Assembly: GCF_900119165.1 (NCBI RefSeq)
Contig: NZ_FPJG01000006.1
Span: 7,416,001-7,480,000 of the forward strand
Direction: 5' to 3'
DNA length: 64,000 nt
Source: Amycolatopsis australiensis
Lineage (GTDB): Bacteria; Actinomycetota; Actinomycetes; Mycobacteriales; Pseudonocardiaceae
A program made the position numbers and the translations under genes. Below, piece by piece: positions 1 through 64,000 of this stretch. Under the pieces are notes generated by a model that was not told the origin of the DNA, searched no databases, and saw nothing but the letters and a program-made list of their open reading frames with translations. The stretch's first letter is position 1, and the number at the start of each line of letters is the position of its first letter.

Positions 1-227
1 AACAGCTCGACGGGGTCAGCCGGGCCCGGGTCCGCGCCGTCGGCTCGCGGACGTCCCCGGCGTTGCGCATCACCCTGTGGCTGCACGAGGGCACCGACCT
101 CAAGGCGGTCTGGGCGGCGCTCGACACGCAGGTGCTGGCCAGGGCGCGCGAGTCGCTCGGCCTCGACGTGCTGCCCACCGCCGTGCGCCTCGAACTCGAC
201 ACGAGCCCGGCGAAACGCGTGCGCTGA
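1..227 (+). CDS. C-terminal fragment of an AmaP-like (alkaline-shock associated) protein
   Basis: The frame enters from the left edge and stops with TGA at 225-227, so only about 74 codons are visible. The fragment reads as a beta-strand followed by an amphipathic helix (RVRAVG, then LRITLWLHEG, then a helix and DVLPTAVRLEL). This pattern resembles the C-terminal Asp23-like half of actinobacterial AmaP membrane anchors, but no catalytic motif or membrane segment is in view. The family call is a weak resemblance. The next gene starts 26 nt downstream on the same strand. Confidence 0.4.
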   Translation, partial: QLDGVSRARVRAVGSRTSPALRITLWLHEGTDLKAVWAALDTQVLARARESLGLDVLPTAVRLELDTSPAKRVR

Positions 228-253
228 CCGGCCGCGTTCCGCAGAATGCGGGC

Positions 254-1333
254 ATGCCCCTACCGCTGCAGCCGACGCTGAAGCCGATGCTCGCCAAGCC
301 CGCGAAGGCCATCCCGGACTCCGGCGGCCTGCTCTTCGAGCCGAAGTGGGACGGCTTCCGCTGCGTCGTCTTCCGCGACGGCGACGAGCTGTACCTGCAG
401 TCCCGCGCGGAAAAGCCGCTCAACCGGTACTTCCCGGAGGCGGTCGCGCGGCTGCTGGAGACCCTGCCGCCGCGGATCGTGCTCGACGGCGAACTCGTCG
501 TCGCCCGCGGCGGACGCCTCGACTTCGACGCGCTCACCGAACGCATCCATCCCGCCGAAAGCCGGATCACGCTGCTGGCGGCCGAGCAGCCCGCCGAGTT
601 CGTCGCCTTCGACGTGCTCGCCCTCGGCGACGAGTCCCTGCTCGACGAGCCGACGTCCGTCCGCCGGGAACGGCTGGTCGAGCTGGCCGGCGACCGGTTC
701 CCGCTCACCCCGGCCACCACCGACGCCGGGACCGCGCGGCACTGGTTCGAGCTGTTCGAGGGCGCGGGCCTCGACGGCGTCATCGGCAAGCCGCTCGACG
801 AGCCGTACACGCCGGGCAAGCGGGTGATGCTCAAGTACAAGCACGTGCGCACCGCCGACTGCGTGCTGGCCGGGCTGCGCTGGCACGTCGACGGCGAACC
901 CGGGGAGCTGGTCGGCTCTTTCCTGCTCGGCTTGTTCGACGGGAACGGGGTGCTGCACCACGTCGGCACCGTCGGGTCGTTCCCGATGCCGAAGCGGCGC
1001 GAACTCGCCGAAGAGCTCGCGCCGCTGATCACCGACGGCGAAGACCACCCGTGGGCCGGCCGCGCGCAGGGCGAAGGCCAGCGCATCCCGGGCGGCGTCA
1101 CCCGCTGGCGGGCCACCGAGCACGAATGGGTGCCGCTGCGGCCCGAGCGCGTCGTCGAGGTCGCCTACGAGAACACCGAAGGCGGGATGCCGTCGCGGTT
1201 CCGGCACAACGCGCGGTTCAAGCGGTGGCGGCCCGACCGCGAACCCGCGTCGTGCGACTACAGCCAGCTCGACGAGCCGGCCCGCTACGACCTCGACGCG
1301 GTGTTCCGCGGCCAGGTGGTCCGGACCCGCTAA
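254..1333 (+). CDS. ligC: ATP-dependent DNA ligase, LigC type
   Basis: The protein has 359 residues and is a stand-alone ATP-dependent DNA ligase. The nucleotidyltransferase domain holds the adenylation motif FEPKWDGFR with the nucleophile Lys31. Further motifs follow: LDGELV (motif III), FVAFDVLAL (motif IIIa), EGVIGK-like DGVIGKPL (motif IV) and MLKYKH (motif V). An OB-fold domain fills the C-terminal third. Length and architecture fit the LigC class, which works in actinobacterial backup end joining and repair. The ATG at 254 is chosen because the protein then begins just before the conserved PTLKPMLA segment; a longer in-frame extension exists but overlaps the preceding gene. A LigD-type polymerase, the usual partner, sits about 9 kb downstream instead of next door. 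Confidence 0.9.
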   Translation: MPLPLQPTLKPMLAKPAKAIPDSGGLLFEPKWDGFRCVVFRDGDELYLQSRAEKPLNRYFPEAVARLLETLPPRIVLDGELVVARGGRLDFDALTERIHPAESRITLLAAEQPAEFVAFDVLALGDESLLDEPTSVRRERLVELAGDRFPLTPATTDAGTARHWFELFEGAGLDGVIGKPLDEPYTPGKRVMLKYKHVRTADCVLAGLRWHVDGEPGELVGSFLLGLFDGNGVLHHVGTVGSFPMPKRRELAEELAPLITDGEDHPWAGRAQGEGQRIPGGVTRWRATEHEWVPLRPERVVEVAYENTEGGMPSRFRHNARFKRWRPDREPASCDYSQLDEPARYDLDAVFRGQVVRTR

Positions 1334-1437
1334 CCCGCGTCCCACACCGGCCGTGCGAAGCTCGGCCTTGCCCCTCGAAGGGACCGCCCCCGCGAAGGGA
1401 CGCTGCCCTGCCTGTGATCGACGTGAGGACCTCGCCC

Positions 1438-2985
1438 GTGCGCCGCCGCCGTACCCGTCTCCTGGTCGCGCTGCTCGCCCTGGCCTCCGCCGCCGGCTGC
1501 GCCGCCGGGCCGTCGGTCCGCCCGGCCCTGGTCGAAAACGACGGCAAGGCGGCGAGCGCCACGCCCACCGGCACCCCGCCGGTGCCGCTGCCGCCGCTGG
1601 GCGAGCCGGATTCGCCGTCGCTGCGGTGGGCCGACTGCGACGACGACACCCGGCAGCGGATCGGCACCCCCGGCGTGCCGGACAGCCTGCACTTCACCTG
1701 CGCCCGCGTCACCGCGCCGCTCGACGCGCCCGGCGAGCCCCGGCGGTCGGTGGTGCGGCTGCTGGCGCTGAAGGCCGGGACCGGGCCGGTGCCGCTGGTC
1801 GTGGTGAACGACGTCGACGGCGATCCCGGCACGGTGTACGCCGCGCGGCTGGCCGCGACCCTGCCGCCGGCGTTCCTGGAGAAGTTCTCGCTGGTCGGCA
1901 TCGACCGGCGCGGCACCGGGCTCTCGGGGGCCGCGCAGTGCGTGCCGCCGGAAACCCGGGCCGCCCTGATCGAAGCGGACCCGGCGCAGGGCGACCTGCA
2001 GGACGTGCTGGACGCCGCGCGCAAGGCCGGCCAGCAGTGCGCGATCGAGCTGGACGACTCCCAGACCGCGCTGGACAGCTGGCGCGCCGCCGGCGACCTC
2101 GAGGAGCTGCGCAAGCAGCTGGGCATGGCCCGGCTCACCGCGCTCGGCCGCGGCGACGGCTCGAAGGTGCTGGCGGAGTACGCGGTCCGGTTCCCCGGGC
2201 AGGTCGGGCGGATGGTCCTCGACGGCGTCCCGGACCCGGGCGCGGACACCGCGGCGGTGCTCGACGCGGTCGCCGCGGGCGCCCAGTCCACGCTGGACGC
2301 CTTCGGCACGGACTGCGCGGCGCGCGGCTGCCGGCTCGGCGATCCGAAGGCGGCGCTGGCGGCGCTGACCGACCAGTTGCGGCGCACGCCGCCGACGACC
2401 GGCGACGGTGTGGCGTTCGGCCCCGGGGTGGCGATGTTCGCGGTCTACTCGGGGCTGGCGCAGCGTTCGCGCTGGCCGGAGCTGGCCGACGCGATCGCGG
2501 CGGCCCGCGCGGGTGACATCGGCCCGCTCGCGGCGTTCGCCGCGCCGGTGCTGCACGACTCGCGCGCGCAGCCGTCGCGGATCGACGCGACCATCGCCAC
2601 GCGCTGCAACGACAGCCAGACACGTCTGTCGGCCGACCAGCTCGACCAGGTCGTGGCCGGGATGCGGGCGAAGTACCCGCAGTTCGGCGCGGTCGTCGCC
2701 CAGCAGCTGGCCTGGTGCGGCCCGTGGCCGGTGCGGACCGAGCCGCTGCCGGCGCCGGGCGTGCCGGGCGTCCCGCCGATCCTGGTCACGGCCACCGCGA
2801 CGGATCCGGTGACCCCGGGCGTGGGCAGCACCCGCGCGGCGGACCAGATGCCGTCCGCGGTGACGATCACCTGGCAGGGCGCGGGCCACGGCGCGGTCGG
2901 CACGTCACCGTGCGTCACCGACGCGGCGCGCGCCTTCCTGGCGGACGGGAAGATCCCCGCGGACGGCACCCTCTGCCCCGCCTGA
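1438..2985 (+). CDS. TAP-like alpha/beta hydrolase lipoprotein lacking the nucleophile serine
   Basis: The start is GTG at 1438, which has GAGGA 8 nt upstream and gives a compact lipoprotein signal (MRRRRTRLLVALL, lipobox SAAGC); GTG at 1414 or 1423 would lengthen the n-region. The 515-residue protein belongs to the TAP/SlpD-like alpha/beta hydrolases, normally secreted tripeptidyl aminopeptidases. The core shows IDRRGTGLSG, then the elbow region LGRGDGSKVLAEYAVRFP, then TDPVTP (acid) and QGAGHGA (His). In the family the elbow is G-G-S-Y-G; here it is G-R-G-D-G, so the nucleophile Ser is Gly239. Asp and His are kept. It may be an inactive binding protein. Cysteine pairs typical of the secreted family remain. 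Confidence 0.8.
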   Translation: MRRRRTRLLVALLALASAAGCAAGPSVRPALVENDGKAASATPTGTPPVPLPPLGEPDSPSLRWADCDDDTRQRIGTPGVPDSLHFTCARVTAPLDAPGEPRRSVVRLLALKAGTGPVPLVVVNDVDGDPGTVYAARLAATLPPAFLEKFSLVGIDRRGTGLSGAAQCVPPETRAALIEADPAQGDLQDVLDAARKAGQQCAIELDDSQTALDSWRAAGDLEELRKQLGMARLTALGRGDGSKVLAEYAVRFPGQVGRMVLDGVPDPGADTAAVLDAVAAGAQSTLDAFGTDCAARGCRLGDPKAALAALTDQLRRTPPTTGDGVAFGPGVAMFAVYSGLAQRSRWPELADAIAAARAGDIGPLAAFAAPVLHDSRAQPSRIDATIATRCNDSQTRLSADQLDQVVAGMRAKYPQFGAVVAQQLAWCGPWPVRTEPLPAPGVPGVPPILVTATATDPVTPGVGSTRAADQMPSAVTITWQGAGHGAVGTSPCVTDAARAFLADGKIPADGTLCPA

Positions 2986-3011
2986 ACGCCGGCAGCCCGC
3001 GCCGGGGCCGG

Positions 3012-3254
3012 TTACTGGCGGTAGGACTCCACCTCGGACACCGGGCGGGCCGACGCCTCGTCCGGGTTCTCGTGGAACTCGGTCTTCGCGCGCCGCTGGC
3101 GCAGCAGGTCCCAGCACTGGTCGAGCTGCTGCTCGAGCGCGGTCAGCCGGTCGCGGTCGCCGCTGCTCAGCCCCACGCCCACCGAGCGCGACCGGAGCTC
3201 GTGCTCTTCCGCGATCAGCTCGTCGATCCGGCCCAGGATCTCGCCGTCGGCCAT
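3012..3254 (-). CDS. DUF2630 family protein
   Basis: This is an 80-residue, highly charged, predicted helical protein. It has the DUF2630 signature: a short acidic helix (ILGRIDELIAEEHELR), a loop, and a second helix with LEQQLDQCWDLLRQRRA, ending in a VESYRQ-type tail. The family is common in actinobacteria and has no established function. The ATG at 3254 is preceded on the minus strand by GAGGAGGAAC, a strong ribosome binding site. It is convergent with the lipoprotein gene to its left and divergent from thioredoxin, with 85 nt between the two starts. Confidence 0.85.
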   Translation of the reverse strand: MADGEILGRIDELIAEEHELRSRSVGVGLSSGDRDRLTALEQQLDQCWDLLRQRRAKTEFHENPDEASARPVSEVESYRQ

Positions 3255-3339
3255 CTGTTCCTCCTCATCACGGGTGCTCGGGTGCAGACGCTACCCCGGC
3301 CCCGGGAATTCCCGCCGGGTCCGTGTCGTTGACCAGGGC

Positions 3340-3711
3340 ATGAGCACCGTTGAGCTGACCGCCGAGAATTTCGACCAGACGGTAACCGACAACGAGTTCG
3401 TCCTGATCGACTTCTGGGCGAGCTGGTGCGGGCCGTGCCGCCAGTTCGCGCCGGTCTACGAGAAGGCCTCCGAAAAGCACGACGACATCGTCTTCGCGAG
3501 CGTCGACACCGAGGCGCAGCAGCAGCTCGCCGCCGCCTTCGACGTCCGCTCGATCCCGACGCTGGCCATCATCCGGGACAAGACGCTGATCTACGCCCAG
3601 CCCGGCGCGCTCCCCGAAGCGGCGCTCGAGGACCTCATCAAGCAGGCTCGTGAGGTCGACATGGACGAGGTCAAGCGCAAGGCCGCCGAAGCCGAGGCCG
3701 AACAGGCCTGA
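3340..3711 (+). CDS. trxA: Thioredoxin
   Basis: A 123-residue cytosolic disulfide reductase. The active site is FWASWCGPCRQFAP, and the cis-Pro loop is visible in RSIPTLAI. The fold ends near residue 108; the last 15 residues (VKRKAAEAEAEQA) form a charged helical tail beyond the usual length of about 107. ATG 3340 is favoured because it precedes the conserved VELTAENFDQTV opening. A perfect bidirectional terminator follows 9 nt after the stop and separates it from the convergent proline dehydrogenase gene. Confidence 0.95.
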   Translation: MSTVELTAENFDQTVTDNEFVLIDFWASWCGPCRQFAPVYEKASEKHDDIVFASVDTEAQQQLAAAFDVRSIPTLAIIRDKTLIYAQPGALPEAALEDLIKQAREVDMDEVKRKAAEAEAEQA

Positions 3712-3720
3712 CCACCACCA

Positions 3721-3758
3721 CGTGACGAAGGCCGCCCCGCGGGGCGGCCTTCGTCACG
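3721..3758. terminator. Bidirectional intrinsic terminator between trxA and putA
   Basis: A perfect 38-bp palindrome with arms of 19 bp; the half-site begins CGTGACGAAGGCCGCCCCG. It lies 9 nt past the thioredoxin stop and 1 nt before the stop of the convergent proline dehydrogenase gene, so it can end transcription from both sides. The core GGCCGCCCC/GGGGCGGCC is flanked by AAG/CTT, giving a short T run in each direction. Confidence 0.9.
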
Positions 3759-3759
3759 T

Positions 3760-4689
3760 TCAGGATCGCGTCGCGAGCCCGCGCAGGAAGAAGGCGAGGT
3801 TCGCCGGACGCTCGGCCAGCCGTCGCATGAAGTAGCCGTACCACTCGTCGCCGTAGGGCACGTAGACGCGCATGCGGGAGCCGGCGGCCGCGATCCGCCG
3901 CTGCTCCTCCGGCCGGATGCCGTAGAGCATCTGGAACTCGTGGTCGTCGTCCGTGCGGCCGTTCTCCTCCGCCAGCGCCGCGGCGATCTCGATCATCCGC
4001 GGGTCGTGCGAAGCGACCATCGGGTAGCCCTGGCCCGCCATCAGCACGCGCAGGCAGCGGACGTAGGACTTGTCCACTTCGGACTTCTCCGGGAACGCCA
4101 CGGACGCCGGCTCGGCGTAGGCGCCCTTGCACAGCCGCACCCGCGACCCGGGCCCGGACAGCTCGCGGCAGTCCTGCTCGGTGCGCCGCAGGTAGGCCTG
4201 CAGGACCGCGCCCACCCACGGGTACTCGCCGCGCAGCTCGCGCAGGATGCCGAGCGTCGAGTCCGTGGTGGTGTGGTCCTCCATGTCCAGGGTCACGGTG
4301 GCGCCGACCGCCTCGGCCGCCGCGCAGATCTTCCGCGCGTTCTCCAAGGCGACGTCCTCGCCGTCGGACGGCAGGAACTGCCCGACCGCCGAGAGCTTCA
4401 CCGAGACGTCGGCACCGGCAGCGAGCCCTTCCGCGGCGAGCGCGGACAGGACGTCTTCGTAGGCCCGGACGGTCGCCGCCGCCTGCCCGGCGTCGGTGGT
4501 GTCCTCGCCCAGGTGGTCGAGGGTGATCCGGCGCCCGTCGGCGGCCAGTTCCCTGGCCACGCGGACGGCGTCGGCCGTCCCGGACCCGGCCACGAACCGG
4601 CGCACCACGGATCGGGTGGCGGGCACGGCCTCGACCAGCGCCCGGATCTTCGTGGATCTCGCGGCGGCGAGCAACGGGGCACGCAGCAT
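3760..4689 (-). CDS. putA: Proline dehydrogenase (monofunctional)
   Basis: A 309-residue FAD enzyme that oxidises proline to pyrroline-5-carboxylate. The size is typical for monofunctional actinobacterial PRODH (PruB/PutB class). Barrel motifs include SVKLSAVGQF, LDMEDHTTTD, RLCKGAYAEP and the C-terminal VPYGDEWYGYFMRRLAERP that lines the substrate pocket. The ATG at 4689 follows GAGGGGAG at good spacing. It lies 14 nt downstream of the P5C dehydrogenase gene, and the two surely form one operon. The neighbouring divergent PucR gene is the likely proline-responsive activator. Confidence 0.95.
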   Translation of the reverse strand: MLRAPLLAAARSTKIRALVEAVPATRSVVRRFVAGSGTADAVRVARELAADGRRITLDHLGEDTTDAGQAAATVRAYEDVLSALAAEGLAAGADVSVKLSAVGQFLPSDGEDVALENARKICAAAEAVGATVTLDMEDHTTTDSTLGILRELRGEYPWVGAVLQAYLRRTEQDCRELSGPGSRVRLCKGAYAEPASVAFPEKSEVDKSYVRCLRVLMAGQGYPMVASHDPRMIEIAAALAEENGRTDDDHEFQMLYGIRPEEQRRIAAAGSRMRVYVPYGDEWYGYFMRRLAERPANLAFFLRGLATRS

Positions 4690-4703
4690 GACGGTGACTC
4701 CCC

Positions 4704-6332
4704 TCAGCCCTGGTGCGGGTAGCGGACGGTGGTCGGCGGGACGAACGTCTCCTTCACCGAGCGCGGGCTGGTCCAGCGCTGCAGGTTGAAGATCGACCCG
4801 GCCTTGTCGTTGGTGCCCGAGGCGCGCGCGCCGCCGAAGGGCTGCTGGCCGACGACGGCACCGGTCGGCTTGTCGTTGACGTAGAAGTTGCCCGCGGTGA
4901 ACTTCAGCGCCTCGGACGCCTTCGCCACGGCGACGCGGTCGTTCGCGATCACCGCGCCGGTCAGCGCGTACGCGGCGGTCTCGTCGATCAGCTTCAGGAC
5001 GTCGTCGAAGCCGCCGTCCTCGTAGACGTACACCGACAGAATCGGGCCGAAGTACTCGGTGCTGAAGATCTCGTGCTTCGGGTCGTCCGACACGAGGATC
5101 GTCGGCTGGACGAAGAACCCGACGCTGTCGTCGGCCGTGCCGCCGGTCAGGATCTCGACCGACGGGTCGCCCTTGACGCGGTCGAACAGCGCCGCGTGCT
5201 TGTCGAACGCGCGCCGGTCGATGACCGCGCCGCCGAAGTGCGACAGGTCGGTGACGTCGCCGTAGGACAGCGCCTCGGTCTCGGCGACCAGGCTGTCCTT
5301 CAGCTCGTTCCAGACGCTGCGCGGGATGTACGCGCGTGAAGCGGCGGAGCACTTCTGGCCCTGGTACTCGAAGGCGCCGCGGACCAGGGCGGTGCGCAGG
5401 ACGTCGACGTCGGCGGAGGCGTGCGCGAGCACGAAGTCCTTGCCGCCGGTCTCGCCGACCAGCCGCGGGTAGCCGCGGTAGCCCGCGATGTTCGCGCCGA
5501 CCGTGCTCCACAGGTGCTGGAACGTCGCGGTCGAGCCGGTGAAGTGGATGCCGGCCAGGTCGCGGTGGGTCAGGGCGACCTCGGAGACGGCCTTGCCGTC
5601 GCCCGGCAGCAGGTTGATCACGCCCGGCGGCAGGCCCGCCTCTTCGAGCAGCCGCATGGTCAGGTGCGCGGCGAACGACTGCGTCGGCGACGGCTTCCAC
5701 AGCACGGTGTTGCCCATCAGCGCGGGCGCGGTCGGCAGGTTGCCGGCGATCGCGGTGAAGTTGAACGGCGTGATCGCGTAGACGAAGCCCTCCAGGGGCC
5801 GGTGCTCCATCCGGTTCCACACGCCCGGCGAGCTGATCGGCTGCTCGGCCAGCACGCGGCGGCCGAACTCGACGTTGAAGCGCCAGAAGTCGGCGAGCTC
5901 GCAGGCGGAGTCGATCTCGGCCTGGGTCGCGGTCTTCGACTGGCCGAGCATGGTGGCCGCGTTGAGCGTGGCGCGCCACTTGCCGGTGAGCAGGTCGGCG
6001 GCGCGCAGCAGGATGGCGGCGCGGTCGTCGTAGGACAGCGAACGCCACTCCGGCGCGGCCTTCGCGGCGGCCTCGATGGCGTCGGCCGCGTCCTGCTGGG
6101 TGGCGCTGTGGATGGTGCCGAGCACGTGCCGGTGGTTGTGCGGCTGGACGACGTCGATCTTCTCGCCGCCGCCGGGGCGCTGCTCGCCGCCGATGGTGAC
6201 GGTCAGGTCGACCGGCTCCGCCTGGCCCAGCCGCTTGAGTGCGCCCTCGAGCTCGGCGCGCTCAGCGCTGCCCGGTGCGTAGGTGAGCACCGGCTCGTTC
6301 TTCGGGGCGGGGGTCTGGGTCACGGCGTCCAC
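4704..6332 (-). CDS. pruA: L-glutamate gamma-semialdehyde (P5C) dehydrogenase
   Basis: A 542-residue NAD-dependent aldehyde dehydrogenase that converts pyrroline-5-carboxylate/glutamate semialdehyde to glutamate, the second step of proline degradation. The nucleophile lies in FEYQGQKCSAASRAYIP. The family-specific segment LVGETGGKDFVLAHASAD precedes it, and the C-terminal oligomerisation end PTTVRYPHQG is intact. The GTG start at 6332 is supported by GAGGAG 6 nt upstream. It is the first gene of the pruA-putA operon. Confidence 0.95.
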   Translation of the reverse strand: MDAVTQTPAPKNEPVLTYAPGSAERAELEGALKRLGQAEPVDLTVTIGGEQRPGGGEKIDVVQPHNHRHVLGTIHSATQQDAADAIEAAAKAAPEWRSLSYDDRAAILLRAADLLTGKWRATLNAATMLGQSKTATQAEIDSACELADFWRFNVEFGRRVLAEQPISSPGVWNRMEHRPLEGFVYAITPFNFTAIAGNLPTAPALMGNTVLWKPSPTQSFAAHLTMRLLEEAGLPPGVINLLPGDGKAVSEVALTHRDLAGIHFTGSTATFQHLWSTVGANIAGYRGYPRLVGETGGKDFVLAHASADVDVLRTALVRGAFEYQGQKCSAASRAYIPRSVWNELKDSLVAETEALSYGDVTDLSHFGGAVIDRRAFDKHAALFDRVKGDPSVEILTGGTADDSVGFFVQPTILVSDDPKHEIFSTEYFGPILSVYVYEDGGFDDVLKLIDETAAYALTGAVIANDRVAVAKASEALKFTAGNFYVNDKPTGAVVGQQPFGGARASGTNDKAGSIFNLQRWTSPRSVKETFVPPTTVRYPHQG

Positions 6333-6403
6333 GGCGGCTCCTCTGCAACGCTGCTGACTACGTCTTGATGCCCCGAACGGTAACTCCGGACACGTCGTGA
6401 GGG

Positions 6404-6448
6404 CTTGTCCAAGCGGCTAAAATCGCTCGTATGATCTTGTCCGATCGG
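6404..6448. promoter_or_regulatory. Direct-repeat operator candidate between pruA and the PucR regulator
   Basis: Two copies of a 13-mer, CTTGTCCAAGCGG (6404-6416) and CTTGTCCGATCGG (6436-6448), share 11 of 13 bases. Their starts are 32 bp apart, close to three helical turns, in the 127-bp gap between the divergent pruA-putA operon and the regulator. The second copy sits just upstream of the regulator GTG. This is the natural place for an activator site. Binding by the adjacent PucR protein is inferred. Confidence 0.5.
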
Positions 6449-6459
6449 ATAACCCTGTC

Positions 6460-8013
6460 GTGACGTCGCTGCGCCATGTCCTGGCGACCCTCGGCGAGCC
6501 GCTGGTCGAGGTCGTCGTGGCCCCGCACGGCCTCGGAGTCTCGGTCAGCGACGTCGTGATCCTCGACCCCGAAGACCCGCTGGAAGCCTCGCCGGGCGAC
6601 CTGGTGCTGGTGATCGGCGCGCGTGGGCGGGCCGCGGCCCCGGCCATCCGCGCGGCCGGGCGCGGCGGGGCGGCCGCGGTCGCGGTCAAGGGCGCGACGG
6701 GCGCCGACGTCGCCGCGGACGCGGGTGTCGCGCTGCTGACCGTCGGCGCGGAGGCACGCTGGGAGCAGGTGGAGTCGCTGGCCCGCGGCGTCGTCGAGGC
6801 GGCCCGCGCGGGCGGCGAGGCGGCCGGCGGCGAGGTGCTCGGCGACCTGTTCGCCCTGGCCCAGACGATCGCGACGCTCACCGGCGGCCTGGTCAGCATC
6901 GAAGACACGGCGAACCGCGTGCTCGCCTATTCGCGCGCCGGCGACGAGGTCGACGAGCTGCGGCGGCTGTCCATCCTCGGCCGCGAAGGCCCGGAACGCT
7001 ACCTCGCGATGCTCCGCGAATGGGGCGTCTACCAGCGGCTTCGCGCCGGCGAAGGGATCGTGTGGATCGACGAGCGGCCCGAGCTGGGCATCCGCCGCCG
7101 CATCGCGGCCGGCATCCACGCCGGCACGCAGCCGCTCGGCACGATCTGGGTCCAGGAGGGCGCCCAGCCGCTCACCGAACGCGCCGAGACGGCGTTGCTC
7201 GGCGCGAGCCGCGCACTGGCGCCGCAGCTGATCCGCGCCCGCACGCTGCCGAGCCCCGAGCTGCGGCTGCGGGAGGACCTGCTGGCCAGCCTGCTGGAAG
7301 GCCGGCTGGACGCGGAGTCCGTCGCGGACGACATCGGCGCGGACCCCGCCCGGCCGGCGCAGGTCCTGGCGTTTTCCTTGGAGCGGTCCGGCAACCGGCA
7401 GCTGCGGCGCGCGGAGCTGGTGCACCTGATCGCCGTCCACACGGCGGCCTACCGGCGCAGCGCGCTGGTGAGCGTGATCGGCGGCCGCGTCTACGCGCTC
7501 CTGCCGGACCTGCCCGAGCACTCGGACGCGGCGGTGCTGGCGCTGGCACGGGAAATCACGGCGACCGCGCGGCGGCACCTCGACGTCCCGGTGCGGGCGG
7601 CGCTCGGCGGGGTCGTGCCGCGGCTGTCCGAGGCGGCCGCCTCGCGCGGCGACGCCGACCGCGTCCTGGCGGCGATGGCGCGCGGGCACTGGGCCGCCGA
7701 CGTCGCGTCGCTGGCCGACGTCCGGGCCGAGGTGCTGCTGTCGGAGGTGCTGGCGTACCTGGGCGAGCAGCCGCGCATCCGCGACCCGCGGCTGACGGCG
7801 CTGGCGGAGCACGACGCCGAGCACGGCGGGATCCTGGTGCCGGCGGTGCTCGCCTGGCTCGACGCGTTCGGCGACGTCCGCGCGGCGGCGAAGGCGCTGA
7901 ACATCCATCCGAACACGGTCCGCTACCGCGTCCGGCGCGCGGCGGAAGTGTCCGGTGTGGACTTCGACGATCCGGCCCAGCGGCTGCTCACTCAGCTGCA
8001 GCTGCGCCTGTGA
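6460..8013 (+). CDS. PucR family transcriptional regulator of proline catabolism
   Basis: A 517-residue PucR-type regulator. It has an N-terminal ligand/PucR domain, a central GGDEF-like region (about 260-400) and a C-terminal helix-turn-helix (ALNIHPNTVRYRVRRAAE). It is divergent from pruA-putA with 127 bp between the starts. That is the arrangement of the mycobacterial PruC activator with pruAB, so a proline/P5C-responsive activator is the best reading. GTG 6460 opens with TSLRHVLATLGEPLVEV, the usual PucR beginning. TAACCC lies just upstream, and no Shine-Dalgarno is visible. Confidence 0.88.
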   Translation: MTSLRHVLATLGEPLVEVVVAPHGLGVSVSDVVILDPEDPLEASPGDLVLVIGARGRAAAPAIRAAGRGGAAAVAVKGATGADVAADAGVALLTVGAEARWEQVESLARGVVEAARAGGEAAGGEVLGDLFALAQTIATLTGGLVSIEDTANRVLAYSRAGDEVDELRRLSILGREGPERYLAMLREWGVYQRLRAGEGIVWIDERPELGIRRRIAAGIHAGTQPLGTIWVQEGAQPLTERAETALLGASRALAPQLIRARTLPSPELRLREDLLASLLEGRLDAESVADDIGADPARPAQVLAFSLERSGNRQLRRAELVHLIAVHTAAYRRSALVSVIGGRVYALLPDLPEHSDAAVLALAREITATARRHLDVPVRAALGGVVPRLSEAAASRGDADRVLAAMARGHWAADVASLADVRAEVLLSEVLAYLGEQPRIRDPRLTALAEHDAEHGGILVPAVLAWLDAFGDVRAAAKALNIHPNTVRYRVRRAAEVSGVDFDDPAQRLLTQLQLRL

Positions 8014-8031
8014 TCCGCTAGCTTCGCCGTC

Positions 8032-8688
8032 GTGGATCTCTTCTCGCGCACGTGGGCGGCGTTGCGCGCCGCGGTCGCTTCCCTGCCGGGCGAGGACTTC
8101 GCGAAGCCGTCCGGCTGCCGGGGCTGGCTGGTCCGTGACCTGGTGTGCCACCTGGTGATCGACGCGCAGGACGTGCTGATCACGCTGGTGACACCGGCGT
8201 CGGCGGAGCCGACGCACGACGCGGTGTCGTACTGGGCGGTCGGCTCGACGCCGCCGTCGGGCGACGACCCGCTGGACGCGCTGATCGTCCGCCTGGCGGC
8301 GGCGTACGAGGATCCGGAACTGCTGAAGTTCCACCTGGACGACGTGGGCGCGGCGGCGGGCCGCGCGGCGGAGCTGGCGAACCGGGAGACGCGGGTCTCG
8401 ACGCAGGAGATGGTGCTGACGGCGGCCGACTACCTGTCGGCGTACGTGCTGGAGTGGACGTTGCACCACCTGGACCTGATCGCGCACGTGCCGGACGCCG
8501 CGCCCCCACCGGCGGAGGGGCCGGCGCGGACGCGGTCGATGCTGGAGGCGATCGCCGGGACAGCGTTTCCGGCGTCGTTCTCGGACACGGACGTGCTGCT
8601 GGTGGCGACGGGCCGCCGCCCGCCGACGGAAGCCGAGCGGATCGAACTGGGCGACCTGGCCGCGCGGCTGCCGTTCGTGCTCGGGTGA
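8032..8688 (+). CDS. Maleylpyruvate isomerase-family (DinB-like, mycothiol-dependent type) protein
   Basis: A 218-residue DinB four-helix-type protein. The MDMPI-N signature GCRGWLVRDLVCHLVI is at residues 28-43, and the metal/thiol-site segment YVLEWTLHHLDLIAH is near residue 140. Members are mycothiol-dependent isomerases or transferases, but most actinobacterial paralogs have no known substrate. The start GTG 8032 lies 7 nt after a TAGCTT -10 element, so the transcript is probably leaderless. The preceding regulator ends 18 nt earlier. Confidence 0.75.
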   Translation: MDLFSRTWAALRAAVASLPGEDFAKPSGCRGWLVRDLVCHLVIDAQDVLITLVTPASAEPTHDAVSYWAVGSTPPSGDDPLDALIVRLAAAYEDPELLKFHLDDVGAAAGRAAELANRETRVSTQEMVLTAADYLSAYVLEWTLHHLDLIAHVPDAAPPPAEGPARTRSMLEAIAGTAFPASFSDTDVLLVATGRRPPTEAERIELGDLAARLPFVLG

Positions 8689-8705
8689 GGCAGGGCGCCC
8701 TGCCT
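8688..8705. terminator. 18-bp perfect palindrome at the end of the DinB-like gene
   Basis: AGGCAGGGCGCCCTGCCT begins on the last base of the TGA stop codon. It can fold to a 7-bp stem with a 4-nt loop, consistent with a U-less actinobacterial terminator. The rest of the gap to the next gene (8706-8896) shows no ORF or other structure I can support. Confidence 0.5.
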
Positions 8706-8896
8706 GACCCGAGGAACCCGCCTCCGGCACGGGCCGTCACCGACTCCTGCCACCCCGGAGGTCACGCGCAGCCGGGTACCCCGTCTGCTCACGGCTCGAG
8801 GCCGACCCGGCAGTCACCGGAAGCCCGTATCGCCGGGGCCCGGAAATGCACCAGCGGTAATTTCCCGACGCAATATCCGGCTACCGGGAAATCGGC

Positions 8897-9880
8897 TCAC
8901 ACAAGTGCGTGGAGATCAGCCAGCCGGGCGAGCGAATCCAGCCGCGCGGATTGGTCGTGAGCGGCCGTCGTCACCAAAACCTCGTCGGCCCCCGTGGCCC
9001 CGACCAATGCCCCCAGCCGATCTTCGACCTCGGCGGGCGTGCCCCAGATCTGGCCGTCGAGCGTCTCGTCCAGCCGGCGGCGTTCGCGCTCGGTCATCGG
9101 CAATGCCAGGATCTCCCCGGGCGGTGACAGCGGCGGGAAGACGCCGTGGGAGCGCGAATAGACCGTCGCCCACGCCTCCGACACGAGCAGGCGGCGCGCG
9201 TCGCCCGCCGAGTCCGCCACGGCGATCGCCGACGACACCACGACGTACGGCTCCCGCGCCCACTCGCTCGGCCGGAACTCCTCGCGGTAGCGCGTCACGG
9301 CTTCGACGAGGGCGCGTTCGCCCCGCACCGGCGCGATCACCAGCGGCAGGCCGAGCTCGGCGGCGAGACCTGCGCCGGAGCCGGTCGCCAGCAGGAACGG
9401 CGCCACGCGCAGCCCTTCGGCCGGGTAGGCGTGGACGCCGGGATAACCGTGCTCGCCGGTGAAGAACCCGAGCAGCTCGCGGACCTGCGCGCCGAACCCG
9501 TCGGCCGCTTCCTTGCCTTGGCCCAGTGCGTCGCGGACCCCCGCGGTGAACCCGACCGACCGGCCGAGTCCCATGTCGATCCGGCCCGGGTGCAGCGCTT
9601 CCAGGACGCCGAACTGCTCCGCGACGACCAGCGGGCGGTGGTTCGGCAGCATGACCCCGCCGGTGCCGACGCGGATGCGCGAGGTCGCCCCGGCGACGGC
9701 GGCGGCCAGCACGGTCGGCGCGGACCCGGCGACCCCGGGCACGCCGTGGTGTTCGGACACCCAGAACCGGTGGTAGCCCAGCCGTTCGACGTCGGCGGCG
9801 AAGGCGACGGTGTCCCGCAGCGCGCGCGTGGTGCCGCCGTCGCGCCGCACCGGCGAACGGTCCAGCACGGAAAGCCTCAC
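8897..9880 (-). CDS. LLM-class flavin-dependent oxidoreductase (MsnO8-like)
   Basis: A 327-residue luciferase-like monooxygenase of the single-domain MsnO8-type group. It begins with the strand LSVLDRSPVRR, then RFWVSEHHGVPGVAGSAP (flavin-pocket segment), RIRVGTGGVMLPNHRPL, GRIDMGLGRS and GTPAEVEDRLGAL near the C-terminus. Such enzymes use FMNH2 or F420H2; the cofactor cannot be decided from sequence alone. The start is GTG 9880. It runs in the same direction as the small DUF6221-like gene upstream, with 36 nt between. Confidence 0.85.
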   Translation of the reverse strand: MRLSVLDRSPVRRDGGTTRALRDTVAFAADVERLGYHRFWVSEHHGVPGVAGSAPTVLAAAVAGATSRIRVGTGGVMLPNHRPLVVAEQFGVLEALHPGRIDMGLGRSVGFTAGVRDALGQGKEAADGFGAQVRELLGFFTGEHGYPGVHAYPAEGLRVAPFLLATGSGAGLAAELGLPLVIAPVRGERALVEAVTRYREEFRPSEWAREPYVVVSSAIAVADSAGDARRLLVSEAWATVYSRSHGVFPPLSPPGEILALPMTERERRRLDETLDGQIWGTPAEVEDRLGALVGATGADEVLVTTAAHDQSARLDSLARLADLHALV

Positions 9881-9916
9881 GCGGGGTGCAACGCCCGGCG
9901 CGCGGCGGGATTCCCG

Positions 9917-10309
9917 TCAGGGGCGCCAGCGCTCGCTGTAGTCCGGGTGGTCGGCGTAGGGCAGGGCCAGCAGGCGCAGCGTGAGGCACCAGTTGGAACC
10001 GGCCTCGTCGGCGGGCACGTGGCAGGTCTCACACCAGTATTCGCTGCCGTAGAGCGGAAAACCGGGCACCTTCTCCGACACCGTGGTGCGGTGGGCGAGC
10101 AGGATCCGCCGCGTGGCCTCGATCTCGTTGATCATCTGGTTGACGACGTCGAGCTCGAGATCGCTGAGCCCGCGGATCTTCAGCTCCACCGCGACCTTCG
10201 TCTCACCGCGGTTCATCGGCTCGCCGGCCTTCGCCTTGTTGACGGCCTGCATGATCAACGCCTGCCGCGCGCCGACACGCGCGGCGAGGAATGCGATCAG
10301 GTCGTCCAC
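9917..10309 (-). CDS. DUF6221 family protein
   Basis: A 130-residue protein. It opens with VDDLIAFLAARV and closes with TLRLLALPYADHPDYSERWRP, the two hallmark segments of the actinobacterial DUF6221 family, also found in phage-related contexts. A CETCH motif may bind metal, but the family has no known function. The GTG at 10309 is preferred over an upstream ATG (10405) because GGGAGG lies 8 nt before it and the family N-terminus begins there. The 241 bp upstream (10310-10550) are somewhat less GC-rich and contain no gene I can support. Confidence 0.75.
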   Translation of the reverse strand: MDDLIAFLAARVGARQALIMQAVNKAKAGEPMNRGETKVAVELKIRGLSDLELDVVNQMINEIEATRRILLAHRTTVSEKVPGFPLYGSEYWCETCHVPADEAGSNWCLTLRLLALPYADHPDYSERWRP

Positions 10310-10550
10310 GAAGGGCCTCCCTCGAACTCGCCCCAGGACATGTCCCCGGGAAGTCGCCGATTCGGGACCGCACGTTACGCCGTCGGTGGCGGTGGTCGAG
10401 ACCACAAGGGCGGCCGTACGCCATTTGTGACCCGAAAGGCGACAGCGGGCAGTGACATGATCACTGCGCGTTTTCCCCGACGGGATTTACGGGCGGATTT
10501 TCGCGGACCCCGGTGCGCGGAAGTGGCGCCCGGCACGTTTGTGGCCGCGG

Positions 10551-11720
10551 TTACATCGGATCCGATTTCCTGTGCCGCGGAGTGACACCGGGCCCGTCCG
10601 CGGCGGGACGTGGATCGCCACCGACGGCAGAGTCCGCCGCCACGCGGCCGTGGCCGCCGCCACCAGCCCGGCGACCCCCGGCTGCGGCAGGCCGTGGCCC
10701 CGACTCAGTCCGGCCGGGCCTTGCTCGGCTGGACCCGCTTGGGCTCCCCGGCATCTTCGGGTAGTCCGGCGGGTAGGGCATGTCGCCCAGCCCCTGGTCG
10801 CGCAGGTCGCGCTCGTACCACTCCAGCGCCGTCTCCAGGCCGAACGCCTCCGCGTCCATGCCCGCGTGCAGGTCGCCGTGCGAGGCCAGGAACGCCGGGA
10901 TCGTCAGCACGTCGAAGTCGTCCGCGTCCACCTCCGGCAGCAGGTCCCACGTCAGCGGGGTCGACACCGTCGCGCGCGGGGTGCCGCGGACCGACCAGCT
11001 CGACGCCACCGTCCGGTCGCGGGCGGCCTGGTTGTAGTCGAGGAACACGCGGCCGCCGCGTTCTTCCTTCCACCACGCGATCGTCGCCTTGTCCGGGATC
11101 CGGCGCCCGACCTCGCGGCCGAGCGCGATCACCGCGTGCCTGACCTGGACGAAGTCCCAGTCCGGCCGGATCCGCACCAGCACGTGCACCCCGCGCCCGC
11201 CGGACGTCTTCGGGTACCCCGTCAGCCCGGCGTCCGCGAGCACCTCCCGGACGACCAAGGCGACTTCGACGGCGTCGGCGAACCCGGCCCGGTCGGGCGG
11301 GTCGACGTCGATGCGCAACTCGTCCGGGTGATCCACGTCGGGACGGCGAACGGGCCACGGGTGGAAGTCGAAGGTCCCGAGGTTGGCGGCCCACGCGAAC
11401 ACGGCGGGCTCGGTCGGGCACACCTCGGCGGCCGTGCGCCCGGAGGGAAAGGTGATCTCGGCGGTCTCCACCCAGGCGGGCGCGCCCTTCGGCACGCGCT
11501 TGGCGTAGAACCACTCGCCCTCGACGCCGTCGACGTAGCGCTTGAGGGTGGTCGGCCGCTCCCCGATCGCGCGCAGCAGCGGCGCGCCGACGGTGATGTA
11601 GTGCTCGACGACCTGCCGCTTCGTGATGCCACGCTGCGGGAAGTACACCTTGTCCGGGCTGGAGACGCGGACCGTGCGGCCGCCGACCTCGTATTCGACC
11701 GGGTCACCGTGCTTGGGCAT
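10551..11720 (-). CDS. LigD-type NHEJ polymerase/primase domain protein (probable C-terminal frameshift)
   Basis: A DNA polymerase/primase of the archaeo-eukaryotic primase fold (LigD PolDom). Motifs are LRIDVDPPD (catalytic DxD), TSGGRGVHVLV and GRVFLDYNQ. It fills and repairs ends during non-homologous end joining with a ligase such as LigC. The reading frame as given is 389 residues, but the part after YPPDYPKMPG turns into an unlikely Gly/Arg/Pro-rich tail. Adding one G to the GGGG run (plus-strand CCCC at 10746-10749) restores a normal ending, GEPKRVQPSKARPD, with TGA at 10705-10707. The true gene is therefore probably 10705-11720, either frameshifted in nature or affected by a base-call error. 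Confidence 0.85.
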   Translation of the reverse strand: MPKHGDPVEYEVGGRTVRVSSPDKVYFPQRGITKRQVVEHYITVGAPLLRAIGERPTTLKRYVDGVEGEWFYAKRVPKGAPAWVETAEITFPSGRTAAEVCPTEPAVFAWAANLGTFDFHPWPVRRPDVDHPDELRIDVDPPDRAGFADAVEVALVVREVLADAGLTGYPKTSGGRGVHVLVRIRPDWDFVQVRHAVIALGREVGRRIPDKATIAWWKEERGGRVFLDYNQAARDRTVASSWSVRGTPRATVSTPLTWDLLPEVDADDFDVLTIPAFLASHGDLHAGMDAEAFGLETALEWYERDLRDQGLGDMPYPPDYPKMPGSPSGSSRARPGRTESGPRPAAAGGRRAGGGGHGRVAADSAVGGDPRPAADGPGVTPRHRKSDPM

Positions 11721-11763
11721 GCGGCCACGCTAGCGGTGATCGCCCCCGCCGGGCCGCCGAAAC

Positions 11764-11848
11764 GCGCCCCAATGCGGCCTTCGGTGCGTCAGACGCACCC
11801 AAGGCGGCCTTCGGTGCGTCTGACGCACCGAATGTGGCCTTGGGGCGC
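11764..11848. repeat. Dispersed hairpin repeat, family A, copy 1
   Basis: An inverted repeat with 36-bp arms (11764-11799 and 11813-11848) that match at 32 positions. The shared ends are GCGCCCCAA and TTCGGTGCGTCAGACGCACC. The middle holds an extra AAGGCGGCC unit. Closely related hairpins occur at 26581-26637 and 44849-44893. This copy lies between two divergent genes, so it is not simply a terminator. Confidence 0.85.
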
Positions 11849-11871
11849 TTTGGGGTGCGCTCCCCGCCCGG

Positions 11872-12180
11872 GCGGTCGGCTCGCGCCCCCGAAGGGGTGA
11901 TGCGGGTAGCTGAAGGGTGGGCTTACCCGCCTGAGGGGTCGACTCGGGTCCCCCCCAGGAGTGGCGAGGGCCCCGGGCAGTCAGCCCGCGTCCGATGGGG
12001 CCACCCGCGTACCTGCAGGGACGGCTTGCGCCTCCCAGGGCCGACTCGCACGCCTCCCCGGGCAGTCGGCCCGCGCGCCCGAAGGGGCGATCCGCGTACC
12101 TGCAGGGACGGCTTGCGCCTCCCGGGGCGCGGCTCGCGTGCCCCGCGCAGTCGGCTCGCGCCAGGCAGGGCGGGGTCGTG
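11872..12180. repeat. Degenerate tandem array, 85-bp unit
   Basis: Copies begin with GCRGTCRGCYCGCG at 11872, 11977, 12062 and 12147, spaced 105, 85 and 85 bp. Copies 2 and 3 share a run that includes CGCGTACCTGCAGGGACGG. No plausible protein reads through on either strand. Together with the hairpin to its left it fills the 562-bp gap between the polymerase gene and the VTT protein gene. Similar but more degraded text is seen at 63.5-63.75 kb. Confidence 0.75.
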
Positions 12181-12282
12181 CCTGGCGGGTCGGTCGTGTG
12201 GCCGGACACTCCGCTTGCGTGACTCGAGGGCCGGCCCGCCCGGCACCGCGTGCGCCGCGCCGTGGCCGGTAGGGTCGTGCGG

Positions 12283-12945
12283 GTGTCCGGCCGTGCCAAG
12301 CTGATCGTCGCCCTCGTCGTGCTCGCCTTCTTCGTGGCGGCCGCGGCGCTGGTGCCGATTCCCGCTCCGGCCGACCTGCGCTCCTGGGCCGACGCCACCG
12401 GGCCTGCCACCCCCGTCGTGCTGCTCGTCGCGTACTCGCTGCTCACCGTCGCGCCCGTCCCGCGCACCGTGTTCAACCTGGCCGCCGGCCTGCTGGTCGG
12501 CACCGCGGCCGGGATCGCGATCGGCCTGGTCGCCACCACCATCGCCGCCGGGCTGTCGTTCGGGCTGGCGCGGCTGCTCGGCCGCGACCTCGTCACCCGG
12601 CACCTGCACCGCTCGGCCGTGAAAACGGTCAACGACCGGCTCTCCGGCGGCGGCGTCCTCGCCGTGACCTCGCTGCGGCTGATCCCCGTGGTGCCGTTCG
12701 CGCCGTTCAGCTACGTCTGCGGCGTGTCCTCGGTCCGCCTGGCTCCCTACCTGGCCGGTACGCTGCTCGGAAGCGTGCCCGGCACCGTCGCCGTGGTCGT
12801 CCTCGGCGACGCCCTGACCGGCGACACGCCGCCCGCGCTGCTCGCCTGTTACGGCGTGTTCGCGCTGGCCGGGGCGATCGGGCTGGTCAAGGTGTTCAAG
12901 AAGCGGGCACCGGCCGGACCGCAGGCCGCCGGACCGGCTGGCTGA
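12283..12945 (+). CDS. VTT-domain (TVP38/TMEM64 / DedA-like) membrane protein
   Basis: A 220-residue polytopic membrane protein with about six hydrophobic segments. It carries the VTT core: VFNLAAGLLVGTAAGIAIG, then a reentrant segment with LRLIPVVPFAPFSYVCG and the conserved arginine and prolines. Family members are lipid scramblase or transporter-like proteins of the cytoplasmic membrane; the substrate here is unknown. GTG 12283 is chosen because TAGGGT (12270-12275) lies 7 nt upstream, a leaderless promoter arrangement. In-frame GTGs at 12250, 12262 and 12277 are alternatives. Confidence 0.8.
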   Translation: MSGRAKLIVALVVLAFFVAAAALVPIPAPADLRSWADATGPATPVVLLVAYSLLTVAPVPRTVFNLAAGLLVGTAAGIAIGLVATTIAAGLSFGLARLLGRDLVTRHLHRSAVKTVNDRLSGGGVLAVTSLRLIPVVPFAPFSYVCGVSSVRLAPYLAGTLLGSVPGTVAVVVLGDALTGDTPPALLACYGVFALAGAIGLVKVFKKRAPAGPQAAGPAG

Positions 12946-13048
12946 CGGAACTCCCGCGAGGCCGACCGCTACACTCGATCGGGTGCGCGAAGCGGAAACG
13001 CGCTGAGCAGGGCCACCATCACCGGGAATTTCGTCAGGAGCAGTCGCC

Positions 13049-14707
13049 ATCGACACCGGTCAGCTGATCGCGGGGCACTACCGCCTCGTCGAGCACATTG
13101 GTAGCGGTGCCATGGGAGTCGTGTGGCGCGCGACCGACGTGCGCCTCGAACGCACCGTGGCGATCAAGCAGATCCTCCCGCAGCCGGGTGTCTCCGAGAC
13201 CGAACGCGACAACATGCGCCAGCGCGCGATGCGCGAGGCGAAGAACGCGGCCCGCTTCCAGCACCCGAACGCGATCGTCGTGTTCGACATCGCCGAGCAC
13301 AACGGCGACCCCTGCCTGGTGATGGAGTACCTCGACGGGCCCAGCCTCTCCACGATCCTCGCCGAGGAAGGCACGCTCCCGCTCGGGCGCGTCGCCCGGA
13401 TCGGCGAGCAGGTCGCCTCCGCGCTGGTGGCCGCGCACCGCGCCGGGATCGTGCACCGCGACGTCAAGCCCGGCAACATCCTGATCGACCGCAACGGCAC
13501 CGCGAAGATCACCGACTTCGGCATCTCGCGCGCGGCCGGGGACATGACGCTCACCGCGACCGGCCTGATCGGCGGCACCCCCGCCTACCTGGCCCCGGAG
13601 CTGGCGCGCGGCGCCGACCCGGTGCCCAGCTCCGACGTCTTCGCCCTCGGCGCGACCCTCTACCAGGCGATCGAGGGCACCACGCCCTACGGCAACACCA
13701 CCAACCAGCTCGCGCTGCTCTACGCGGCGGCGAACGGCCAGATCAACCCGCCGGTGCAGGCCGGCGCGGCGACCGCGCTGCTGATGAGCCTGCTGCGCAG
13801 CGAGCCCTCCGAACGCCCGACCATGGCCGAAGCCCGCGAACGGCTGGCCGCGCTGGCCCGGACCGAGCCCGGCGGCACGACGGCGTCCCCGCCGCTGCTC
13901 GCCGGCGGAGCGGGCCGCAAGCCGGCCGCCCTCGCGGACGGCGGCGAGCGCCCGCCGTGGCAGCGCACCGACTCCGCACCCGCGTCGCCACCGGTCGGCA
14001 CGCCGGTGGCCGCGGGCAAGGCGCCGTCGAACCCGCCGCGCCCGACCGCGGCGTTCATGCCGATGCGGTCCCCGGCCGCGCCGCCGAACACCCCGCCGAG
14101 ACCGATGCCCGCGGCCGCGCCCACGGCCAGGGCTCCGCAGTACTCGTCGAACACCGCGAAACCGGACAACAAGCGCAAGTACGCCCTGTTCGCCGGAGCG
14201 GGCGCCGCGGTCGTGGTGGTCGCGGTGATCGTGTTCCTGGTGCTGAACTCCGGCAGCGGCAACTCCGGCGGCACGCAGACCGCCCAGTCGCCCGGTCACC
14301 AGCCGACGGCGACGCAGACCCCGCCGACGACCGGCCGCAGCAGCGAGAGCGCCGTGCCCGCCGGGCTGGAGAAGACCCCGCCGGAGGGGCGCATCTCCGA
14401 CTACAGCGGCGCCGGCAAGGCCCTGACCAGCTTCTTCGACAACCCGGCCGGGGGCTGGTCCAAGCTGACCCCCGCCGCCCAGCAGGTCTACGGCAGCGAG
14501 CAGGAGTTCGCCGCGTACTGGTCGAGCCACAAGGTGGGCAACTACATGAGTGCCCACGCCGACTCCGGCGGCGCGAACGCCGACGGCTCGATCACCATGA
14601 ACCTCACCGTGGACGGCACCCGGCGGGGCTACCGGATCGTCATGGTCGGCGGCCAGATGCTCATCGACAGCGACACCCGGATCGACGGCGCCGGCGCGGG
14701 CAACTGA
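13049..14707 (+). CDS. Transmembrane Ser/Thr protein kinase (PknB type), probable ATC start
   Basis: A 552-residue kinase. The Gly loop GSGAMG is at 18-23, the ATP Lys40 lies in VAIKQ, the catalytic loop HRDVKPGN has Asp138, and DFG has Asp156. YLAPELARG and a Pro/Ala-rich linker follow. One membrane span (about 378-399) leads to a Gly/Ser/Thr-rich stalk and a small extracellular domain of about 110 residues. No ATG, GTG or TTG precedes the Gly loop in frame: TGA at 13004 closes the frame and ATG 13112 falls inside the loop. AGGAG sits 8 nt before ATC 13049, which gives a family-like opening DTGQLIAGHYRLVEHIG. CTG 13064 is the other option. TACACT at 12970 may be the -10. Confidence 0.9.
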   Translation: MDTGQLIAGHYRLVEHIGSGAMGVVWRATDVRLERTVAIKQILPQPGVSETERDNMRQRAMREAKNAARFQHPNAIVVFDIAEHNGDPCLVMEYLDGPSLSTILAEEGTLPLGRVARIGEQVASALVAAHRAGIVHRDVKPGNILIDRNGTAKITDFGISRAAGDMTLTATGLIGGTPAYLAPELARGADPVPSSDVFALGATLYQAIEGTTPYGNTTNQLALLYAAANGQINPPVQAGAATALLMSLLRSEPSERPTMAEARERLAALARTEPGGTTASPPLLAGGAGRKPAALADGGERPPWQRTDSAPASPPVGTPVAAGKAPSNPPRPTAAFMPMRSPAAPPNTPPRPMPAAAPTARAPQYSSNTAKPDNKRKYALFAGAGAAVVVVAVIVFLVLNSGSGNSGGTQTAQSPGHQPTATQTPPTTGRSSESAVPAGLEKTPPEGRISDYSGAGKALTSFFDNPAGGWSKLTPAAQQVYGSEQEFAAYWSSHKVGNYMSAHADSGGANADGSITMNLTVDGTRRGYRIVMVGGQMLIDSDTRIDGAGAGN

Positions 14708-14760
14708 GACGTAACGCGCGCCTGGTGGGCGGACGAGCCCGGATGGCCTACCGTGGAGGT

Positions 14761-15066
14761 ATGGCCGACGACGGAGCCTCGCTGCCGGGCCAGCATCCTC
14801 GCTTCCACGAGGACCTGGTCGGCCTGGACCCCTACGACCCCGAGGCGCGCGCGTTCGCCGAGCACCTCGACCGGATCGAGCGCTGCGGACCCAACTACAC
14901 CATCGAAGCCGCCCTGGACGGGGTGGCCGACTTCGCCGACTCCAGCAACCGCCTCGGCGGGCTGCGCTACTGGGTCTCCGCCCTGATCGTGGTGCTCATC
15001 GTGCTCGGGGTGATCGTGGCCGCATGGGACATCGTGGTGCACGCCCTCGCCTGGCTCGCGGCGTAA
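14761..15066 (+). CDS. Small C-terminally anchored membrane protein
   Basis: A 101-residue protein not assigned to a family. The first 75 residues are soluble and acidic (DLVGLDPYDPEARAFAEHLD). They are followed by one hydrophobic span (ALIVVLIVLGVIVAAWDIVV) at about 79-98, which makes it tail-anchored. ATG 14761 lies 6 nt after TACCGT, so the message is probably nearly leaderless even though GGAGGT touches the start codon. It sits 53 nt after the Ser/Thr kinase and could be a partner or substrate; that is only positional. Confidence 0.7.
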   Translation: MADDGASLPGQHPRFHEDLVGLDPYDPEARAFAEHLDRIERCGPNYTIEAALDGVADFADSSNRLGGLRYWVSALIVVLIVLGVIVAAWDIVVHALAWLAA

Positions 15067-15076
15067 CGTGGATCGG

Positions 15077-15508
15077 GTGAAAGGTATGAAACCCGTTGTC
15101 GGCGCGACCCCGCGCGTCGTGAAGTCCGAGCAGGAGTGGCGGGCGCAGCTCAGCCCCGACGAGTACGCCGTGCTCCGCCAGGCGGGGACCGAACGGCCGT
15201 TCACCGGCGAGTACACCGACACGAAGGCCACCGGCGTCTACGAGTGCCGCGCGTGCGGTGCCGAGCTGTTCCGCAGTGACACGAAGTTCGACAGCCACTG
15301 CGGCTGGCCGTCGTTCTACGACCCGGCGGACTCCGACGCCGTCCTGCTGCGCGAAGACCGTTCCATGGGCATGAAGCGGATCGAGGTGCTCTGCGCCTCC
15401 TGCCACAGCCACCTCGGGCACGTCTTCGAGGGCGAGGGCTACCCGACCCCGACCGACCAGCGGTACTGCATCAACTCGATCTCGCTGAAACTGGTCCCCG
15501 AGTCCTAA
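15077..15508 (+). CDS. msrB: Peptide-methionine (R)-S-oxide reductase MsrB
   Basis: A zinc-containing methionine-R-sulfoxide reductase that repairs oxidised methionine. Two CxxC pairs are visible (CRACG and CASCHSHLGHVF), and the redox cysteine is in QRYCINSISL. Length is 143 residues from GTG 15077. That start lies 7 nt after TAACGT (15064-15069), a leaderless arrangement; ATG 15086 and GTG 15068 are also in frame. msrB is the left-most member of the backbone shared with M. tuberculosis Rv2674 onward. Confidence 0.95.
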   Translation: MKGMKPVVGATPRVVKSEQEWRAQLSPDEYAVLRQAGTERPFTGEYTDTKATGVYECRACGAELFRSDTKFDSHCGWPSFYDPADSDAVLLREDRSMGMKRIEVLCASCHSHLGHVFEGEGYPTPTDQRYCINSISLKLVPES

Positions 15509-15582
15509 ATCTCCCTTAAGGGAGCAACCCGCCGCCCTTCCTCGAACGTAGTCTCCGCACACGGACGAGGGAGGGCGGACTC

Positions 15583-16485
15583 ATGACCGACACCTGGGGG
15601 ATTCCCGGACCGGTGTTCGCGGGCCTCTACGGCGGCTTGCTGCTCCTGCCGGCGCTGGTCGCCCTGGCGCGCGCCGGGCTGCTGCTGCGCGGCCGCGCGG
15701 GCGGCGGCCCGGACCGGCCCGAAGAGCTGGCGCTGCTGACCGGCGGCCGGCGGCGCTTCGCCGAGTTCGCCGTGGCCGGCCTGCTCGAACGGCAGGTGAT
15801 CCGCCTCGCCGGCGACGGGCGGCTGAGCCGGGTCAAGGGCAGCGCGCCCGACACCGTGGGCCGCGAGGTGCTGACCCGGATCGGCAAGCACGGCTCCTCG
15901 ATCGAGCGGGTGTGCGACGCCGTCGCGGAGCACGAGGCCGCGGCCGGCCTCGAGACCGCGCTGATCGGCCGCGGCCTGCTCGCCGATCCGCGGAAACTGC
16001 GGTCGACCTGGGTGGCGACCGCCGTGGCGTACTGGGTCGTGGTCGCCCTCGGCGTGGTCCGGCTGGTGGCCGGGGCGAGCACCGGGCACCCGGTGGGCAT
16101 CCTGCTGGGCCTGCTCGCGCTGGGCACGGCCGTCGCGGTCTTCGTCACCGTCAAGGCGCGGAACCGGCCCGCGGTCAAAGCCACCTTCGCCGGCCGGGCC
16201 GCCGCCGAGGCGGCACGCCGGTCCGGGACGCTCGTGACCGGCCCGGCCGGGGCCGTCGCGGCGGCGGGCCTGGCCGGCCACCCCGACCAGGACGTCCGGG
16301 CGGCCGTCACCCGGGCCGCGGAGCACTCGGCGGCGCGGACGTACAGCCGCCGCGCCCGATTCGCCGGCGCCGGGGGCGGCGCGGCCGTCGGCTACTACGG
16401 CGGCAGCTCCTGCGGCGGCGGTGGCAGCTCCTGCGGCGGCGGCGGAAGTTCCTGCGGCGGTGGCGGCGGGGGCTGCGGCGGTTGA
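15583..16485 (+). CDS. TIGR04222-like membrane protein with heptad Cys/Gly/Ser tail (candidate modified precursor 1)
   Basis: A 300-residue protein. It opens with TWGIPGPVF followed by a membrane span (about 10-30). A soluble helical domain (45-145) comes next, then one or two hydrophobic segments (about 145-190), and a C-terminal Cys-rich tail. The tail is regular: Cys277, 284, 291 and 298, each seven residues apart, in the frame SSCGGGG. The next gene is a paralog with the same design, and the third is a DUF692 enzyme. This combination of domain, tail and neighbour is what I recall of the TIGR04222 family. GGGAGG lies before ATG 15583. The role as a substrate of the enzyme is inferred. Confidence 0.8.
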   Translation: MTDTWGIPGPVFAGLYGGLLLLPALVALARAGLLLRGRAGGGPDRPEELALLTGGRRRFAEFAVAGLLERQVIRLAGDGRLSRVKGSAPDTVGREVLTRIGKHGSSIERVCDAVAEHEAAAGLETALIGRGLLADPRKLRSTWVATAVAYWVVVALGVVRLVAGASTGHPVGILLGLLALGTAVAVFVTVKARNRPAVKATFAGRAAAEAARRSGTLVTGPAGAVAAAGLAGHPDQDVRAAVTRAAEHSAARTYSRRARFAGAGGGAAVGYYGGSSCGGGGSSCGGGGSSCGGGGGGCGG

Positions 16486-16551
16486 AACGCCGACGCGACC
16501 GCCTGCGTCTGACCGCTACGGTAACCGCAACTCACTGAGGGGAGACGGGCG

Positions 16552-17454
16552 ATGGACGACCCGTGGGGCATCTCCGGACCGGATTTCGTGGTCCTCTACA
16601 TCGGACTGCTCGTCGGCGTGCTGCTGGTACGGGTCGTCGTGTCCGGCGTCGCGAACCGCCGCGCGCTGCGGGCGGACGCCGTCCAGGCCGGGTCGCCGCC
16701 GACCGTCTACGAGCTGGCGTTCCTCGCCGGCGGCCCCGACCGGGCGGCCGACGCGGCGATCGCGGCGCTGGTGGAGCGCGGGCAGCTGCGCGTCGGCAGC
16801 TCGAAGCAGATCAGCCGGGCCGGGACGCGGCCGGCCGAACCGCTCGAGCGCGCGGTGTTCGACCTGGCGAAGTCGGCGACGACCGCGACGATCCGGGCGT
16901 ACACCCGCGATTCGGCGGCGATGCGGGCCCTGGAAGACGGCCTCGACCAGCGCGGCCTGCTGGCGTCGCCGGCCGCGAAGCGGCAGGCCCGGACCGTCGG
17001 CCTGGTCCTGCAGCTGGCCGTGCTGGTGCTCGGCGTGGTGCGGCTGGTCAACGGCGTCCACCTGGGCCGCCCGGTCGGAATCCTGGTGTTCCTGGTCCTG
17101 GTCGCGGGCGTGCTGACGGTCGTGGCCGCGGTCCGGCGGACGAAGGCGGAGTCCCGGCAGCCGTCGGCCGCGGGGCATCGCCTGCTCGGCCAGGCGCGGT
17201 CCGCGGCGAACGGCCCGGTGCCGGCCGGGATGCCGGCGGGCGGCGTCCTGCTGGGCGGCGCCGCGGCCGCCGTCGCGCTGGGCGGCTGGGCGATGTACCC
17301 GGACGAGGAGCTGAGCGCGGCGCTGGCCCCGCCGGTCACCTCCTTCGGCGGCGGCGGTGGCTCGTCCAGCAGCGGGTCGTCGTGTTCCAGCTCGTCGTGC
17401 AGCAGCGGCTCTTCGTGTGGTTCTTCGTGCGGCGGCGGGGGTTGCGGTGGGTGA
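16552..17454 (+). CDS. TIGR04222-like membrane protein with Cys/Ser/Gly tail (candidate modified precursor 2)
   Basis: A second 300-residue protein built like its neighbour: the opening DPWGISGPDFVVLYIGLLVG, a soluble helical domain, two central hydrophobic segments (AVLVLGVVRLV and GILVFLVLVAGVL) and a low-complexity tail. Here the tail is richer in Ser, with cysteines at 278, 283, 289, 293 and 298, and ends CGGGGCGG like the first protein. The paralogs share both ends and diverge between them, as expected for an old duplication. GGGGAG precedes ATG 16552. The stop codon is overlapped by the next gene, so the two are translationally coupled. Confidence 0.8.
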   Translation: MDDPWGISGPDFVVLYIGLLVGVLLVRVVVSGVANRRALRADAVQAGSPPTVYELAFLAGGPDRAADAAIAALVERGQLRVGSSKQISRAGTRPAEPLERAVFDLAKSATTATIRAYTRDSAAMRALEDGLDQRGLLASPAAKRQARTVGLVLQLAVLVLGVVRLVNGVHLGRPVGILVFLVLVAGVLTVVAAVRRTKAESRQPSAAGHRLLGQARSAANGPVPAGMPAGGVLLGGAAAAVALGGWAMYPDEELSAALAPPVTSFGGGGGSSSSGSSCSSSSCSSGSSCGSSCGGGGCGG

Positions 17455-18247
17455 GCTCGGCATCGGGATCGGCTGGCGGCACGAGCTGGACCTGTCCATC
17501 GCGCGGCTGCCGGGCGTCGACTGGGTGGAGGTCGTCGCGGAGAACCTGCACGCCGACCACCTGCCGGAGACGCTGCTGGCGTTGCGGCGGCGCGGGCTGC
17601 CGGTGCTGCCGCACGCCGTCTCGCTGTCGCTCGGCGGGGCGGAACCGCTGGACACCGGACGCGTCCAGCACCTCGCCGAGGTCGCGCGGGCGCTGGACGC
17701 GCCGCTGGTGAGCGACCACGTGTGCTTCGTCCGCGCGGGCGGGCTCGACTCCGGCCACCTGATGCCGCTGCCGCGCACGCGCGAAGCGCTCGACGTGCTG
17801 GTGGCGAACGTCCGGCTGGCACAGTCCATTGTGGACGTGCCGTTCGCGCTGGAGAACATCGCCGCGGTGCTGGACTGGCCGGACGCCGAGCTGTCCGAGG
17901 AGCAGTTCCTCACCGAGCTGACCGAGCGGACCGGCTGCCTTCTCATCGTCGACGTCGCGAACCTGTACGCGAACGCCCGCAACATCGGCACGGACCCGGT
18001 GGCGTTCCTCGACGGCATCCCCTGGGAGCGGCTGGCGTACGTGCACATGGCGGGCGGCGTCGAGCGCGACGGCGTCTACCACGACACGCACGCGCACCCG
18101 GTGCTGCCGGAGGTCCTCGACCTGCTGACCGAACTCCGCCGCCGCACGGACCCGCCGGGAGTGCTGCTGGAACGCGACGACGACTATCCGACCGACGACG
18201 AGCTGGCGGCGGAGCTGGCGGCCCTGCGCGCGGCGGTGACGACGTGA
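17447..18247 (+). CDS. DUF692 / MNIO-family multinuclear iron oxygenase
   Basis: A 266-residue TIM-barrel protein of DUF692, the family of MbnB, TglH and ChrH. Those enzymes use two or three iron ions and oxygen to modify peptide cysteines. Family segments in order are GIGIGWRHEL, VEVVAENL, LPHAVSLSLGG, SDHVCFVRAGG, FALENIAAV, LIVDVANLYANARN, YVHMAGG, DTHAHPV and LLERDDDYP. They include the conserved His, Asp and Glu metal ligands. GTG 17447 overlaps the stop of the Cys-tail protein by 8 nt. The likely job is modification of the tails encoded just upstream; the chemistry is unknown. Confidence 0.9.
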   Translation: MGELGIGIGWRHELDLSIARLPGVDWVEVVAENLHADHLPETLLALRRRGLPVLPHAVSLSLGGAEPLDTGRVQHLAEVARALDAPLVSDHVCFVRAGGLDSGHLMPLPRTREALDVLVANVRLAQSIVDVPFALENIAAVLDWPDAELSEEQFLTELTERTGCLLIVDVANLYANARNIGTDPVAFLDGIPWERLAYVHMAGGVERDGVYHDTHAHPVLPEVLDLLTELRRRTDPPGVLLERDDDYPTDDELAAELAALRAAVTT

Positions 18248-18582
18248 GCCGCGAGAAGCTGGCCCGCCGCCAGGCCGAGCTGTTGCACGCGTTGCTGGCG
18301 GACGGCCCGGCCCCGGCGGGCTTCGACGCCGCCCGGCTGCGGGTGGAGGCGAACGTGCTGCGGCGCAAGCACGGCCGGGTGCTGGCTCACCAGCGGCCCG
18401 AGCTGGCGGAGGCGCTGGGCGAGCGGTTCGGGCCGCTGTTCGCGGAGTTCACCGCGGGCCGGCCGAAGCGGGACACCGAACGGTCGGGAGCGTACGCGGA
18501 CGAGTTCGTGACGTGGCTGATCGCCGGCGGTCACCTGCCGAAACCCAAGCGGGGCCTGGTTTCCCGCTTCCGGCGCCGCTGA
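18244..18582 (+). CDS. Small MNIO partner protein (DUF2063-N / SCO6045-like)
   Basis: A 112-residue, mostly helical basic protein. It starts with a helix (KLARRQAELLHALLADG) and has GERFGPLFAEFTAGRP and EFVTWLIAGGHLP further on. The helix-LGERF-F-RP-FxxWL pattern resembles the N-terminal half of MNIO partner proteins (DUF2063/MbnC type), which help bind the precursor peptide. I also recall a Streptomyces coelicolor protein in this position (SCO6045). The GTG start overlaps the enzyme stop as GTGA, so the two are translationally coupled. The gene ends 4 nt before the stop of the convergent CoA-transferase gene. Partner status is inferred. Confidence 0.7.
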   Translation: MSREKLARRQAELLHALLADGPAPAGFDAARLRVEANVLRRKHGRVLAHQRPELAEALGERFGPLFAEFTAGRPKRDTERSGAYADEFVTWLIAGGHLPKPKRGLVSRFRRR

Positions 18583-18586
18583 CCGC

Positions 18587-19927
18587 TCAGGGCGTCCAGG
18601 TCGGTTTGTCGACTCCCGGCAGCCGCGTCCCGAAGTCCCAGTGCGGCTGCGCTCCGGGCAGCCCGCCCGGCATCCGGACCCGCGTCAACCGGCCGTAGCC
18701 GCTGTCCGTCTCTTCGAGCAGGTCGCCGTAGCCGACGTCCGATCCGGCCGGGTCCTTGCGGCCCAGTGCGTCCAGCCACCGGCCCGTGCCCGCCAGGGAG
18801 AGCCGGACCCGCCACGTGCCGCCGTCGGTCACCTGGCGGTGCAGTGCCGTCATGATCGCGGCCGCCGCCAGCCAGCCGGTCCCGTGGTCGAGTGCCTGCA
18901 CCGGGAGCGGGGACGGCCCGTCGGGGCTCCACGCGATCCCGTCCGACATCTGCACCAGGCTGTCGAACCCGCGCCGGCGCGCCCACGGGCCTTCCCAGCC
19001 GTACGCGCTCAGGTCCGCGATCACCAGGCCCGGCCGCAGCTCGGCCAGCTCCGCCGTCCCGAAGCCGATGCGGGCCAGCGCGCCCGGGCGGAACGACTGC
19101 AGCAGCACGTCCGCCCGGCTGATCAGCTTCTTCAGCCGCGCGCGGCCGCCTTCGGTGTCCAGTGCCACGAACGCCGACCGCTTGCCCTGGCCCGTGTCGC
19201 GCACCAGTGCCTCGATCCGCGGCAGGTGCGCCGCGCCGATGTGCAGCACGTCGGCGCCGTGCGCGGCCAGCACCCGGCCCGCCACCGGACCGGCCAGCAC
19301 GTGCGTCAGCTCCAGCACCCGGATCCCGCCCAGCGGCCGGTCCGAGTAGAACAACGTCCGCTTCGGCGCGTCGCCGACCGGAGCCAGGTCCACCAGCGGC
19401 AGCGAAGCCACGGCCCGGCCCTGCGGGTGCTCGGCCCAGTCCTCGGGGGACCTCAGCTCGGCGGCCGCTCCCCCGGCGGTGACGACGGCGTGCTCGACCT
19501 CGCGCGCGCTCCGCCCGGCGACGGCCTTCGCGACCGCCTCCCGGGTGCCGGGCACGCCGAGTCCCCAGCACACGGCCGCTTCGTGACGCGGGTAGTTGCA
19601 GTGCAGGCGCACCCAGCCGTCGGCCGCGCGGTAGTTGCCCGACAGCGGGGCCCACACCGACTCCGCGCCGGTGCCGTCCACGCGCGACAGCGCTTCGCTG
19701 TGGAACGCCGCCGCCGCGTGACGGGTGTCCGCCGTGACGACGCCGGGCTCGATCCCGCGCACCTTCAGCATTTCCCCGGCCGCCAGGGTGGCCGCGGCCA
19801 CGGACGCCGTGGCGGCCGCCGCCACCCGGTACGGCCCGGGCAGCACGTCCTCGGCGCCGGTCAGCTCGAAGGGCCCCGGCGCGGACCCCGTGAGAGCGTG
19901 CCAGACGCCCTCCACCACCTCGCGCAC
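18587..19927 (-). CDS. CoA transferase, CaiB/BaiF (class III) family, unusual domain order
   Basis: A 446-residue member of the class III (formyl-CoA transferase-like) CoA transferases. The signature of the usual N-terminus, GIRVLELTHVLAGPVAGRVL followed by AAHGADVLHI, occurs only at about residue 195. About 190 residues of a second-domain-like region precede it (SGNYRAADGWVRLHCNYP). The family normally starts with the signature, so this looks like a rearranged or half-duplicated version. LVIADLSAYGWEGPWARRRGFD covers the loop where the catalytic Asp is expected. GTG 19927 shares one base with the hemQ TAG stop (TAGTG). Substrate unknown. Confidence 0.8.
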   Translation of the reverse strand: MREVVEGVWHALTGSAPGPFELTGAEDVLPGPYRVAAAATASVAAATLAAGEMLKVRGIEPGVVTADTRHAAAAFHSEALSRVDGTGAESVWAPLSGNYRAADGWVRLHCNYPRHEAAVCWGLGVPGTREAVAKAVAGRSAREVEHAVVTAGGAAAELRSPEDWAEHPQGRAVASLPLVDLAPVGDAPKRTLFYSDRPLGGIRVLELTHVLAGPVAGRVLAAHGADVLHIGAAHLPRIEALVRDTGQGKRSAFVALDTEGGRARLKKLISRADVLLQSFRPGALARIGFGTAELAELRPGLVIADLSAYGWEGPWARRRGFDSLVQMSDGIAWSPDGPSPLPVQALDHGTGWLAAAAIMTALHRQVTDGGTWRVRLSLAGTGRWLDALGRKDPAGSDVGYGDLLEETDSGYGRLTRVRMPGGLPGAQPHWDFGTRLPGVDKPTWTP

Positions 19928-20619
19928 TACGGGAGCGCCGCGACGAGCTCGGCGGGCGGCACGCGCGTGCCCGTGTAGAACGGGATCTCCTCGCGCACGT
20001 GCCGGCGGGCCTCGGTGGCGCGCAGGTGCCGCATCAGGTCGACGATCCGGTGCAGCTCGTCGGCCTCGAAGGCGAGGATCCACTCGTAGTCGCCCAGCGC
20101 GAACGACGCGACCGTGTTGGCGCGCACGTCCGGGTAGTCGCGGGCCTCCTTGCCGTGGTCGGCGAGCATCTTGCGGCGCTCGGCGTCCGGCAGCAGGTAC
20201 CACTCGTACGACCGCACGAACGGGTAGACGCAGACGTACTTGCGCGCCTCTTCCCCGGCGAGGAACGCCGGGACGTGGCTCTTGTTGAACTCGGCGGGCC
20301 GGTGCAGCGCGGTCTGGCTCCAGACCGGCGTCGACGCGCGGCCCAGCGGCGTCCGGCGGAAGCCGGAGTAGGCGGCCTGGACCTGCTCGATCTCCTCGGC
20401 GTGCCACCAGATCATGAAGTCGGCGTCGGCGCGCAGCGCGGAGACGTCGTAGACACCCCGGACCACGACCCCCTTGGCCTCGAGGCCGTCGAGGTACTCG
20501 GTCGTCTCGCGGCCGGCGGTCCCGCGGTCCTCACCCAGCCTGCCGGGCTCGATCCGGAAGACCGACCAGGTGGTGTAGCGGATGGTGTCGTTGAGCTCGT
20601 TGTAGTTGACCCGCGCCAT
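19927..20619 (-). CDS. hemQ: Coproheme decarboxylase HemQ (ChdC)
   Basis: A 230-residue protein of the chlorite-dismutase fold that carries out the last step of the coproporphyrin-dependent heme pathway, oxidative decarboxylation of coproheme to heme b. Actinobacterial features are the N-terminal [43 protein letters not shown] (with the radical-forming Tyr) and [13 protein letters not shown]. It carries no chlorite-dismutase distal Arg signature that I can see. ATG 20619. It is followed without a gap by the CoA transferase and lies 57 nt downstream of the cgoX gene. Confidence 0.95.
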
Positions 20620-20676
20620 GGCTCCATCCTGTCACCGCGGCCCCCGGAACGCTGCCACGGGGCCGGGTGAGAGCAC

Positions 20677-22077
20677 TCACGAAGCGAGGTACGCGGCGAC
20701 GCGCTGCGCAGCGGCTTCGGCCGTCGCCACACACGCCGGCAGGCCGACGCCGTGGAGCGTCGCGCCGGCGATCGCCAGGCCCGGTACTTGCGCGACCGCC
20801 TTCTCGATCCGTTCCACGCGCTCCAGGTGCCCGCTGCCGTACTGCGGCAGGCCGCCACCCCACCGCGTCACCAGTGTCTCGATCGGCGTGGCGGTCACGC
20901 CCGTCAGCCGCGCGAGGTCGTCGCGGACCACGCGGACCAGCTCGACGTCGTCGGCCTGCAGGGCGCCCAGCTCGCCGAAGCGTCCCACCGAACCGCGGAC
21001 CAGAACCGGTCCCGTGCCGAGGTGGGCCCACTTCCGCGAAGAGAATGTGAACGCCTTCGCGGCGTACGGCTTGCCGGAAGCATCCCGTTCGCCCTGGCCG
21101 ATCAGGATCCCGGACGCGTCGGGCAGCGGTGTGCCCGGCGGGAGCGCCAGCGCCACGACGGCCATCGACGCCAGCTCGACTTCGCCGAACGCCGCCGAAG
21201 CCGCCGGCACCAGGTCCGCCAGCAGCCGGCGGGCCGAGGGGGCGGGCACGGCGAGCACCACCGCGTCGGCGTCGGTCGTGTTGCCCAGCGGCTCGTTCAG
21301 GGCCGCCGCCGCGCCCACGCGCAGCCGCCAGCCGGTGCCGTGCCGGGCGAGCTCGCAGACCGGCAGCCCGGTGCGCAGCTCCGCGCCGGACAGCTCGGTC
21401 AGCCGGTCGATCACCGTGCCCAGCCCGCCGGGGACGGTGCCGAACACCGGCGCGTCCGACGGGTTCGCGGGCAGCTGCGCCGCGGCCGCCGCGGTCAGCG
21501 AACCCGCGCCCGCGGCCAGGGCCGACGCCAGGCCCGGCATGGTCGCGCGCAGGCCGAGGCCGTCCGCTCCGCCCGCGTAGACGCCGCCGAGCAGCGGGTC
21601 GACGAGCCGGTCGACCAGCTCGTCGCCGAACCGCTCGCGCAGCAGCGGGCCCAGCGGCAGGTCACCGCCCGGCAGGCGCAGCGGCGGCAGCGCCGGCTCG
21701 GCCTCGACGGCCCGCCGTCCCGCCTCCGACAGCACCCCGGCCACCGACTCCGCCGACGCCGGAACGCCCATCACCGTGCCCGGCGGCAGGCCGGTGACCG
21801 TGCCGCCGGCGTGGATCTTCGCGCGCGCCTTCGTCGGGTGGACGACGTCCAGGCCCAGCTCGCGGACCAGCGCGAGCATCTCGGGACGGCGGACGAGGAA
21901 CGCCTCGGCGCCGACGTCGTAGGGCACGCCGGCCAGTTCCGCGGTGCGCAGCTTGCCGCCCGGCGTCTTCGTCTTCTCGAACACGACGATCTCGGCGTCC
22001 GGGCCGAGCAGCCGCCGCAGCCGGTAGGCCGCCGTCAGCCCGGAGACACCGCCCCCGACGACCGCGACCCGCGTCAC
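20677..22077 (-). CDS. hemY: Coproporphyrinogen III oxidase (HemY/CgoX)
   Basis: A 466-residue FAD enzyme that converts coproporphyrinogen III to coproporphyrin III in Gram-positive heme synthesis; older annotation calls it protoporphyrinogen oxidase. The Rossmann motif [17 protein letters not shown] opens the protein, and [13 protein letters not shown] follows. The substrate lobe and the C-terminal FAD segment ([17 protein letters not shown]) are complete. GTG 22077 overlaps the hemE stop as GTGA, so hemE-hemY are translationally coupled. Confidence 0.95.
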
Positions 22078-23144
22078 AGCTCGTGCACCAGCCCGGCGAC
22101 GCGGGTCAGCACGTCGGGGTCGACGCCCGGCAGCACGCCGTGGCCGAGGTTGAAGATGTGGCCGTCGGCCGCCTTGCCCTCCTCGACGATCCGGCGGACC
22201 TCGGCTTCGAGCACCGGCCAGGACGCGTGGAGCAGGGCGGGATCGAGGTTGCCCTGCACGACCGCCTTGCCGCCGAGGCGCCGGACCGCTTCGTCCAGCG
22301 GGATGCGCCAGTCGACACCGACGACGTCCGCGCCCGCGTCCCGCATCGCGGCCAGCAGCTCGCCGGTGCCGACCCCGAAGTGGATGCGCGGCACGCCGTA
22401 CGCGGCGACGCCCTCGAGGACCTTCGCCGAGTGCGGCAGGACGAACCGGCGGTAGTCGCGCTCGGACAGCGCACCCGCCCAGGAGTCGAACAGCTGGATC
22501 GCGTCGACGCCCGCGTCGAGCTGGGCGCGCAGGAAGGTCACGGCGATGTCGGCCAGCCGCCCGGCCAGCTCGTGCCAGACCTCCGGCGCCGAGTGCATCA
22601 GCGCCTTGGTGTGCTCCAGGTTGCGGCTCGGACCGCCCTCGATGAGGTAGCTGGCCAGCGTGAACGGCGCGCCGGCGAAGCCGATCAGCGGTGTCTCGCC
22701 GAGCCGCTCGACCAGCAGCTTGACGCCGTCCGCGATCGGCGAGACCTGCTCGGCGGCCAGCTCCGGCAGCGCCCGCACCGCGGCGAGGTCGCGCACCGGC
22801 TCGGCCACCACCGGCCCGGTGCCGGGGACGATGTCGAGGTCGACGCCCGCGGCCTTGAGCGGCACGACGATGTCGCTGTACAGGATCGCCGCGTCGACGC
22901 CGTGGCGCCGGACCGGCTGCAGCGTGATCTCGGCGAGCATCTCGGGGTCGAAGCAGGAGTCCAGCATCGGCACGCCCTCGCGCAGCGCGCGGTACTCGGG
23001 CAGCGAGCGGCCCGCCTGGCGCATGAACCAGACGGGCGTGCGCGCCGGGCGTTCGCCGCGCGCGGCGGCCAGGAACGGGGCTTCGGGCAGCTCGCGGCGG
23101 CCGGACGGGGCGGACTGCTGCGGCAGGGGCGTGGTCGGAGACAT
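22074..23144 (-). CDS. hemE: Uroporphyrinogen decarboxylase
   Basis: A 356-residue cytosolic enzyme that removes four carboxyl groups from uroporphyrinogen III to give coproporphyrinogen III. Motifs include [16 protein letters not shown] near the N-terminus (substrate arginine), [13 protein letters not shown] (catalytic Asp) and [13 protein letters not shown], and [11 protein letters not shown] near the end. ATG 23144 is preferred; an upstream ATG at 23204 would add 20 non-conserved residues and run into the divergent promoter region. First gene of the heme operon. Confidence 0.95.
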
Positions 23145-23232
23145 CGCCGTCAATCGTGCCACGAGCCCGCACGGCCCGTTCTCTCGGCGCGCCTGCGCCC
23201 GCAACGGGGCGTGGCCGCCCTAAAGTCGGTGC

Positions 23233-23796
23233 GTGACCGCGATGACGCCAGTGCCCGAGCTCTTCCGCGAAGCAGTCGCGGCGCTGCAGTCCGTCCGGCC
23301 CCGCCGGGAGGTGCTGCTGGAGCCGATGCGCCCGCCCCAGCGGCTCGCGCCGTGGTCGTACGCGGTCAGCTGCGAGGTTTCCGGGCCGGCCGACGTGCTG
23401 GCGTCCGGGCGGCTGGTGCTCCTGCACGACCCGGACGGCCAGGACGGCTGGGACGGTGTCCTGCGTCTCGTCATGTACGTGCGCGCGGAGCTGGACCGCG
23501 AGCTGGCGACCGACCCGTTCCTGCCGGCGGTCGGCTGGTCGTGGCTGACCGACGCGCTGGAGGCGTCGGGCGCGAGCTGGAAGGCGCTGGGCGGCACGGT
23601 GACCGAGACGTCGTCGGCGCGCTTCGGCGACATTTCCGGCCCGGCGCGCACCGACGACCTCGAGCTGCGGGCGTCGTGGACGCCGACGGACTCGGGGCTG
23701 CTGCCGCACGGGCAGGCGTTCTGCCAGGTGATGGCGAGCGTCGTGGGCCTGCCGCCGGTCGGCGTGACGCTCTTCGGGCAGCGCCAGAGCTCCTGA
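23233..23796 (+). CDS. DUF3000 family protein
   Basis: A 187-residue protein of DUF3000, found almost only in actinobacteria and nearly always between hemE and ribonuclease D. Conserved parts are LFREAVAALQSVRPRREV, PWSYAVSCEVSG, DPFLPAVGWSWLTDAL and DLELRASWTP. Function is unknown. GTG 23233 lies 7 nt after TAAAGT (23221-23226), which makes the message leaderless. It is divergent from hemE. Confidence 0.9.
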   Translation: MTAMTPVPELFREAVAALQSVRPRREVLLEPMRPPQRLAPWSYAVSCEVSGPADVLASGRLVLLHDPDGQDGWDGVLRLVMYVRAELDRELATDPFLPAVGWSWLTDALEASGASWKALGGTVTETSSARFGDISGPARTDDLELRASWTPTDSGLLPHGQAFCQVMASVVGLPPVGVTLFGQRQSS

Positions 23797-24530
23797 GCCC
23801 GCCGCCGACCGGGCGATCAGCGGGCAACGGAGGCCTGCTCACGGCCGTCCCGGCGGGCCCCTTGTCCGGATGTGAGCAAATTTCACGTCCGCTGAACGCC
23901 GTCCAAATCCCCCGGAACCACCCGGGCGGCCGCTGAGCGCGCCGCAGCGGGTCCGAAATGGTCCGGACAACGGCGGACCCCGGCGGACCACTTCCGGCGT
24001 TCCTGAGGCCGTTTCACGTCCGGCACGAGCCCCCGTTCGTGACACGGGACAGTCACGCACTGCAACAAGATCAACTGGCCGCGAAGGGCCCGGAGGGCGC
24101 TCGCGAGCGATACGGACAGTCACCGCCCCGGGGTCCGCGACGCGATCCGGACCCCGGGGCGCGCAGTTGATCACGCCCCGGCCGGGGCCGCATTCCGGCG
24201 GCCGGGGCCGCCATCCGGACCCCCGTCACTAGGCGCACCGGAAGCTGCACGCCTCATCTGCACGGCCATTTGGCCGCCGGCAACTTCTTTGCATCGTGTT
24301 CGCTGGGCTGTCCGTTAACAACCGGCCGTGTACTAGCCCGATCGTGTTACTACGAACCCACTGAGTGACTGTTCGTTTGAGATAGATACCCATTCGATCC
24401 CCCCGCAACGGCCTCCGGGCGGCTACAGTGCCTTCGACGACACCACTTTCGGTCTAAAGCTGGCGCGGCTGAACGGCCGAAGGTCCCGGTGCCGGTCGGG
24501 GGGCACGACCGACTCCAGGGAGGTAGTGAC
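23797..24530. other. 734-bp gene-free region with nested inverted repeats
   Basis: No credible gene on either strand. A 13-bp perfect hairpin (GCCCCGGGGTCCG, 24125-24137, with its complement at 24148-24160) sits inside a wider inverted repeat (GATCAACTG 24069-24077, CAGTTGATC 24164-24172). The direct repeat GGACAGTCAC occurs near 24048 and 24114, and GGCCGGGGCCGC is repeated twice near 24180-24212. TTTCACGTCCG occurs near 23880 and 24012. A -10 candidate TACAGT is at 24424-24429, giving a leader of about 100 nt for the response regulator. It may hold a regulatory RNA or long leader. Confidence 0.5.
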
Positions 24531-25247
24531 GTGGCTACCGTCGGCTTATCGCAGGCCGTCCGATCCACGCCAGCCGGCGCCTTGCCGGCGAGCATGGTTC
24601 CGCACCCGCGGGAAGAGCTTTTTTCCGTGTTGGTGGTCGATGACCACCCGCTGTTGAGGGAGGCAATCGCAGCAAGACTCGCACAGATGGGTGCGGGCAC
24701 CGTCCACGAAGCCGCCACGGTGGCCGAGGCGAGGGCGCGAGCACAGGCCACCGGGCCTTGTGACCTGGCGATCCTCGATCTCGGACTGCCGGACGGCAGC
24801 GGCATCGAGCTGGTCACGGAACTCCGTTCCCACGGCTGGCCGCGCGTGGTGGTCCTCGCATCCTCGGACGACCCGTACGCGGTCCGCTCGGCCTTCCAGG
24901 CCGGGGCCCAGGCGTACCTGCTGAAGTCCGCGTCGCCGGTCGTCGTGACCGACGGCGTGCGGCGCGTGCTCGAAGGCGGCGTCTACGCCGACCCGAGCGT
25001 GGCTCCGGTGCTCGCCACCGGGACCCGCGTCGCGGGCACCGACAACACCCCGCGCGAGCTGTCCGCTCGTGAGGTGGAGGTGCTCCAGCTGGTCGCCGAC
25101 GGGCAGTCCAACAAGGAGATCGGCGAGGAGCTTTCACTCTCCGCTCTCACCGTCAAGTCCCACCTGTCCCGGATCGGGCGCAAGCTCGGCACGGGCGACC
25201 GGGCTCAGATGGTGGCGCTGGCCATGCGGGCCGGCGTGATCCGCTGA
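24531..25247 (+). CDS. NarL/LuxR-type response regulator (orphan)
   Basis: A 238-residue regulator. About 30 unconserved residues precede the receiver domain (VLVVDDHPLLREA, phospho-acceptor Asp83 in LAILDLGLPDGSG, Lys in YLLKSASP). The C-terminal LuxR helix-turn-helix follows (SAREVEVLQLVADGQSNKEI, then LSLSALTVKSHLSRIGRKL). No histidine kinase is adjacent. GTG 24531 is supported by AGGGAGG 7 nt upstream; GTG and ATG codons farther upstream lack this. Its target genes cannot be told from the sequence; the structured 734-bp upstream region suggests complex control. Confidence 0.9.
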   Translation: MATVGLSQAVRSTPAGALPASMVPHPREELFSVLVVDDHPLLREAIAARLAQMGAGTVHEAATVAEARARAQATGPCDLAILDLGLPDGSGIELVTELRSHGWPRVVVLASSDDPYAVRSAFQAGAQAYLLKSASPVVVTDGVRRVLEGGVYADPSVAPVLATGTRVAGTDNTPRELSAREVEVLQLVADGQSNKEIGEELSLSALTVKSHLSRIGRKLGTGDRAQMVALAMRAGVIR

Positions 25248-25315
25248 CGCAAGCGAACAGCCCTGCGGGGCGGGCAGACCAGGCGCGGTATGCCCGTCCC
25301 GTAGGGTCGTCATTC

Positions 25316-26569
25316 ATGGGAAGTGCAGAGGCCGAGGACACCGGGATGGAGATCGAGTCCACGGGCGGCCCTGTGCTGCTACGCGAACCCGCCGAGGGCA
25401 CGCCCCCGGTGATCACCGAGCCGTCGGAGCTGGCCGAAGCGTGCGCGCGGCTCGCCGACGGCACCGGCGCCGTGGCCGTCGACACCGAACGGGCGTCCGG
25501 CTACCGCTACTGGCCCAAGGCCTACCTCGTGCAGCTGCGCCGTGAAGGTTCCGGCACGGTGCTGATCGACCCGATCGCCCTGGACGGCGACCTCCAGCCG
25601 CTGCGCGACGTCCTCAACGACCTGGAATGGGTGCTGCACGCGGCCTCCCAGGACCTCCCCTGCCTCGCCGAGCTCGGCCTGCACCCGGCGGCGCTGTTCG
25701 ACACGGAGCTGGCCGGACGGCTGGCGGGCTACGAGCGCGTGGCGCTGGGAACGCTCGTCGAACTGCTGCTGGGCTACACGCTGGAGAAGGGGCACAGCGC
25801 GGCCGACTGGTCGAAGCGGCCGCTGCCGGTGGACTGGCTCAACTACGCGGCCCTCGACGTCGAGCTGCTCATCCAGCTGCGCGAAAAGCTGGAGGCGGAA
25901 CTGGGCGCCCAGGGCAAGCTGGAGTGGGCGCGGCAGGAGTTCGAGTTCGTCCGGACGGCCCCGCCGCCCGCACCGCGGGCCGAGCCGTGGCGCCGGACCT
26001 CGGGGGTGCACAAGATCCGCAACCCGCGCGGGCTGGCCATGGTGCGCGAGCTGTGGCAGGCCCGCGACGAGCTGGCCCGCAAACGCGACCGCGCACCGAG
26101 CCGCATCCTCCCCGACAGCGCGATCATCAACGCGGTGACGGCGGACCCGAAGACGGTCGAGGAGCTGCAGGCGCTCCCGGTGTTCAGCGGCCGGGTCCAG
26201 CGCAAGTACACGGCGAGCTGGCTGCGGCACCTGCAGGCGGCGCGTGCGCTTCCCGCGTCCGAGCTGCCGTCGCCGTCCCAGCCGACGGACGGGCCGCCCC
26301 CGGTGAACCGCTGGGCGGACAAGGACCCGGACGCGGCGGCCCGCCTGTCGGCGGCCCGCGCGGCGTTGACGGCGATCGCGGAGGACCGCCGGCTGCCGGT
26401 GGAGAACCTGCTGCTGCCGGACCTGGTGCGCCGGACGTGCTGGCGTCCCCCGGCGGAGACGGACGAGGACGCGGTGGCGGAGGTCCTCAGGGCGAGCGGC
26501 GCCCGGCCCTGGCAGGTGGAACTGACGGCGGCGGCGCTGAGCAAAGCCCTGCAGACGACGGCTTCCTGA
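25316..26569 (+). CDS. rnd: Ribonuclease D family 3'-5' exonuclease with HRDC domain
   Basis: A 417-residue DEDD-type exonuclease. ExoI has VAVDTERASGYRY, ExoII has VLHAASQDLPCLAELG, and ExoIII has LNYAALDVELLIQLRE. An HRDC helical domain (about 215-300) and a C-terminal HRDC-like segment follow. It acts in RNA 3'-end maturation. ATG 25316 lies 8 nt after TAGGGT, close to leaderless. It is part of the conserved hemE-DUF3000-rnd-dxs backbone, here split from dxs by a 26.7-kb island. Confidence 0.92.
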   Translation: MGSAEAEDTGMEIESTGGPVLLREPAEGTPPVITEPSELAEACARLADGTGAVAVDTERASGYRYWPKAYLVQLRREGSGTVLIDPIALDGDLQPLRDVLNDLEWVLHAASQDLPCLAELGLHPAALFDTELAGRLAGYERVALGTLVELLLGYTLEKGHSAADWSKRPLPVDWLNYAALDVELLIQLREKLEAELGAQGKLEWARQEFEFVRTAPPPAPRAEPWRRTSGVHKIRNPRGLAMVRELWQARDELARKRDRAPSRILPDSAIINAVTADPKTVEELQALPVFSGRVQRKYTASWLRHLQAARALPASELPSPSQPTDGPPPVNRWADKDPDAAARLSAARAALTAIAEDRRLPVENLLLPDLVRRTCWRPPAETDEDAVAEVLRASGARPWQVELTAAALSKALQTTAS

Positions 26570-26580
26570 CCCGGCTTCCC

Positions 26581-26637
26581 AGCGCCCCAAGGCGGCCTTC
26601 GGTGCGTCCCACGCAACCAAGGCCGCCTTGGGGCGCT
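26581..26637. repeat. Dispersed hairpin repeat, family A, copy 2 (likely bidirectional terminator)
   Basis: An inverted repeat with 27-bp arms (26581-26607 and 26611-26637), 25 matches, and a 3-nt loop; each arm starts AGCGCCCCAAGGCGGCC. It lies between the convergent rnd and TetR genes and its right end overlaps the TetR stop codon (complement CTA at 26636-26638). At this site it would work as a terminator in both directions. Confidence 0.85.
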
Positions 26638-27301
26638 AGTCCGGCAGGGTCGCCAGCAGTGTGTGCGCCGCGGCGCGGAGTTCCTCCGTCGGCTCCGCCA
26701 GGCCCACCAGCCGGACCACCCCGTCCGCTCCTTCGCGGATGTGGGCCTCCACGTCGAGTGACGGGTTGTCCCGGCGGGTCACCGCGATGCTCTCCACCAA
26801 GCCGAACACCAGATCCGTTCGCGTGGCCACCGCTTCCGGTGCGATTCCCGCCGCCGCCACCAGTTTTCCGTACGCCGCCTTCAGATCCGCGCGTTCGGCT
26901 CGGAAGCGGGCCAGGTTCGGCGATCCCACCTCCGGCAGCAAGTACAGCGCACCCAGGTTGTGGCGCGCTCCGCCCAGCAGGCCGATGTCCGCGTACGCCA
27001 GCGCCCACAACCGGACCTCGACCGGGGCCGATCCGGCGACCAGGCGGGCCGCCAGGGCCAGCGACGGGCGGACCGTCTCCGCCAGCAGTGCCGCGAGGAT
27101 GTCCTCCTTCGCCGGGAAGTGGTAGTACAGCGACGCCTGGCGCAAGCCCGCGCGCTCGGCTATCGCCCGGGTCGTCGTCGCCGCGTAGCCCGCTCCCGTG
27201 AACAGCTCGCCCGCCGCGTCCAGCACCGCCTGGCGCGCGTCCGGGCGGTTCGCCGCCGCTCCGCTCGCCCTCGGCCTGCCGACTCCCGCCCCTTTGCCCA
27301 C
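26636..27301 (-). CDS. TetR family transcriptional regulator
   Basis: A 221-residue TetR protein. The helix-turn-helix is in ARQAVLDAAGELFTGAGYAA followed by TTTRAIAERAGLRQASLYYH. The ligand domain has no recognisable subfamily signature. It is divergent from the permease and urea/guanidine carboxylase operon, whose regulator it probably is. GTG 27301 puts the normal basic lead GRPRASG before the DNA-binding helix. ATG 27394 is an in-frame alternative giving 252 residues with an unconserved Arg/Gly-rich extension. The stop codon coincides with a family A hairpin. Confidence 0.85.
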   Translation of the reverse strand: MGKGAGVGRPRASGAAANRPDARQAVLDAAGELFTGAGYAATTTRAIAERAGLRQASLYYHFPAKEDILAALLAETVRPSLALAARLVAGSAPVEVRLWALAYADIGLLGGARHNLGALYLLPEVGSPNLARFRAERADLKAAYGKLVAAAGIAPEAVATRTDLVFGLVESIAVTRRDNPSLDVEAHIREGADGVVRLVGLAEPTEELRAAAHTLLATLPD

Positions 27302-27481
27302 GGCCGTGATCTTGCCACCTCCGGCCTCCCCGCACCCGCGCGGAGGTGCCGTTACACCCACATGTCGCCGTTGACGCGCCGTCCGCCCGCTCATTAACCG
27401 GGCGCTAACAAGACGGAGATCACCGCGTCGCGCGCCGGACCTAATTTCTGTCGTGCGATCGAAACCAGGTCAGGAGTCCGC

Positions 27482-28951
27482 ATGCCCGCACCCGACGAGC
27501 TCACCACCTTCGGTTACCGCCAGGAACTTCGCCGGTCGCTGGGCGGGTTTTCCGCCTTCGCCGCCGGCTTCTCCTTCGTCTCGATCCTCACCACCGTCTT
27601 CCAGCTCTTCGGTTTCGGCTACGGCTTCGGCGGCCCGCTCTTCTTCTGGACGTGGCCGGTCGTCCTGGCCGGCCAGCTGCTCGTCGCCCTCGTCTTCGCC
27701 GAACTCGCCGCGCGCTATCCGCTCGCGGGATCCGTTTACCAGTGGGCGAAACAGCTCAGCCGGGGCTTCTTCGGCTGGCTCGCCGGGTGGATGATGCTGC
27801 TCGGCTGCGTCGTCGCGCTCGCCGCCGCGGCGATCGCGCTGCAGATCGTGCTGCCGTCGGTGTGGGACGGCTTCCAGCTCGTCGGCGGCGATCCGGCGGT
27901 GACGTCGGCGACCGGCGCGGCCAACGCCGTCCTGCTCGGCGCGCTGCTGCTCGTGTTCACCACCGCCGTCAACGCCGGCGGGGTCCGGCTGATGGCGCGG
28001 ATCAACGACGTCGGTGTCGCCGCGGAGCTGCTCGGTGTCGTCGTCCTCGTCAGCGGGCTCGGCCTGTTCGCCGTCCGCGGCCCGCAGGTCGTCCTGCACG
28101 ACGCGCCCGGCACCAGCGCCGGGATCGGCGGTGTGCTCGCTTCCGCCCTCATGGCCGCGTACGTCCTCTACGGCTTCGACACCGCCGCGTCGGTCGCGGA
28201 GGAGACGAAGAACGCGCGCCGGGCCGCGCCGCGCGCGGTGCTGCGGGCCGTGCTCGTGTCCGGGATCGGCGGGCTGGCCGTGGTCGTCACCGCGCTGATG
28301 GCCGCACCGAGCCTGACCGACGGGCAGCTCGCCGGGCACGGCCTGCCGTACGTGATCACCGCCGTCTTCGGCGACCCCCTCGGCCGGGTCTTCCTCGCCG
28401 ACGTGGCCGTCGCCGTCGTCGTCTGCACCCTCACCATCCAGACCGGCACCGTCCGGCTGATCTACGCGATGGCCCGCGACGGCGCGCTCCCCGCGTCCGC
28501 GCGCCTCGCCGGGGTCAACCCGCGCACCGGAACGCCGGTGGCGCCCGCGCTCGTGTCGGGCGGGCTGGCGATCGGGCTGCTGCTGCTCAACGTCGGCAAC
28601 CCGACGCTGTTCAGCACGATCACCGGCACGTCGGTGGTCGTCGTCTACCTCGCCTACCTGCTGGTGACCGGGCCGCTGCTGGTGAACCGGCTGCGGGGGC
28701 GCTTCCCCGCCGAATCCGGGCTGTTCTCGCTCGGCCGCTGGGGTGTCCCGGTGAACGGGGCGGCCGTCGCCTACGGCGTCGCGATGATCGTGAACATCGG
28801 CTGGCCCCGCGCGGAGATCTACGACGTCACCGCTTCGGGCTCCCCCTGGATGCTCCTGTTCCCGCTAGAGTTCGTCGGCGGCGCACTGGTGATCGGCTGG
28901 CTCTGCTGGCTGCGGCTGCGCCCCGCTCCCGCCCTCGAACCCGCGATCTGA
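27482..28951 (+). CDS. APC-superfamily permease of the urea/guanidine carboxylase operon
   Basis: A 489-residue transporter with about 12 to 14 membrane spans. It opens with the LGGFSAFAAGFSFVSI segment, the APC-type unwound helix 1, and has YGFDTAASVAEETKNARRAA in the helix 6 region. The layout matches the amino-acid-permease-like transporters seen with urea carboxylase clusters, so uptake of urea, guanidine or a related compound is likely. A TAATTT -10 (27442-27447) and AGGAG (5 nt before ATG 27482) precede it. It lies 12 nt upstream of the first DUF1989 gene. Confidence 0.87.
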   Translation: MPAPDELTTFGYRQELRRSLGGFSAFAAGFSFVSILTTVFQLFGFGYGFGGPLFFWTWPVVLAGQLLVALVFAELAARYPLAGSVYQWAKQLSRGFFGWLAGWMMLLGCVVALAAAAIALQIVLPSVWDGFQLVGGDPAVTSATGAANAVLLGALLLVFTTAVNAGGVRLMARINDVGVAAELLGVVVLVSGLGLFAVRGPQVVLHDAPGTSAGIGGVLASALMAAYVLYGFDTAASVAEETKNARRAAPRAVLRAVLVSGIGGLAVVVTALMAAPSLTDGQLAGHGLPYVITAVFGDPLGRVFLADVAVAVVVCTLTIQTGTVRLIYAMARDGALPASARLAGVNPRTGTPVAPALVSGGLAIGLLLLNVGNPTLFSTITGTSVVVVYLAYLLVTGPLLVNRLRGRFPAESGLFSLGRWGVPVNGAAVAYGVAMIVNIGWPRAEIYDVTASGSPWMLLFPLEFVGGALVIGWLCWLRLRPAPALEPAI

Positions 28952-28963
28952 GAGAGGACGCCC

Positions 28964-29797
28964 ATGAGCACCACCGCCACCACCTACGGCGCCCGGGACC
29001 ACGCCCGTGCCCAGGCAGGCACCGTGGTCGACACGATGCCGTCGATCCCGGCGAGCACGTGGCCGTCACCTCCGCCCGGCGTCGCACCCGAGGCGCTGAC
29101 CTGGGCCGAAACCGTTGCCGGGGGCGGGTACACGCACAAGGTGCTGGCCCGCGGCACGCGGCTGCGGCTCACCGACACCGACGGCGACGCCTGCGCCCAC
29201 CTGCTGCTGTTCAACGCCGACCAGCCGTGGGAACGGCTGAACGCCGCCGACACGGTGAAGGTGCAGTGGAACGCCTACCTCGGCGAGAAGGTGGCGCTGC
29301 TGTCCGACCAGGGCCGCGTCCTGGCCACGATCGTCGCCGACACCAGCGGCCACCACGACGCCCTGTGCGGTACGTCCACTGTGGACGGAAACACCGAGCG
29401 CTACGGCGACGGCGCCCCGCAGGGCCCCTCCCCCGCCGGATTGGCGCTGTTCACCTTGGCCGCGGCCAAGAACGGGCTCGGCCCGCGGGACCTGCCGCCG
29501 AGCCTGTCGTTCTTCCAGGGCGTGCGTGTCCGGCCGGACGGCGGCCTCGAGTTCACCGGTTCGGCGGGCGCCGGCAAGTCCGTCGAGCTGCGGATCGAGA
29601 TCCCGGCCGTGGTGCTGATCGCCAACGTCGCGCACCCGGTCGACCCGCGGCCGGACTACACCGTGACGAACCTCGAAGTACTGGCCTGGCGCGCCACTAC
29701 GTCCACCCCGGACAGTCCGGAATGGACACACACGCCGGAAGCCCGGCGCGCGTTCGAGAACACCGCCGACTACCTCACCGCACGGGGGATCGCATGA
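28964..29797 (+). CDS. DUF1989 protein, urea carboxylase-associated protein 1 (CgdA/CgdB-like)
   Basis: A 277-residue protein of the DUF1989 / urea-carboxylase-associated family. Segments are RLTDTDGDACAHLLLFNADQ, GRVLATIVADTSGHHDALCG (with metal or catalytic Cys/His) and LPPSLSFFQGVRV. In bacteria with guanidine carboxylase, a pair of such proteins forms the carboxyguanidine deiminase. The next gene is its shorter paralog, which fits a two-subunit enzyme. The stop overlaps the next start as ATGA. AGAGAGGA precedes ATG 28964. Confidence 0.88.
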   Translation: MSTTATTYGARDHARAQAGTVVDTMPSIPASTWPSPPPGVAPEALTWAETVAGGGYTHKVLARGTRLRLTDTDGDACAHLLLFNADQPWERLNAADTVKVQWNAYLGEKVALLSDQGRVLATIVADTSGHHDALCGTSTVDGNTERYGDGAPQGPSPAGLALFTLAAAKNGLGPRDLPPSLSFFQGVRVRPDGGLEFTGSAGAGKSVELRIEIPAVVLIANVAHPVDPRPDYTVTNLEVLAWRATTSTPDSPEWTHTPEARRAFENTADYLTARGIA

Positions 29798-30425
29798 GCA
29801 CGGCGTACCGGTCCCAGCCGGAGCTGACCTTCGACGTGCCCGCGCGGGCCCCGTTCTCGACGGTGCTCCGGCGGGGCCAGGAACTGACGATCATCGACCT
29901 CGGCGGCAACCAGGCCGTCGACTTCCTCTGCTACGACGCCGGCGACACGGCCAAGCGCTACAGCGCGGCGGCGACGATCGCCGCGCAGCGGAACATCTTC
30001 CTGACCACCGGCAGCGTCCTGCGCACCCAGGAGGGCGCGCCCCTGCTCACCGTCGTCGCCGACACCTGCGGGCGCCACGACACGCTCGGCGGCGCGTGCA
30101 GCAAGGAATCCAACAGCCTGCGCTACGGCCAGCACACGCGCTTCCAGCACGCCTGCGTCGAGAACTTCCTCATCGAGGGCGCGAAGTGGGGGCTGGGCAA
30201 GCGGGACCTGGTCGGCAACGTCAACTGGTACATGAACGTGCCGGTCGAGGCGGACGGCACGCTCGGCATCGTCGACGGGATCTCCGCGCCGGGCCTGGAA
30301 GTCCGGCTGCGCGCCGAGACCGACGTGCTGGTGCTCGTGTCGAACTGCCCGCAGATCAACAACCCCTGCAACGGCTTCGACCCGACGCCGGTGCGGATGG
30401 TCGTCACCACCCCGGGAGGCGGCCG

Positions 30426-30429
<4 letters not shown>
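29794..30429 (+). CDS. DUF1989 protein, urea carboxylase-associated protein 2 (CgdA/CgdB-like)
   Basis: A 211-residue paralog of the preceding protein. It shares IIDLGGNQAVDFLCYDAGD, LLTVVADTCGRHDTLGGACS, NFLIEGAKWGLGKRDLVGNV and the C-terminal NCPQINNPCNGFDPTPVRM, rich in Cys and His. The second subunit of a two-protein deiminase is the likely role. ATG 29794 overlaps the previous stop, and the carboxylase start overlaps its own stop as GTGA, so the whole operon is coupled. Confidence 0.88.
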
Positions 30430-33955
<3,526 letters not shown>

Positions 33956-33959
<4 letters not shown>

Positions 33960-35557
33960 ACGCCGTCACCGAGCGGGTGCGGGCCGCCTACCGGCGCATC
34001 GAGCAGGTCGGCCGGCCGGAGATCTGGATCGATCTGCGGCCGGAAGCCGAAGTGCTCGCCGAGGCCGCCGCTCTCGGCGAGCGCGGGCTGCCGCTCCGCG
34101 GCAAGCTCGTCGCGGTCAAGGGCAACATCGACGTCGCGGGGCTGCCGACGACGGCCGGGTGCCCGGCGTACGCGTACAAGCCGGAGACCGACGCGCCGGT
34201 CGTCGCGCGGCTGCGCGCGGCCGGGGCACTGGTGCTCGGCACGACCAACCTCGACCAGTTCGCCACCGGCCTGGTCGGGACGCGCAGCCCGTACGGCGCG
34301 GTCCGCAACGCCGCCGACCCGGCGTACGTCTCGGGCGGGTCCAGCTCGGGGTCGGCGGTGGCCGTCGCGCTGGGCATCGCGGACCTCGCTCTCGGCACGG
34401 ACACGGCGGGCTCGGGGCGGGTGCCCGCCGCGTTCAACGGGATCGCCGGGCTCAAGCCGACGCCCGGGCTGCTGCCGACGGAAGGCGTCGTCCCGGCGTG
34501 CGCGAGCATCGACTGCGTCTCGCTGTTCGCCCGGACGGCCGAGGAGGCGGCGTTCGCGCTGACCTGCCTGGCCGAGCCGGCACCGGTCCACACGGGACGG
34601 TTCCGCCTCGGCGTCCCGGCCCCGGACCAGCTGGGCCCGCTGGCGCCCGGCTGGGCGGAGGCGTTCGACGCCGCGGTGGCGGACTACGCAGCGGCGGGCG
34701 CCGAAGTGACCACAGTGGACGTCTCGGCGTTCCTGGAGGCGGCGCGGCTGCTGTACGGCGGCGCGTTCGTCGCCGAGCGGTACACCGCGGTCGGCGAGTT
34801 CGTCGACGCCCATCCGGACGCCGTCGACCCGGTCGTGCGGTCGATCATCGGGCCGGCGCGGGACATCCCCGCGCACCGGCTGTTCGCCGACCAGGCGAGG
34901 GTGGCGGGCCTGCGGACACGGGCACTGGCCACACTGGCGGGCGTCGACGCGATCCTCCTCCCGACGACGACCGAGCACCCGACGCTCGCCGAAGTCGCGG
35001 CGGACCCGGTGGCGGTCAACGCGCGCCTGGGCCGGTTCACCAACTCGACCAACCTGTTCGGGTTGCCGGCGTTGGCCGTGCCCGCGGGGACGGTGGCGGG
35101 ACGGCCGTTCGGCGTGATGTTCCTCGGCGCCCCGCACGACGACCTGAAGCTGGTGGCGCTGGCGCGCCTGCGGGCCGAGCGGATCCCGCTGGTGGTCGTC
35201 GGCGCGCACCTGCGGGGCCAGCCGCTGAACCACGAGCTGACCTCCCGCGGCGGCCGGTTCGTCGCGGAGGTGCCGACTTCGCCGTCGTACCGGCTGTACG
35301 CGCTGGACACGGTTCCGCCGAAGCCGGGCCTGGTGCGCGTGGCGTCCGGCGGCGTGGCGATCGCGGCCGAGGTGTGGGAGCTGCCGGTGGCGGGCTTCGG
35401 GGACTTCGTGGCCCGCGTACCGTCGCCGCTGGCGATCGGCAAGGTGGAGCTGGCGGACGGCACGCGGGTACCCGGTTTCCTCTGCGAACCGGCGGCGACG
35501 GAAGGCGCGGCGGACATTTCGGCGAAAGGCGGTTGGCTGGCCCACCTCCGCGGGTAA
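33956..35557 (+). CDS. atzF: Allophanate hydrolase
   Basis: A 533-residue enzyme that splits allophanate into ammonia and CO2, the last step of the carboxylase pathway. The amidase-signature domain has Lys55 in LVAVKGNIDVAG, cis-Ser129 in VSGGSSSGS and the nucleophile Ser153 in GTDTAGSGRVPA. A C-terminal domain of about 110 residues (YRLYALDTVPPKPGLVR, IGKVELADGT) acts on the released carboxylated intermediate. ATG 33956 overlaps the carboxylase stop (ATGA). A GC-rich hairpin 10 nt downstream likely ends the operon. Confidence 0.93.
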
Positions 35558-35566
35558 CGATCAGCT

Positions 35567-35605
35567 GCCCGGCGCGGTAACGAGCCTTCAGCGGCCGCGC
35601 CGGGC
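35567..35605 (+). terminator. Hairpin after the carboxylase-allophanate hydrolase operon
   Basis: GCCCGGCGCGG (35567-35577) pairs perfectly with CCGCGCCGGGC (35595-35605) over 11 bp, with a 17-nt loop. It lies 10 nt after the atzF stop. There is no T run, as is common for high-GC terminators. Confidence 0.6.
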
Positions 35606-35644
35606 GTGCCGATGTACCCGGTAGCGATCCCCCCGGAGGCGGCC

Positions 35645-36265
35645 ATGACCACGGCGACCGAAACCCCGCTCGTCCACTCCTACCTGTACCTGCGGCGCGC
35701 GATCGGCACGATCGGCCTGGCGCTGCCGGTCGTGCTGATCCTCGGCAAGCAGCTCGTCCAGGGCGGCGACCTGATCGGGTCGCTCAGCGGGTACTACTAC
35801 ACCGACCTGCGGGACGTGTTCGTCGGCGCGATGTGCGCGGCGGGGGTGTTCCTGCTCGCCTACTACGGCCACGACTACATCGACAACATCGCGAGCACGG
35901 TCGCCGGGCTGGGCGCGATCGGGCTGGCGCTGTTCCCGACGACCCCGGCCCACGACGTGACGGCCTGGGACCGCACGTCCGGCGTGCTGCACCTGGCGTT
36001 CGCGGCGGTGTTCTTCCTGATGCTGGCGTACTTCTGCCTGCGGCTGTTCCCGCACGACGGCGAGCAGCCGCCGGGCACGGGAATCGTCTACCGCGGGTGC
36101 GGGATCGTGATCCTGGCGGCGCTGGTGCTCATCGCGCTGACCAGCTCGCTGCGGCTGGTGCCGGACTGGCACCCGGCGCTGTGGCTGGAGAGCGTCGCGG
36201 TGTGGGCGTTCGGCGTCGCCTGGCTGCTGAAGGGCCAGACGCTCACGCCGAAAACTGTGCCGTAG
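35645..36265 (+). CDS. Polytopic membrane protein, DUF998-like
   Basis: A 206-residue protein with about six hydrophobic spans. Features are SLSGYYYTDLRDVFVGAMC after the first span, then YYGHDYIDNIASTVAGLGAI and a C-terminal hydrophobic pair. The Gly-Tyr-Tyr-Tyr-Thr plus Arg-Asp-Val-Phe pattern recurs in small actinobacterial membrane proteins of unknown function, some labelled DUF998; the assignment is tentative. ATG 35645 is chosen because GGAGG lies 6 nt before it; an upstream ATG at 35606 adds an unlikely extension. Confidence 0.65.
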   Translation: MTTATETPLVHSYLYLRRAIGTIGLALPVVLILGKQLVQGGDLIGSLSGYYYTDLRDVFVGAMCAAGVFLLAYYGHDYIDNIASTVAGLGAIGLALFPTTPAHDVTAWDRTSGVLHLAFAAVFFLMLAYFCLRLFPHDGEQPPGTGIVYRGCGIVILAALVLIALTSSLRLVPDWHPALWLESVAVWAFGVAWLLKGQTLTPKTVP

Positions 36266-36290
36266 CCCACTCGACCGGGCCACACCACTG

Positions 36291-36318
36291 GTTACCGACG
36301 GGTAACAAGGGCTATCGT
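36291..36318 (+). promoter_or_regulatory. fadAB promoter with overlapping palindromic operator candidate
   Basis: A perfect inverted repeat GTTACC-GACG-GGTAAC (36291-36306) is followed by a TATCGT -10 element (36313-36318), so the palindrome covers the -35 region. This is the only clear promoter before fadA, whose start is at 36405. A repressor of beta-oxidation genes is the likely ligand, but which one is not visible here. Confidence 0.55.
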
Positions 36319-36404
36319 GCGGCTGTGACAACCGGGGCGCTGCTCCGGGCCGGGGGCTCCGCCACCCGGACCCCCGAGGAAAACGTCTACTTCATGGAGC
36401 ATTC

Positions 36405-37637
36405 GTGGCCGCATCGACACCGCCGCTCGCGCCGAACGCGCGAGGCGTGCGCAACGTCGTCTTCGTCGAGGGGGTACGCACCCCCTTCGGCAAGGCCGGC
36501 GACAAGGGCATCTACGCCGGGACCCGCGCCGACGACCTCGTCGTCAACACCATCCGCGAGCTGCTGCGGCGGCACCCCGAGCTGCCGCCCGAGCGCGTCG
36601 ACGAGGTGGCCATCGCCGCCACCACCCAGATCGGCGACCAGGGCCTGACCATCGGCCGCACCGCCGCGCTGCTGGCCGGCCTGCCGAAGTCGGTGCCCGG
36701 CTTCGCCATCGACCGCATGTGCGCCGGTGCGATGACCGCCGTCACGACCACCGCGTCCGGCATCGGCTTCGGCGCCTACGACATCGCGATCGCCGGTGGC
36801 GTCGAGCACATGGGCCGCCACCCGATGGGTGAAGGTGTGGACCCGAACCCGCGGATCATCGCCGACAAGCTGGTCGACCCGACCGCGCTCGTCATGGGCC
36901 AGACCGCCGAGAACCTGCACGACCGGTTCCCGGCGATCACCAAGGAGCGCACCGACGCCTACGCGGCGCGCAGCCAGGAGAAGTACGCCGAAGCCGTCAA
37001 GACCGGCAAGATCGGCCCCGAGCTGGTTCCCGTGGCCACGCGCTCCGAGGAGCTGGGCTGGGGCCTGGCCACCGAGGACGAGCCGCCGCGGCCGGGCACC
37101 ACGGTCGAGCAGCTGGCCAAGCTGAAGACGCCGTTCCGCCCGCACGGCCGGGTCACCGCGGGCAACGCCGCGGGCCTCAACGACGGCGCGACCGCGTCGA
37201 TCCTCGCCGACGAGGACACCGCCCGCGAGCTGGGCCTGCCGGTCGCGATGCGGCTCGTCGGCTACTCCTTCGCCGGCGTCGAGCCCGAGGTCATGGGCAT
37301 CGGCCCGGTGCCGGCCACCGAGAAGCTGTTCAAGCGCACCGGCCTGGGCATCGACGACATCGGCCTGTTCGAGATCAACGAGGCCTTCGCCGTGCAGGTG
37401 CTGGCCTTCCTCGACCACTTCGGCATCGCCGACGACGACCCGCGCGTCAACGTCTGGGGCGGCGCCATCGCCTGCGGTCACCCGCTGGCCTCCTCCGGCG
37501 TCCGGCTCATGACGCAGCTGGCCCGCCAGTTCGCCGAGCGGCCCGACGTGCGCTACGGCATGACGACGATGTGCATCGGCATCGGCATGGGCGGCACCGT
37601 GATCTGGGAGAACCCGGCCTTCGAGGGGGCGAAGTAA
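36405..37637 (+). CDS. fadA: Acetyl-CoA C-acyltransferase (beta-oxidation thiolase)
   Basis: A 410-residue thiolase that makes the final cut of beta-oxidation. The nucleophile Cys106 is in FAIDRMCAGAM, and the C-terminal catalytic signatures are WGGAIACGHPLASSG and TTMCIGIGMGG. It ends directly before fadB (ATG starts at the next base), so FadA and FadB form the trifunctional complex as in M. tuberculosis Rv0859-Rv0860. GTG 36405 has GGAG 5 nt upstream. The leader of about 80 nt contains a leaderless-type GTG at 36325 in another frame. Confidence 0.95.
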   Translation: MAASTPPLAPNARGVRNVVFVEGVRTPFGKAGDKGIYAGTRADDLVVNTIRELLRRHPELPPERVDEVAIAATTQIGDQGLTIGRTAALLAGLPKSVPGFAIDRMCAGAMTAVTTTASGIGFGAYDIAIAGGVEHMGRHPMGEGVDPNPRIIADKLVDPTALVMGQTAENLHDRFPAITKERTDAYAARSQEKYAEAVKTGKIGPELVPVATRSEELGWGLATEDEPPRPGTTVEQLAKLKTPFRPHGRVTAGNAAGLNDGATASILADEDTARELGLPVAMRLVGYSFAGVEPEVMGIGPVPATEKLFKRTGLGIDDIGLFEINEAFAVQVLAFLDHFGIADDDPRVNVWGGAIACGHPLASSGVRLMTQLARQFAERPDVRYGMTTMCIGIGMGGTVIWENPAFEGAK

Positions 37638-39749
37638 ATGACGTTCACCGCTGAAGAAGCGAAGGCCGCCTTCCCGGACGAGGTCGTCACGCACGCCGTG
37701 ACGCGCCTGGTGAAGGTCCCCGGGCTCACCAAGCCAGTCGCGCTCATCACGCTCGACAACGGCCACGACCACACCCGGCCGAACACCTTCGGCCCGCAGG
37801 GCCTGGTGTCGCTGAACGCGGCGCTGGACAAGGCCTTCGAGGCCGAGCCCGCCGCGATCGCCGTCACCGGCAAGCCGTTCATCTTCGCCGTCGGCGCCGA
37901 CCTGTCCGGCGTCGAGCAGGTCAGCGACCCGAAGCTGGCGCGCGAGATCGCCCAGACCGGGCACGACGTGTTCCGCCGCCTCACCGAGTCGAAGATCCCG
38001 ACCTTCGGCTTCGTCAACGGCGCGGTCATGGGCGGCGGCCTGGAGCTGGCTCTTTCGTGCCACTACCGGACGCTGTCGGAGAACACCGCCGCCATCGCCT
38101 TCCCGGAGGTCTTCCTCGGGCTGTTCCCGGGCTGGGGCGGCACGCAGCTGCTGCCGAACCTGATCGGCGCGGACGCGGCCGTCACGGTGATCATCGAGAA
38201 CGCCCTGGCGCAGAACAAGATGCTCAACGTCAAGCAGGCGGCCGAGCTCGGCATCGTCGACGCGGTCTTCGGCTCGGCCGACTACCTCGAGCAGTCACTG
38301 CTGTGGCTGGCCAAGGTGGTCAACGGCGAGATCACGCCGGAGCGCCGCGAGATCGACCGCGGTGCGGCGTGGGACGCGGCCATCGCCCGCGCGAAGTCCA
38401 TTGTGGACGGGCGCACGCACGGCGCGTCGCCGGGTGCGACCAAGGCCGTCGAACTCCTCCAGCTCGCGAAGGAGAACGACCTCGACCGCGGGTACGCCGC
38501 CGAGACCGACGGCCTCGCCGAGCTGCTGATGTCCGACGTCCTGCGCGCCGGGCTGTACTCGTTCAACCTGGTCAACAAGCGCGCCAAGCGCCCGGCGGGC
38601 GCGCCGGACAAGTCGCTGGCGCGCAAGGTGAACAAGGTCGGCATCGTCGGCGCCGGCCTGATGGCCAGCCAGCTCGCGCTGCTGTTCGTGCGGCGGCTCA
38701 AGGTGCCGGTCGTGCTCACCGACGTCGACCAGGAACGCGTCGACAAGGGCGTCGGGTACGTCCACGCCGAGATCGACAAGCTCCTGAGCAAGAAGCGCGT
38801 CTCCCCGGACGGCGCGAACCGGCTCAAGGCGCTCGTGTCCGGTTCGCTCGACAAGGCCGCGTTCGCCGACGCCGACTTCGTCATCGAAGCCGTCTTCGAG
38901 GAACTGGGCGTCAAGCAGCAGGTGTTCGCCGAGCTGGAGCAGCACGTCTCGCCCGAGGCGATCCTGGCGACGAACACCTCGTCGCTGTCGATCACCGCGA
39001 TGGCGTCGAAGCTGCGGCACCCCGAGCGCGTCGTGGGCTTCCACTTCTTCAACCCGGTCGCCGTGCTGCCGCTGCTGGAGATCGTCCGCGGCGAGCAGAC
39101 CGACGACGCTTCGCTGGCGACGGCGTTCGCGGTCGGCAAGCAGCTGAAGAAGTCGAGCGTGCTGGTGAAGGACGCGTCGGCGTTCGTCGTCAACCGGCTG
39201 CTGCTGCGCTTCCTCGGCGAGGTGCTGGTCACCGTCGACGAGGGCACGCCGTTCGACGTCGCCGACAAGGCCCTGGAACCGCTCGGCCTGCCGATGACGC
39301 CGCTGACGCTGATGCAGCTCGTCGGCCCGGCCATCGCGCTGCACGTGGGCGAGACGCTGCACGAGGCCTTCCCGGACCGGTTCACCGTGTCGGAGAACCT
39401 CGCGAAGTTCGTCAAGGCGGGCAAGAAGGGCGTCTGGATCTGGGACGAGCAGGGCAACCAGTCCGTCGACCCGGAAGTCGCCGAGCTGTGGACCCAGGGT
39501 GACAAGCCGTCCACGTCGGAGCAGGTGCGCGACCGGGCGCTGTCGGCCATCGCCGAGGAGATCCGGATCATGCTCGACGAGGGCGTGGTCGCCGAGGCGC
39601 AGGACATCGACCTGTGCCTGATCCTCGGCGCGGGCTGGCCGTTCTGGAACGGCGGCATCACGCCGTACCTGGACCGCACCGGCGTGTCGGAGCGGGTCAA
39701 CGGCAAGCCGTTCCTCGCGCCGGGCGTGGCCTCGGTCCCGGCTTCCTAG
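37638..39749 (+). CDS. fadB: 3-hydroxyacyl-CoA dehydrogenase / enoyl-CoA hydratase
   Basis: A 703-residue bifunctional enzyme. The N-terminal crotonase domain (about 1-310) has FIFAVGADLSGVEQ and the oxyanion segment GAVMGGGLELALSCHYR. The NAD-binding dehydrogenase domain starts near 330 (VGIVGAGLMASQLALLF) and contains NTSSLSITAMA and the HxxH-type segment VGFHFFNPVAVLPLLE. Two C-terminal helical domains complete it. The TAG stop overlaps the stop of the convergent gene in a CTAG tetranucleotide. Confidence 0.95.
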   Translation: MTFTAEEAKAAFPDEVVTHAVTRLVKVPGLTKPVALITLDNGHDHTRPNTFGPQGLVSLNAALDKAFEAEPAAIAVTGKPFIFAVGADLSGVEQVSDPKLAREIAQTGHDVFRRLTESKIPTFGFVNGAVMGGGLELALSCHYRTLSENTAAIAFPEVFLGLFPGWGGTQLLPNLIGADAAVTVIIENALAQNKMLNVKQAAELGIVDAVFGSADYLEQSLLWLAKVVNGEITPERREIDRGAAWDAAIARAKSIVDGRTHGASPGATKAVELLQLAKENDLDRGYAAETDGLAELLMSDVLRAGLYSFNLVNKRAKRPAGAPDKSLARKVNKVGIVGAGLMASQLALLFVRRLKVPVVLTDVDQERVDKGVGYVHAEIDKLLSKKRVSPDGANRLKALVSGSLDKAAFADADFVIEAVFEELGVKQQVFAELEQHVSPEAILATNTSSLSITAMASKLRHPERVVGFHFFNPVAVLPLLEIVRGEQTDDASLATAFAVGKQLKKSSVLVKDASAFVVNRLLLRFLGEVLVTVDEGTPFDVADKALEPLGLPMTPLTLMQLVGPAIALHVGETLHEAFPDRFTVSENLAKFVKAGKKGVWIWDEQGNQSVDPEVAELWTQGDKPSTSEQVRDRALSAIAEEIRIMLDEGVVAEAQDIDLCLILGAGWPFWNGGITPYLDRTGVSERVNGKPFLAPGVASVPAS

Positions 39750-40174
39750 TATTCGCCCTCGCGAGGGCACTTCGGCGGCGGCGCGGTGAGTTTCAGCTGC
39801 GCCGCCGCCGCGTCCGCGTCGATCACCGTGACGCGCTCGGCGGTCCGGTAGCGGCTGTGCAGCTCCCGCGCCCACGCCTTCAGGTCGGTCCCCGGGACGG
39901 CGAGCAGGAAGACCGACGGCGGGTCGACGAACACCCGACGCGCCTTCGGGTCGTCGCGGAAGGACCGTGCCGCGGCCCACGTATCCTCGCCGGCCGGAAA
40001 GACCAGGACGACCGCCGCGCACGGGGTGTGGCCGGCCAGCGGCGCGGGGTTCGTGTCCACCGGCAGGGCGGGCGGCCGCACGAGCGCCGCGACGAAGAAC
40101 GCCAGCCCGGCCCCGGCGGCCAAGGCCGTCGCGGCCGCGGGCAGCACCGTCCGGCTCAGGGGCTTGTGCGTCAC
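39746..40174 (-). CDS. Hypothetical membrane-anchored secreted protein
   Basis: A 142-residue protein from GTG 40174; GTG 40186 is also possible. One N-terminal membrane span (AAATALAAGAGLAFFVAALV) is followed by an extracytoplasmic domain. Its strand-helix pattern (VVLVFPAGEDTWAAARSFRD, then RVFVDPPSVFLLAVPGTD) resembles FtsX-type extracellular domains, a weak impression only. There are three cysteines. The stop codon overlaps the fadB stop. It is divergent from the PHP-domain gene, with about 70 nt between. Confidence 0.6.
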   Translation of the reverse strand: MTHKPLSRTVLPAAATALAAGAGLAFFVAALVRPPALPVDTNPAPLAGHTPCAAVVLVFPAGEDTWAAARSFRDDPKARRVFVDPPSVFLLAVPGTDLKAWARELHSRYRTAERVTVIDADAAAAQLKLTAPPPKCPREGEY

Positions 40175-40243
40175 CTCCAAGATCACAGCACACGTTGGCC
40201 GCCGGGACACCGTCCGTTCACTCCGGCGGCTTAGCGTCCGGCC

Positions 40244-41779
40244 GTGACCACCGACAGACGCCGGTTCCTCAAGGGCGCCGGGCTCGCGGCCGCCGCCGCG
40301 GGCGTGCCCCTCCCGGCCCCCGCCGGCCTCGATCTCGATCTCGGCCGCGTGTGCGGCCGCTACCAGTGGCTGGCCGGCGACCACCACACCCACAGCCAGT
40401 ACTCGTACGACGCGATGTACCGGATCGACCAGATCGCGCGCGGCGGGCGCGCGCACGGCGCCGACTGGATCGTGTTCACCGACCACGGCCACGCCGAGCA
40501 CGAGAAGGTGTCGGTCGAGCCCACCGAAGCCGACTTCCTCGCCGCCCGGGCGAAGTACCCGGACCTGCTGCTGTGGCACGGCCTGGAGTGGAACGTCCCG
40601 GGCGCCGAGCACGCCACGGTGTTCTTCCAGGCCGGAGCGCAGCAGGCCGCGAAGCTGCGCGAGTTCGAGCGGACCTTCGACTGGCGGCTGACGAACTCGG
40701 AGGCGTCGAACCCGGCGAACGAGGCCCTCGCGCTTCGGGCGCTTCGCTGGCTCGCCGACGAGGAACGCGCGCGGCGGATCCACGCGCCGGTCGTGCTGAT
40801 CAACCACCCGCTGCGCAACGGCCGCGTCGCCCCGCACGAGCTGCGTGCCTACCGCGACGCCGCGCCGCACATCGTCATCGGCATGGAAGGCGCGCCCGGC
40901 GCGCAGGCGGACGGCTTCCCGAAGCCGTCCGGCAACGGCGGCGCGCGCGGCGGTTACGCGAACAGCCCCGGCGCGAACTCGTGGCCGGGCTACCCGGCCG
41001 AGGCGTACCGGACGCACGGCGGCTGGGACTGGGCGACGGCGAAGGTCGGCGGGCTGTGGGACTCGCTGCTCGCCGAGGGCAAGCCGTGGTGGATCACCAC
41101 GAACTCCGACTCGCACTACAACCGCGGCGACACGCTCGTGCGGCCGGACGTGCCCGGCGACTGGTACGACACGCACGGGAAGTTCCCCGACCCCGTCGAC
41201 TCGGGTGTTCCGCAGCTGCTCGCGCCGTACGCGGACTTCTACCCCGGAGAGTTCAGCCGGACGTACGTCGGCGTGACGCGGCGAAGCCTCGACGGCGTCC
41301 TCGAGGGCCTGCGCGCCGGGCGGATCTGGCTCACGCACGGCGGCCTGGTGCAGGACCTGCAGGTCGGCGCGTACGGCGGCGGTTCCGCCGCGACGCTCGG
41401 CGGGCGCCTGCGCGTCCGGCGCGGTTCCGACGTCACGGTCGTGGTCGGCGCGCGGCTGGCGTCGCGGCCGAACGGCGGCGGGTCGGTGCCGCGGCTGGCG
41501 CGGCTGGACGTCGTCGCGGGCCCGGTCACCGGCCCGGCCGCCGACCGCGACGCGATGACCGCGCCCGGCACCCGGGTCGCCGAGTCGTTCGAGCCGCGGT
41601 GGGCACCGGGACGGCAGGTCGTGTTCCGGCACACCTTCCGGAACGTGCGGGCGCCGTTCTACGCGCGGATCCGCGGGACGAACGGCGACGGCGAGCCGGC
41701 TCCGGACGTCGCCGGGCAGGCGAACCCGTTCGAGGACTTGTGGTTGTACGCGAACCCGATTTTCGTGGACGTGTGCTGA
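40244..41779 (+). CDS. CehA/McbA-type PHP-domain metallohydrolase, Tat-exported
   Basis: A 511-residue protein with a twin-arginine signal (DRRRFLKGAGLAAAAAGVPL). The PHP metal motifs are GDHHTHSQYSYD (about 46), VFTDHGHAEH, HGLEWNVPG, INHPL and TNSDSHYNRGD near 290. A beta-sandwich region follows. CehA/McbA members hydrolyse carbamates or phosphodiesters; the substrate is unknown. GTG 40244 lies 7 nt after TAGCGT (40232-40237), a leaderless promoter. The next gene overlaps the stop by 7 nt. Confidence 0.85.
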   Translation: MTTDRRRFLKGAGLAAAAAGVPLPAPAGLDLDLGRVCGRYQWLAGDHHTHSQYSYDAMYRIDQIARGGRAHGADWIVFTDHGHAEHEKVSVEPTEADFLAARAKYPDLLLWHGLEWNVPGAEHATVFFQAGAQQAAKLREFERTFDWRLTNSEASNPANEALALRALRWLADEERARRIHAPVVLINHPLRNGRVAPHELRAYRDAAPHIVIGMEGAPGAQADGFPKPSGNGGARGGYANSPGANSWPGYPAEAYRTHGGWDWATAKVGGLWDSLLAEGKPWWITTNSDSHYNRGDTLVRPDVPGDWYDTHGKFPDPVDSGVPQLLAPYADFYPGEFSRTYVGVTRRSLDGVLEGLRAGRIWLTHGGLVQDLQVGAYGGGSAATLGGRLRVRRGSDVTVVVGARLASRPNGGGSVPRLARLDVVAGPVTGPAADRDAMTAPGTRVAESFEPRWAPGRQVVFRHTFRNVRAPFYARIRGTNGDGEPAPDVAGQANPFEDLWLYANPIFVDVC

Positions 41780-42864
41780 AAGGACTGTTCCGGCGGCTGC
41801 TCGTCCGGTCGATCATGACCGGGCTGCGGTGGCTGCTGCGGTTGCCGTCACCGGTGCTGCGAGTGCTCGCGGGACGTCCGGTCGTGGTCGACGGACGTCA
41901 GCCGGTGGTCTCGGCGCGCGTGCTGATGCGGGTGGCGCGCCTCGCGCCGTTCGACGCGCCGCACCACAACGGCAGTCTGGAGCGGGCGCGGGCCGAGCTG
42001 AACCTGGCGGGCGCGCTCGCCGGCGCCGGCGTCTGCCCCGGCGTCCGGACGTCCGGCTCGTCGTGGCCGGGGCCCGGCGGGCCGCTGCCGCTGCGGCGGT
42101 ACGAGCCGGCCGGGGTCCCGGCGCCCGGCCCGGGGCTCGTGTACTTCCACGGCGGCGGGTTCGTGCTCGGCAGCCTCGACACGCACGAGGGCGCGTGCCG
42201 GCTGCTGGCCGAGGAGGCCGGGGTGCGGGTGGTGTCGATCGGCTACCGGCTGGCGCCGGAACACCCGTTCCCGGCCGCGGCTTCGGACGCGGTGGCCGCG
42301 TTCGCGTACGTGTCCTCGCACGCGGCGGAGTTCGGCATCGACCCGGCCCGGCTGGCGGTGGGCGGCGACAGCAGCGGCGGCAACCTCGCGGCCGTGGTCG
42401 CGCACGCGGGTGCCCGCGGCGAGGTCCCGCGGCCGGCGTTCGGCCTCCTGCTGACCCCGGCGACCGACGCGCTCGGCGAGTCGGAGTCGCACCGGCAGTT
42501 CGGGACGGGCTTCCGTCTCGACCGGGACGAGTGGGCCTGGTACCGGGCGCAGTACCTGCGCGACCCGGCCGAGTACACCGACCCGCGAGCCTCGGTGCTG
42601 TACGACGACGCTCTCGACAGCCTCCCGCCGACGTACGTGGCCACCTGCGGCTTCGACCTGCTCCGCGACGAAGGCGAGGCCTACGCCCGGAAGCTGGCCG
42701 ACGCCGGCGTACCGGTGGTGCACCGGCGGCACGAGGGCCAGCTGCACGGCTTCGCGAACCGGGTCGGCGTGGACCCGGACGCCCACGCGGCCATGCTCCA
42801 CGCGGCCGGCGTTCTCCGCGCCGGTCTCGCCCTCACCGGTCGTGGACGAGAAACAGGGTTCTAG
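41773..42864 (+). CDS. HSL-family alpha/beta hydrolase (carboxylesterase/lipase)
   Basis: A 363-residue hormone-sensitive-lipase-type esterase. The oxyanion motif is YFHGGGFVLGS, the nucleophile motif GGDSSGGNLAAV, the acid is in TCGFDLLRDEG, and the His is in HEGQLHGFAN. A basic amphipathic N-terminus (LFRRLLVRSIMTGLRWLL) may associate with the membrane. GTG 41773 overlaps the preceding stop, so it is co-translated with the PHP enzyme. ATG 41815 is a shorter alternative. Substrate unknown. Confidence 0.9.
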   Translation: MLKGLFRRLLVRSIMTGLRWLLRLPSPVLRVLAGRPVVVDGRQPVVSARVLMRVARLAPFDAPHHNGSLERARAELNLAGALAGAGVCPGVRTSGSSWPGPGGPLPLRRYEPAGVPAPGPGLVYFHGGGFVLGSLDTHEGACRLLAEEAGVRVVSIGYRLAPEHPFPAAASDAVAAFAYVSSHAAEFGIDPARLAVGGDSSGGNLAAVVAHAGARGEVPRPAFGLLLTPATDALGESESHRQFGTGFRLDRDEWAWYRAQYLRDPAEYTDPRASVLYDDALDSLPPTYVATCGFDLLRDEGEAYARKLADAGVPVVHRRHEGQLHGFANRVGVDPDAHAAMLHAAGVLRAGLALTGRGRETGF

Positions 42865-42889
42865 CCCTGCTTCCCACTCACGACACCGG

Positions 42890-44014
42890 TCAGCGGACCG
42901 GGAGGTGGACCGTCACGCCCAGGCCGCCGCCCACGATCGGCTCCGCCGTGACGCTGCCGCCGTGGGCCTGGACCGCCGCGCGGACGATCGACAGGCCCAG
43001 GCCCGCGCCCGACCGGGCCGTGCGGGCCACGCCCGCCCGGCGGAACGGCTCGAACAGCTCCGCCACCGTCGCCGGGTCGACCAGTCCGCCCGACGACCGC
43101 ACCCGCAGCGTCGACCACTGCGGCCCCGGCTGCGTCACGACCTCCAGCCAGCCGCCCTCGACGTTGTGCCGGACGCCGTTCTCCAGCAAGTTGCCCGCGA
43201 TCCGCTCCAGCAGGGCGGGGTCGCCGACCGCCGGCGCGGGCGGGGTCGCGAACGACGCCCGGATCCCGCGTTGCGCGGCCTCCCGGTGCACCGCCTGCCA
43301 GGCCCGGTCGACGACGGCCGCGAGGTCGACCGGTTCACGCACCGCCAGCCCGGCGCCGTCGGTCCTGGCCAGCAGCAGCAGGGAGTTGACGAGCTGCCCG
43401 GCCCGCTCGGTCGCGTCGCGGACCACGCCCGCCATCCGGCGCAGCTCGGCCTCGTCGGCGGCGTCGTCGGCGAGGGTGACGTCCAGTTCGGTGCGGATCA
43501 CCGACAACGGCGTCCGCAGCTCGTGGCTCGCGTTCGCGACGAAGTGGCGTTGCGCGTCGAACGCGGCCTGCAGCCGGTCGAGCATGTCGTCGAACGTGCC
43601 GGCCAGCTCGGCCAGCTCGTCGCGCGAGCGGACCTCGCCGATCCGCTCCCCCAGCGACTCGACCGACAGCCGCCGCGCGGTGCCGGTGATCTCGCGCAGG
43701 GGCAGCAGCACGCGGGAGGTGAACGTCCAGGCGAGGATCGCCGCGGCCGCGACCACCAGCAGGAACGCGATCGACCCGAACAGCAGCATCCGGTCGCGGG
43801 CGTGCACGCGCAGGTGCTCGGCCAGCGTCGACGCGTCGACCGTGACACCGTCGACGACCACCGTGCTGCCCGGCGGCATCTGCGGGACGGTGTCGAGCGA
43901 GTCCCGCACCAGCGTCCAGGCCAGCCAGAGCAGCAGCAGGCTGACCGCGGCCACGAGCACGGTCGCCAGCAGGGTGATCCGGGCGCGGAGGCTGCGGGTG
44001 CCCGGCAGGTTCAC
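42890..44014 (-). CDS. Sensor histidine kinase
   Basis: A 374-residue membrane kinase. Two spans (about 12-35 and 77-98) flank a small extracytoplasmic loop of about 40 residues. HAMP follows, then the phospho-acceptor His164 in NASHELRTPLSVIRTEL, the N box NLLENGVRHN and the G box GAGLGLSIVRAAVQAHGG. The GTG start overlaps the response-regulator stop as GTGA. The short sensor loop suggests it senses membrane or cation signals, which cannot be proven here. Confidence 0.9.
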   Translation of the reverse strand: MNLPGTRSLRARITLLATVLVAAVSLLLLWLAWTLVRDSLDTVPQMPPGSTVVVDGVTVDASTLAEHLRVHARDRMLLFGSIAFLLVVAAAAILAWTFTSRVLLPLREITGTARRLSVESLGERIGEVRSRDELAELAGTFDDMLDRLQAAFDAQRHFVANASHELRTPLSVIRTELDVTLADDAADEAELRRMAGVVRDATERAGQLVNSLLLLARTDGAGLAVREPVDLAAVVDRAWQAVHREAAQRGIRASFATPPAPAVGDPALLERIAGNLLENGVRHNVEGGWLEVVTQPGPQWSTLRVRSSGGLVDPATVAELFEPFRRAGVARTARSGAGLGLSIVRAAVQAHGGSVTAEPIVGGGLGVTVHLPVR

Positions 44015-44688
44015 GCGCGCGGCGCGCCCGGCTCCGGCACCCGGTACCCGGAGCCGACGACGGTCTCGATGATCCCCGGCTCGCCGAGCTTCTTGCGCAG
44101 CGTCATGACGGTGACCCGGACGGTCGTGGTGAACGGGTCGGCGTTCTCGTCCCAGACGCGTTCGAGCAGTTCCTCGCTGCTGACCACGGATCCGGCGGCC
44201 TGCAGCAGGACCTCGAGGACGCCGAACTCCTTGCGCGTCAGCTCGACCGGCCCGCTCGCGCGCCGGACGGTCCGCTTGGCCGGGTCGAGCTCGACGTCGC
44301 CGGCGGTGAGCAGCGGCGGCGCGGCCGGCGTGGCCCGGCGGCCCAGCGCCCGGACGCGGGCGACCAGCTCGGGGAAGGCGAACGGCTTGGCGAGGTAGTC
44401 GTCGGCGCCGAGCGACAGCCCGTCGACGCGGTCGGACACCGAGCTGCTCGCGGTGAGCATCAGCACCCGGGTCAGCTCCCCGGAGGCGACGATCTCCCGG
44501 CACAGCTCGTCCCCGGACATCCCGGGCAGGTCCCGGTCCAGGAGCACGACGTCGTACCGCGTGACGGCGGCCTTCTCGTGCCCGTCGTCCCCGGTGAGCG
44601 CGACGTCCACGGCCATGCCCTCACGGCGCAGCCCGCGGGCGATCGCGTCGGCCAGGGGTTCTTCGTCCTCGACTACCAAAACTCGCAC
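44011..44688 (-). CDS. OmpR-family response regulator
   Basis: A 225-residue regulator. The receiver domain has acidic pocket VVEDEE, phospho-acceptor Asp51 in VVLLDRDLPGMSG and Lys in YLAKPF. The winged-helix domain contains LTRKEFGVLEVLLQAAGSVV and TVMTLRKKLGEPGIIETVVG. GTG 44688 is used because the protein then begins directly with the receiver strand VRVLVVEDE; a longer ATG frame from 44766 has an unlikely lead. It is cotranscribed with the kinase. Confidence 0.9.
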   Translation of the reverse strand: MRVLVVEDEEPLADAIARGLRREGMAVDVALTGDDGHEKAAVTRYDVVLLDRDLPGMSGDELCREIVASGELTRVLMLTASSSVSDRVDGLSLGADDYLAKPFAFPELVARVRALGRRATPAAPPLLTAGDVELDPAKRTVRRASGPVELTRKEFGVLEVLLQAAGSVVSSEELLERVWDENADPFTTTVRVTVMTLRKKLGEPGIIETVVGSGYRVPEPGAPRA

Positions 44689-44760
44689 GAACCCACAATC
44701 CCATATTTTCCTGAGAGTGCCCTTTAAGGACGATGTGCTTCCGGTGAGGCCGAGCCCGAG

Positions 44761-44893
44761 CGCCACAAAGTGGCCCTCGGTGCGTCGAATGACGCCGCGG
44801 CGCGAAGCGCCTCCGTCGAGGGTGGCGGTGGGGACATGGGAGGAGCAACCAAGGCGGCCTTCGGTGCGTCAGACGCAACCAAGGCCACCTTGG
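44761..44893. repeat. Composite repeat: family A half-element, family B unit, family A hairpin (copy 3)
   Basis: 44761-44794 resembles half of the family A hairpin (TGGCCCTCGGTGCGTC). 44791-44835 matches the unit of the 61.7-kb array (GCGAAGCGCCTCCGTCGAGGG, first 20 bases shared closely). 44849-44870 and 44872-44893 form a family A hairpin, 19 of 22 bp matched. The hairpin ends 4 bp before the stop codon of the PucR-type gene. This arrangement fills the 209-bp gap between two minus-strand genes. Confidence 0.75.
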
Positions 44894-44897
44894 GGCG

Positions 44898-46409
44898 CTA
44901 GGAATCCTCCGGTGAGGCCCAGCGCAGGGCGAACCACAGCCGCATCCGGGTCTCCGGGTCCGCCAGATCCACGCCCAGTGCCCGTTCCACCTGGGCGATC
45001 CGGTGCCGGACGCTGTTGCGGTGCACGCCGAGCTCCGCCGCCGTCGGCTCCCAGCCGCCGTGGTGGGCCAGCCACGTCCGCAGCGTGCGGACCAGCGACC
45101 GGTCGCCCTCGCGGTCGAGCGAGAGCAAGGGCCGCAACGCCTTCTCCGCGAAGTCCCGGGAAGCGTCCGGAGCCACCAATGCGTCGAAGTCCAGCGGTGA
45201 ATCCCCCGCCACGACCGGACGTCCGAGCGCCTGGGCCCGCGCGAGCAGCAGGTCGGCTTCGGCCTCCGACAGCCGGTCGGCGGGCGCCGGTGACCCGGCG
45301 GCCGCCAGCCAGCCGGCCGCGCGCAGTTCCTCCAGCCTTTCGACCGGCGCCGCGGCACTCGCGATCGCCACGAACCGGCCGGGCAGCACCGAAACCAGCG
45401 GCGTGTCCAGCCGGGCCCGCAGCCAGTCTGGCCGCTGGGCCACCTCGTCGGGGCCACGGCGGTACGGCACCCCCGCGACCAGCCGGACGACGTCGGATCC
45501 CAGCAGCGACCGGGCCACCGCGCCGGGAGCCGTCCGGCCGAGCAGCAGGCCGGTGGTGGCCGCGCCCAGCTCGGCCGCGTCCGAACCGGCCCGGCCGACC
45601 AGGCCCAGCAGCGCCGCGCCGACGGCGAGGATGGCGCGCTCGGCACCGTCGAAGCGCCGCGGCCGTCCGGTCACCACCAGGTGCGACGCCGTCGCCTGCG
45701 GGTACACCGGCTGGACCACCACGAAGCTGCCGCCTGCCTCGGTGGTCGCGCTGCGGATCCCGCTGCCGGCCCGGACGGTCGCCACCAGCTCCCGCACCTG
45801 CGGCGGCAACGGCACCGGCGCGTCGTGCGCCGACGCCAGCACGTCCCCCGCCCCGACCAGCGCGACCCACGCGCCCAGCCGCGCCGCCAGTGCCGACGTC
45901 AGCTCGCCGAGCCCGCCGCCCGCGGCGCGCGTCAGCGCCTCCCGCGCCGCGGTGATCCGCCGCTGCTCCCGCTGCCCGGCCTCGGTGAGCGCGACCGACA
46001 CCGCGCGGTTGACCGCCAGGAACGGCGTCCGCGCCGGCACCACCAGCAGCGGCAGCCCGTACCGCGCGCAGGCCCGGCGCAGCGCGTCCGGCAGGGTCTC
46101 GAACACCGTCGGGGTGAGCCCGAAGCCCAAGGCCGTCACGCCGGCGTCGCGCAGCCCGCGCACGTACCGGTCGAGGTGCTCCGGCAGGTTGACACCCGCC
46201 GTCAGGATCAGCTCGCCGCCCACCAGGTAGGGCGCGGGGTCCTGCAGCTCGCTCACGTGGGCCCAGCGCACCGGGGCGTCCAGCGCGCCCGGCCGCAGCG
46301 TTTCCGGGACGACCTCCAGCGCCAGCTCCCGGTTGCCGACCACGTCCCGTAACGGGACATTCACCTCCGTGGACATCGCGTCCGCGATCGTGGTCATTTC
46401 GTCCTGCAC
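44898..46409 (-). CDS. PucR family transcriptional regulator of the guanidino-compound operon
   Basis: A 503-residue PucR-type regulator. The N-terminal PucR domain is at about 17-140 (PLRDVVGNRELALEVVPE, ELILTAGVNLP), a GAF-like centre follows, and the C-terminal helix-turn-helix is WEPTAAELGVHRNSVRHRIA. It is divergent from the symporter-ureohydrolase operon with 86 bp between starts. PucR relatives activate genes for purines, GABA or amino acids in response to the metabolite, so it likely controls that operon. GTG 46409 is taken; ATG 46397 is four codons inside. Confidence 0.88.
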   Translation of the reverse strand: MQDEMTTIADAMSTEVNVPLRDVVGNRELALEVVPETLRPGALDAPVRWAHVSELQDPAPYLVGGELILTAGVNLPEHLDRYVRGLRDAGVTALGFGLTPTVFETLPDALRRACARYGLPLLVVPARTPFLAVNRAVSVALTEAGQREQRRITAAREALTRAAGGGLGELTSALAARLGAWVALVGAGDVLASAHDAPVPLPPQVRELVATVRAGSGIRSATTEAGGSFVVVQPVYPQATASHLVVTGRPRRFDGAERAILAVGAALLGLVGRAGSDAAELGAATTGLLLGRTAPGAVARSLLGSDVVRLVAGVPYRRGPDEVAQRPDWLRARLDTPLVSVLPGRFVAIASAAAPVERLEELRAAGWLAAAGSPAPADRLSEAEADLLLARAQALGRPVVAGDSPLDFDALVAPDASRDFAEKALRPLLSLDREGDRSLVRTLRTWLAHHGGWEPTAAELGVHRNSVRHRIAQVERALGVDLADPETRMRLWFALRWASPEDS

Positions 46410-46417
46410 AACGCTGT

Positions 46418-46438
46418 CATGGGACGGATTATCCCATG
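46418..46438. promoter_or_regulatory. Palindromic operator candidate CATGGGA-N7-TCCCATG
   Basis: A perfect 7-bp inverted repeat with a 7-bp spacer, in the divergent gap. The minus-strand GATAAT sequence at its centre looks like the -10 of the PucR gene, so a protein bound here would block its own promoter. A TACGGT element at 46461-46466 may be the -10 of the plus-strand operon, whose GTG has AGGAGG 6 nt upstream. Confidence 0.6.
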
Positions 46439-46495
46439 CCGAAGCGGGGGCGCGTGAACCTACGGTGACCCGGACAACGACGTGAGGAGGACACC

Positions 46496-47941
46496 GTGAC
46501 CGGCGACTACGCGGTGATCGCGCTCTACATCGCGGGCATGATCGGGGTGGGCTGGTACGGCCTGCGGCTCGCGAAGACGAAGTCCGACTACCTCGTCGCC
46601 GGGCGGCGGCTGGGCTGGTTCATGTACTCCGGCACGATGTCGGCCGTCGTCCTCGGCGGCGCGTCCACGGTCGGCGGCGTGAAGCTCGGCTACAAGTTCG
46701 GCATCTCGGGCATGTGGCTGGTGGTCAGCATCGGCGTCGGCATCCTCGTGCTGCACGCGCTGTTCGCGCGGCGGCTGGTGCGGCTGAAGGTCTACACCGT
46801 CGGCGAGATGCTCGACCTGCGCTACGGCGGCCGGACCAGCACGGTGTCCGGCGTCGTGATGTGGGGCTACACGCTGATGCTCACCGTGACTTCGACGCTG
46901 GCCTTCGCGACCATCTTCAAGGTCCTGTTCGACCTGCCGAACTGGGCGGGCATCGCCGTCGGCGGCTCGATCGTGGTGCTGTACTCGGTGCTCGGCGGCA
47001 TGTGGTCGATCACGCTCACCGACATCGCCCAGTTCGTCATCAAGACCATCGGCATCCTGGCCATCCTGCTGCCGGTCGCGATCAGCTCGGCCGGCGGCTT
47101 CGCCGGCATGAGCGCCAAGCTCGACGCGAGCTTCTTCAGCTTCACCTCGATCGGCACCGACACGATCGTCACGTACTTCGTGATCTACACCTTCGGCCTG
47201 CTGATCGGCCAGGACATCTGGCAGCGCGTGTTCACCGCGCGCACGCCGGCGATCGCGACGTCCGGCGGCATCACCTCCGGCGTCTACTGCCTGGTCTACG
47301 GCCTGGCCGGTGCCCTGATCGGCACCGCGGCCCACACGCTGTACCCGGACCTGGCCAGCGCGCAGGATGCCTTCGCGACGATCGTCGAGCGGCTGCTGCC
47401 GACCGGCGTGCGCGGCCTGGTGCTGGCCGCCGCGCTCTCGGCGATGATGTCGACCGCCAGCGGCGCGCTCATCGCGTGCGCCACGACCACGACGTCGGAC
47501 CTGCTCACCAAGCTGGGCCTGAAGCGGGGCGGCGAGGTCCGGCGCAACCGGATCGCCACGCTCGTGCTCGGCCTGATCGCGATCGGCATCGCGATGATCG
47601 TCGACGACGTCGTCAACGCGCTCACCATCGCCTACGACATCCTGGTCGGCGGTCTGCTGGTGGCGATCGTCGGCGCGCTGTTCTGGAAGCGCGGCACCCG
47701 GCAGGGCGCGTACGCGTCGATGGTGGCCGGCACGGTGTCGGTGATCGCCTTCATGATCATCGACGGCGTCGACGCCAACACGCCGATCTACTGGGGCCTG
47801 GGCGCGAGCCTGGTGGTGTACCTGGCCGTCAGCTTCGCCACGCCCCGCACCGACGCCTCGACCCTCTCCGTCTGGACCCGCCGCCTGGCGGGCGAAGACA
47901 CGCACACCTCGATTCGCGAACAGGAGCCTGCCAGTGCCTAA
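46496..47941 (+). CDS. Sodium:solute symporter family transporter
   Basis: A 481-residue SSS-family carrier with about 13 membrane spans. The family opening [20 protein letters not shown] is present, with the Na-site Ser/Thr segment [20 protein letters not shown] in the span 8 region. SSS members import sugars, amino acids, pantothenate or urea. Here it leads an operon for guanidino compounds, so uptake of arginine, 4-guanidinobutyrate or agmatine is plausible. The next gene overlaps its end by 8 nt. Confidence 0.88.
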
Positions 47942-48878
47942 CATCGGACCCCTCGACTCGTCGCGTGTACCCCGCTTCGCCGGGTTCGCGACCTTCGCGC
48001 GGCTGCCGCGGCTCGACCAGGTCGAGCGCGCCGACGTCGCCGTCGTCGGGGTGCCCTTCGACTCCGGTGTGTCCTACCGGCCCGGCGCGCGGTTCGGCCC
48101 GGCGGCGGTCCGCGAGGCGAGCCGGCTGCTGCGGCCCTACCACCCGGAGCTGGACGTCTCGCCGTTCGCCGAGCGGCAGGTCGTGGACGCGGGCGACATC
48201 GCGGTCAACCCGTTCGACATCGGCGAAGCGATCGAGACGCTGCAGCAGGAAGCCGAGGCGTTGCAGGCGGACGGGACGCGGCTGGTCACCGTCGGCGGCG
48301 ACCACACGATCGCGTTGCCGCTCCTGCGGGCCGCGGCGAAGAAGCACGGGCCGGTCGCGCTGCTGCACTTCGACGCCCACCTCGACACCTGGGACACCTA
48401 CTTCGGCGAGCCGTACACCCACGGCACCCCGTTCCGGCGGGCGTCCGAGGAAGGCATCCTCGACACGAGCGCGCTTTCGCACGTCGGCACGCGCGGGCCG
48501 CTGTACGGCAAGCGCGACCTCGAAGAGGACCGCCGCCTCGGCTTCGGCATCGTCACCTCCGGCGACGTCCTGCGCCGCGGCGTCGCCGAGACGGTCGACG
48601 CGCTGCGGCAGCGCATCGGCGACCGGCCGCTGTACGTCTCGGTCGACATCGACGTGCTCGACCCGGCTCACGCGCCCGGCACCGGCACCCCCGAGGCGGG
48701 CGGGCTGACCAGCCGCGAACTGCTGGAGATCCTGCGCGGGCTGCGGGACCTCAACCTGGTCGGTGCGGACGTCGTCGAGCTCGCCCCGGCCTACGACCAC
48801 GCCGAGATCACCGCCATCGCGGCCTCGCACGTCGCCTACGACCTGGTGAGCCTGCTGGCGCTGGGAAAGGGCGAATGA
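47934..48878 (+). CDS. speB: Ureohydrolase: guanidinobutyrase/agmatinase type
   Basis: A 314-residue binuclear manganese ureohydrolase of the agmatinase/guanidinobutyrase branch. Metal motifs are [21 protein letters not shown] and [20 protein letters not shown]. It would release urea from agmatine (giving putrescine) or 4-guanidinobutyrate (giving GABA). The neighbouring TPP enzyme and aldehyde dehydrogenase favour guanidinobutyrate. GTG 47934 overlaps the symporter stop, and the next gene overlaps as ATGA. Confidence 0.92.
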
Positions 48879-50518
48879 CCCGCATCGGCGGCGACGTCGT
48901 CGTCGAAACCCTGCGGGCCCTGGGCGCCGACACGGTGTTCGGCCTGCCGGGCCAGCACGCGCTGGGCCTGTTCGAGGCGCTGCGGCGCGCCGGCGACCTG
49001 TGCGTGATCAGCTCACGCGTCGAGAACAACCTCGCCTTCGCCGCCGACGGGCACGCCCGCGCGCGGCTCGCGGCGAACCCCGACGGCCCGGTGCCGGTGA
49101 CGCCGCTGATCGTCTCCACCGGGCCGGGCGCGTTGCTGACCTTGGCTTCGCTGCAGGAGTCGCGGGCCGCCTCGGTGCCCGTGCTGGGCATCTCCAGCCA
49201 GGTCCCGGTCGCCGGGCTGGGCGGCGGACGGCACGGCTACCTGCACGAGCTGCCCGACCAGCAGGCGAGTTTCCGGGACGTCGTGAAGTCGGTGCACGTC
49301 GTGCGCCGCGCGAGCCAGATCCCGTCGGCGCTGCGGGAAGCCTGGACGTCGGCGGCGACCGCGCCCTACGGCCCGGTGTGGGTGGAGATCCCGCAGGACG
49401 TGCTGCTCGGCCCGGCCGGGATCCCGCCGATCACGTCGGTCTCGGCCGCTCCCCCGGTGCCGGCGCCGCTGCCCGAGCTGGTCACCGAGGCCGCCCGGCT
49501 GCTGGCCGCGGCTTCGAACCCGGTGATCCTGGCCGGCGGTGGCGCGCTGCGGTCCGGCGCGCAGGCCGAGCTGACGGCCCTCGCGGAAGCGTTGCGCGCC
49601 CCCGTGATCTCCACTTTCGGCGGCAAGGGTGTCTTCGGCTGGGACCACGCGCTGTCCGGGCGGTCGTGGCTGGAGGACTGGCACACCACGGAGTTCCTCG
49701 CCGCCGCGGACGTGCTGCTCGTGCTCGGGTCCGGGCTCGGCGAGCTGTCGAGCAACTACCGGGCGTTCGCCCCGCGCGGCCGGGTGATCCAGGTCGAAGC
49801 CGACCTCGGCAAGCTGGAGTCGAACTACCCCGGTCTCGGTATTCACGCCGACGTCCGGCTCACCCTGCAAGCCCTGCTGGAGCAGGTGCCGATGCGAGCG
49901 TCCGACGGGCGGGCCGAGGCCGCGGTCGCGGGGCTGCTCTCCCGCGTCGAGTCGCGGCTGGCCGGCCAGGACCTCGCCGTCGAGCGGAAACTGGTCGACG
50001 ACATCCGGTCCGCGCTGCCCGAAGGCACCCAGACGTACTGGGACATGACCATCGCCGCGTACTGGGCCTGGTCGGCGTGGAACCCCGACGGCGCGCCGAT
50101 CCACACCGCGCAGGGCGCGGGCGGGCTGGGCTACGGCCTGCCCGGCGCGCTCGGCGGTGCCGCCGCCGGAGGTGTCACCTTGGCGGTGTCCGGTGACGGC
50201 GGTGCGATGTACGGCCTCGCCGAGCTGGCCACCGCGGTCCAGCACGGCCTCGACGTCACGTGGCTGATCGTCGACGACGGCGGCTACGGCATCCTGCGCG
50301 AGTACCTCACCGGCGCGTTCGGCCGGACCACCGCCACCGAGCTGGCCCGGCCGGACTTCGTGGCGCTGGCCGCCTCGTTCGGCGTGCCCGCGACCTTGTC
50401 CACTCCGGACACCGTGGGCGCGGATCTCGCCGAGGCGCTGCGCACGCCCGGGCCGTCCGTCGTCGTCCTCCCCGCGTTGCTGAAGATGTTCGCCCCGACC
50501 CACCTGGAGCAGGCATGA
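48875..50518 (+). CDS. Thiamine-diphosphate enzyme, acetolactate-synthase-like (candidate 2-ketoarginine decarboxylase)
   Basis: A 547-residue ThDP enzyme. The catalytic Glu50 is in [18 protein letters not shown], the central domain carries [12 protein letters not shown], and the ThDP/Mg motif is [15 protein letters not shown] to VDDGGYG. AruI, the 2-ketoarginine decarboxylase of the arginine transaminase pathway, belongs to this family. The sandwich between a ureohydrolase and an aldehyde dehydrogenase fits that role. Acetolactate synthase is unlikely, as no small subunit is near. Substrate is inferred. Confidence 0.82.
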
Positions 50519-51873
50519 CCCGCACGCTCGACCTGACCGACCCGGCGACCGGCGAGGTCTCCGGCACCAGCCCGGTCGCCGGCCAGTCCGATGTGGACGC
50601 CGCCGTCGCGGCCGCCGCGCGGGCGTTCACAGGCTGGCGTCGCAGCACTCCGGCGCAGCGGCAGCTGGCGCTGCTGAAGATCGCCGACGCGCTCGAAGCC
50701 CGGGCCGGCGAGTTCGCCGACCTGGAAGTGCGCGAGACCGGCAAGATCCGGTCCGTCGTGGTCGACGAGGAGATCCCGGAGTGCGTGAGCGCGCTGCGGT
50801 TCTTCGCCGGGGCCGCGCGGCAGCTCGAAGGCACCGCGGCCGGGGAGTACACGGCGGGCCACACGTCGGTGATCCGCCGCGAGCCGGTGGGTGTCTGCGC
50901 GCAGATCGCGCCGTGGAACTACCCGCTGATGATGGCCGTGTGGAAGATCGCGCCGGCGCTGGCGGCGGGCAACACCGTCGTGCTGAAGCCGGCCGAGACG
51001 ACCCCGTCGACCGCGGTGCGGCTGGCCGAGGTCGCGGCGGAATTCCTGCCCGACGGCGCGTTCACCGTCCTGTGCGGCGACCGCGACACGGGCCGGGCGC
51101 TGGTCCGGCATCCGCGCGTCGACCTGGTCTCGATCACCGGCTCGACGCGGGCGGGCATCGACGTCGCCACCGTGGCCGCCGCCGACCTCAAGCGCACCCA
51201 CCTGGAGCTGGGCGGCAACGCGCCGCTGCTGGTGTTCCCGGACGTCGACCTCGCTTCGACGGCCGAAGGCATCGTGGACGCGGCGTTCTACAACGCGGGC
51301 CAGGACTGCACCGCGGGCAGCCGGGTGCTGGTGCACGAGTCGATCCACGACGAGTTCGTCGCGGAGCTGACGAAGGTCGCCGCGGCGCGGACACCCGGTG
51401 CCGACTTCGGGCCGCTGAACAGCGCGGCGCAGCTGGCGCGCGTCGAGGGCCTGATCTCGCGGCTGCCGTCGCACGCGCGGATCGAGACCGGCGGCACGCG
51501 GTTCGGTTCGCGCGGGTTCTTCTTCGCCCCCACCGTGGTTTCCGGGCTGCGTCAGGACGACGAGATCGTCCAGGAGGAGATCTTCGGGCCGGTGATCACG
51601 GTCCAGTCCTTTCCGGACGAACCCGCGGGCGTGGCGCTGGCCAACGGCGTCCCGTATGGACTGGCGTCGTCGGTGTGGACGCGGGACCTCGCGGTCGCCG
51701 CGCGGGTTTCGGCCGAACTGGACTTCGGCTGCGTGTGGGTGAACACGCACGGGCCGCTGGTCGCCGAGATGCCGCACGGTGGGTTCGGCCACTCGGGCCA
51801 CGGCAAGGATCTCTCGGCGTACGCCTTCGCCGAGTACACCCGGGTCAAGCACGTGATGACGAGGTTCGCATGA
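50515..51873 (+). CDS. Aldehyde dehydrogenase (candidate 4-guanidinobutyraldehyde dehydrogenase)
   Basis: A 452-residue NAD(P) aldehyde dehydrogenase related to aminobutyraldehyde dehydrogenases. IAPWNYPLMMAVWKIAPAL starts the cofactor pocket; the general base Glu is in LELGGNAPLLVF and the nucleophile Cys in FYNAGQDCTAGSR. It is somewhat shorter than the usual 475-500 residues at the N-terminus. It would oxidise the aldehyde made by the preceding decarboxylase to 4-guanidinobutyrate. Both ends overlap neighbours as ATGA. Confidence 0.88.
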   Translation: MTRTLDLTDPATGEVSGTSPVAGQSDVDAAVAAAARAFTGWRRSTPAQRQLALLKIADALEARAGEFADLEVRETGKIRSVVVDEEIPECVSALRFFAGAARQLEGTAAGEYTAGHTSVIRREPVGVCAQIAPWNYPLMMAVWKIAPALAAGNTVVLKPAETTPSTAVRLAEVAAEFLPDGAFTVLCGDRDTGRALVRHPRVDLVSITGSTRAGIDVATVAAADLKRTHLELGGNAPLLVFPDVDLASTAEGIVDAAFYNAGQDCTAGSRVLVHESIHDEFVAELTKVAAARTPGADFGPLNSAAQLARVEGLISRLPSHARIETGGTRFGSRGFFFAPTVVSGLRQDDEIVQEEIFGPVITVQSFPDEPAGVALANGVPYGLASSVWTRDLAVAARVSAELDFGCVWVNTHGPLVAEMPHGGFGHSGHGKDLSAYAFAEYTRVKHVMTRFA

Positions 51874-53318
51874 GCGCGCGCGTGACGGAGGTCGAGCGGC
51901 ACGGCATCGCGCCGATCCCGCCGGAGGAGCAGACGTCCCGCCCGCGCGACCTGTTCCGGATGGCGTTCGGCGGGGCGAACACGTTCGCCACGATCATCCT
52001 GGGCACGCTGCCGATCGCGTACGGGCTGAGCTTCCGCGACGCGGCTTCGGCCACGGCGCTCGGCGTGGTCGTGGGCGGGCTGGTGCTGGCGCCGATGGCG
52101 TTGTTCGGCCCGCGGACCCGGACGAACAACGCCGTGTCGTCCGGCGCGCACTTCGGCGTGGTCGGCCGGTGCGTCGGGTCGTTCCTGTCGTTGCTGACGG
52201 CGATCACGTTCTTCGCGATCTCGGTCTGGGTCAGCGGCGACGCCGTGGCCGGCGCGGCCCAGCGGCTGTTCGGCTTCGACGGCGGCGCGGTGCTGCGCGG
52301 CGGCGCGTACGGCGTCATCGCGATCGCGACGCTGGTGGTGTGCCTCTACGGCTACCGGTTCATGCTGCTGGTGAACCGGATCGCGGTGGTGCTCGGCACG
52401 GCGATCATGCTGCTGGGCGTCGTGGCCTACGGCGGCACGTTCGACCCGGGCTACGCGGGGACGGGAACGTACGCGCTGGGAACGTTCTGGCCGACGTTCA
52501 TCCTGGCGGCGCTGACGGCACTGGCCAACCCGATCTCGTTCGGCGCGTTCCTCGGCGACTGGTCACGGTACATCCCGGCGCGCCACCGCAAGCGCTCGCT
52601 GCTGGCGGCGCCGCTGCTGGCCCAGGTGGCGACGCTGCTGCCGTTCGGCTTCGGCATCGCGACGGCGACGCTGGTGGCGGACCCGGCGGACTACATCACG
52701 GGCCTGACGGCGATGTCCCCGCTGTGGTACGCGATCCCGCTGATCGTGGTGGCGCTGATCGGCGGCCTGTCGACGGGCACGACATCGCTCTACGGGACGG
52801 GACTGGACTTCAGCTCGATCTTCCCGCGCCTGTCCCGGGTGCGGGCGACTCTGCTGATCGGGACGTTGAGCGTGGTGTTCATCTTCGTGGGCAATTTCGT
52901 GCTGGACATGGTGTCGAGCATCAACGCGTTCGCCACGCTGATCGTGCTGTGCACGTCACCGTGGATGGTGATCATGATGATCGGGTTCGTCCAGCGACGC
53001 GGCTTCTACGACGTGGCGGACCTGCAGGTGTTCAACGAGGGCCGCCGAGGCGGCCGGTACTGGTTCACCCGCGGAGTGAACTGGCGGGCCATGGCGGCCT
53101 GGATCCCGGCGACGACACTGGGCCTGTTGTGCGCGAACACACCGATGATCGCGGGCCCCTGGCACGACGTGGCGGGCGGCGTGGACATCAGCCTGCTGGT
53201 GACCCTCGTGACGGCGGCGGTGGCCTACCCGGTACTGGTGAAGCTGTTCCCGGAACCACCGGAAGTATTCGCACCGGCTCCCACGCCGATCCGGGACGCC
53301 GTCCCGGCAGAGGCCTGA
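51870..53318 (+). CDS. NCS1-type permease (cytosine/purine/allantoin family)
   Basis: A 482-residue carrier with about 12 spans. It has the NCS1 entrance RDLFRMAFGGANTFATIILG and the segment ALANPISFGAFLGDWSRYIP. Such carriers move nucleobases, allantoin or related nitrogen compounds with Na+ or H+. It ends the five-gene operon; its link to guanidino catabolism is by position. The 48-bp gap to dxs has no visible signal besides GC-rich text. ATG 51870 overlaps the previous stop. Confidence 0.87.
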   Translation: MSARVTEVERHGIAPIPPEEQTSRPRDLFRMAFGGANTFATIILGTLPIAYGLSFRDAASATALGVVVGGLVLAPMALFGPRTRTNNAVSSGAHFGVVGRCVGSFLSLLTAITFFAISVWVSGDAVAGAAQRLFGFDGGAVLRGGAYGVIAIATLVVCLYGYRFMLLVNRIAVVLGTAIMLLGVVAYGGTFDPGYAGTGTYALGTFWPTFILAALTALANPISFGAFLGDWSRYIPARHRKRSLLAAPLLAQVATLLPFGFGIATATLVADPADYITGLTAMSPLWYAIPLIVVALIGGLSTGTTSLYGTGLDFSSIFPRLSRVRATLLIGTLSVVFIFVGNFVLDMVSSINAFATLIVLCTSPWMVIMMIGFVQRRGFYDVADLQVFNEGRRGGRYWFTRGVNWRAMAAWIPATTLGLLCANTPMIAGPWHDVAGGVDISLLVTLVTAAVAYPVLVKLFPEPPEVFAPAPTPIRDAVPAEA

Positions 53319-53366
53319 GCCGGCCGGTCATCCCGGAGCCCGCCCGCCCGGCGAGGACGATCTTCC

Positions 53367-55280
53367 TCAGCTCCGGTTGGCGTCCTTCTCGGGCGCGGCC
53401 TCCGGCGAGCCGAGCCGCCCCGAAGCCCACTCGGTCACCCGCCGGGCGACGTCCTGCGCGGTCAACCCGATCCGGCCCAGCACCTCATCCCGGCTGCCGA
53501 GGTCGTGGAACGACTGCGGAACCGCCAGATCCCGCAGCGGCACATCGCACTCGGCATCCCGGAACATCGCCGCCAGCGCCGAGCCGAAGCCGCCGTGCCG
53601 GCCGCTGTCCTCGACCGTCACCACCAGCTTGTGCCGCGCCGCCAGCGCCACCAGCTCGGCCGGCACCGGCAGCACCCAGCGCGGGTCGACGACCGTCACG
53701 CCGATCCCCTGGTCGGCGAGCCGGTCCGCGGCCGCGAGGCCCAGGTTCGCGAACGGGCCGACGGTCACCAGCAGCACGTCGGCACCTTCGACCGGGCGGC
53801 GCAGCACGTCGACCGTGCCCAGCCGCTCGACCGCGGCGACGTCCGTGCCGACCTTGCCCTTCGAAAACCGCAGCGCCGTCGGCCCGTCGGAGATGGCCAC
53901 GGCCTCGCGTAGCTCCTCCCGCAGCGTCGCCGGGTCGCGCGGCGCGGCCACGCGCATGCCCGGCACCATCCCGAGCAGCGAAAGGTCCCACATGCCGTGG
54001 TGGCTGGGCCCGTCCGGCCCGGTGATGCCGGCCCGGTCCAGCACGAGCGTCACCGGCTGGCGGTGCAGCGCGACGTCCATCAGCACCTGGTCGAACGCGC
54101 GGTTGAGGAACGTCGAGTAGATCGCGACCACCGGGTGCAGCCCGCCCATGGCGAGCCCGGCGGCCGAGGTCACCGCGTGCTGCTCGGCGATGCCGACGTC
54201 GTACCAGCGGTCCGGGAACGCCTCGGCGAACTTGTCGAGCCCGGTCGAGCGCAGCATCGCCGCGGTGATCGCGACGACGTCCTCGCGCTCGGCGCCGATC
54301 TTCGCCAGCTCGTCGCCGAACACGCCGGTCCAGCTCGGGCCCTTCACCGGCGGCAGGCCGGTCTCCGGGTCGATCGGGTCGGTCTGGTGCATCTGGTCGT
54401 GCTGGTTGTTGACCGCGGGCGCGTACCCGTGGCCCTTCTCGGTGACCACGTGCACGATCACCGCGCCGCCGAACGTCTTCGCGCTGTGCAGGGCCTTCTC
54501 CAGTGCCGCCTGGTCGTGCCCGTCGACCGGGCCGAGGTACTTCAGGCCGAGGTCGGAGAACATCGCCTGCGGGCTCAGCGCGTCCTTCAGCCCGGCCTTC
54601 GCGGCGTGCAGCGCGGCGTAGATCGGCTTGCCGACGACCGGGGTGTGCCGGAGGATCTCGCGGCCGCCGTCGAGCAGCCGCTCGTAGCCCGGCTGCAGGC
54701 GCAGCGCGGCGAGGTGGTCGGCCAGGCCGCCGATGGTCGGCGAGTACGAGCGGCCGTTGTCGTTGATCACGATGACGACCGGGCGCTCCTTGTGCGCGGC
54801 GATGTTGTTGAGCGCCTCCCAGCACATGCCGCCGGTGAGCGCGCCGTCGCCGACGACGGCGATCGCGTGCCGCCCGCCGCCGGCCAGCTCGAACGCCTTC
54901 GCCAGGCCGTCCACATAGGACAGACCGGCCGACGCGTGGCTGCTCTCCACCCAGTCGTGCTCGCTCTCCGCGCGCGACGGGTAGCCGGTGACGCCGCCGG
55001 TCTGGCGCAGCAGGTCGAAGCCCGCGGCCCGGCCGGTGACGATCTTGTGGACGTAGGCCTGGTGCCCGACGTCCCAGACGATCGCGTCGCGCGGCGAGTC
55101 GAACACGCGGTGCAACGCCAGCGTCAGCTCGACGACACCGAGGTTCGGCCCCAGGTGGCCGCCCGCGCGGCGGACCTTCTCGACGAGGAAGTCCCGGATC
55201 TCCGCGGCCAGTTCGCCGAGGTCCTCGACACTCATGCGCTTCAGGTCCGCCGGTCCGTCCACGGACTCCAGCAACGTCAC
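53367..55280 (-). CDS. dxs: 1-deoxy-D-xylulose-5-phosphate synthase
   Basis: A 637-residue ThDP enzyme, the first step of the MEP isoprenoid pathway. Motifs are [20 protein letters not shown] (ThDP/Mg), [21 protein letters not shown] and [20 protein letters not shown] (transketolase pyrimidine domain). GTG 55280 gives the conserved opening [16 protein letters not shown]; the ATG at 55295 adds 5 residues and has a worse ribosome-site distance. A family-typical backbone gene that follows rnd in relatives. Confidence 0.95.
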
Positions 55281-55321
55281 TCGTCTCCACCTCACTCGTT
55301 CGGCACGCCCCGCGTCCGGCC

Positions 55322-55327
55322 AGTCTA
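55322..55327 (-). promoter_or_regulatory. Predicted dxs -10 element (TAGACT)
   Basis: TAGACT on the minus strand lies 42 bp before the dxs GTG. A start site near 55315 would give a 35-nt leader carrying AGGTGGAG. There is no convincing -35. The rest of the 184-bp gap (55281-55464) holds nothing else I can support. Confidence 0.4.
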
Positions 55328-55464
55328 CGGAGACCCGCCAGCGCGGTTCCGCCCGCCGCGTCCGGCGTCACAGGCGGAGCGCGACCGGACGTCATCAGGC
55401 GGGGTGAACGTCGTCTCCGTGCGTCGCTGTGGCGGTCACGCGGCGTGGCCACGAGAATGGGGCC

Positions 55465-56934
55465 ATGGCGGACTTCTTCATCGGCGGCGAATGGGTGGAC
55501 GCGCTCGGCGGGGGACGGCGGGAGATCCGCTGCCCGGCCGACGGTTCCCTGGTCGCGACGGTCGCCGAGGGCACCGCCGAGGACACGAGGGCGGCCATCG
55601 CGGCGGCGCGCCGGGCGTTCGACACGGGCCCGTGGCCGGGCACACCGGCGGCCCTGCGCGGCGACCTGCTGCTGCGCACCGCGGACCTGCTGGACCGCGA
55701 CGCGGAGGCGTTCGCCCGCGCCGAGTCGCTCGACACCGGCAAGCGCCTCGTCGAAAGCCGCTACGACATGGCCGACGTCGCCGCGTGCCTGCGGTACTTC
55801 GGCAAGCTCGCGGCGCAGGAGGCGGGCCGGGTGGTCGACACCGGCAGCCCGGACGCGATCAGCCGGGTCGTGCACGAGCCGGTCGGCGTGTGCGGGCTGA
55901 TCACGCCGTGGAACTACCCGCTGCTGCAGACGGTGTGGAAGATCGCGCCGGCGCTGGCGGCGGGCAACACGTTCGTGCTCAAGCCCAGCGAGCTGACCCC
56001 GCACACGGCCATCCTGTTCCTGAAGCTGCTCACCGAGGCGGGCCTGCCGCCGGGCGTGGGCAACCTCGTGCTCGGCGCCGGACCGGCGGTGGGCGCGCCG
56101 CTGGCCACGGACCCGGACGTGGACATGGTGTCCTTCACCGGCGGGCTGACGACCGGCAAGGCGATCGCCGCGGCGGCCGCGGGCACGGTCAAGAAAGTGG
56201 CCCTCGAGCTGGGCGGGAAGAACCCGAACGTGGTCTTCGCCGACGCCGACTTCGAGACGGCGGTCGACTACGCGCTGACCGCGGTGTTCCTGCATTCCGG
56301 CCAGGTGTGCTCGGCGGGGGCGCGGCTGATCGTGCAGCGGGAGTGGCACGGGGAGTTCGTCGCCGAGCTGGTGCGCCGCGCCGAGCGGATCCGGCTGGGC
56401 GGGCCGTTCGACCCGCGGGCGGAGACCGGGCCGCTGATCTCGGCGGCGCACCGCGAGAAGGTCGAGGCGTACGTGGCGGCCGCGCTGGCCGAGGGCGCGG
56501 TGCTGCGGACGGGCGGCCGCCGACCGGAGGACCCCGCGCTGGCCGACGGGTTCTACTACCTGCCGACCATCCTGGACGAGGTGAAGCAGGGGTCGTCGGC
56601 GGTCGTGGCGGAGTCGTTCGGGCCGGTGCTGACGGTCGAGACGTTCACCGACGAGGACGACGCGGTCCGCATCGCCAACGACACGCATTACGGCCTGGCG
56701 GGCGCGGTGTTCACGCGGGACGCTTCGCGGGCCCAGCGGGTGGCGCGGCGGCTGCGGCACGGAACGGTGTGGATCAACGACTACCACCCGTACCTGCCGC
56801 AGGCGGAATGGGGCGGCTACAAGCAGTCGGGGTTCGGCCGCGAGCTGGGCCCGACGGGGCTGGCGGAGTACACGGAGGTCAAGCACATCTACCAGAACCT
56901 GCGGCCGGCACCGCAGCGCTGGTTCGGCGGCTGA
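55465..56934 (+). CDS. Aldehyde dehydrogenase (betaine-aldehyde-dehydrogenase-like)
   Basis: A 489-residue NAD aldehyde dehydrogenase. Visible are VCGLITPWNYPLLQTVWKIA, FTGGLTTGKAIAAAA, the general base Glu in VALELGGKNPNVVFADAD and the nucleophile Cys in HSGQVCSAGARLIV, then ESFGPVLTVETF and WGGYKQSGFGRELG. The last is typical for betaine and aminoaldehyde dehydrogenases. It stands alone, so the substrate stays open. ATG 55465; divergent from dxs. Confidence 0.9.
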   Translation: MADFFIGGEWVDALGGGRREIRCPADGSLVATVAEGTAEDTRAAIAAARRAFDTGPWPGTPAALRGDLLLRTADLLDRDAEAFARAESLDTGKRLVESRYDMADVAACLRYFGKLAAQEAGRVVDTGSPDAISRVVHEPVGVCGLITPWNYPLLQTVWKIAPALAAGNTFVLKPSELTPHTAILFLKLLTEAGLPPGVGNLVLGAGPAVGAPLATDPDVDMVSFTGGLTTGKAIAAAAAGTVKKVALELGGKNPNVVFADADFETAVDYALTAVFLHSGQVCSAGARLIVQREWHGEFVAELVRRAERIRLGGPFDPRAETGPLISAAHREKVEAYVAAALAEGAVLRTGGRRPEDPALADGFYYLPTILDEVKQGSSAVVAESFGPVLTVETFTDEDDAVRIANDTHYGLAGAVFTRDASRAQRVARRLRHGTVWINDYHPYLPQAEWGGYKQSGFGRELGPTGLAEYTEVKHIYQNLRPAPQRWFGG

Positions 56935-56997
56935 GCCGTCCCCCGATCGGGATCCACCGAACGGCCCAGCGCGGGAAAGGTACTGTTCAGCCGACTT

Positions 56998-57432
56998 ATG
57001 CTGCGTGACGTGACGCAAGCGTGGCGGGTGCCCCGCGCGGTGGCGGCGGGCGTGGCGGGTCTCGGAGTGATCGCGGGGCTGACGCTGCGCACGGCGGACT
57101 ACCCGGGCATGCTGCCCCCGGGCACACCGGACCCGGAGCTGGCACTGGGCCTGCGCCTGCTCTGCGCGGCGGCGGTGCTGATCACGGGCACGCTGGCGTA
57201 CCTGACGTTCGCGCGCGGCCAGGACGAGCCGTTGGCGATGACCTGCCTCCCGGGCCTGGTGGTGACGGGCGTGATCCTGCGCCACCTGGTGGTGACGCTC
57301 CCGGGAGTGGCCCGCCTCCAACCGGCGGCCCGGGTGGTACCGGGCCCGGGCGCGTGGGTGGTGCTGGCGTCGGGCATGGCGATGACGGCCGCGGGCCTGG
57401 CGGCGGCGTTCGCGGTCCGGAGGGCAGGTTGA
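56998..57432 (+). CDS. Small four-span membrane protein
   Basis: A 144-residue integral membrane protein with about four hydrophobic segments (AAGVAGLGVIAGLTL, LLCAAAVLITGTLAYL, GLVVTGVILRHLVVTL, WVVLASGMAMTAAGLAAAFA) and short charged ends. No family was recognised. A TACTGT -10 candidate (56981-56986) lies 11 nt before ATG 56998. A tandem array starts about 70 bp past its stop. Confidence 0.6.
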   Translation: MLRDVTQAWRVPRAVAAGVAGLGVIAGLTLRTADYPGMLPPGTPDPELALGLRLLCAAAVLITGTLAYLTFARGQDEPLAMTCLPGLVVTGVILRHLVVTLPGVARLQPAARVVPGPGAWVVLASGMAMTAAGLAAAFAVRRAG

Positions 57433-57501
57433 AGGCAGCGGCCTGCGAGCCCCGACCACGGGTTTCGTAGGCCCGCAGGGCGGGCTGGGCGCGGCGGCCC
57501 A

Positions 57502-57720
57502 CGAACCTCGGCCGCAGACCTGGCACCACCCTCGCAGGCCGCAAAGCAGGCCGACAGCGGCCCGCGAACCTCAGCCGCAGACCTGGCACCACCCTCGCAG
57601 CCCGCAAAAGCAGGCCGACAGCGGCCCGCGAACCTCGGCCGCAGACCTGGCACCACCCTCGCAGGCCGCAAAGCAGGCCGACAGCGGCCCGCGAACCTCA
57701 GCCGCAGACCTGGCACCGCC
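57502..57720. repeat. Tandem array, 63-bp unit, 3.5 copies
   Basis: Copies starting CGAACCTCRGCCGCAGACC begin at 57502, 57565, 57629 and 57692, so spacings are 63, 64 and 63 bp; the last copy is partial. Copies are almost identical, differing at a G/A position and one inserted A, and decayed copies extend to the left (57440-57501). The 64-bp copy breaks phase, which argues against coding use. It fills most of the 442-bp gap between two convergent genes; 57721-57874 has no other feature. Confidence 0.85.
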
Positions 57721-57874
57721 GCCGCCGCGAACCCGCGCCGTAGCCCCGCGCGCGCCCGGCAGACCCCGCACGGCAGCGCCCGCGCCCGGCAACATCGCTG
57801 CCTGGCCACCCGCCCCACGAATCCGCGGCACCCACCCGTCCCGAGCCACCGGACTTCACCCGCCCGGCCAAGCC

Positions 57875-58432
57875 TCAGCGGCTCACCGCCTTCCGGCCCA
57901 AGAACGCGGCCAACCGATCCGCAGCCGTAGCCCCGGGCGGAGCGGCCACCTCCGGCCCGAACGGCCCGCCCGGCCGGCGCGGAGCCGCCCCGAACCGGGT
58001 GCGCCACTGCTCCAGCGCCTGCTCGGCCAGGTCCGGCAGCAGGTCCGTCGACGCTCCCGTCGCGTCCGCGATGTCCCAGCCGTGCACGACGTACTCGTTC
58101 ACGCGCATGTGCACCAGGAACACCCCCGGCACTTCGCCCAGCGGTGTCGTCACCCGCCGTGTGAACAAGCCCGGTGCCGCCAGCACCGAGCGGGCCGCCG
58201 ACACCGAGGCCGCGAACGACGCCACCGGTGTCTCACCCAGGTGGTCGCCCTCCGGGGCCGGGGGTCCCGAGCCTGCCCAGAACGCCACCTTCGCGTTGCC
58301 GTGCGCCAGGTGGTTCACCACCGCGCGCACGTCCCAGCCCGTGCACGCCGTCGGCGCGTCCCAGGCCGTGATCGCCGAGACCAGGCCGAGCACCGTCGAT
58401 GCCGCTCTGCCGAAGTCGTCGAGTGGGCTCAT
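57875..58432 (-). CDS. Maleylpyruvate isomerase-family (TIGR03086-like, DinB-type) protein
   Basis: A 185-residue DinB-type protein of the TIGR03086 group. Conserved parts are TACTGWDVRAVVNHLAHGNA near residue 25 and RVNEYVVHGWDIADATGAS in the second half, with the His residues that bind metal in mycothiol-dependent relatives. Substrate unknown. It is a distant relative of the protein encoded at 8.0 kb. ATG 58432 is clear. It runs with the downstream backbone genes on the minus strand. Confidence 0.75.
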   Translation of the reverse strand: MSPLDDFGRAASTVLGLVSAITAWDAPTACTGWDVRAVVNHLAHGNAKVAFWAGSGPPAPEGDHLGETPVASFAASVSAARSVLAAPGLFTRRVTTPLGEVPGVFLVHMRVNEYVVHGWDIADATGASTDLLPDLAEQALEQWRTRFGAAPRRPGGPFGPEVAAPPGATAADRLAAFLGRKAVSR

Positions 58433-58464
58433 GCCGCCAGTGTGACGACCACCACCGACAATTT

Positions 58465-59652
58465 TCAGGACAGCAGCGCCACGCATTCCACGTGGTGCGT
58501 CATCGGGAACGCGTCGAACGCCCGCAGATCGGTCAGCGAGTAACCGTGCGACGCGAAGATCGCCACGTCGCGGGCCAGCGCCGCCGGGTCGCACGCCACG
58601 TAGACGATCCGATCGGGTGATCCCGCCACGATCGACTCCACGACCGCGCGGCCCGCGCCCTTGCGCGGCGGGTCCAGCACCACCACGTCGACCGGCTTCG
58701 GCGCCGACTCCAGCACGCGCTCCACCCGGCCCGCCCGCCACGACACCTGCGGCAGGTCCGCCAGGTTCCGTTCGCCGTCGGCGACCGCGCGCCGGCCCGA
58801 TTCGACCGCCAGCACCCGGCCCGCCGTCCCGACCTGCCCGGCCAGCACCGACGCGAACAGCCCGACCCCGGCGTAGAGGTCCCACGCCGATCCGCCCGCC
58901 GGCGCCTGCGCCCACTCCCCCACGATCTCGGCGAACGTCGCCGCCGCGGCGGGGTGGACCTGCCAGAAGCCGTGGGCGTCGAGGCTCCAGTCGCGGCCCG
59001 CCGCGTGCTGGACCGCCACCCCGCCGGACAGCTGGCGGGCGCGGACCTTGCCCCGCACCGTCGCCAGCTCGCGGACGTGCCTGCGGCCGTCGCCGTCGCT
59101 GGTGACCTCCAGCTCGGTGCCCGGCCGCCAGCGCCGCGCCAGGACGTCGTCCAGCGCACCGGGCACCGCGATCGGGCACTTCTCCAGCGGCACCACCCGG
59201 TGGCTGTGGTGGGCGCGCAGCCCGGCGCGCCCGTCGGGTCCGGCGACCAGCCGGACGCGGCTGCGCCAGTCCAGCGGCCCGCCGTCCAGGGCCTCCACGA
59301 CGACGTCGCGCTCGATCCCGGCGAGCCGCCGCAGCTGCTCCGCCACGACCGAAGCCTTCAGCTCGCGTTGGTACGGCGGCGCAGCGTGCTGCCAGTCGCA
59401 GCCGCCGCACCCGCCGGGTACCGCCAAGGGACACGGCGGCGTGACGCGGTGCGGCGACGGCGACAGCACCTCGACGGCGTCGCCGCGGCAGAACGAACCG
59501 CCGTTGTCCTCGGTGACCTCGACGCGGACCCGCTCGCCCGGCAGCGCGTGCCGGACGAACACGACGCGGCCGTCGGCGCGGGCCACGCAGTGGCCGCCGT
59601 GCGCCACCGGGCCGACCTCCACCTCGAGGACCCGGCCCAGCCAGTTCGTCAT
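58465..59652 (-). CDS. TrmA/RlmD-type class I SAM-dependent RNA methyltransferase
   Basis: A 395-residue uracil-5 RNA methyltransferase-like enzyme. A TRAM-type beta domain opens the protein (VGPVAHGGHCVARADGRVVF). A 4Fe-4S-type Cys cluster follows (PCPLAVPGGCGGCDWQH plus KCPIA). The SAM domain has WDLYAGVGLFASVL, and the catalytic region reads VVVLDPPRKGAG and YVACDPAALARD. ATG 59652 overlaps the stop of the permease gene as ATGA, as in M. tuberculosis Rv2689c-Rv2690c. Confidence 0.9.
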   Translation of the reverse strand: MTNWLGRVLEVEVGPVAHGGHCVARADGRVVFVRHALPGERVRVEVTEDNGGSFCRGDAVEVLSPSPHRVTPPCPLAVPGGCGGCDWQHAAPPYQRELKASVVAEQLRRLAGIERDVVVEALDGGPLDWRSRVRLVAGPDGRAGLRAHHSHRVVPLEKCPIAVPGALDDVLARRWRPGTELEVTSDGDGRRHVRELATVRGKVRARQLSGGVAVQHAAGRDWSLDAHGFWQVHPAAAATFAEIVGEWAQAPAGGSAWDLYAGVGLFASVLAGQVGTAGRVLAVESGRRAVADGERNLADLPQVSWRAGRVERVLESAPKPVDVVVLDPPRKGAGRAVVESIVAGSPDRIVYVACDPAALARDVAIFASHGYSLTDLRAFDAFPMTHHVECVALLS

Positions 59653-61685
59653 TCCGCCGGCTCCTTGGGCTTCGCGGCGCGCACTTCGGGCTTCCCGTTG
59701 GGCGAGAACCCGCGCCGGACGTCGCCGGCCGCCGGCCGTTCGTTCCGGACCCGCGCGGCCGCCTTGGCCGACGACTCCAGCTGCCACGGCACGCTCGCCA
59801 CGATCACGCCGGACTGGAACAGCAGGCGGCCCTTGAGCCGCAGTGCACTCTGGTTGTGCAGCACCTGCTCCCACCAGTGCCCGACCACGTACTCGGGGAT
59901 GAACACCGTGACGACGTTGCGCGGGTTGTCGCCGCGCACGCGCTTCACGTAGTCGAGGACGGGCTTGGTGATCTCGCGGTAGGGCGACTCGACGACCTTC
60001 AGCGGCACCTTGAAGTTGTGCGCGTCCCATTCGGCGGTCAGCTTCCGCGTGTCCGCGTCGTCCACGTTGACCGTGACGGCCTCGAGGACGTCCGGGCGCA
60101 TCGCCTTGGCGTAGGCGAGCGCGCGCAGCGTCGGGCGGTGCAGTTTTGACACCAGCACGATGGCGTGGTTGCGCGAGGGCAGCACGGTCGGGGTGTCGCC
60201 GAGCTCCTTCAGCTCGTCGGCGACGCGGTCGTAGTGCTTGCGGATCGCCGTCATCAGCGCGAAGATCGCCACCATCGCGGCGATCGCGATCCACGCGCCG
60301 AGCAGGAACTTGGTGATCAGGACGATCACCAGCACGGTGCCGGTGCAGGTGAGGCCGATCGCGTTGACCGTCTGGGACCGCCGCATCCGCCGCCGCGCGG
60401 CGGGGTCGGTTTCCTTGGCCAGCAACCGGTTCCAGTGCCGGATCATGCCGGCCTGGCTGACCGTGAACGACACGAACACGCCGACGATGTAGAGCTGGAT
60501 GAGCCGGGTGACCTCGGCGTCGAAGGCGATGATCAGCACCAGCGCGAACGCCGCGAGGAACAGGATGCCGTTGGAGAAGGCCAGCCGGTCGCCGCGGGTG
60601 TGCAGCTGCCGCGGCAGGTAGCGGTCCTGCGCGAGGATCGAGCCGAGCACCGGGAAGCCGTTGAACGCGGTGTTCGCGGCCAGCAGCAGGATGATGCCGG
60701 TGGAGAAGGACACGTAGTAGAAGGCCGGCGGGAAGTCGGCGAACACCGCGTGCGCGATCTGGGCGAGGATCGTCTTCTGCTCGTAGCCGGGCGGCGCACC
60801 GACCAGCTGGCGGTCCGGGTCCTCGGCGAAGGTGACCTTCGTGATGATCGCCAGCGCGATGATGCCGATCAGCATGGTCACCGCGAGCACGCCCATCAGC
60901 AGCAGCGTGGTCGCCGCGTTCTTCGACTTCGGCTTCTGGAACGCCGGGACGCCGTTGCTGATCGCCTCGACCCCGGTCAGCGCCGCGGCGCCGGAGGAGA
61001 ACGCGCGCAGGACGAGGAAGGCGTACGCGGCGCCGGCGAAGGTGCCTTCGGCGTTCAGCGTGAACCCCGCGCTCTCGGCCCTCATCTCGGTACCGGTCGC
61101 GGCCTGGATCAGGCCCCAGGCCACCATGACCAGCACGCCCACGATGAACCCGTACGTCGGGATCGCGAAGGCCTTCCCCGACTCCCGGATGCCCCGCAGG
61201 TTCAGCGAGGTCAGCACCACGACGATGACGATCGAGGCGAGCACCTTGTGCTGCGCCACCCACGGGACGGCCGAGCCGATGTTGGCCACACCGGACGAAG
61301 TGGACACCGCGACCGTCAGCACGTAGTCGACGAGCAGGGCACTGGCCACGGTGAGGCCGAACTTGCCGCCGAGGTTGGTGGTGGCGACCTCGTAGTCGCC
61401 GCCGCCGCTCGGGTAGGCGTGCACGTTCTGCCGGTAGGACGCGACGACGACCAGCATGACCACGGCCACCGTGATGCCGATCCACGGCGCCAGGGCATAG
61501 GCCGAGAGACCCGCCACGCTCAGCGTCAGGAAGATCTCTTCCGGCGCGTAGGCGACGCTCGAGAGCGCGTCCGACGCGAAGATGGGCAGCGCGATGCGCT
61601 TGGGCAGCAGCGTGTGGGACAGCCGGTCACTGCGGAACGGACGTCCGAGGACCAGGCGTTTCAGCACGGTCGGGAACTTCGACAC
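59649..61685 (-). CDS. APC-superfamily transporter, KimA-like (candidate potassium importer)
   Basis: A 678-residue transporter. The cytosolic lead KRLVLGRPFRSDRLSHTLLP and ASDALSSVAYAPEEIFLTLS match the N-terminus of KimA (YdaO), a Bacillus high-affinity K+ importer. About 12 spans run to residue 470, and a cytosolic UspA-like C-terminal domain of about 200 residues follows (RNHAIVLVSKLHRPTLRALA). GTG 61685 is chosen because TACATT lies 6 nt upstream on the minus strand (leaderless). The gene is divergent from the TrkA-type pair, which supports a K+ role. Confidence 0.85.
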   Translation of the reverse strand: MSKFPTVLKRLVLGRPFRSDRLSHTLLPKRIALPIFASDALSSVAYAPEEIFLTLSVAGLSAYALAPWIGITVAVVMLVVVASYRQNVHAYPSGGGDYEVATTNLGGKFGLTVASALLVDYVLTVAVSTSSGVANIGSAVPWVAQHKVLASIVIVVVLTSLNLRGIRESGKAFAIPTYGFIVGVLVMVAWGLIQAATGTEMRAESAGFTLNAEGTFAGAAYAFLVLRAFSSGAAALTGVEAISNGVPAFQKPKSKNAATTLLLMGVLAVTMLIGIIALAIITKVTFAEDPDRQLVGAPPGYEQKTILAQIAHAVFADFPPAFYYVSFSTGIILLLAANTAFNGFPVLGSILAQDRYLPRQLHTRGDRLAFSNGILFLAAFALVLIIAFDAEVTRLIQLYIVGVFVSFTVSQAGMIRHWNRLLAKETDPAARRRMRRSQTVNAIGLTCTGTVLVIVLITKFLLGAWIAIAAMVAIFALMTAIRKHYDRVADELKELGDTPTVLPSRNHAIVLVSKLHRPTLRALAYAKAMRPDVLEAVTVNVDDADTRKLTAEWDAHNFKVPLKVVESPYREITKPVLDYVKRVRGDNPRNVVTVFIPEYVVGHWWEQVLHNQSALRLKGRLLFQSGVIVASVPWQLESSAKAAARVRNERPAAGDVRRGFSPNGKPEVRAAKPKEPAE

Positions 61686-61695
61686 CTCGGAAATG

Positions 61696-61910
61696 TACAG
61701 CGAAGCGAAGCTTCTCCGCTGAGGGCGGTGGCGACGAGGACGACGGATGCACCGCGCAGCGAAGCTCCTCCGTCGAGGGCGGTGGCGGGGAGGACGACGG
61801 GATGCACCGCGCAGCGAAGCTCCTCCGTCGAGGGCGGTGGCGGGGAGGACGATGGATGCACCGCGCAGCGAAGCTCCTCCGTTGAGGGCGGTGGCGGGGA
61901 GGACGGTGGA
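61696..61910. repeat. Tandem array, 54-55-bp unit, four copies (family B)
   Basis: Three near-identical copies start with GATGCACCGCGCAGCGAAGC at 61746, 61801 and 61855, preceded by a partly decayed copy at 61696. The unit core is GAAGCTCCTCCGTCGAGGGC followed by GGTGGCGGGGAGGACG. A single related unit is found at 44791-44835. The array fills the divergent gap of the KimA-like gene and ceoB; the TACATT -10 of the former overlaps its left end. Confidence 0.88.
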
Positions 61911-61995
61911 GGTAACGGGCGGGCCGCACGGTAGGTTCGGCGCTGGCATGTCGGGGTAGCTACGGACGGGTGAACCGCCGAGGAGGAGGCAGGGC

Positions 61996-62661
61996 GTGCA
62001 CGTGGTGATCATGGGATGCGGCCGGGTCGGCGCGTCCCTGGCCGCTGCGCTGGAGCGGCTCGGCCACGAGGTGGCCGTCATCGACAAGAACCAGCAGGCG
62101 TTCCGCCGGCTGGGCAGCGACTTCCACGGCCAGCAGGTCGTCGGCGTCGGGTTCGACCGCCAGGTGCTGATCGAGGCGGGCATCGAGCGGGCGCAGGCGT
62201 TCGCGGCGGTGTCCAGCGGCGACAATTCGAACATCATCTCCGCGCGGGTCGCGCGGGAGAACTTCGGCATCGAGCACGTCGTGGCGCGCATCTACGACCA
62301 CAAGCGCGCGGCCGTCTACGAGCGGCTGGGGATCCCGACGGTGGCGACGGTGCCGTGGACGACCGACCGGTTCCTGCGGACGCTCCTGCCGGACGGCGTC
62401 GCGTCGGCGTGGCGGGACCCGTCGGGCAACGTCGCGCTGCTGCAGCTGCCGCTGCACGAGGGCTGGGTCGGGCACTCGGTGAAGTCGCTGCAGGAGGCGT
62501 CCGGCGCGCGCGTGGCGTTCATCATGCGGTTCGGGACGCCGGTGCTGCCGGACAGCAAGACCGTGGTGCAGGACGGCGACGACGTGTGGGTGGCCGCGCG
62601 GTCGGGCACCGTCAGCGACGTGACGAGTGTGGCCAACCGCGAACCGGAGGACGAGGCATGA
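61996..62661 (+). CDS. ceoB: TrkA-family K+ uptake regulator (CeoB)
   Basis: A 221-residue protein. An RCK-N domain binds NAD(H) or nucleotide (VVIMGCGRVGASLAAAL, AVIDKNQQAF), and an RCK-C domain follows from about 140. It gates or regulates K+ transport at the membrane. GTG 61996 has AGGAGG 7 nt upstream. The next gene is its paralog with the stop and start overlapping (ATGA). The pair matches M. tuberculosis Rv2691-Rv2692. Confidence 0.92.
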   Translation: MHVVIMGCGRVGASLAAALERLGHEVAVIDKNQQAFRRLGSDFHGQQVVGVGFDRQVLIEAGIERAQAFAAVSSGDNSNIISARVARENFGIEHVVARIYDHKRAAVYERLGIPTVATVPWTTDRFLRTLLPDGVASAWRDPSGNVALLQLPLHEGWVGHSVKSLQEASGARVAFIMRFGTPVLPDSKTVVQDGDDVWVAARSGTVSDVTSVANREPEDEA

Positions 62662-63314
62662 GGGTCGCGATCGCCGGTGCGGGCGCGGTGGGGCGTTCCA
62701 TCGCCAACGAGCTGATCGACGGCAGGCACCAGGTGATGCTCATCGAGCGGGAGGCCGACCAGTTCGAGCCGCACACGGTGGAGCAGGCCGACTGGGTGCT
62801 GGGTGACGCGTGCGAGGTGTCGATCCTGGAGGAGTCCGGGATCGAGCAGTGCGACGTCGTGATCGCCGCGACGGGCGACGACAAGGCGAACCTGGTGGTC
62901 TCGCTGCTGGCGAAGACGGAGTTCGCGGTCCGGCGCGTGGTGGCCAGGGTGAACAACCCGGCGAACGAGTGGCTGTTCACCGACGCGTGGGGCGTGGACG
63001 TGGCGGTCTCGACCCCGCGGATGCTGGCGGCGATGGTCGAGGAGGCGGTGAGCGTCGGCGACCTGGTGCGGCTGATGACGTTCCGGCAGAGCAACGCGAA
63101 CCTGGTGGAACTCACCCTTCCGGCGGAGACACCGCTGGCGGGCAAGCCGGTGAGCGACCTGACGCTGCCCCGGGACGCGGCGTTGGTGACGATCCTGCGG
63201 GGCGACCGGGTGATCGTGCCGCAGCCGGAGGATCCGCTGGAACCGGGCGACGAGCTGCTGTTCGTCGCGACGGCGGACGTGGAGCCGGAGATCCGGACCG
63301 CGCTCGGGTACTGA
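62658..63314 (+). CDS. ceoC: TrkA-family K+ uptake regulator (CeoC)
   Basis: A 218-residue RCK protein. VAIAGAGAVGRSIANELIDG is the Rossmann motif, with VMLIEREADQF and GDACEVSILEESGIEQCDVV after it. The RCK-C domain (about 140-215) contains GKPVSDLTLPRDAALVTILR. With CeoB it likely forms a hetero-oligomeric regulatory ring. No TrkH/KtrB-type pore gene is present nearby, so the KimA-like carrier is the obvious client. A strong terminator follows. Confidence 0.92.
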   Translation: MRVAIAGAGAVGRSIANELIDGRHQVMLIEREADQFEPHTVEQADWVLGDACEVSILEESGIEQCDVVIAATGDDKANLVVSLLAKTEFAVRRVVARVNNPANEWLFTDAWGVDVAVSTPRMLAAMVEEAVSVGDLVRLMTFRQSNANLVELTLPAETPLAGKPVSDLTLPRDAALVTILRGDRVIVPQPEDPLEPGDELLFVATADVEPEIRTALGY

Positions 63315-63326
63315 AGGGCTTGTCCG

Positions 63327-63356
63327 AAGCCCCCGGCTCGCGGGCCGGGGGCTTTT
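63327..63356 (+). terminator. Intrinsic terminator after ceoC
   Basis: An 11-bp perfect stem AAGCCCCCGGC / GCCGGGGGCTT (63327-63337 and 63344-63354) with loop TCGCGG is followed by a T run. A second weaker hairpin CCCCGG-N8-CCGGGG with CTTTC lies at about 63373-63396. Confidence 0.9.
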
Positions 63357-63412
63357 CGGCGGGTGCAGAAAACCCCGGGTGGTGTGCCGGGGCCTTTCTC
63401 CGTGGCCGAAAC

Positions 63413-63434
63413 TGTCGGTGCCCTCCGGTAGCGT
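63413..63434 (+). promoter_or_regulatory. RecA-NDp (PafBC-type DNA-damage) promoter motif 1
   Basis: TGTCGGTG (63413-63420), 8-nt spacer, TAGCGT (63429-63434). This matches the mycobacterial RecA-independent damage promoter TTGTCRGTG-N8-TANNNT at every defined base except one (C for the first T). No convincing gene follows on the plus strand; a GGGGGGCGCCCCC palindrome starts 8 bp later. Confidence 0.65.
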
Positions 63435-63772
63435 GGAAAACGGGGGGCGCCCCCGCGGCGGGGTCTTGACGCTGGTCGAGCCTCCGCCTTGGCCGGGCCG
63501 GATTGCCACGCGCCTCTGGCGTGGTCCGCGCCGGAATTCCCCTCGTCGGCTCCCGGACTGGAGCCCTGCGTGCTTGGTCGCATTTCTCGCGTGCCCCCGG
63601 CCCCGGAACTCGCGCGATCGAACCCCCTGGCGTGCTGGACCCGAGACCGGCGTGACCGAAGGCGGAACCCGCATGACCAGGCGCGCATCTCGCGTGCCCT
63701 GGAGGGGCCACCCGCGTCACGCGTGACCGGGAGGCCGGCAAGACCAGGCCAGCGGGTCCGGTGGTCCAAAAC
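63435..63772. other. Gene-free spacer with decayed repeat text between two damage-promoter motifs
   Basis: No reading frame here has credible composition or motifs. Short recurring strings (TCGCATTTCTCGCGTGCCC, GCGCATCTCGCGTGCCC, CGCGTCACGCGTGACC) resemble the 85-bp array at 11.9-12.2 kb in a degraded form. The 360-bp exact spacing of the flanking motifs suggests a duplication or a scar of a lost element. Confidence 0.5.
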
Positions 63773-63794
63773 TGTCGGTGCCGGCCGGTAAGAT
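63773..63794 (+). promoter_or_regulatory. RecA-NDp (PafBC-type DNA-damage) promoter motif 2
   Basis: TGTCGGTG (63773-63780), 8-nt spacer, TAAGAT (63789-63794), the same match as motif 1 and exactly 360 bp from it. The GGGGGGCGCCCCC palindrome again follows (63802-63814). A transcript from here would run into the convergent gene at 63829 as antisense RNA. Confidence 0.65.
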
Positions 63795-63828
63795 CGGAAC
63801 CGGGGGGCGCCCCCACGCGCGGGGGTTG

Positions 63829-64000
63829 TCAGGCCTCGGGGGTCTGGGCGTACTTCTCGCGCAGCCGGGCTTCGATCTCCGCGTCCGTCTCCGGCTTCGG
63901 CTCCGTCTCCGCCAGTGCCTTCAGGCGCTTGTCCGACCGGCGCACCGCCCAGACCACCACCAGCAGGCCCAGCGCGTACAGCGGGTAGCCCATCGCGATC
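63829..64000 (-). CDS. C-terminal part of a DUF3159-like membrane protein
   Basis: The last 56 codons are visible: a membrane span (IAMGYPLYALGLLVVVWAV) followed by a charged tail (RRSDKRLKALAETEPKPETD) and stop TGA at 63829-63831. In relatives the gene after ceoC, on the opposite strand, is DUF3159 (Rv2693c). Both position and a C-terminal span with a basic/acidic tail agree. The start lies outside the window. Confidence 0.6.
   Translation of the reverse strand, partial: IAMGYPLYALGLLVVVWAVRRSDKRLKALAETEPKPETDAEIEARLREKYAQTPEA

Follow-up and report, generated by a model that had tools for sequence, protein, structure and literature searches.

In the window analysed here, a stretch of 64,000 nucleotides from Amycolatopsis australiensis, positions 15583-18582 hold four open reading frames, all on the + strand, which encode two membrane proteins (A and B), an MNIO (DUF692) enzyme and a short partner protein; the features of the locus are the following.

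15068-15508: msrB, upstream of A
15532..15578, + strand: 13-bp hairpin in the gap from msrB to A (folding energy -32.4 kcal/mol, z -4.4)
15583..16485, + strand: A, TIGR04222 membrane protein of 300 aa, putative MNIO substrate (ATG start; NCBIfam TIGR04222, 92.2 bits vs cutoff 43)
16399..16482, + strand: C-terminal 28 aa of A, a Gly/Ser/Cys tail holding 4 Cys with spacing 7-7-7, CGG end (sequence, tail statistics)
16552..17454, + strand: B, TIGR04222 membrane protein of 300 aa, paralogous to A and likewise a putative MNIO substrate (ATG start; NCBIfam TIGR04222, 158.9 bits vs cutoff 43)
17341..17451, + strand: C-terminal 37 aa of B, a Ser/Gly/Cys tail holding 5 Cys, CGG end (sequence; disordered in the AlphaFold2 model)
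17447..18247, + strand: MNIO (DUF692) enzyme, 266 aa (GTG start; PF05114, 280.8 bits vs gathering score 25)
18244..18582, + strand: MNIO partner, PME-type 2, DUF2063-like, 112 aa (GTG start; AlphaFold2 model, structural matches MbnC/TglI)
Other strand, downstream of the operon: CaiB-like CoA-transferase gene, HemQ (19930-20619), HemG, HemE

This gene set, two paralogous membrane proteins with Cys tails, the MNIO and its 112-aa partner, had been proposed in an earlier sequence-only reading and is borne out, together with the two overlaps (8 nt between the B and MNIO genes; GTGA between the MNIO and partner genes). A and B, which share 33% identity over 204 aligned positions, both score above the NCBIfam TIGR04222 cutoff (92 and 159 bits vs 43); the AlphaFold2 model of B has a pLDDT of 82 overall, and its tail is disordered, with values below 50 at residues 265-284 and 296-298. 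A match of B to the SCO2097 family was set aside, as it reaches 27 bits where the cutoff is 110 and covers the last two transmembrane helices; the ferritin matches of the TIGR04222 model, which look like generic helix packing, were also discarded, and the TIGR04222 profile matches MarR/Crp-like winged helices weakly (E 0.02-0.5). The structural match of the same model to GOLPH3/Vps74 is kept as a lead only, GPP34 being sub-threshold in 4 of 67.

The MNIO is the sole PF05114 match in the A. australiensis genome. Nine of its residues (H56, H91, E136, D169, N172, H200, D213, H215 and E242), which we take to be metal ligands, are invariant among 21 aligned sequences, namely that of the window and 20 relatives, and all of them except H56 align with the same letters in a solved MbnB. 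Among NCBIfam models the enzyme scores best with BufB (203 bits), followed by HvfB (161), ApyH (98), ChrH (50) and MbnB (45), and it stays below the BufB cutoff (203.3 vs 310 bits). The partner matches Pfam DUF2063 below threshold only (E 0.0014), a weak signal also seen in 24 of 65 aligned members, and a PDB sequence search with it found no relative; its AlphaFold2 model (pLDDT 87) has MbnC and TglI as best structural matches, so that it combines an NGO1945/TglI-like predicted structure with the lack of a Pfam DUF2063 signature, as in the published definition of PME-type 2. SCO6045, after which proteins with the partner's domain are named, is H2O2-induced; these data come from Streptomyces, where substrates are not established.

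The position of the operon between msrB and haem genes had been correctly noted before and read as a hint of an oxidative or iron link, of which it can be said that the neighbourhood is kept in part of the loci and that it borders a larger conserved block. HemQ is found no more than about 9 kb from the MNIO in 21 of 27 Streptomyces loci, in 37 of 50 other loci, for the most part from Pseudonocardiaceae, and in 0 of 3 Streptosporangiales; in a sample of the same order, with flanks of about 3-4 kb, it is found in 15 of 72 MNIO loci, all among the 32 of the window's family, and in 0 of the 40 others (L065-L104). The gene msrB occurs in 26 of these 72 loci, again all in the window's family; of the 50 named loci that belong neither to Streptomyces nor to Streptosporangiales, 40 have it directly upstream in the same orientation. 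In several of 13 loci compared with the window (L161, L183 and L200 among them), the conserved stretch runs past HemG and HemE to further genes; because they border this larger block, the msrB and haem neighbours are weak evidence of function, and their linkage was not used as such. As to regulatory elements, the 3' arm of the hairpin stops 4 nt short of the start codon of A, and most of the msrB-linked loci examined in the genus have the hairpin; an exact 14-bp palindrome (15511-15524) was found in none of 210 loci, save two containing the window's own site, and no promoter-like, terminator-like or Rfam match was found near the operon.

The search across genomes suggested by the sequence-only reading, for DUF692 together with Cys-tailed TIGR04222 proteins, left its proposal standing: among 298 genomes of the same order, 101 have both TIGR04222 and MNIO, 30 TIGR04222 only, 5 MNIO only and 162 neither, counts in which up to 9 TIGR04222 candidates were scored per genome and the genomes are related rather than independent. 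This co-occurrence is not due to chance. The loci examined were 72 from 71 of the 106 MNIO-positive genomes of the order sample, plus 80 of at least 585 named relatives, with species partly shared and, the sequences being related, no count independent; locus L059, in which the MNIO is in three pieces, one sharing a frame with the partner, is left out of the resulting 151, as are, among the TIGR04222 matches listed, G271, G084 and G112, whose contigs end before the likely MNIO. A TIGR04222 gene lies within 2.5 kb upstream of the MNIO in 121 of the 151 loci (within 100 nt in 113), and 115 of these 121 proteins have at least three tail Cys. The partner follows the MNIO in 150 of 151 loci and is fused to it in 22 of these, the count for Streptomyces being 22 of 27 loci; with a Streptomyces fusion as query, PF05114 and PF26136 stood in one chain in all 120 matches listed of 4,651. 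The link also appears at a distance: in Antrihabitans, no TIGR04222 gene adjoins the MNIO, but a Cys-tailed TIGR04222 protein is encoded at another site of the genome. Exceptions are found as well. Of seven Streptomyces genomes searched, five (G300-G304) carry the fused enzyme but lack any TIGR04222 match; of the other two G299 has only a sub-cutoff TIGR04222 fragment and G305 a Cys-less TIGR04222 protein, so that some MNIOs of this type must have other substrates or be orphans.

The number of tail Cys depends on the presence of an MNIO. At least three are found in 89 of 105 TIGR04222 proteins of MNIO loci and in 11 of 32 unlinked ones, all 11 within MNIO-bearing genomes (11 of 27); in MNIO-less genomes, where a TIGR04222 frame was recovered in 15 of 26 loci (25 genomes; two low-scoring, 18.5 and 25.3 bits), they are found in 0 of 20 TIGR04222-like proteins, whose last 70 residues hold two Cys in four cases and one in two. 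The arrangement of these residues was analysed in tails with at least two Cys and at least 75% G+S+C (n=207, 199 unique). CC and CxC clusters are the defining mark of metallothioneins; in the tails they account for 0 of 807 intervals, with about 165 expected from shuffles, whereas a spacing of 6 is taken by 279 of 807 (shuffle mean 52, maximum 77 of 500), and the residue after a tail Cys is Gly or Ser in 98%. The absence of clusters and the preferred spacing speak for single modification sites rather than a metallothionein. The tails are of low complexity, and regular spacing could arise by repeat slippage.

Taken together, co-occurrence, adjacency, a nearly universal partner, MNIO-partner fusion and MNIO-dependent tail Cys make it likely that enzyme, partner and Cys tails constitute one system, with the tails as probable substrates, as had been suggested from the sequence. 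The reading to which we assign a probability of roughly 0.6 is that a cytosolic complex of the MNIO and the 112-aa partner would oxidise single Cys in the flexible Gly/Ser tails of A and B, encoded directly upstream, the product being most likely a 5-thiooxazole, since the MNIO is akin to BufB/HvfB. A and B would be anchored by three transmembrane helices, N-out and C-in, an arrangement that would most likely leave the tail on the cytosolic face, within reach of the enzyme after membrane insertion, and the modified tail, tethered to the membrane, might bind copper(I) or a related soft metal or else buffer redox changes. Gene order, family identity, site spacing and partner similarity are computed observations, as are the fusions and the MNIO-dependence of tail Cys; tail modification, its product, the side of the membrane and the metal or redox role are deduced from them.

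The main alternative keeps enzyme and substrates and places the tail externally, where it would face the surface or the periplasm and trap metal in the manner of a bufferin; surface display had been proposed in the sequence-only reading, and periplasmic tails are inferred, in the passages that treat such clusters, by Antoine et al. 2025 (PMC12452194). It is consistent with the periplasmic action of bufferins and with a fourth, weakly hydrophobic segment before the tail, which reaches a KD of 1.6 in 51 of 137 proteins. This segment is a 12-residue helix in the AlphaFold2 model, broken at a nearly invariant Pro-Asp and too short for a membrane span; moreover, all 137 unique proteins among 143 full-length TIGR04222 hits carry their positive charge on the domain side, with about 12.6 K/R there vs 0.7 on the other side (1.7 including the end of helix 2), the Cys-less paralogues of one genus have an Arg-rich end after the same segment, and an outside tail would need export after modification. 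Charge pattern and model thus point to a tail more likely cytosolic than surface-exposed, which makes surface display doubtful and the external trap unlikely, if the strongest of the competing explanations. The side assignment hinges on that one weak hydrophobic segment.

That the tail Cys function unmodified, in disulfides or in zinc or haem binding, while the MNIO acts on another, unseen substrate, appears improbable: MNIO-partner fusions without TIGR04222 and the two-Cys tails of MNIO-less genomes would fit this explanation, yet Cys number tracks the enzyme, CC and CxC are absent, and when nine exceptional loci were searched, in frames of at least 70 aa, for further G/S-rich tails with Cys, the one candidate was an antisense frame within the L181 MNIO gene. 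Still less credible, to the point of being nearly dismissed, is the explanation of the tails as drifting low-complexity sequence joined to the operon by shared ancestry only. The codons GGC (Gly), AGC (Ser) and TGC (Cys) are one step apart in G+C-rich DNA; drift of this kind would nevertheless hardly yield the missing clusters and the strong spacing peak described above, nor the lack of Cys in all 13 unlinked TIGR04222 hits of one genus, none of which has a G/S tail. Cys is likewise absent from the four usable tails of G/S-tailed TPM and DUF2207 proteins (53 loci), a sample too small to lean on.

Modified tails would mean that ordinary membrane proteins bear a post-translational modification across a large actinobacterial group, and would take MNIO chemistry past small secreted peptides; whether the result is an external metal trap or an internal metal or redox buffer or sensor depends on which side of the membrane the tail faces. 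More speculatively, and with the odds somewhat against it, MNIOs may place heterocycles on resident integral membrane proteins instead of secreted peptides, forming at the inner membrane face of actinobacteria a cytosol-facing, tethered array of modified Cys (typically one per five to seven residues) that would sense or buffer copper or peroxide, with tails encoded elsewhere modified in trans. Simple test systems are provided by the natural MNIO-partner fusions and by the one genome with an unlinked MNIO and Cys-tailed protein.

Among characterised systems, the closest MNIO relatives by NCBIfam score are those of bufferins and captophorins (BufB, HvfB, FonB), which form 5-thiooxazole and, like the present system, involve a flexible chain with recurrent Cys-Gly pairs (EGKCG in the former, GSSCGG-type in the latter). 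Their precursors carry Sec signal peptides, whereas the substrate here would be a membrane protein, and their partners are full-length PME-type 1 proteins (DUF2063 + RRE, about 250-260 aa) instead of one short 112-aa domain; A and B have no Pfam match to DUF2282 or another bufferin domain at E 0.1, so that the locus lacks the precursor domain and the PME-type 1 partner of a bufferin system as well as a BufB-level score. MbnBC and TglHI also pair an MNIO with a partner, and the partner model resembles MbnC and TglI; they differ in acting on peptide precursors, in their products and in being less similar in sequence (the window's enzyme scores 45 bits with the MbnB model). Of the leader peptide, maturation protease and exporter of a classical RiPP, none is found among the operon's four genes.

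The cluster type itself is not undescribed, as had been supposed, since Antoine et al. 2025 (PMC12452194) report clusters of TIGR04222 and MNIO genes, the Cys-rich tails being putative substrates and the short partners of PME-type 2, in what the passages of that paper present as a genome survey without experiments on them. Those clusters agree with ours in the TIGR04222 protein with a C-proximal, Cys-rich Ser/Gly tail, the adjoining MNIO, the short DUF2063-like partner and the distribution, mostly in Actinomycetota; in the same passages PME-type 2 is predicted in at least 10%, many clusters apparently being without it, and no mention is found of MNIO-partner fusions or haem genes. In the open-access literature searched, TIGR04222 is otherwise named only in a 2016 account of a Pseudonocardia cluster (PMC5183585), where the protein was read as a ribosomally made, modified product and the cluster termed a bacteriocin cluster, in a passage without MNIO or membrane tail; PME-type 2, SCO6045-like and PF26136 are named there in PMC12452194 only. 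New here are the near-universal partner, the fusions, the tail Cys that track the MNIO, their spacing, and the evidence for the cytosolic side.

The stretch encodes two TIGR04222 membrane proteins of 300 aa each (A and B), an MNIO (DUF692) enzyme and a DUF2063-like partner protein, the four genes all running in one direction.

Features of the operon
15532-15578, strong hairpin between msrB and A
15583-16485, + strand, A: passes the TIGR04222 cutoff; Gly/Ser tail with 4 Cys, terminal residues CGG
16552-17454, + strand, B: passes the TIGR04222 cutoff; Gly/Ser tail with 5 Cys, terminal residues CGG
17447-18247, + strand, MNIO: GTG start, 8-nt overlap with B, far above the PF05114 threshold
18244-18582, + strand, partner: 112 aa, GTGA overlap with MNIO

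The four-gene arrangement proposed in the sequence-only reading is sound, since open reading frames, families, overlaps and Cys tails are all recovered, and the A/B-MNIO-partner system is real. A and B share 33% identity over 204 aligned positions; the enzyme is the sole PF05114 match in the 9.3-Mb genome, a third TIGR04222 match in that genome, below cutoff, belongs to the DUF2207 type and lacks a Cys tail. Among named organisms, Amycolatopsis supplies the closest relatives of both B and the partner. The system had also been called undescribed, which is not borne out: it is a member of a kind already described from genome surveys. According to the available excerpts of Antoine et al. 2025 (PMC12452194), more than 3,500 TIGR04222 proteins were collected, those with C-proximal Cys adjoining MNIO genes were proposed as substrates, and the short partners, among them one of 115 aa from Saccharothrix, were termed PME-type 2; the idea of tails as substrates is thus already published as a hypothesis, and these excerpts contain no experiment on the TIGR04222-MNIO group. 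In the open-access literature searched, TIGR04222 is otherwise named only in PMC5183585 (2016), the excerpts of which assign such a Pseudonocardia protein to a bacteriocin cluster. What is new here is the near-universal occurrence and fusion of the partner, the spacing of the Cys sites, the comparisons suggesting that tail Cys depend on MNIO across the genome, and the arguments for placing the tail in the cytosol.

The co-occurrence of the two families across genomes, a check named in the sequence-only reading, is present: among 298 genomes of the order, 101 carry TIGR04222 and MNIO, 30 TIGR04222 alone, 5 MNIO alone and 162 neither. For comparison, 100 loci and the window were taken, of which 29 lack MNIO and 72 carry it, the latter coming from 71 of the 106 MNIO-positive genomes; tail Cys were counted over the last 70 residues. 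Tails with at least three Cys are found in 89/105 TIGR04222 matches inside MNIO loci vs 11/32 outside, and all 11 belong to genomes with MNIO elsewhere (27 unlinked matches in such genomes); in MNIO-less genomes there are none among 20 matches (5 in this set and 15 in a second one), four having two Cys and two having one. In one genus, unlinked matches have neither a G/S tail nor Cys (13/13), and in Antrihabitans, where the MNIO gene has no TIGR04222 neighbour, an unlinked TIGR04222 protein carries a four-Cys tail. Tail Cys thus appear to depend on the presence of MNIO in the genome as a whole. At one locus (L059) MNIO is broken into three separate frames and the linked tail has a single Cys, a same-genus relative having four; joint decay of enzyme and tail, or a sequencing fault, is possible.

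The partner is near-universal in the MNIO loci sampled, and is also found fused to the enzyme. Counting against a dependence of tail on enzyme, no TIGR04222 match is found in five of the seven Streptomyces genomes searched (G300-G304), despite a fused MNIO-partner enzyme; the other two have one TIGR04222 fragment and one Cys-less TIGR04222. In those five (L183, L185, L186, L196, L200) the fusion lies near hemQ/hemG. In Lentzea (L159-L161, L165, L166, L168, L170), three to four TIGR04222 paralogues stand in a row ahead of MNIO, some with very Ser-rich tails of up to 12 Cys without a CGG end.

As to the side of the membrane, where the sequence-only reading had a surface display, a cytosolic tail is favoured, against the published reading in the excerpts of PMC12452194, with a probability of about 70%. 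Three strong hydrophobic stretches (hydropathy of 80 linked proteins) match AlphaFold2 helices 9-40, 140-170 and 176-197 of B, with basic residues following the first and third and preceding the second; their mean is about 12.6 on that side vs 0.7 on the other, in 137/137 proteins, and if the end of helix 2, with a nearly invariant Arg, is counted, the other side rises to 1.7, the order being kept in 137/137. A weak fourth segment reaches a hydropathy (KD) of 1.6 in 51/137; as modelled in B (pLDDT 82), it breaks at Pro-Asp into two helices, the first of 12 and the second of 7 residues. The same side is suggested by the Cys-less paralogues of one genus, Arg-rich at the end beyond this segment, and by the DUF2207-type relative, which, judged from sequence, begins with what resembles a signal peptide and has an outer part ahead of the domain. 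In structure, the TIGR04222 domain of the B model weakly resembles GOLPH3/Vps74 (GPP34), and 4/67 relatives give GPP34 matches below threshold; a distant kinship with these membrane-surface domains is possible.

The placing of the operon between msrB and heme genes holds: msrB precedes A by 74 nt and is found immediately upstream in 40/50 named loci outside Streptomyces and Streptosporangiales, HemQ and HemG being close by in many loci (HemQ in 21/27 Streptomyces and 37/50 others). As evidence for the oxidative or iron link hinted at from it, this neighbourhood has little weight: HemQ forms the border of a conserved stretch of greater length and is not near MNIO in order-sample families other than that of the window. 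The hairpin is common to 15 same-genus loci picked for alignment, its flanks changed yet still pairing; in L134-L137 it has the typical form of a terminator, with a T-run behind it, while in the clade of the window the likely ribosome-binding site of A lies within the 3' arm.

With regard to chemistry, the best NCBIfam scores of the enzyme are BufB (203 bits) and HvfB (161), both below cutoff, and since these are reported to make 5-thiooxazoles (excerpts of PMC13097082), this would be the likeliest product. The source name "SCO6045-like C-terminal domain" is given to proteins carrying PF26136, the domain of the partner, either by itself or MNIO-fused; by this name and the other Streptomyces loci, S. 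coelicolor SCO6045 is a putative MNIO-partner fusion. In the excerpted parts of PMC4991794, H2O2 raises its expression 3.0-fold in the wild type, no gene being up-regulated in the mutant without HbpS-SenS-SenR, and cysteine-biosynthesis genes are in the same table. Copper, gold and oxidative stress are also stated to be frequent inducers of such pathways (excerpts of PMC13097082), and a metal or redox role is thus plausible.

The tail Cys are regularly spaced: in 199 unique tails, 279 of the 807 Cys-to-Cys intervals are of 6 residues (mean 52 and maximum 77 in 500 shuffles) and 535 of 5 to 7, although short-repeat slippage could contribute and the tails are related. Gly follows Cys in 73% and Ser in 25%, and 108/199 tails end in CGG. 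Intervals of 1 and 2 (CC, CxC) are absent (0/807 vs 86 and 79 expected), which argues for separate sites and against a metallothionein-like tail. The pattern is similar to the EGKCG repeats found in captophorins, in which, according to the excerpts of PMC13097082, Cys are converted into 5-thiooxazoles associated with copper.
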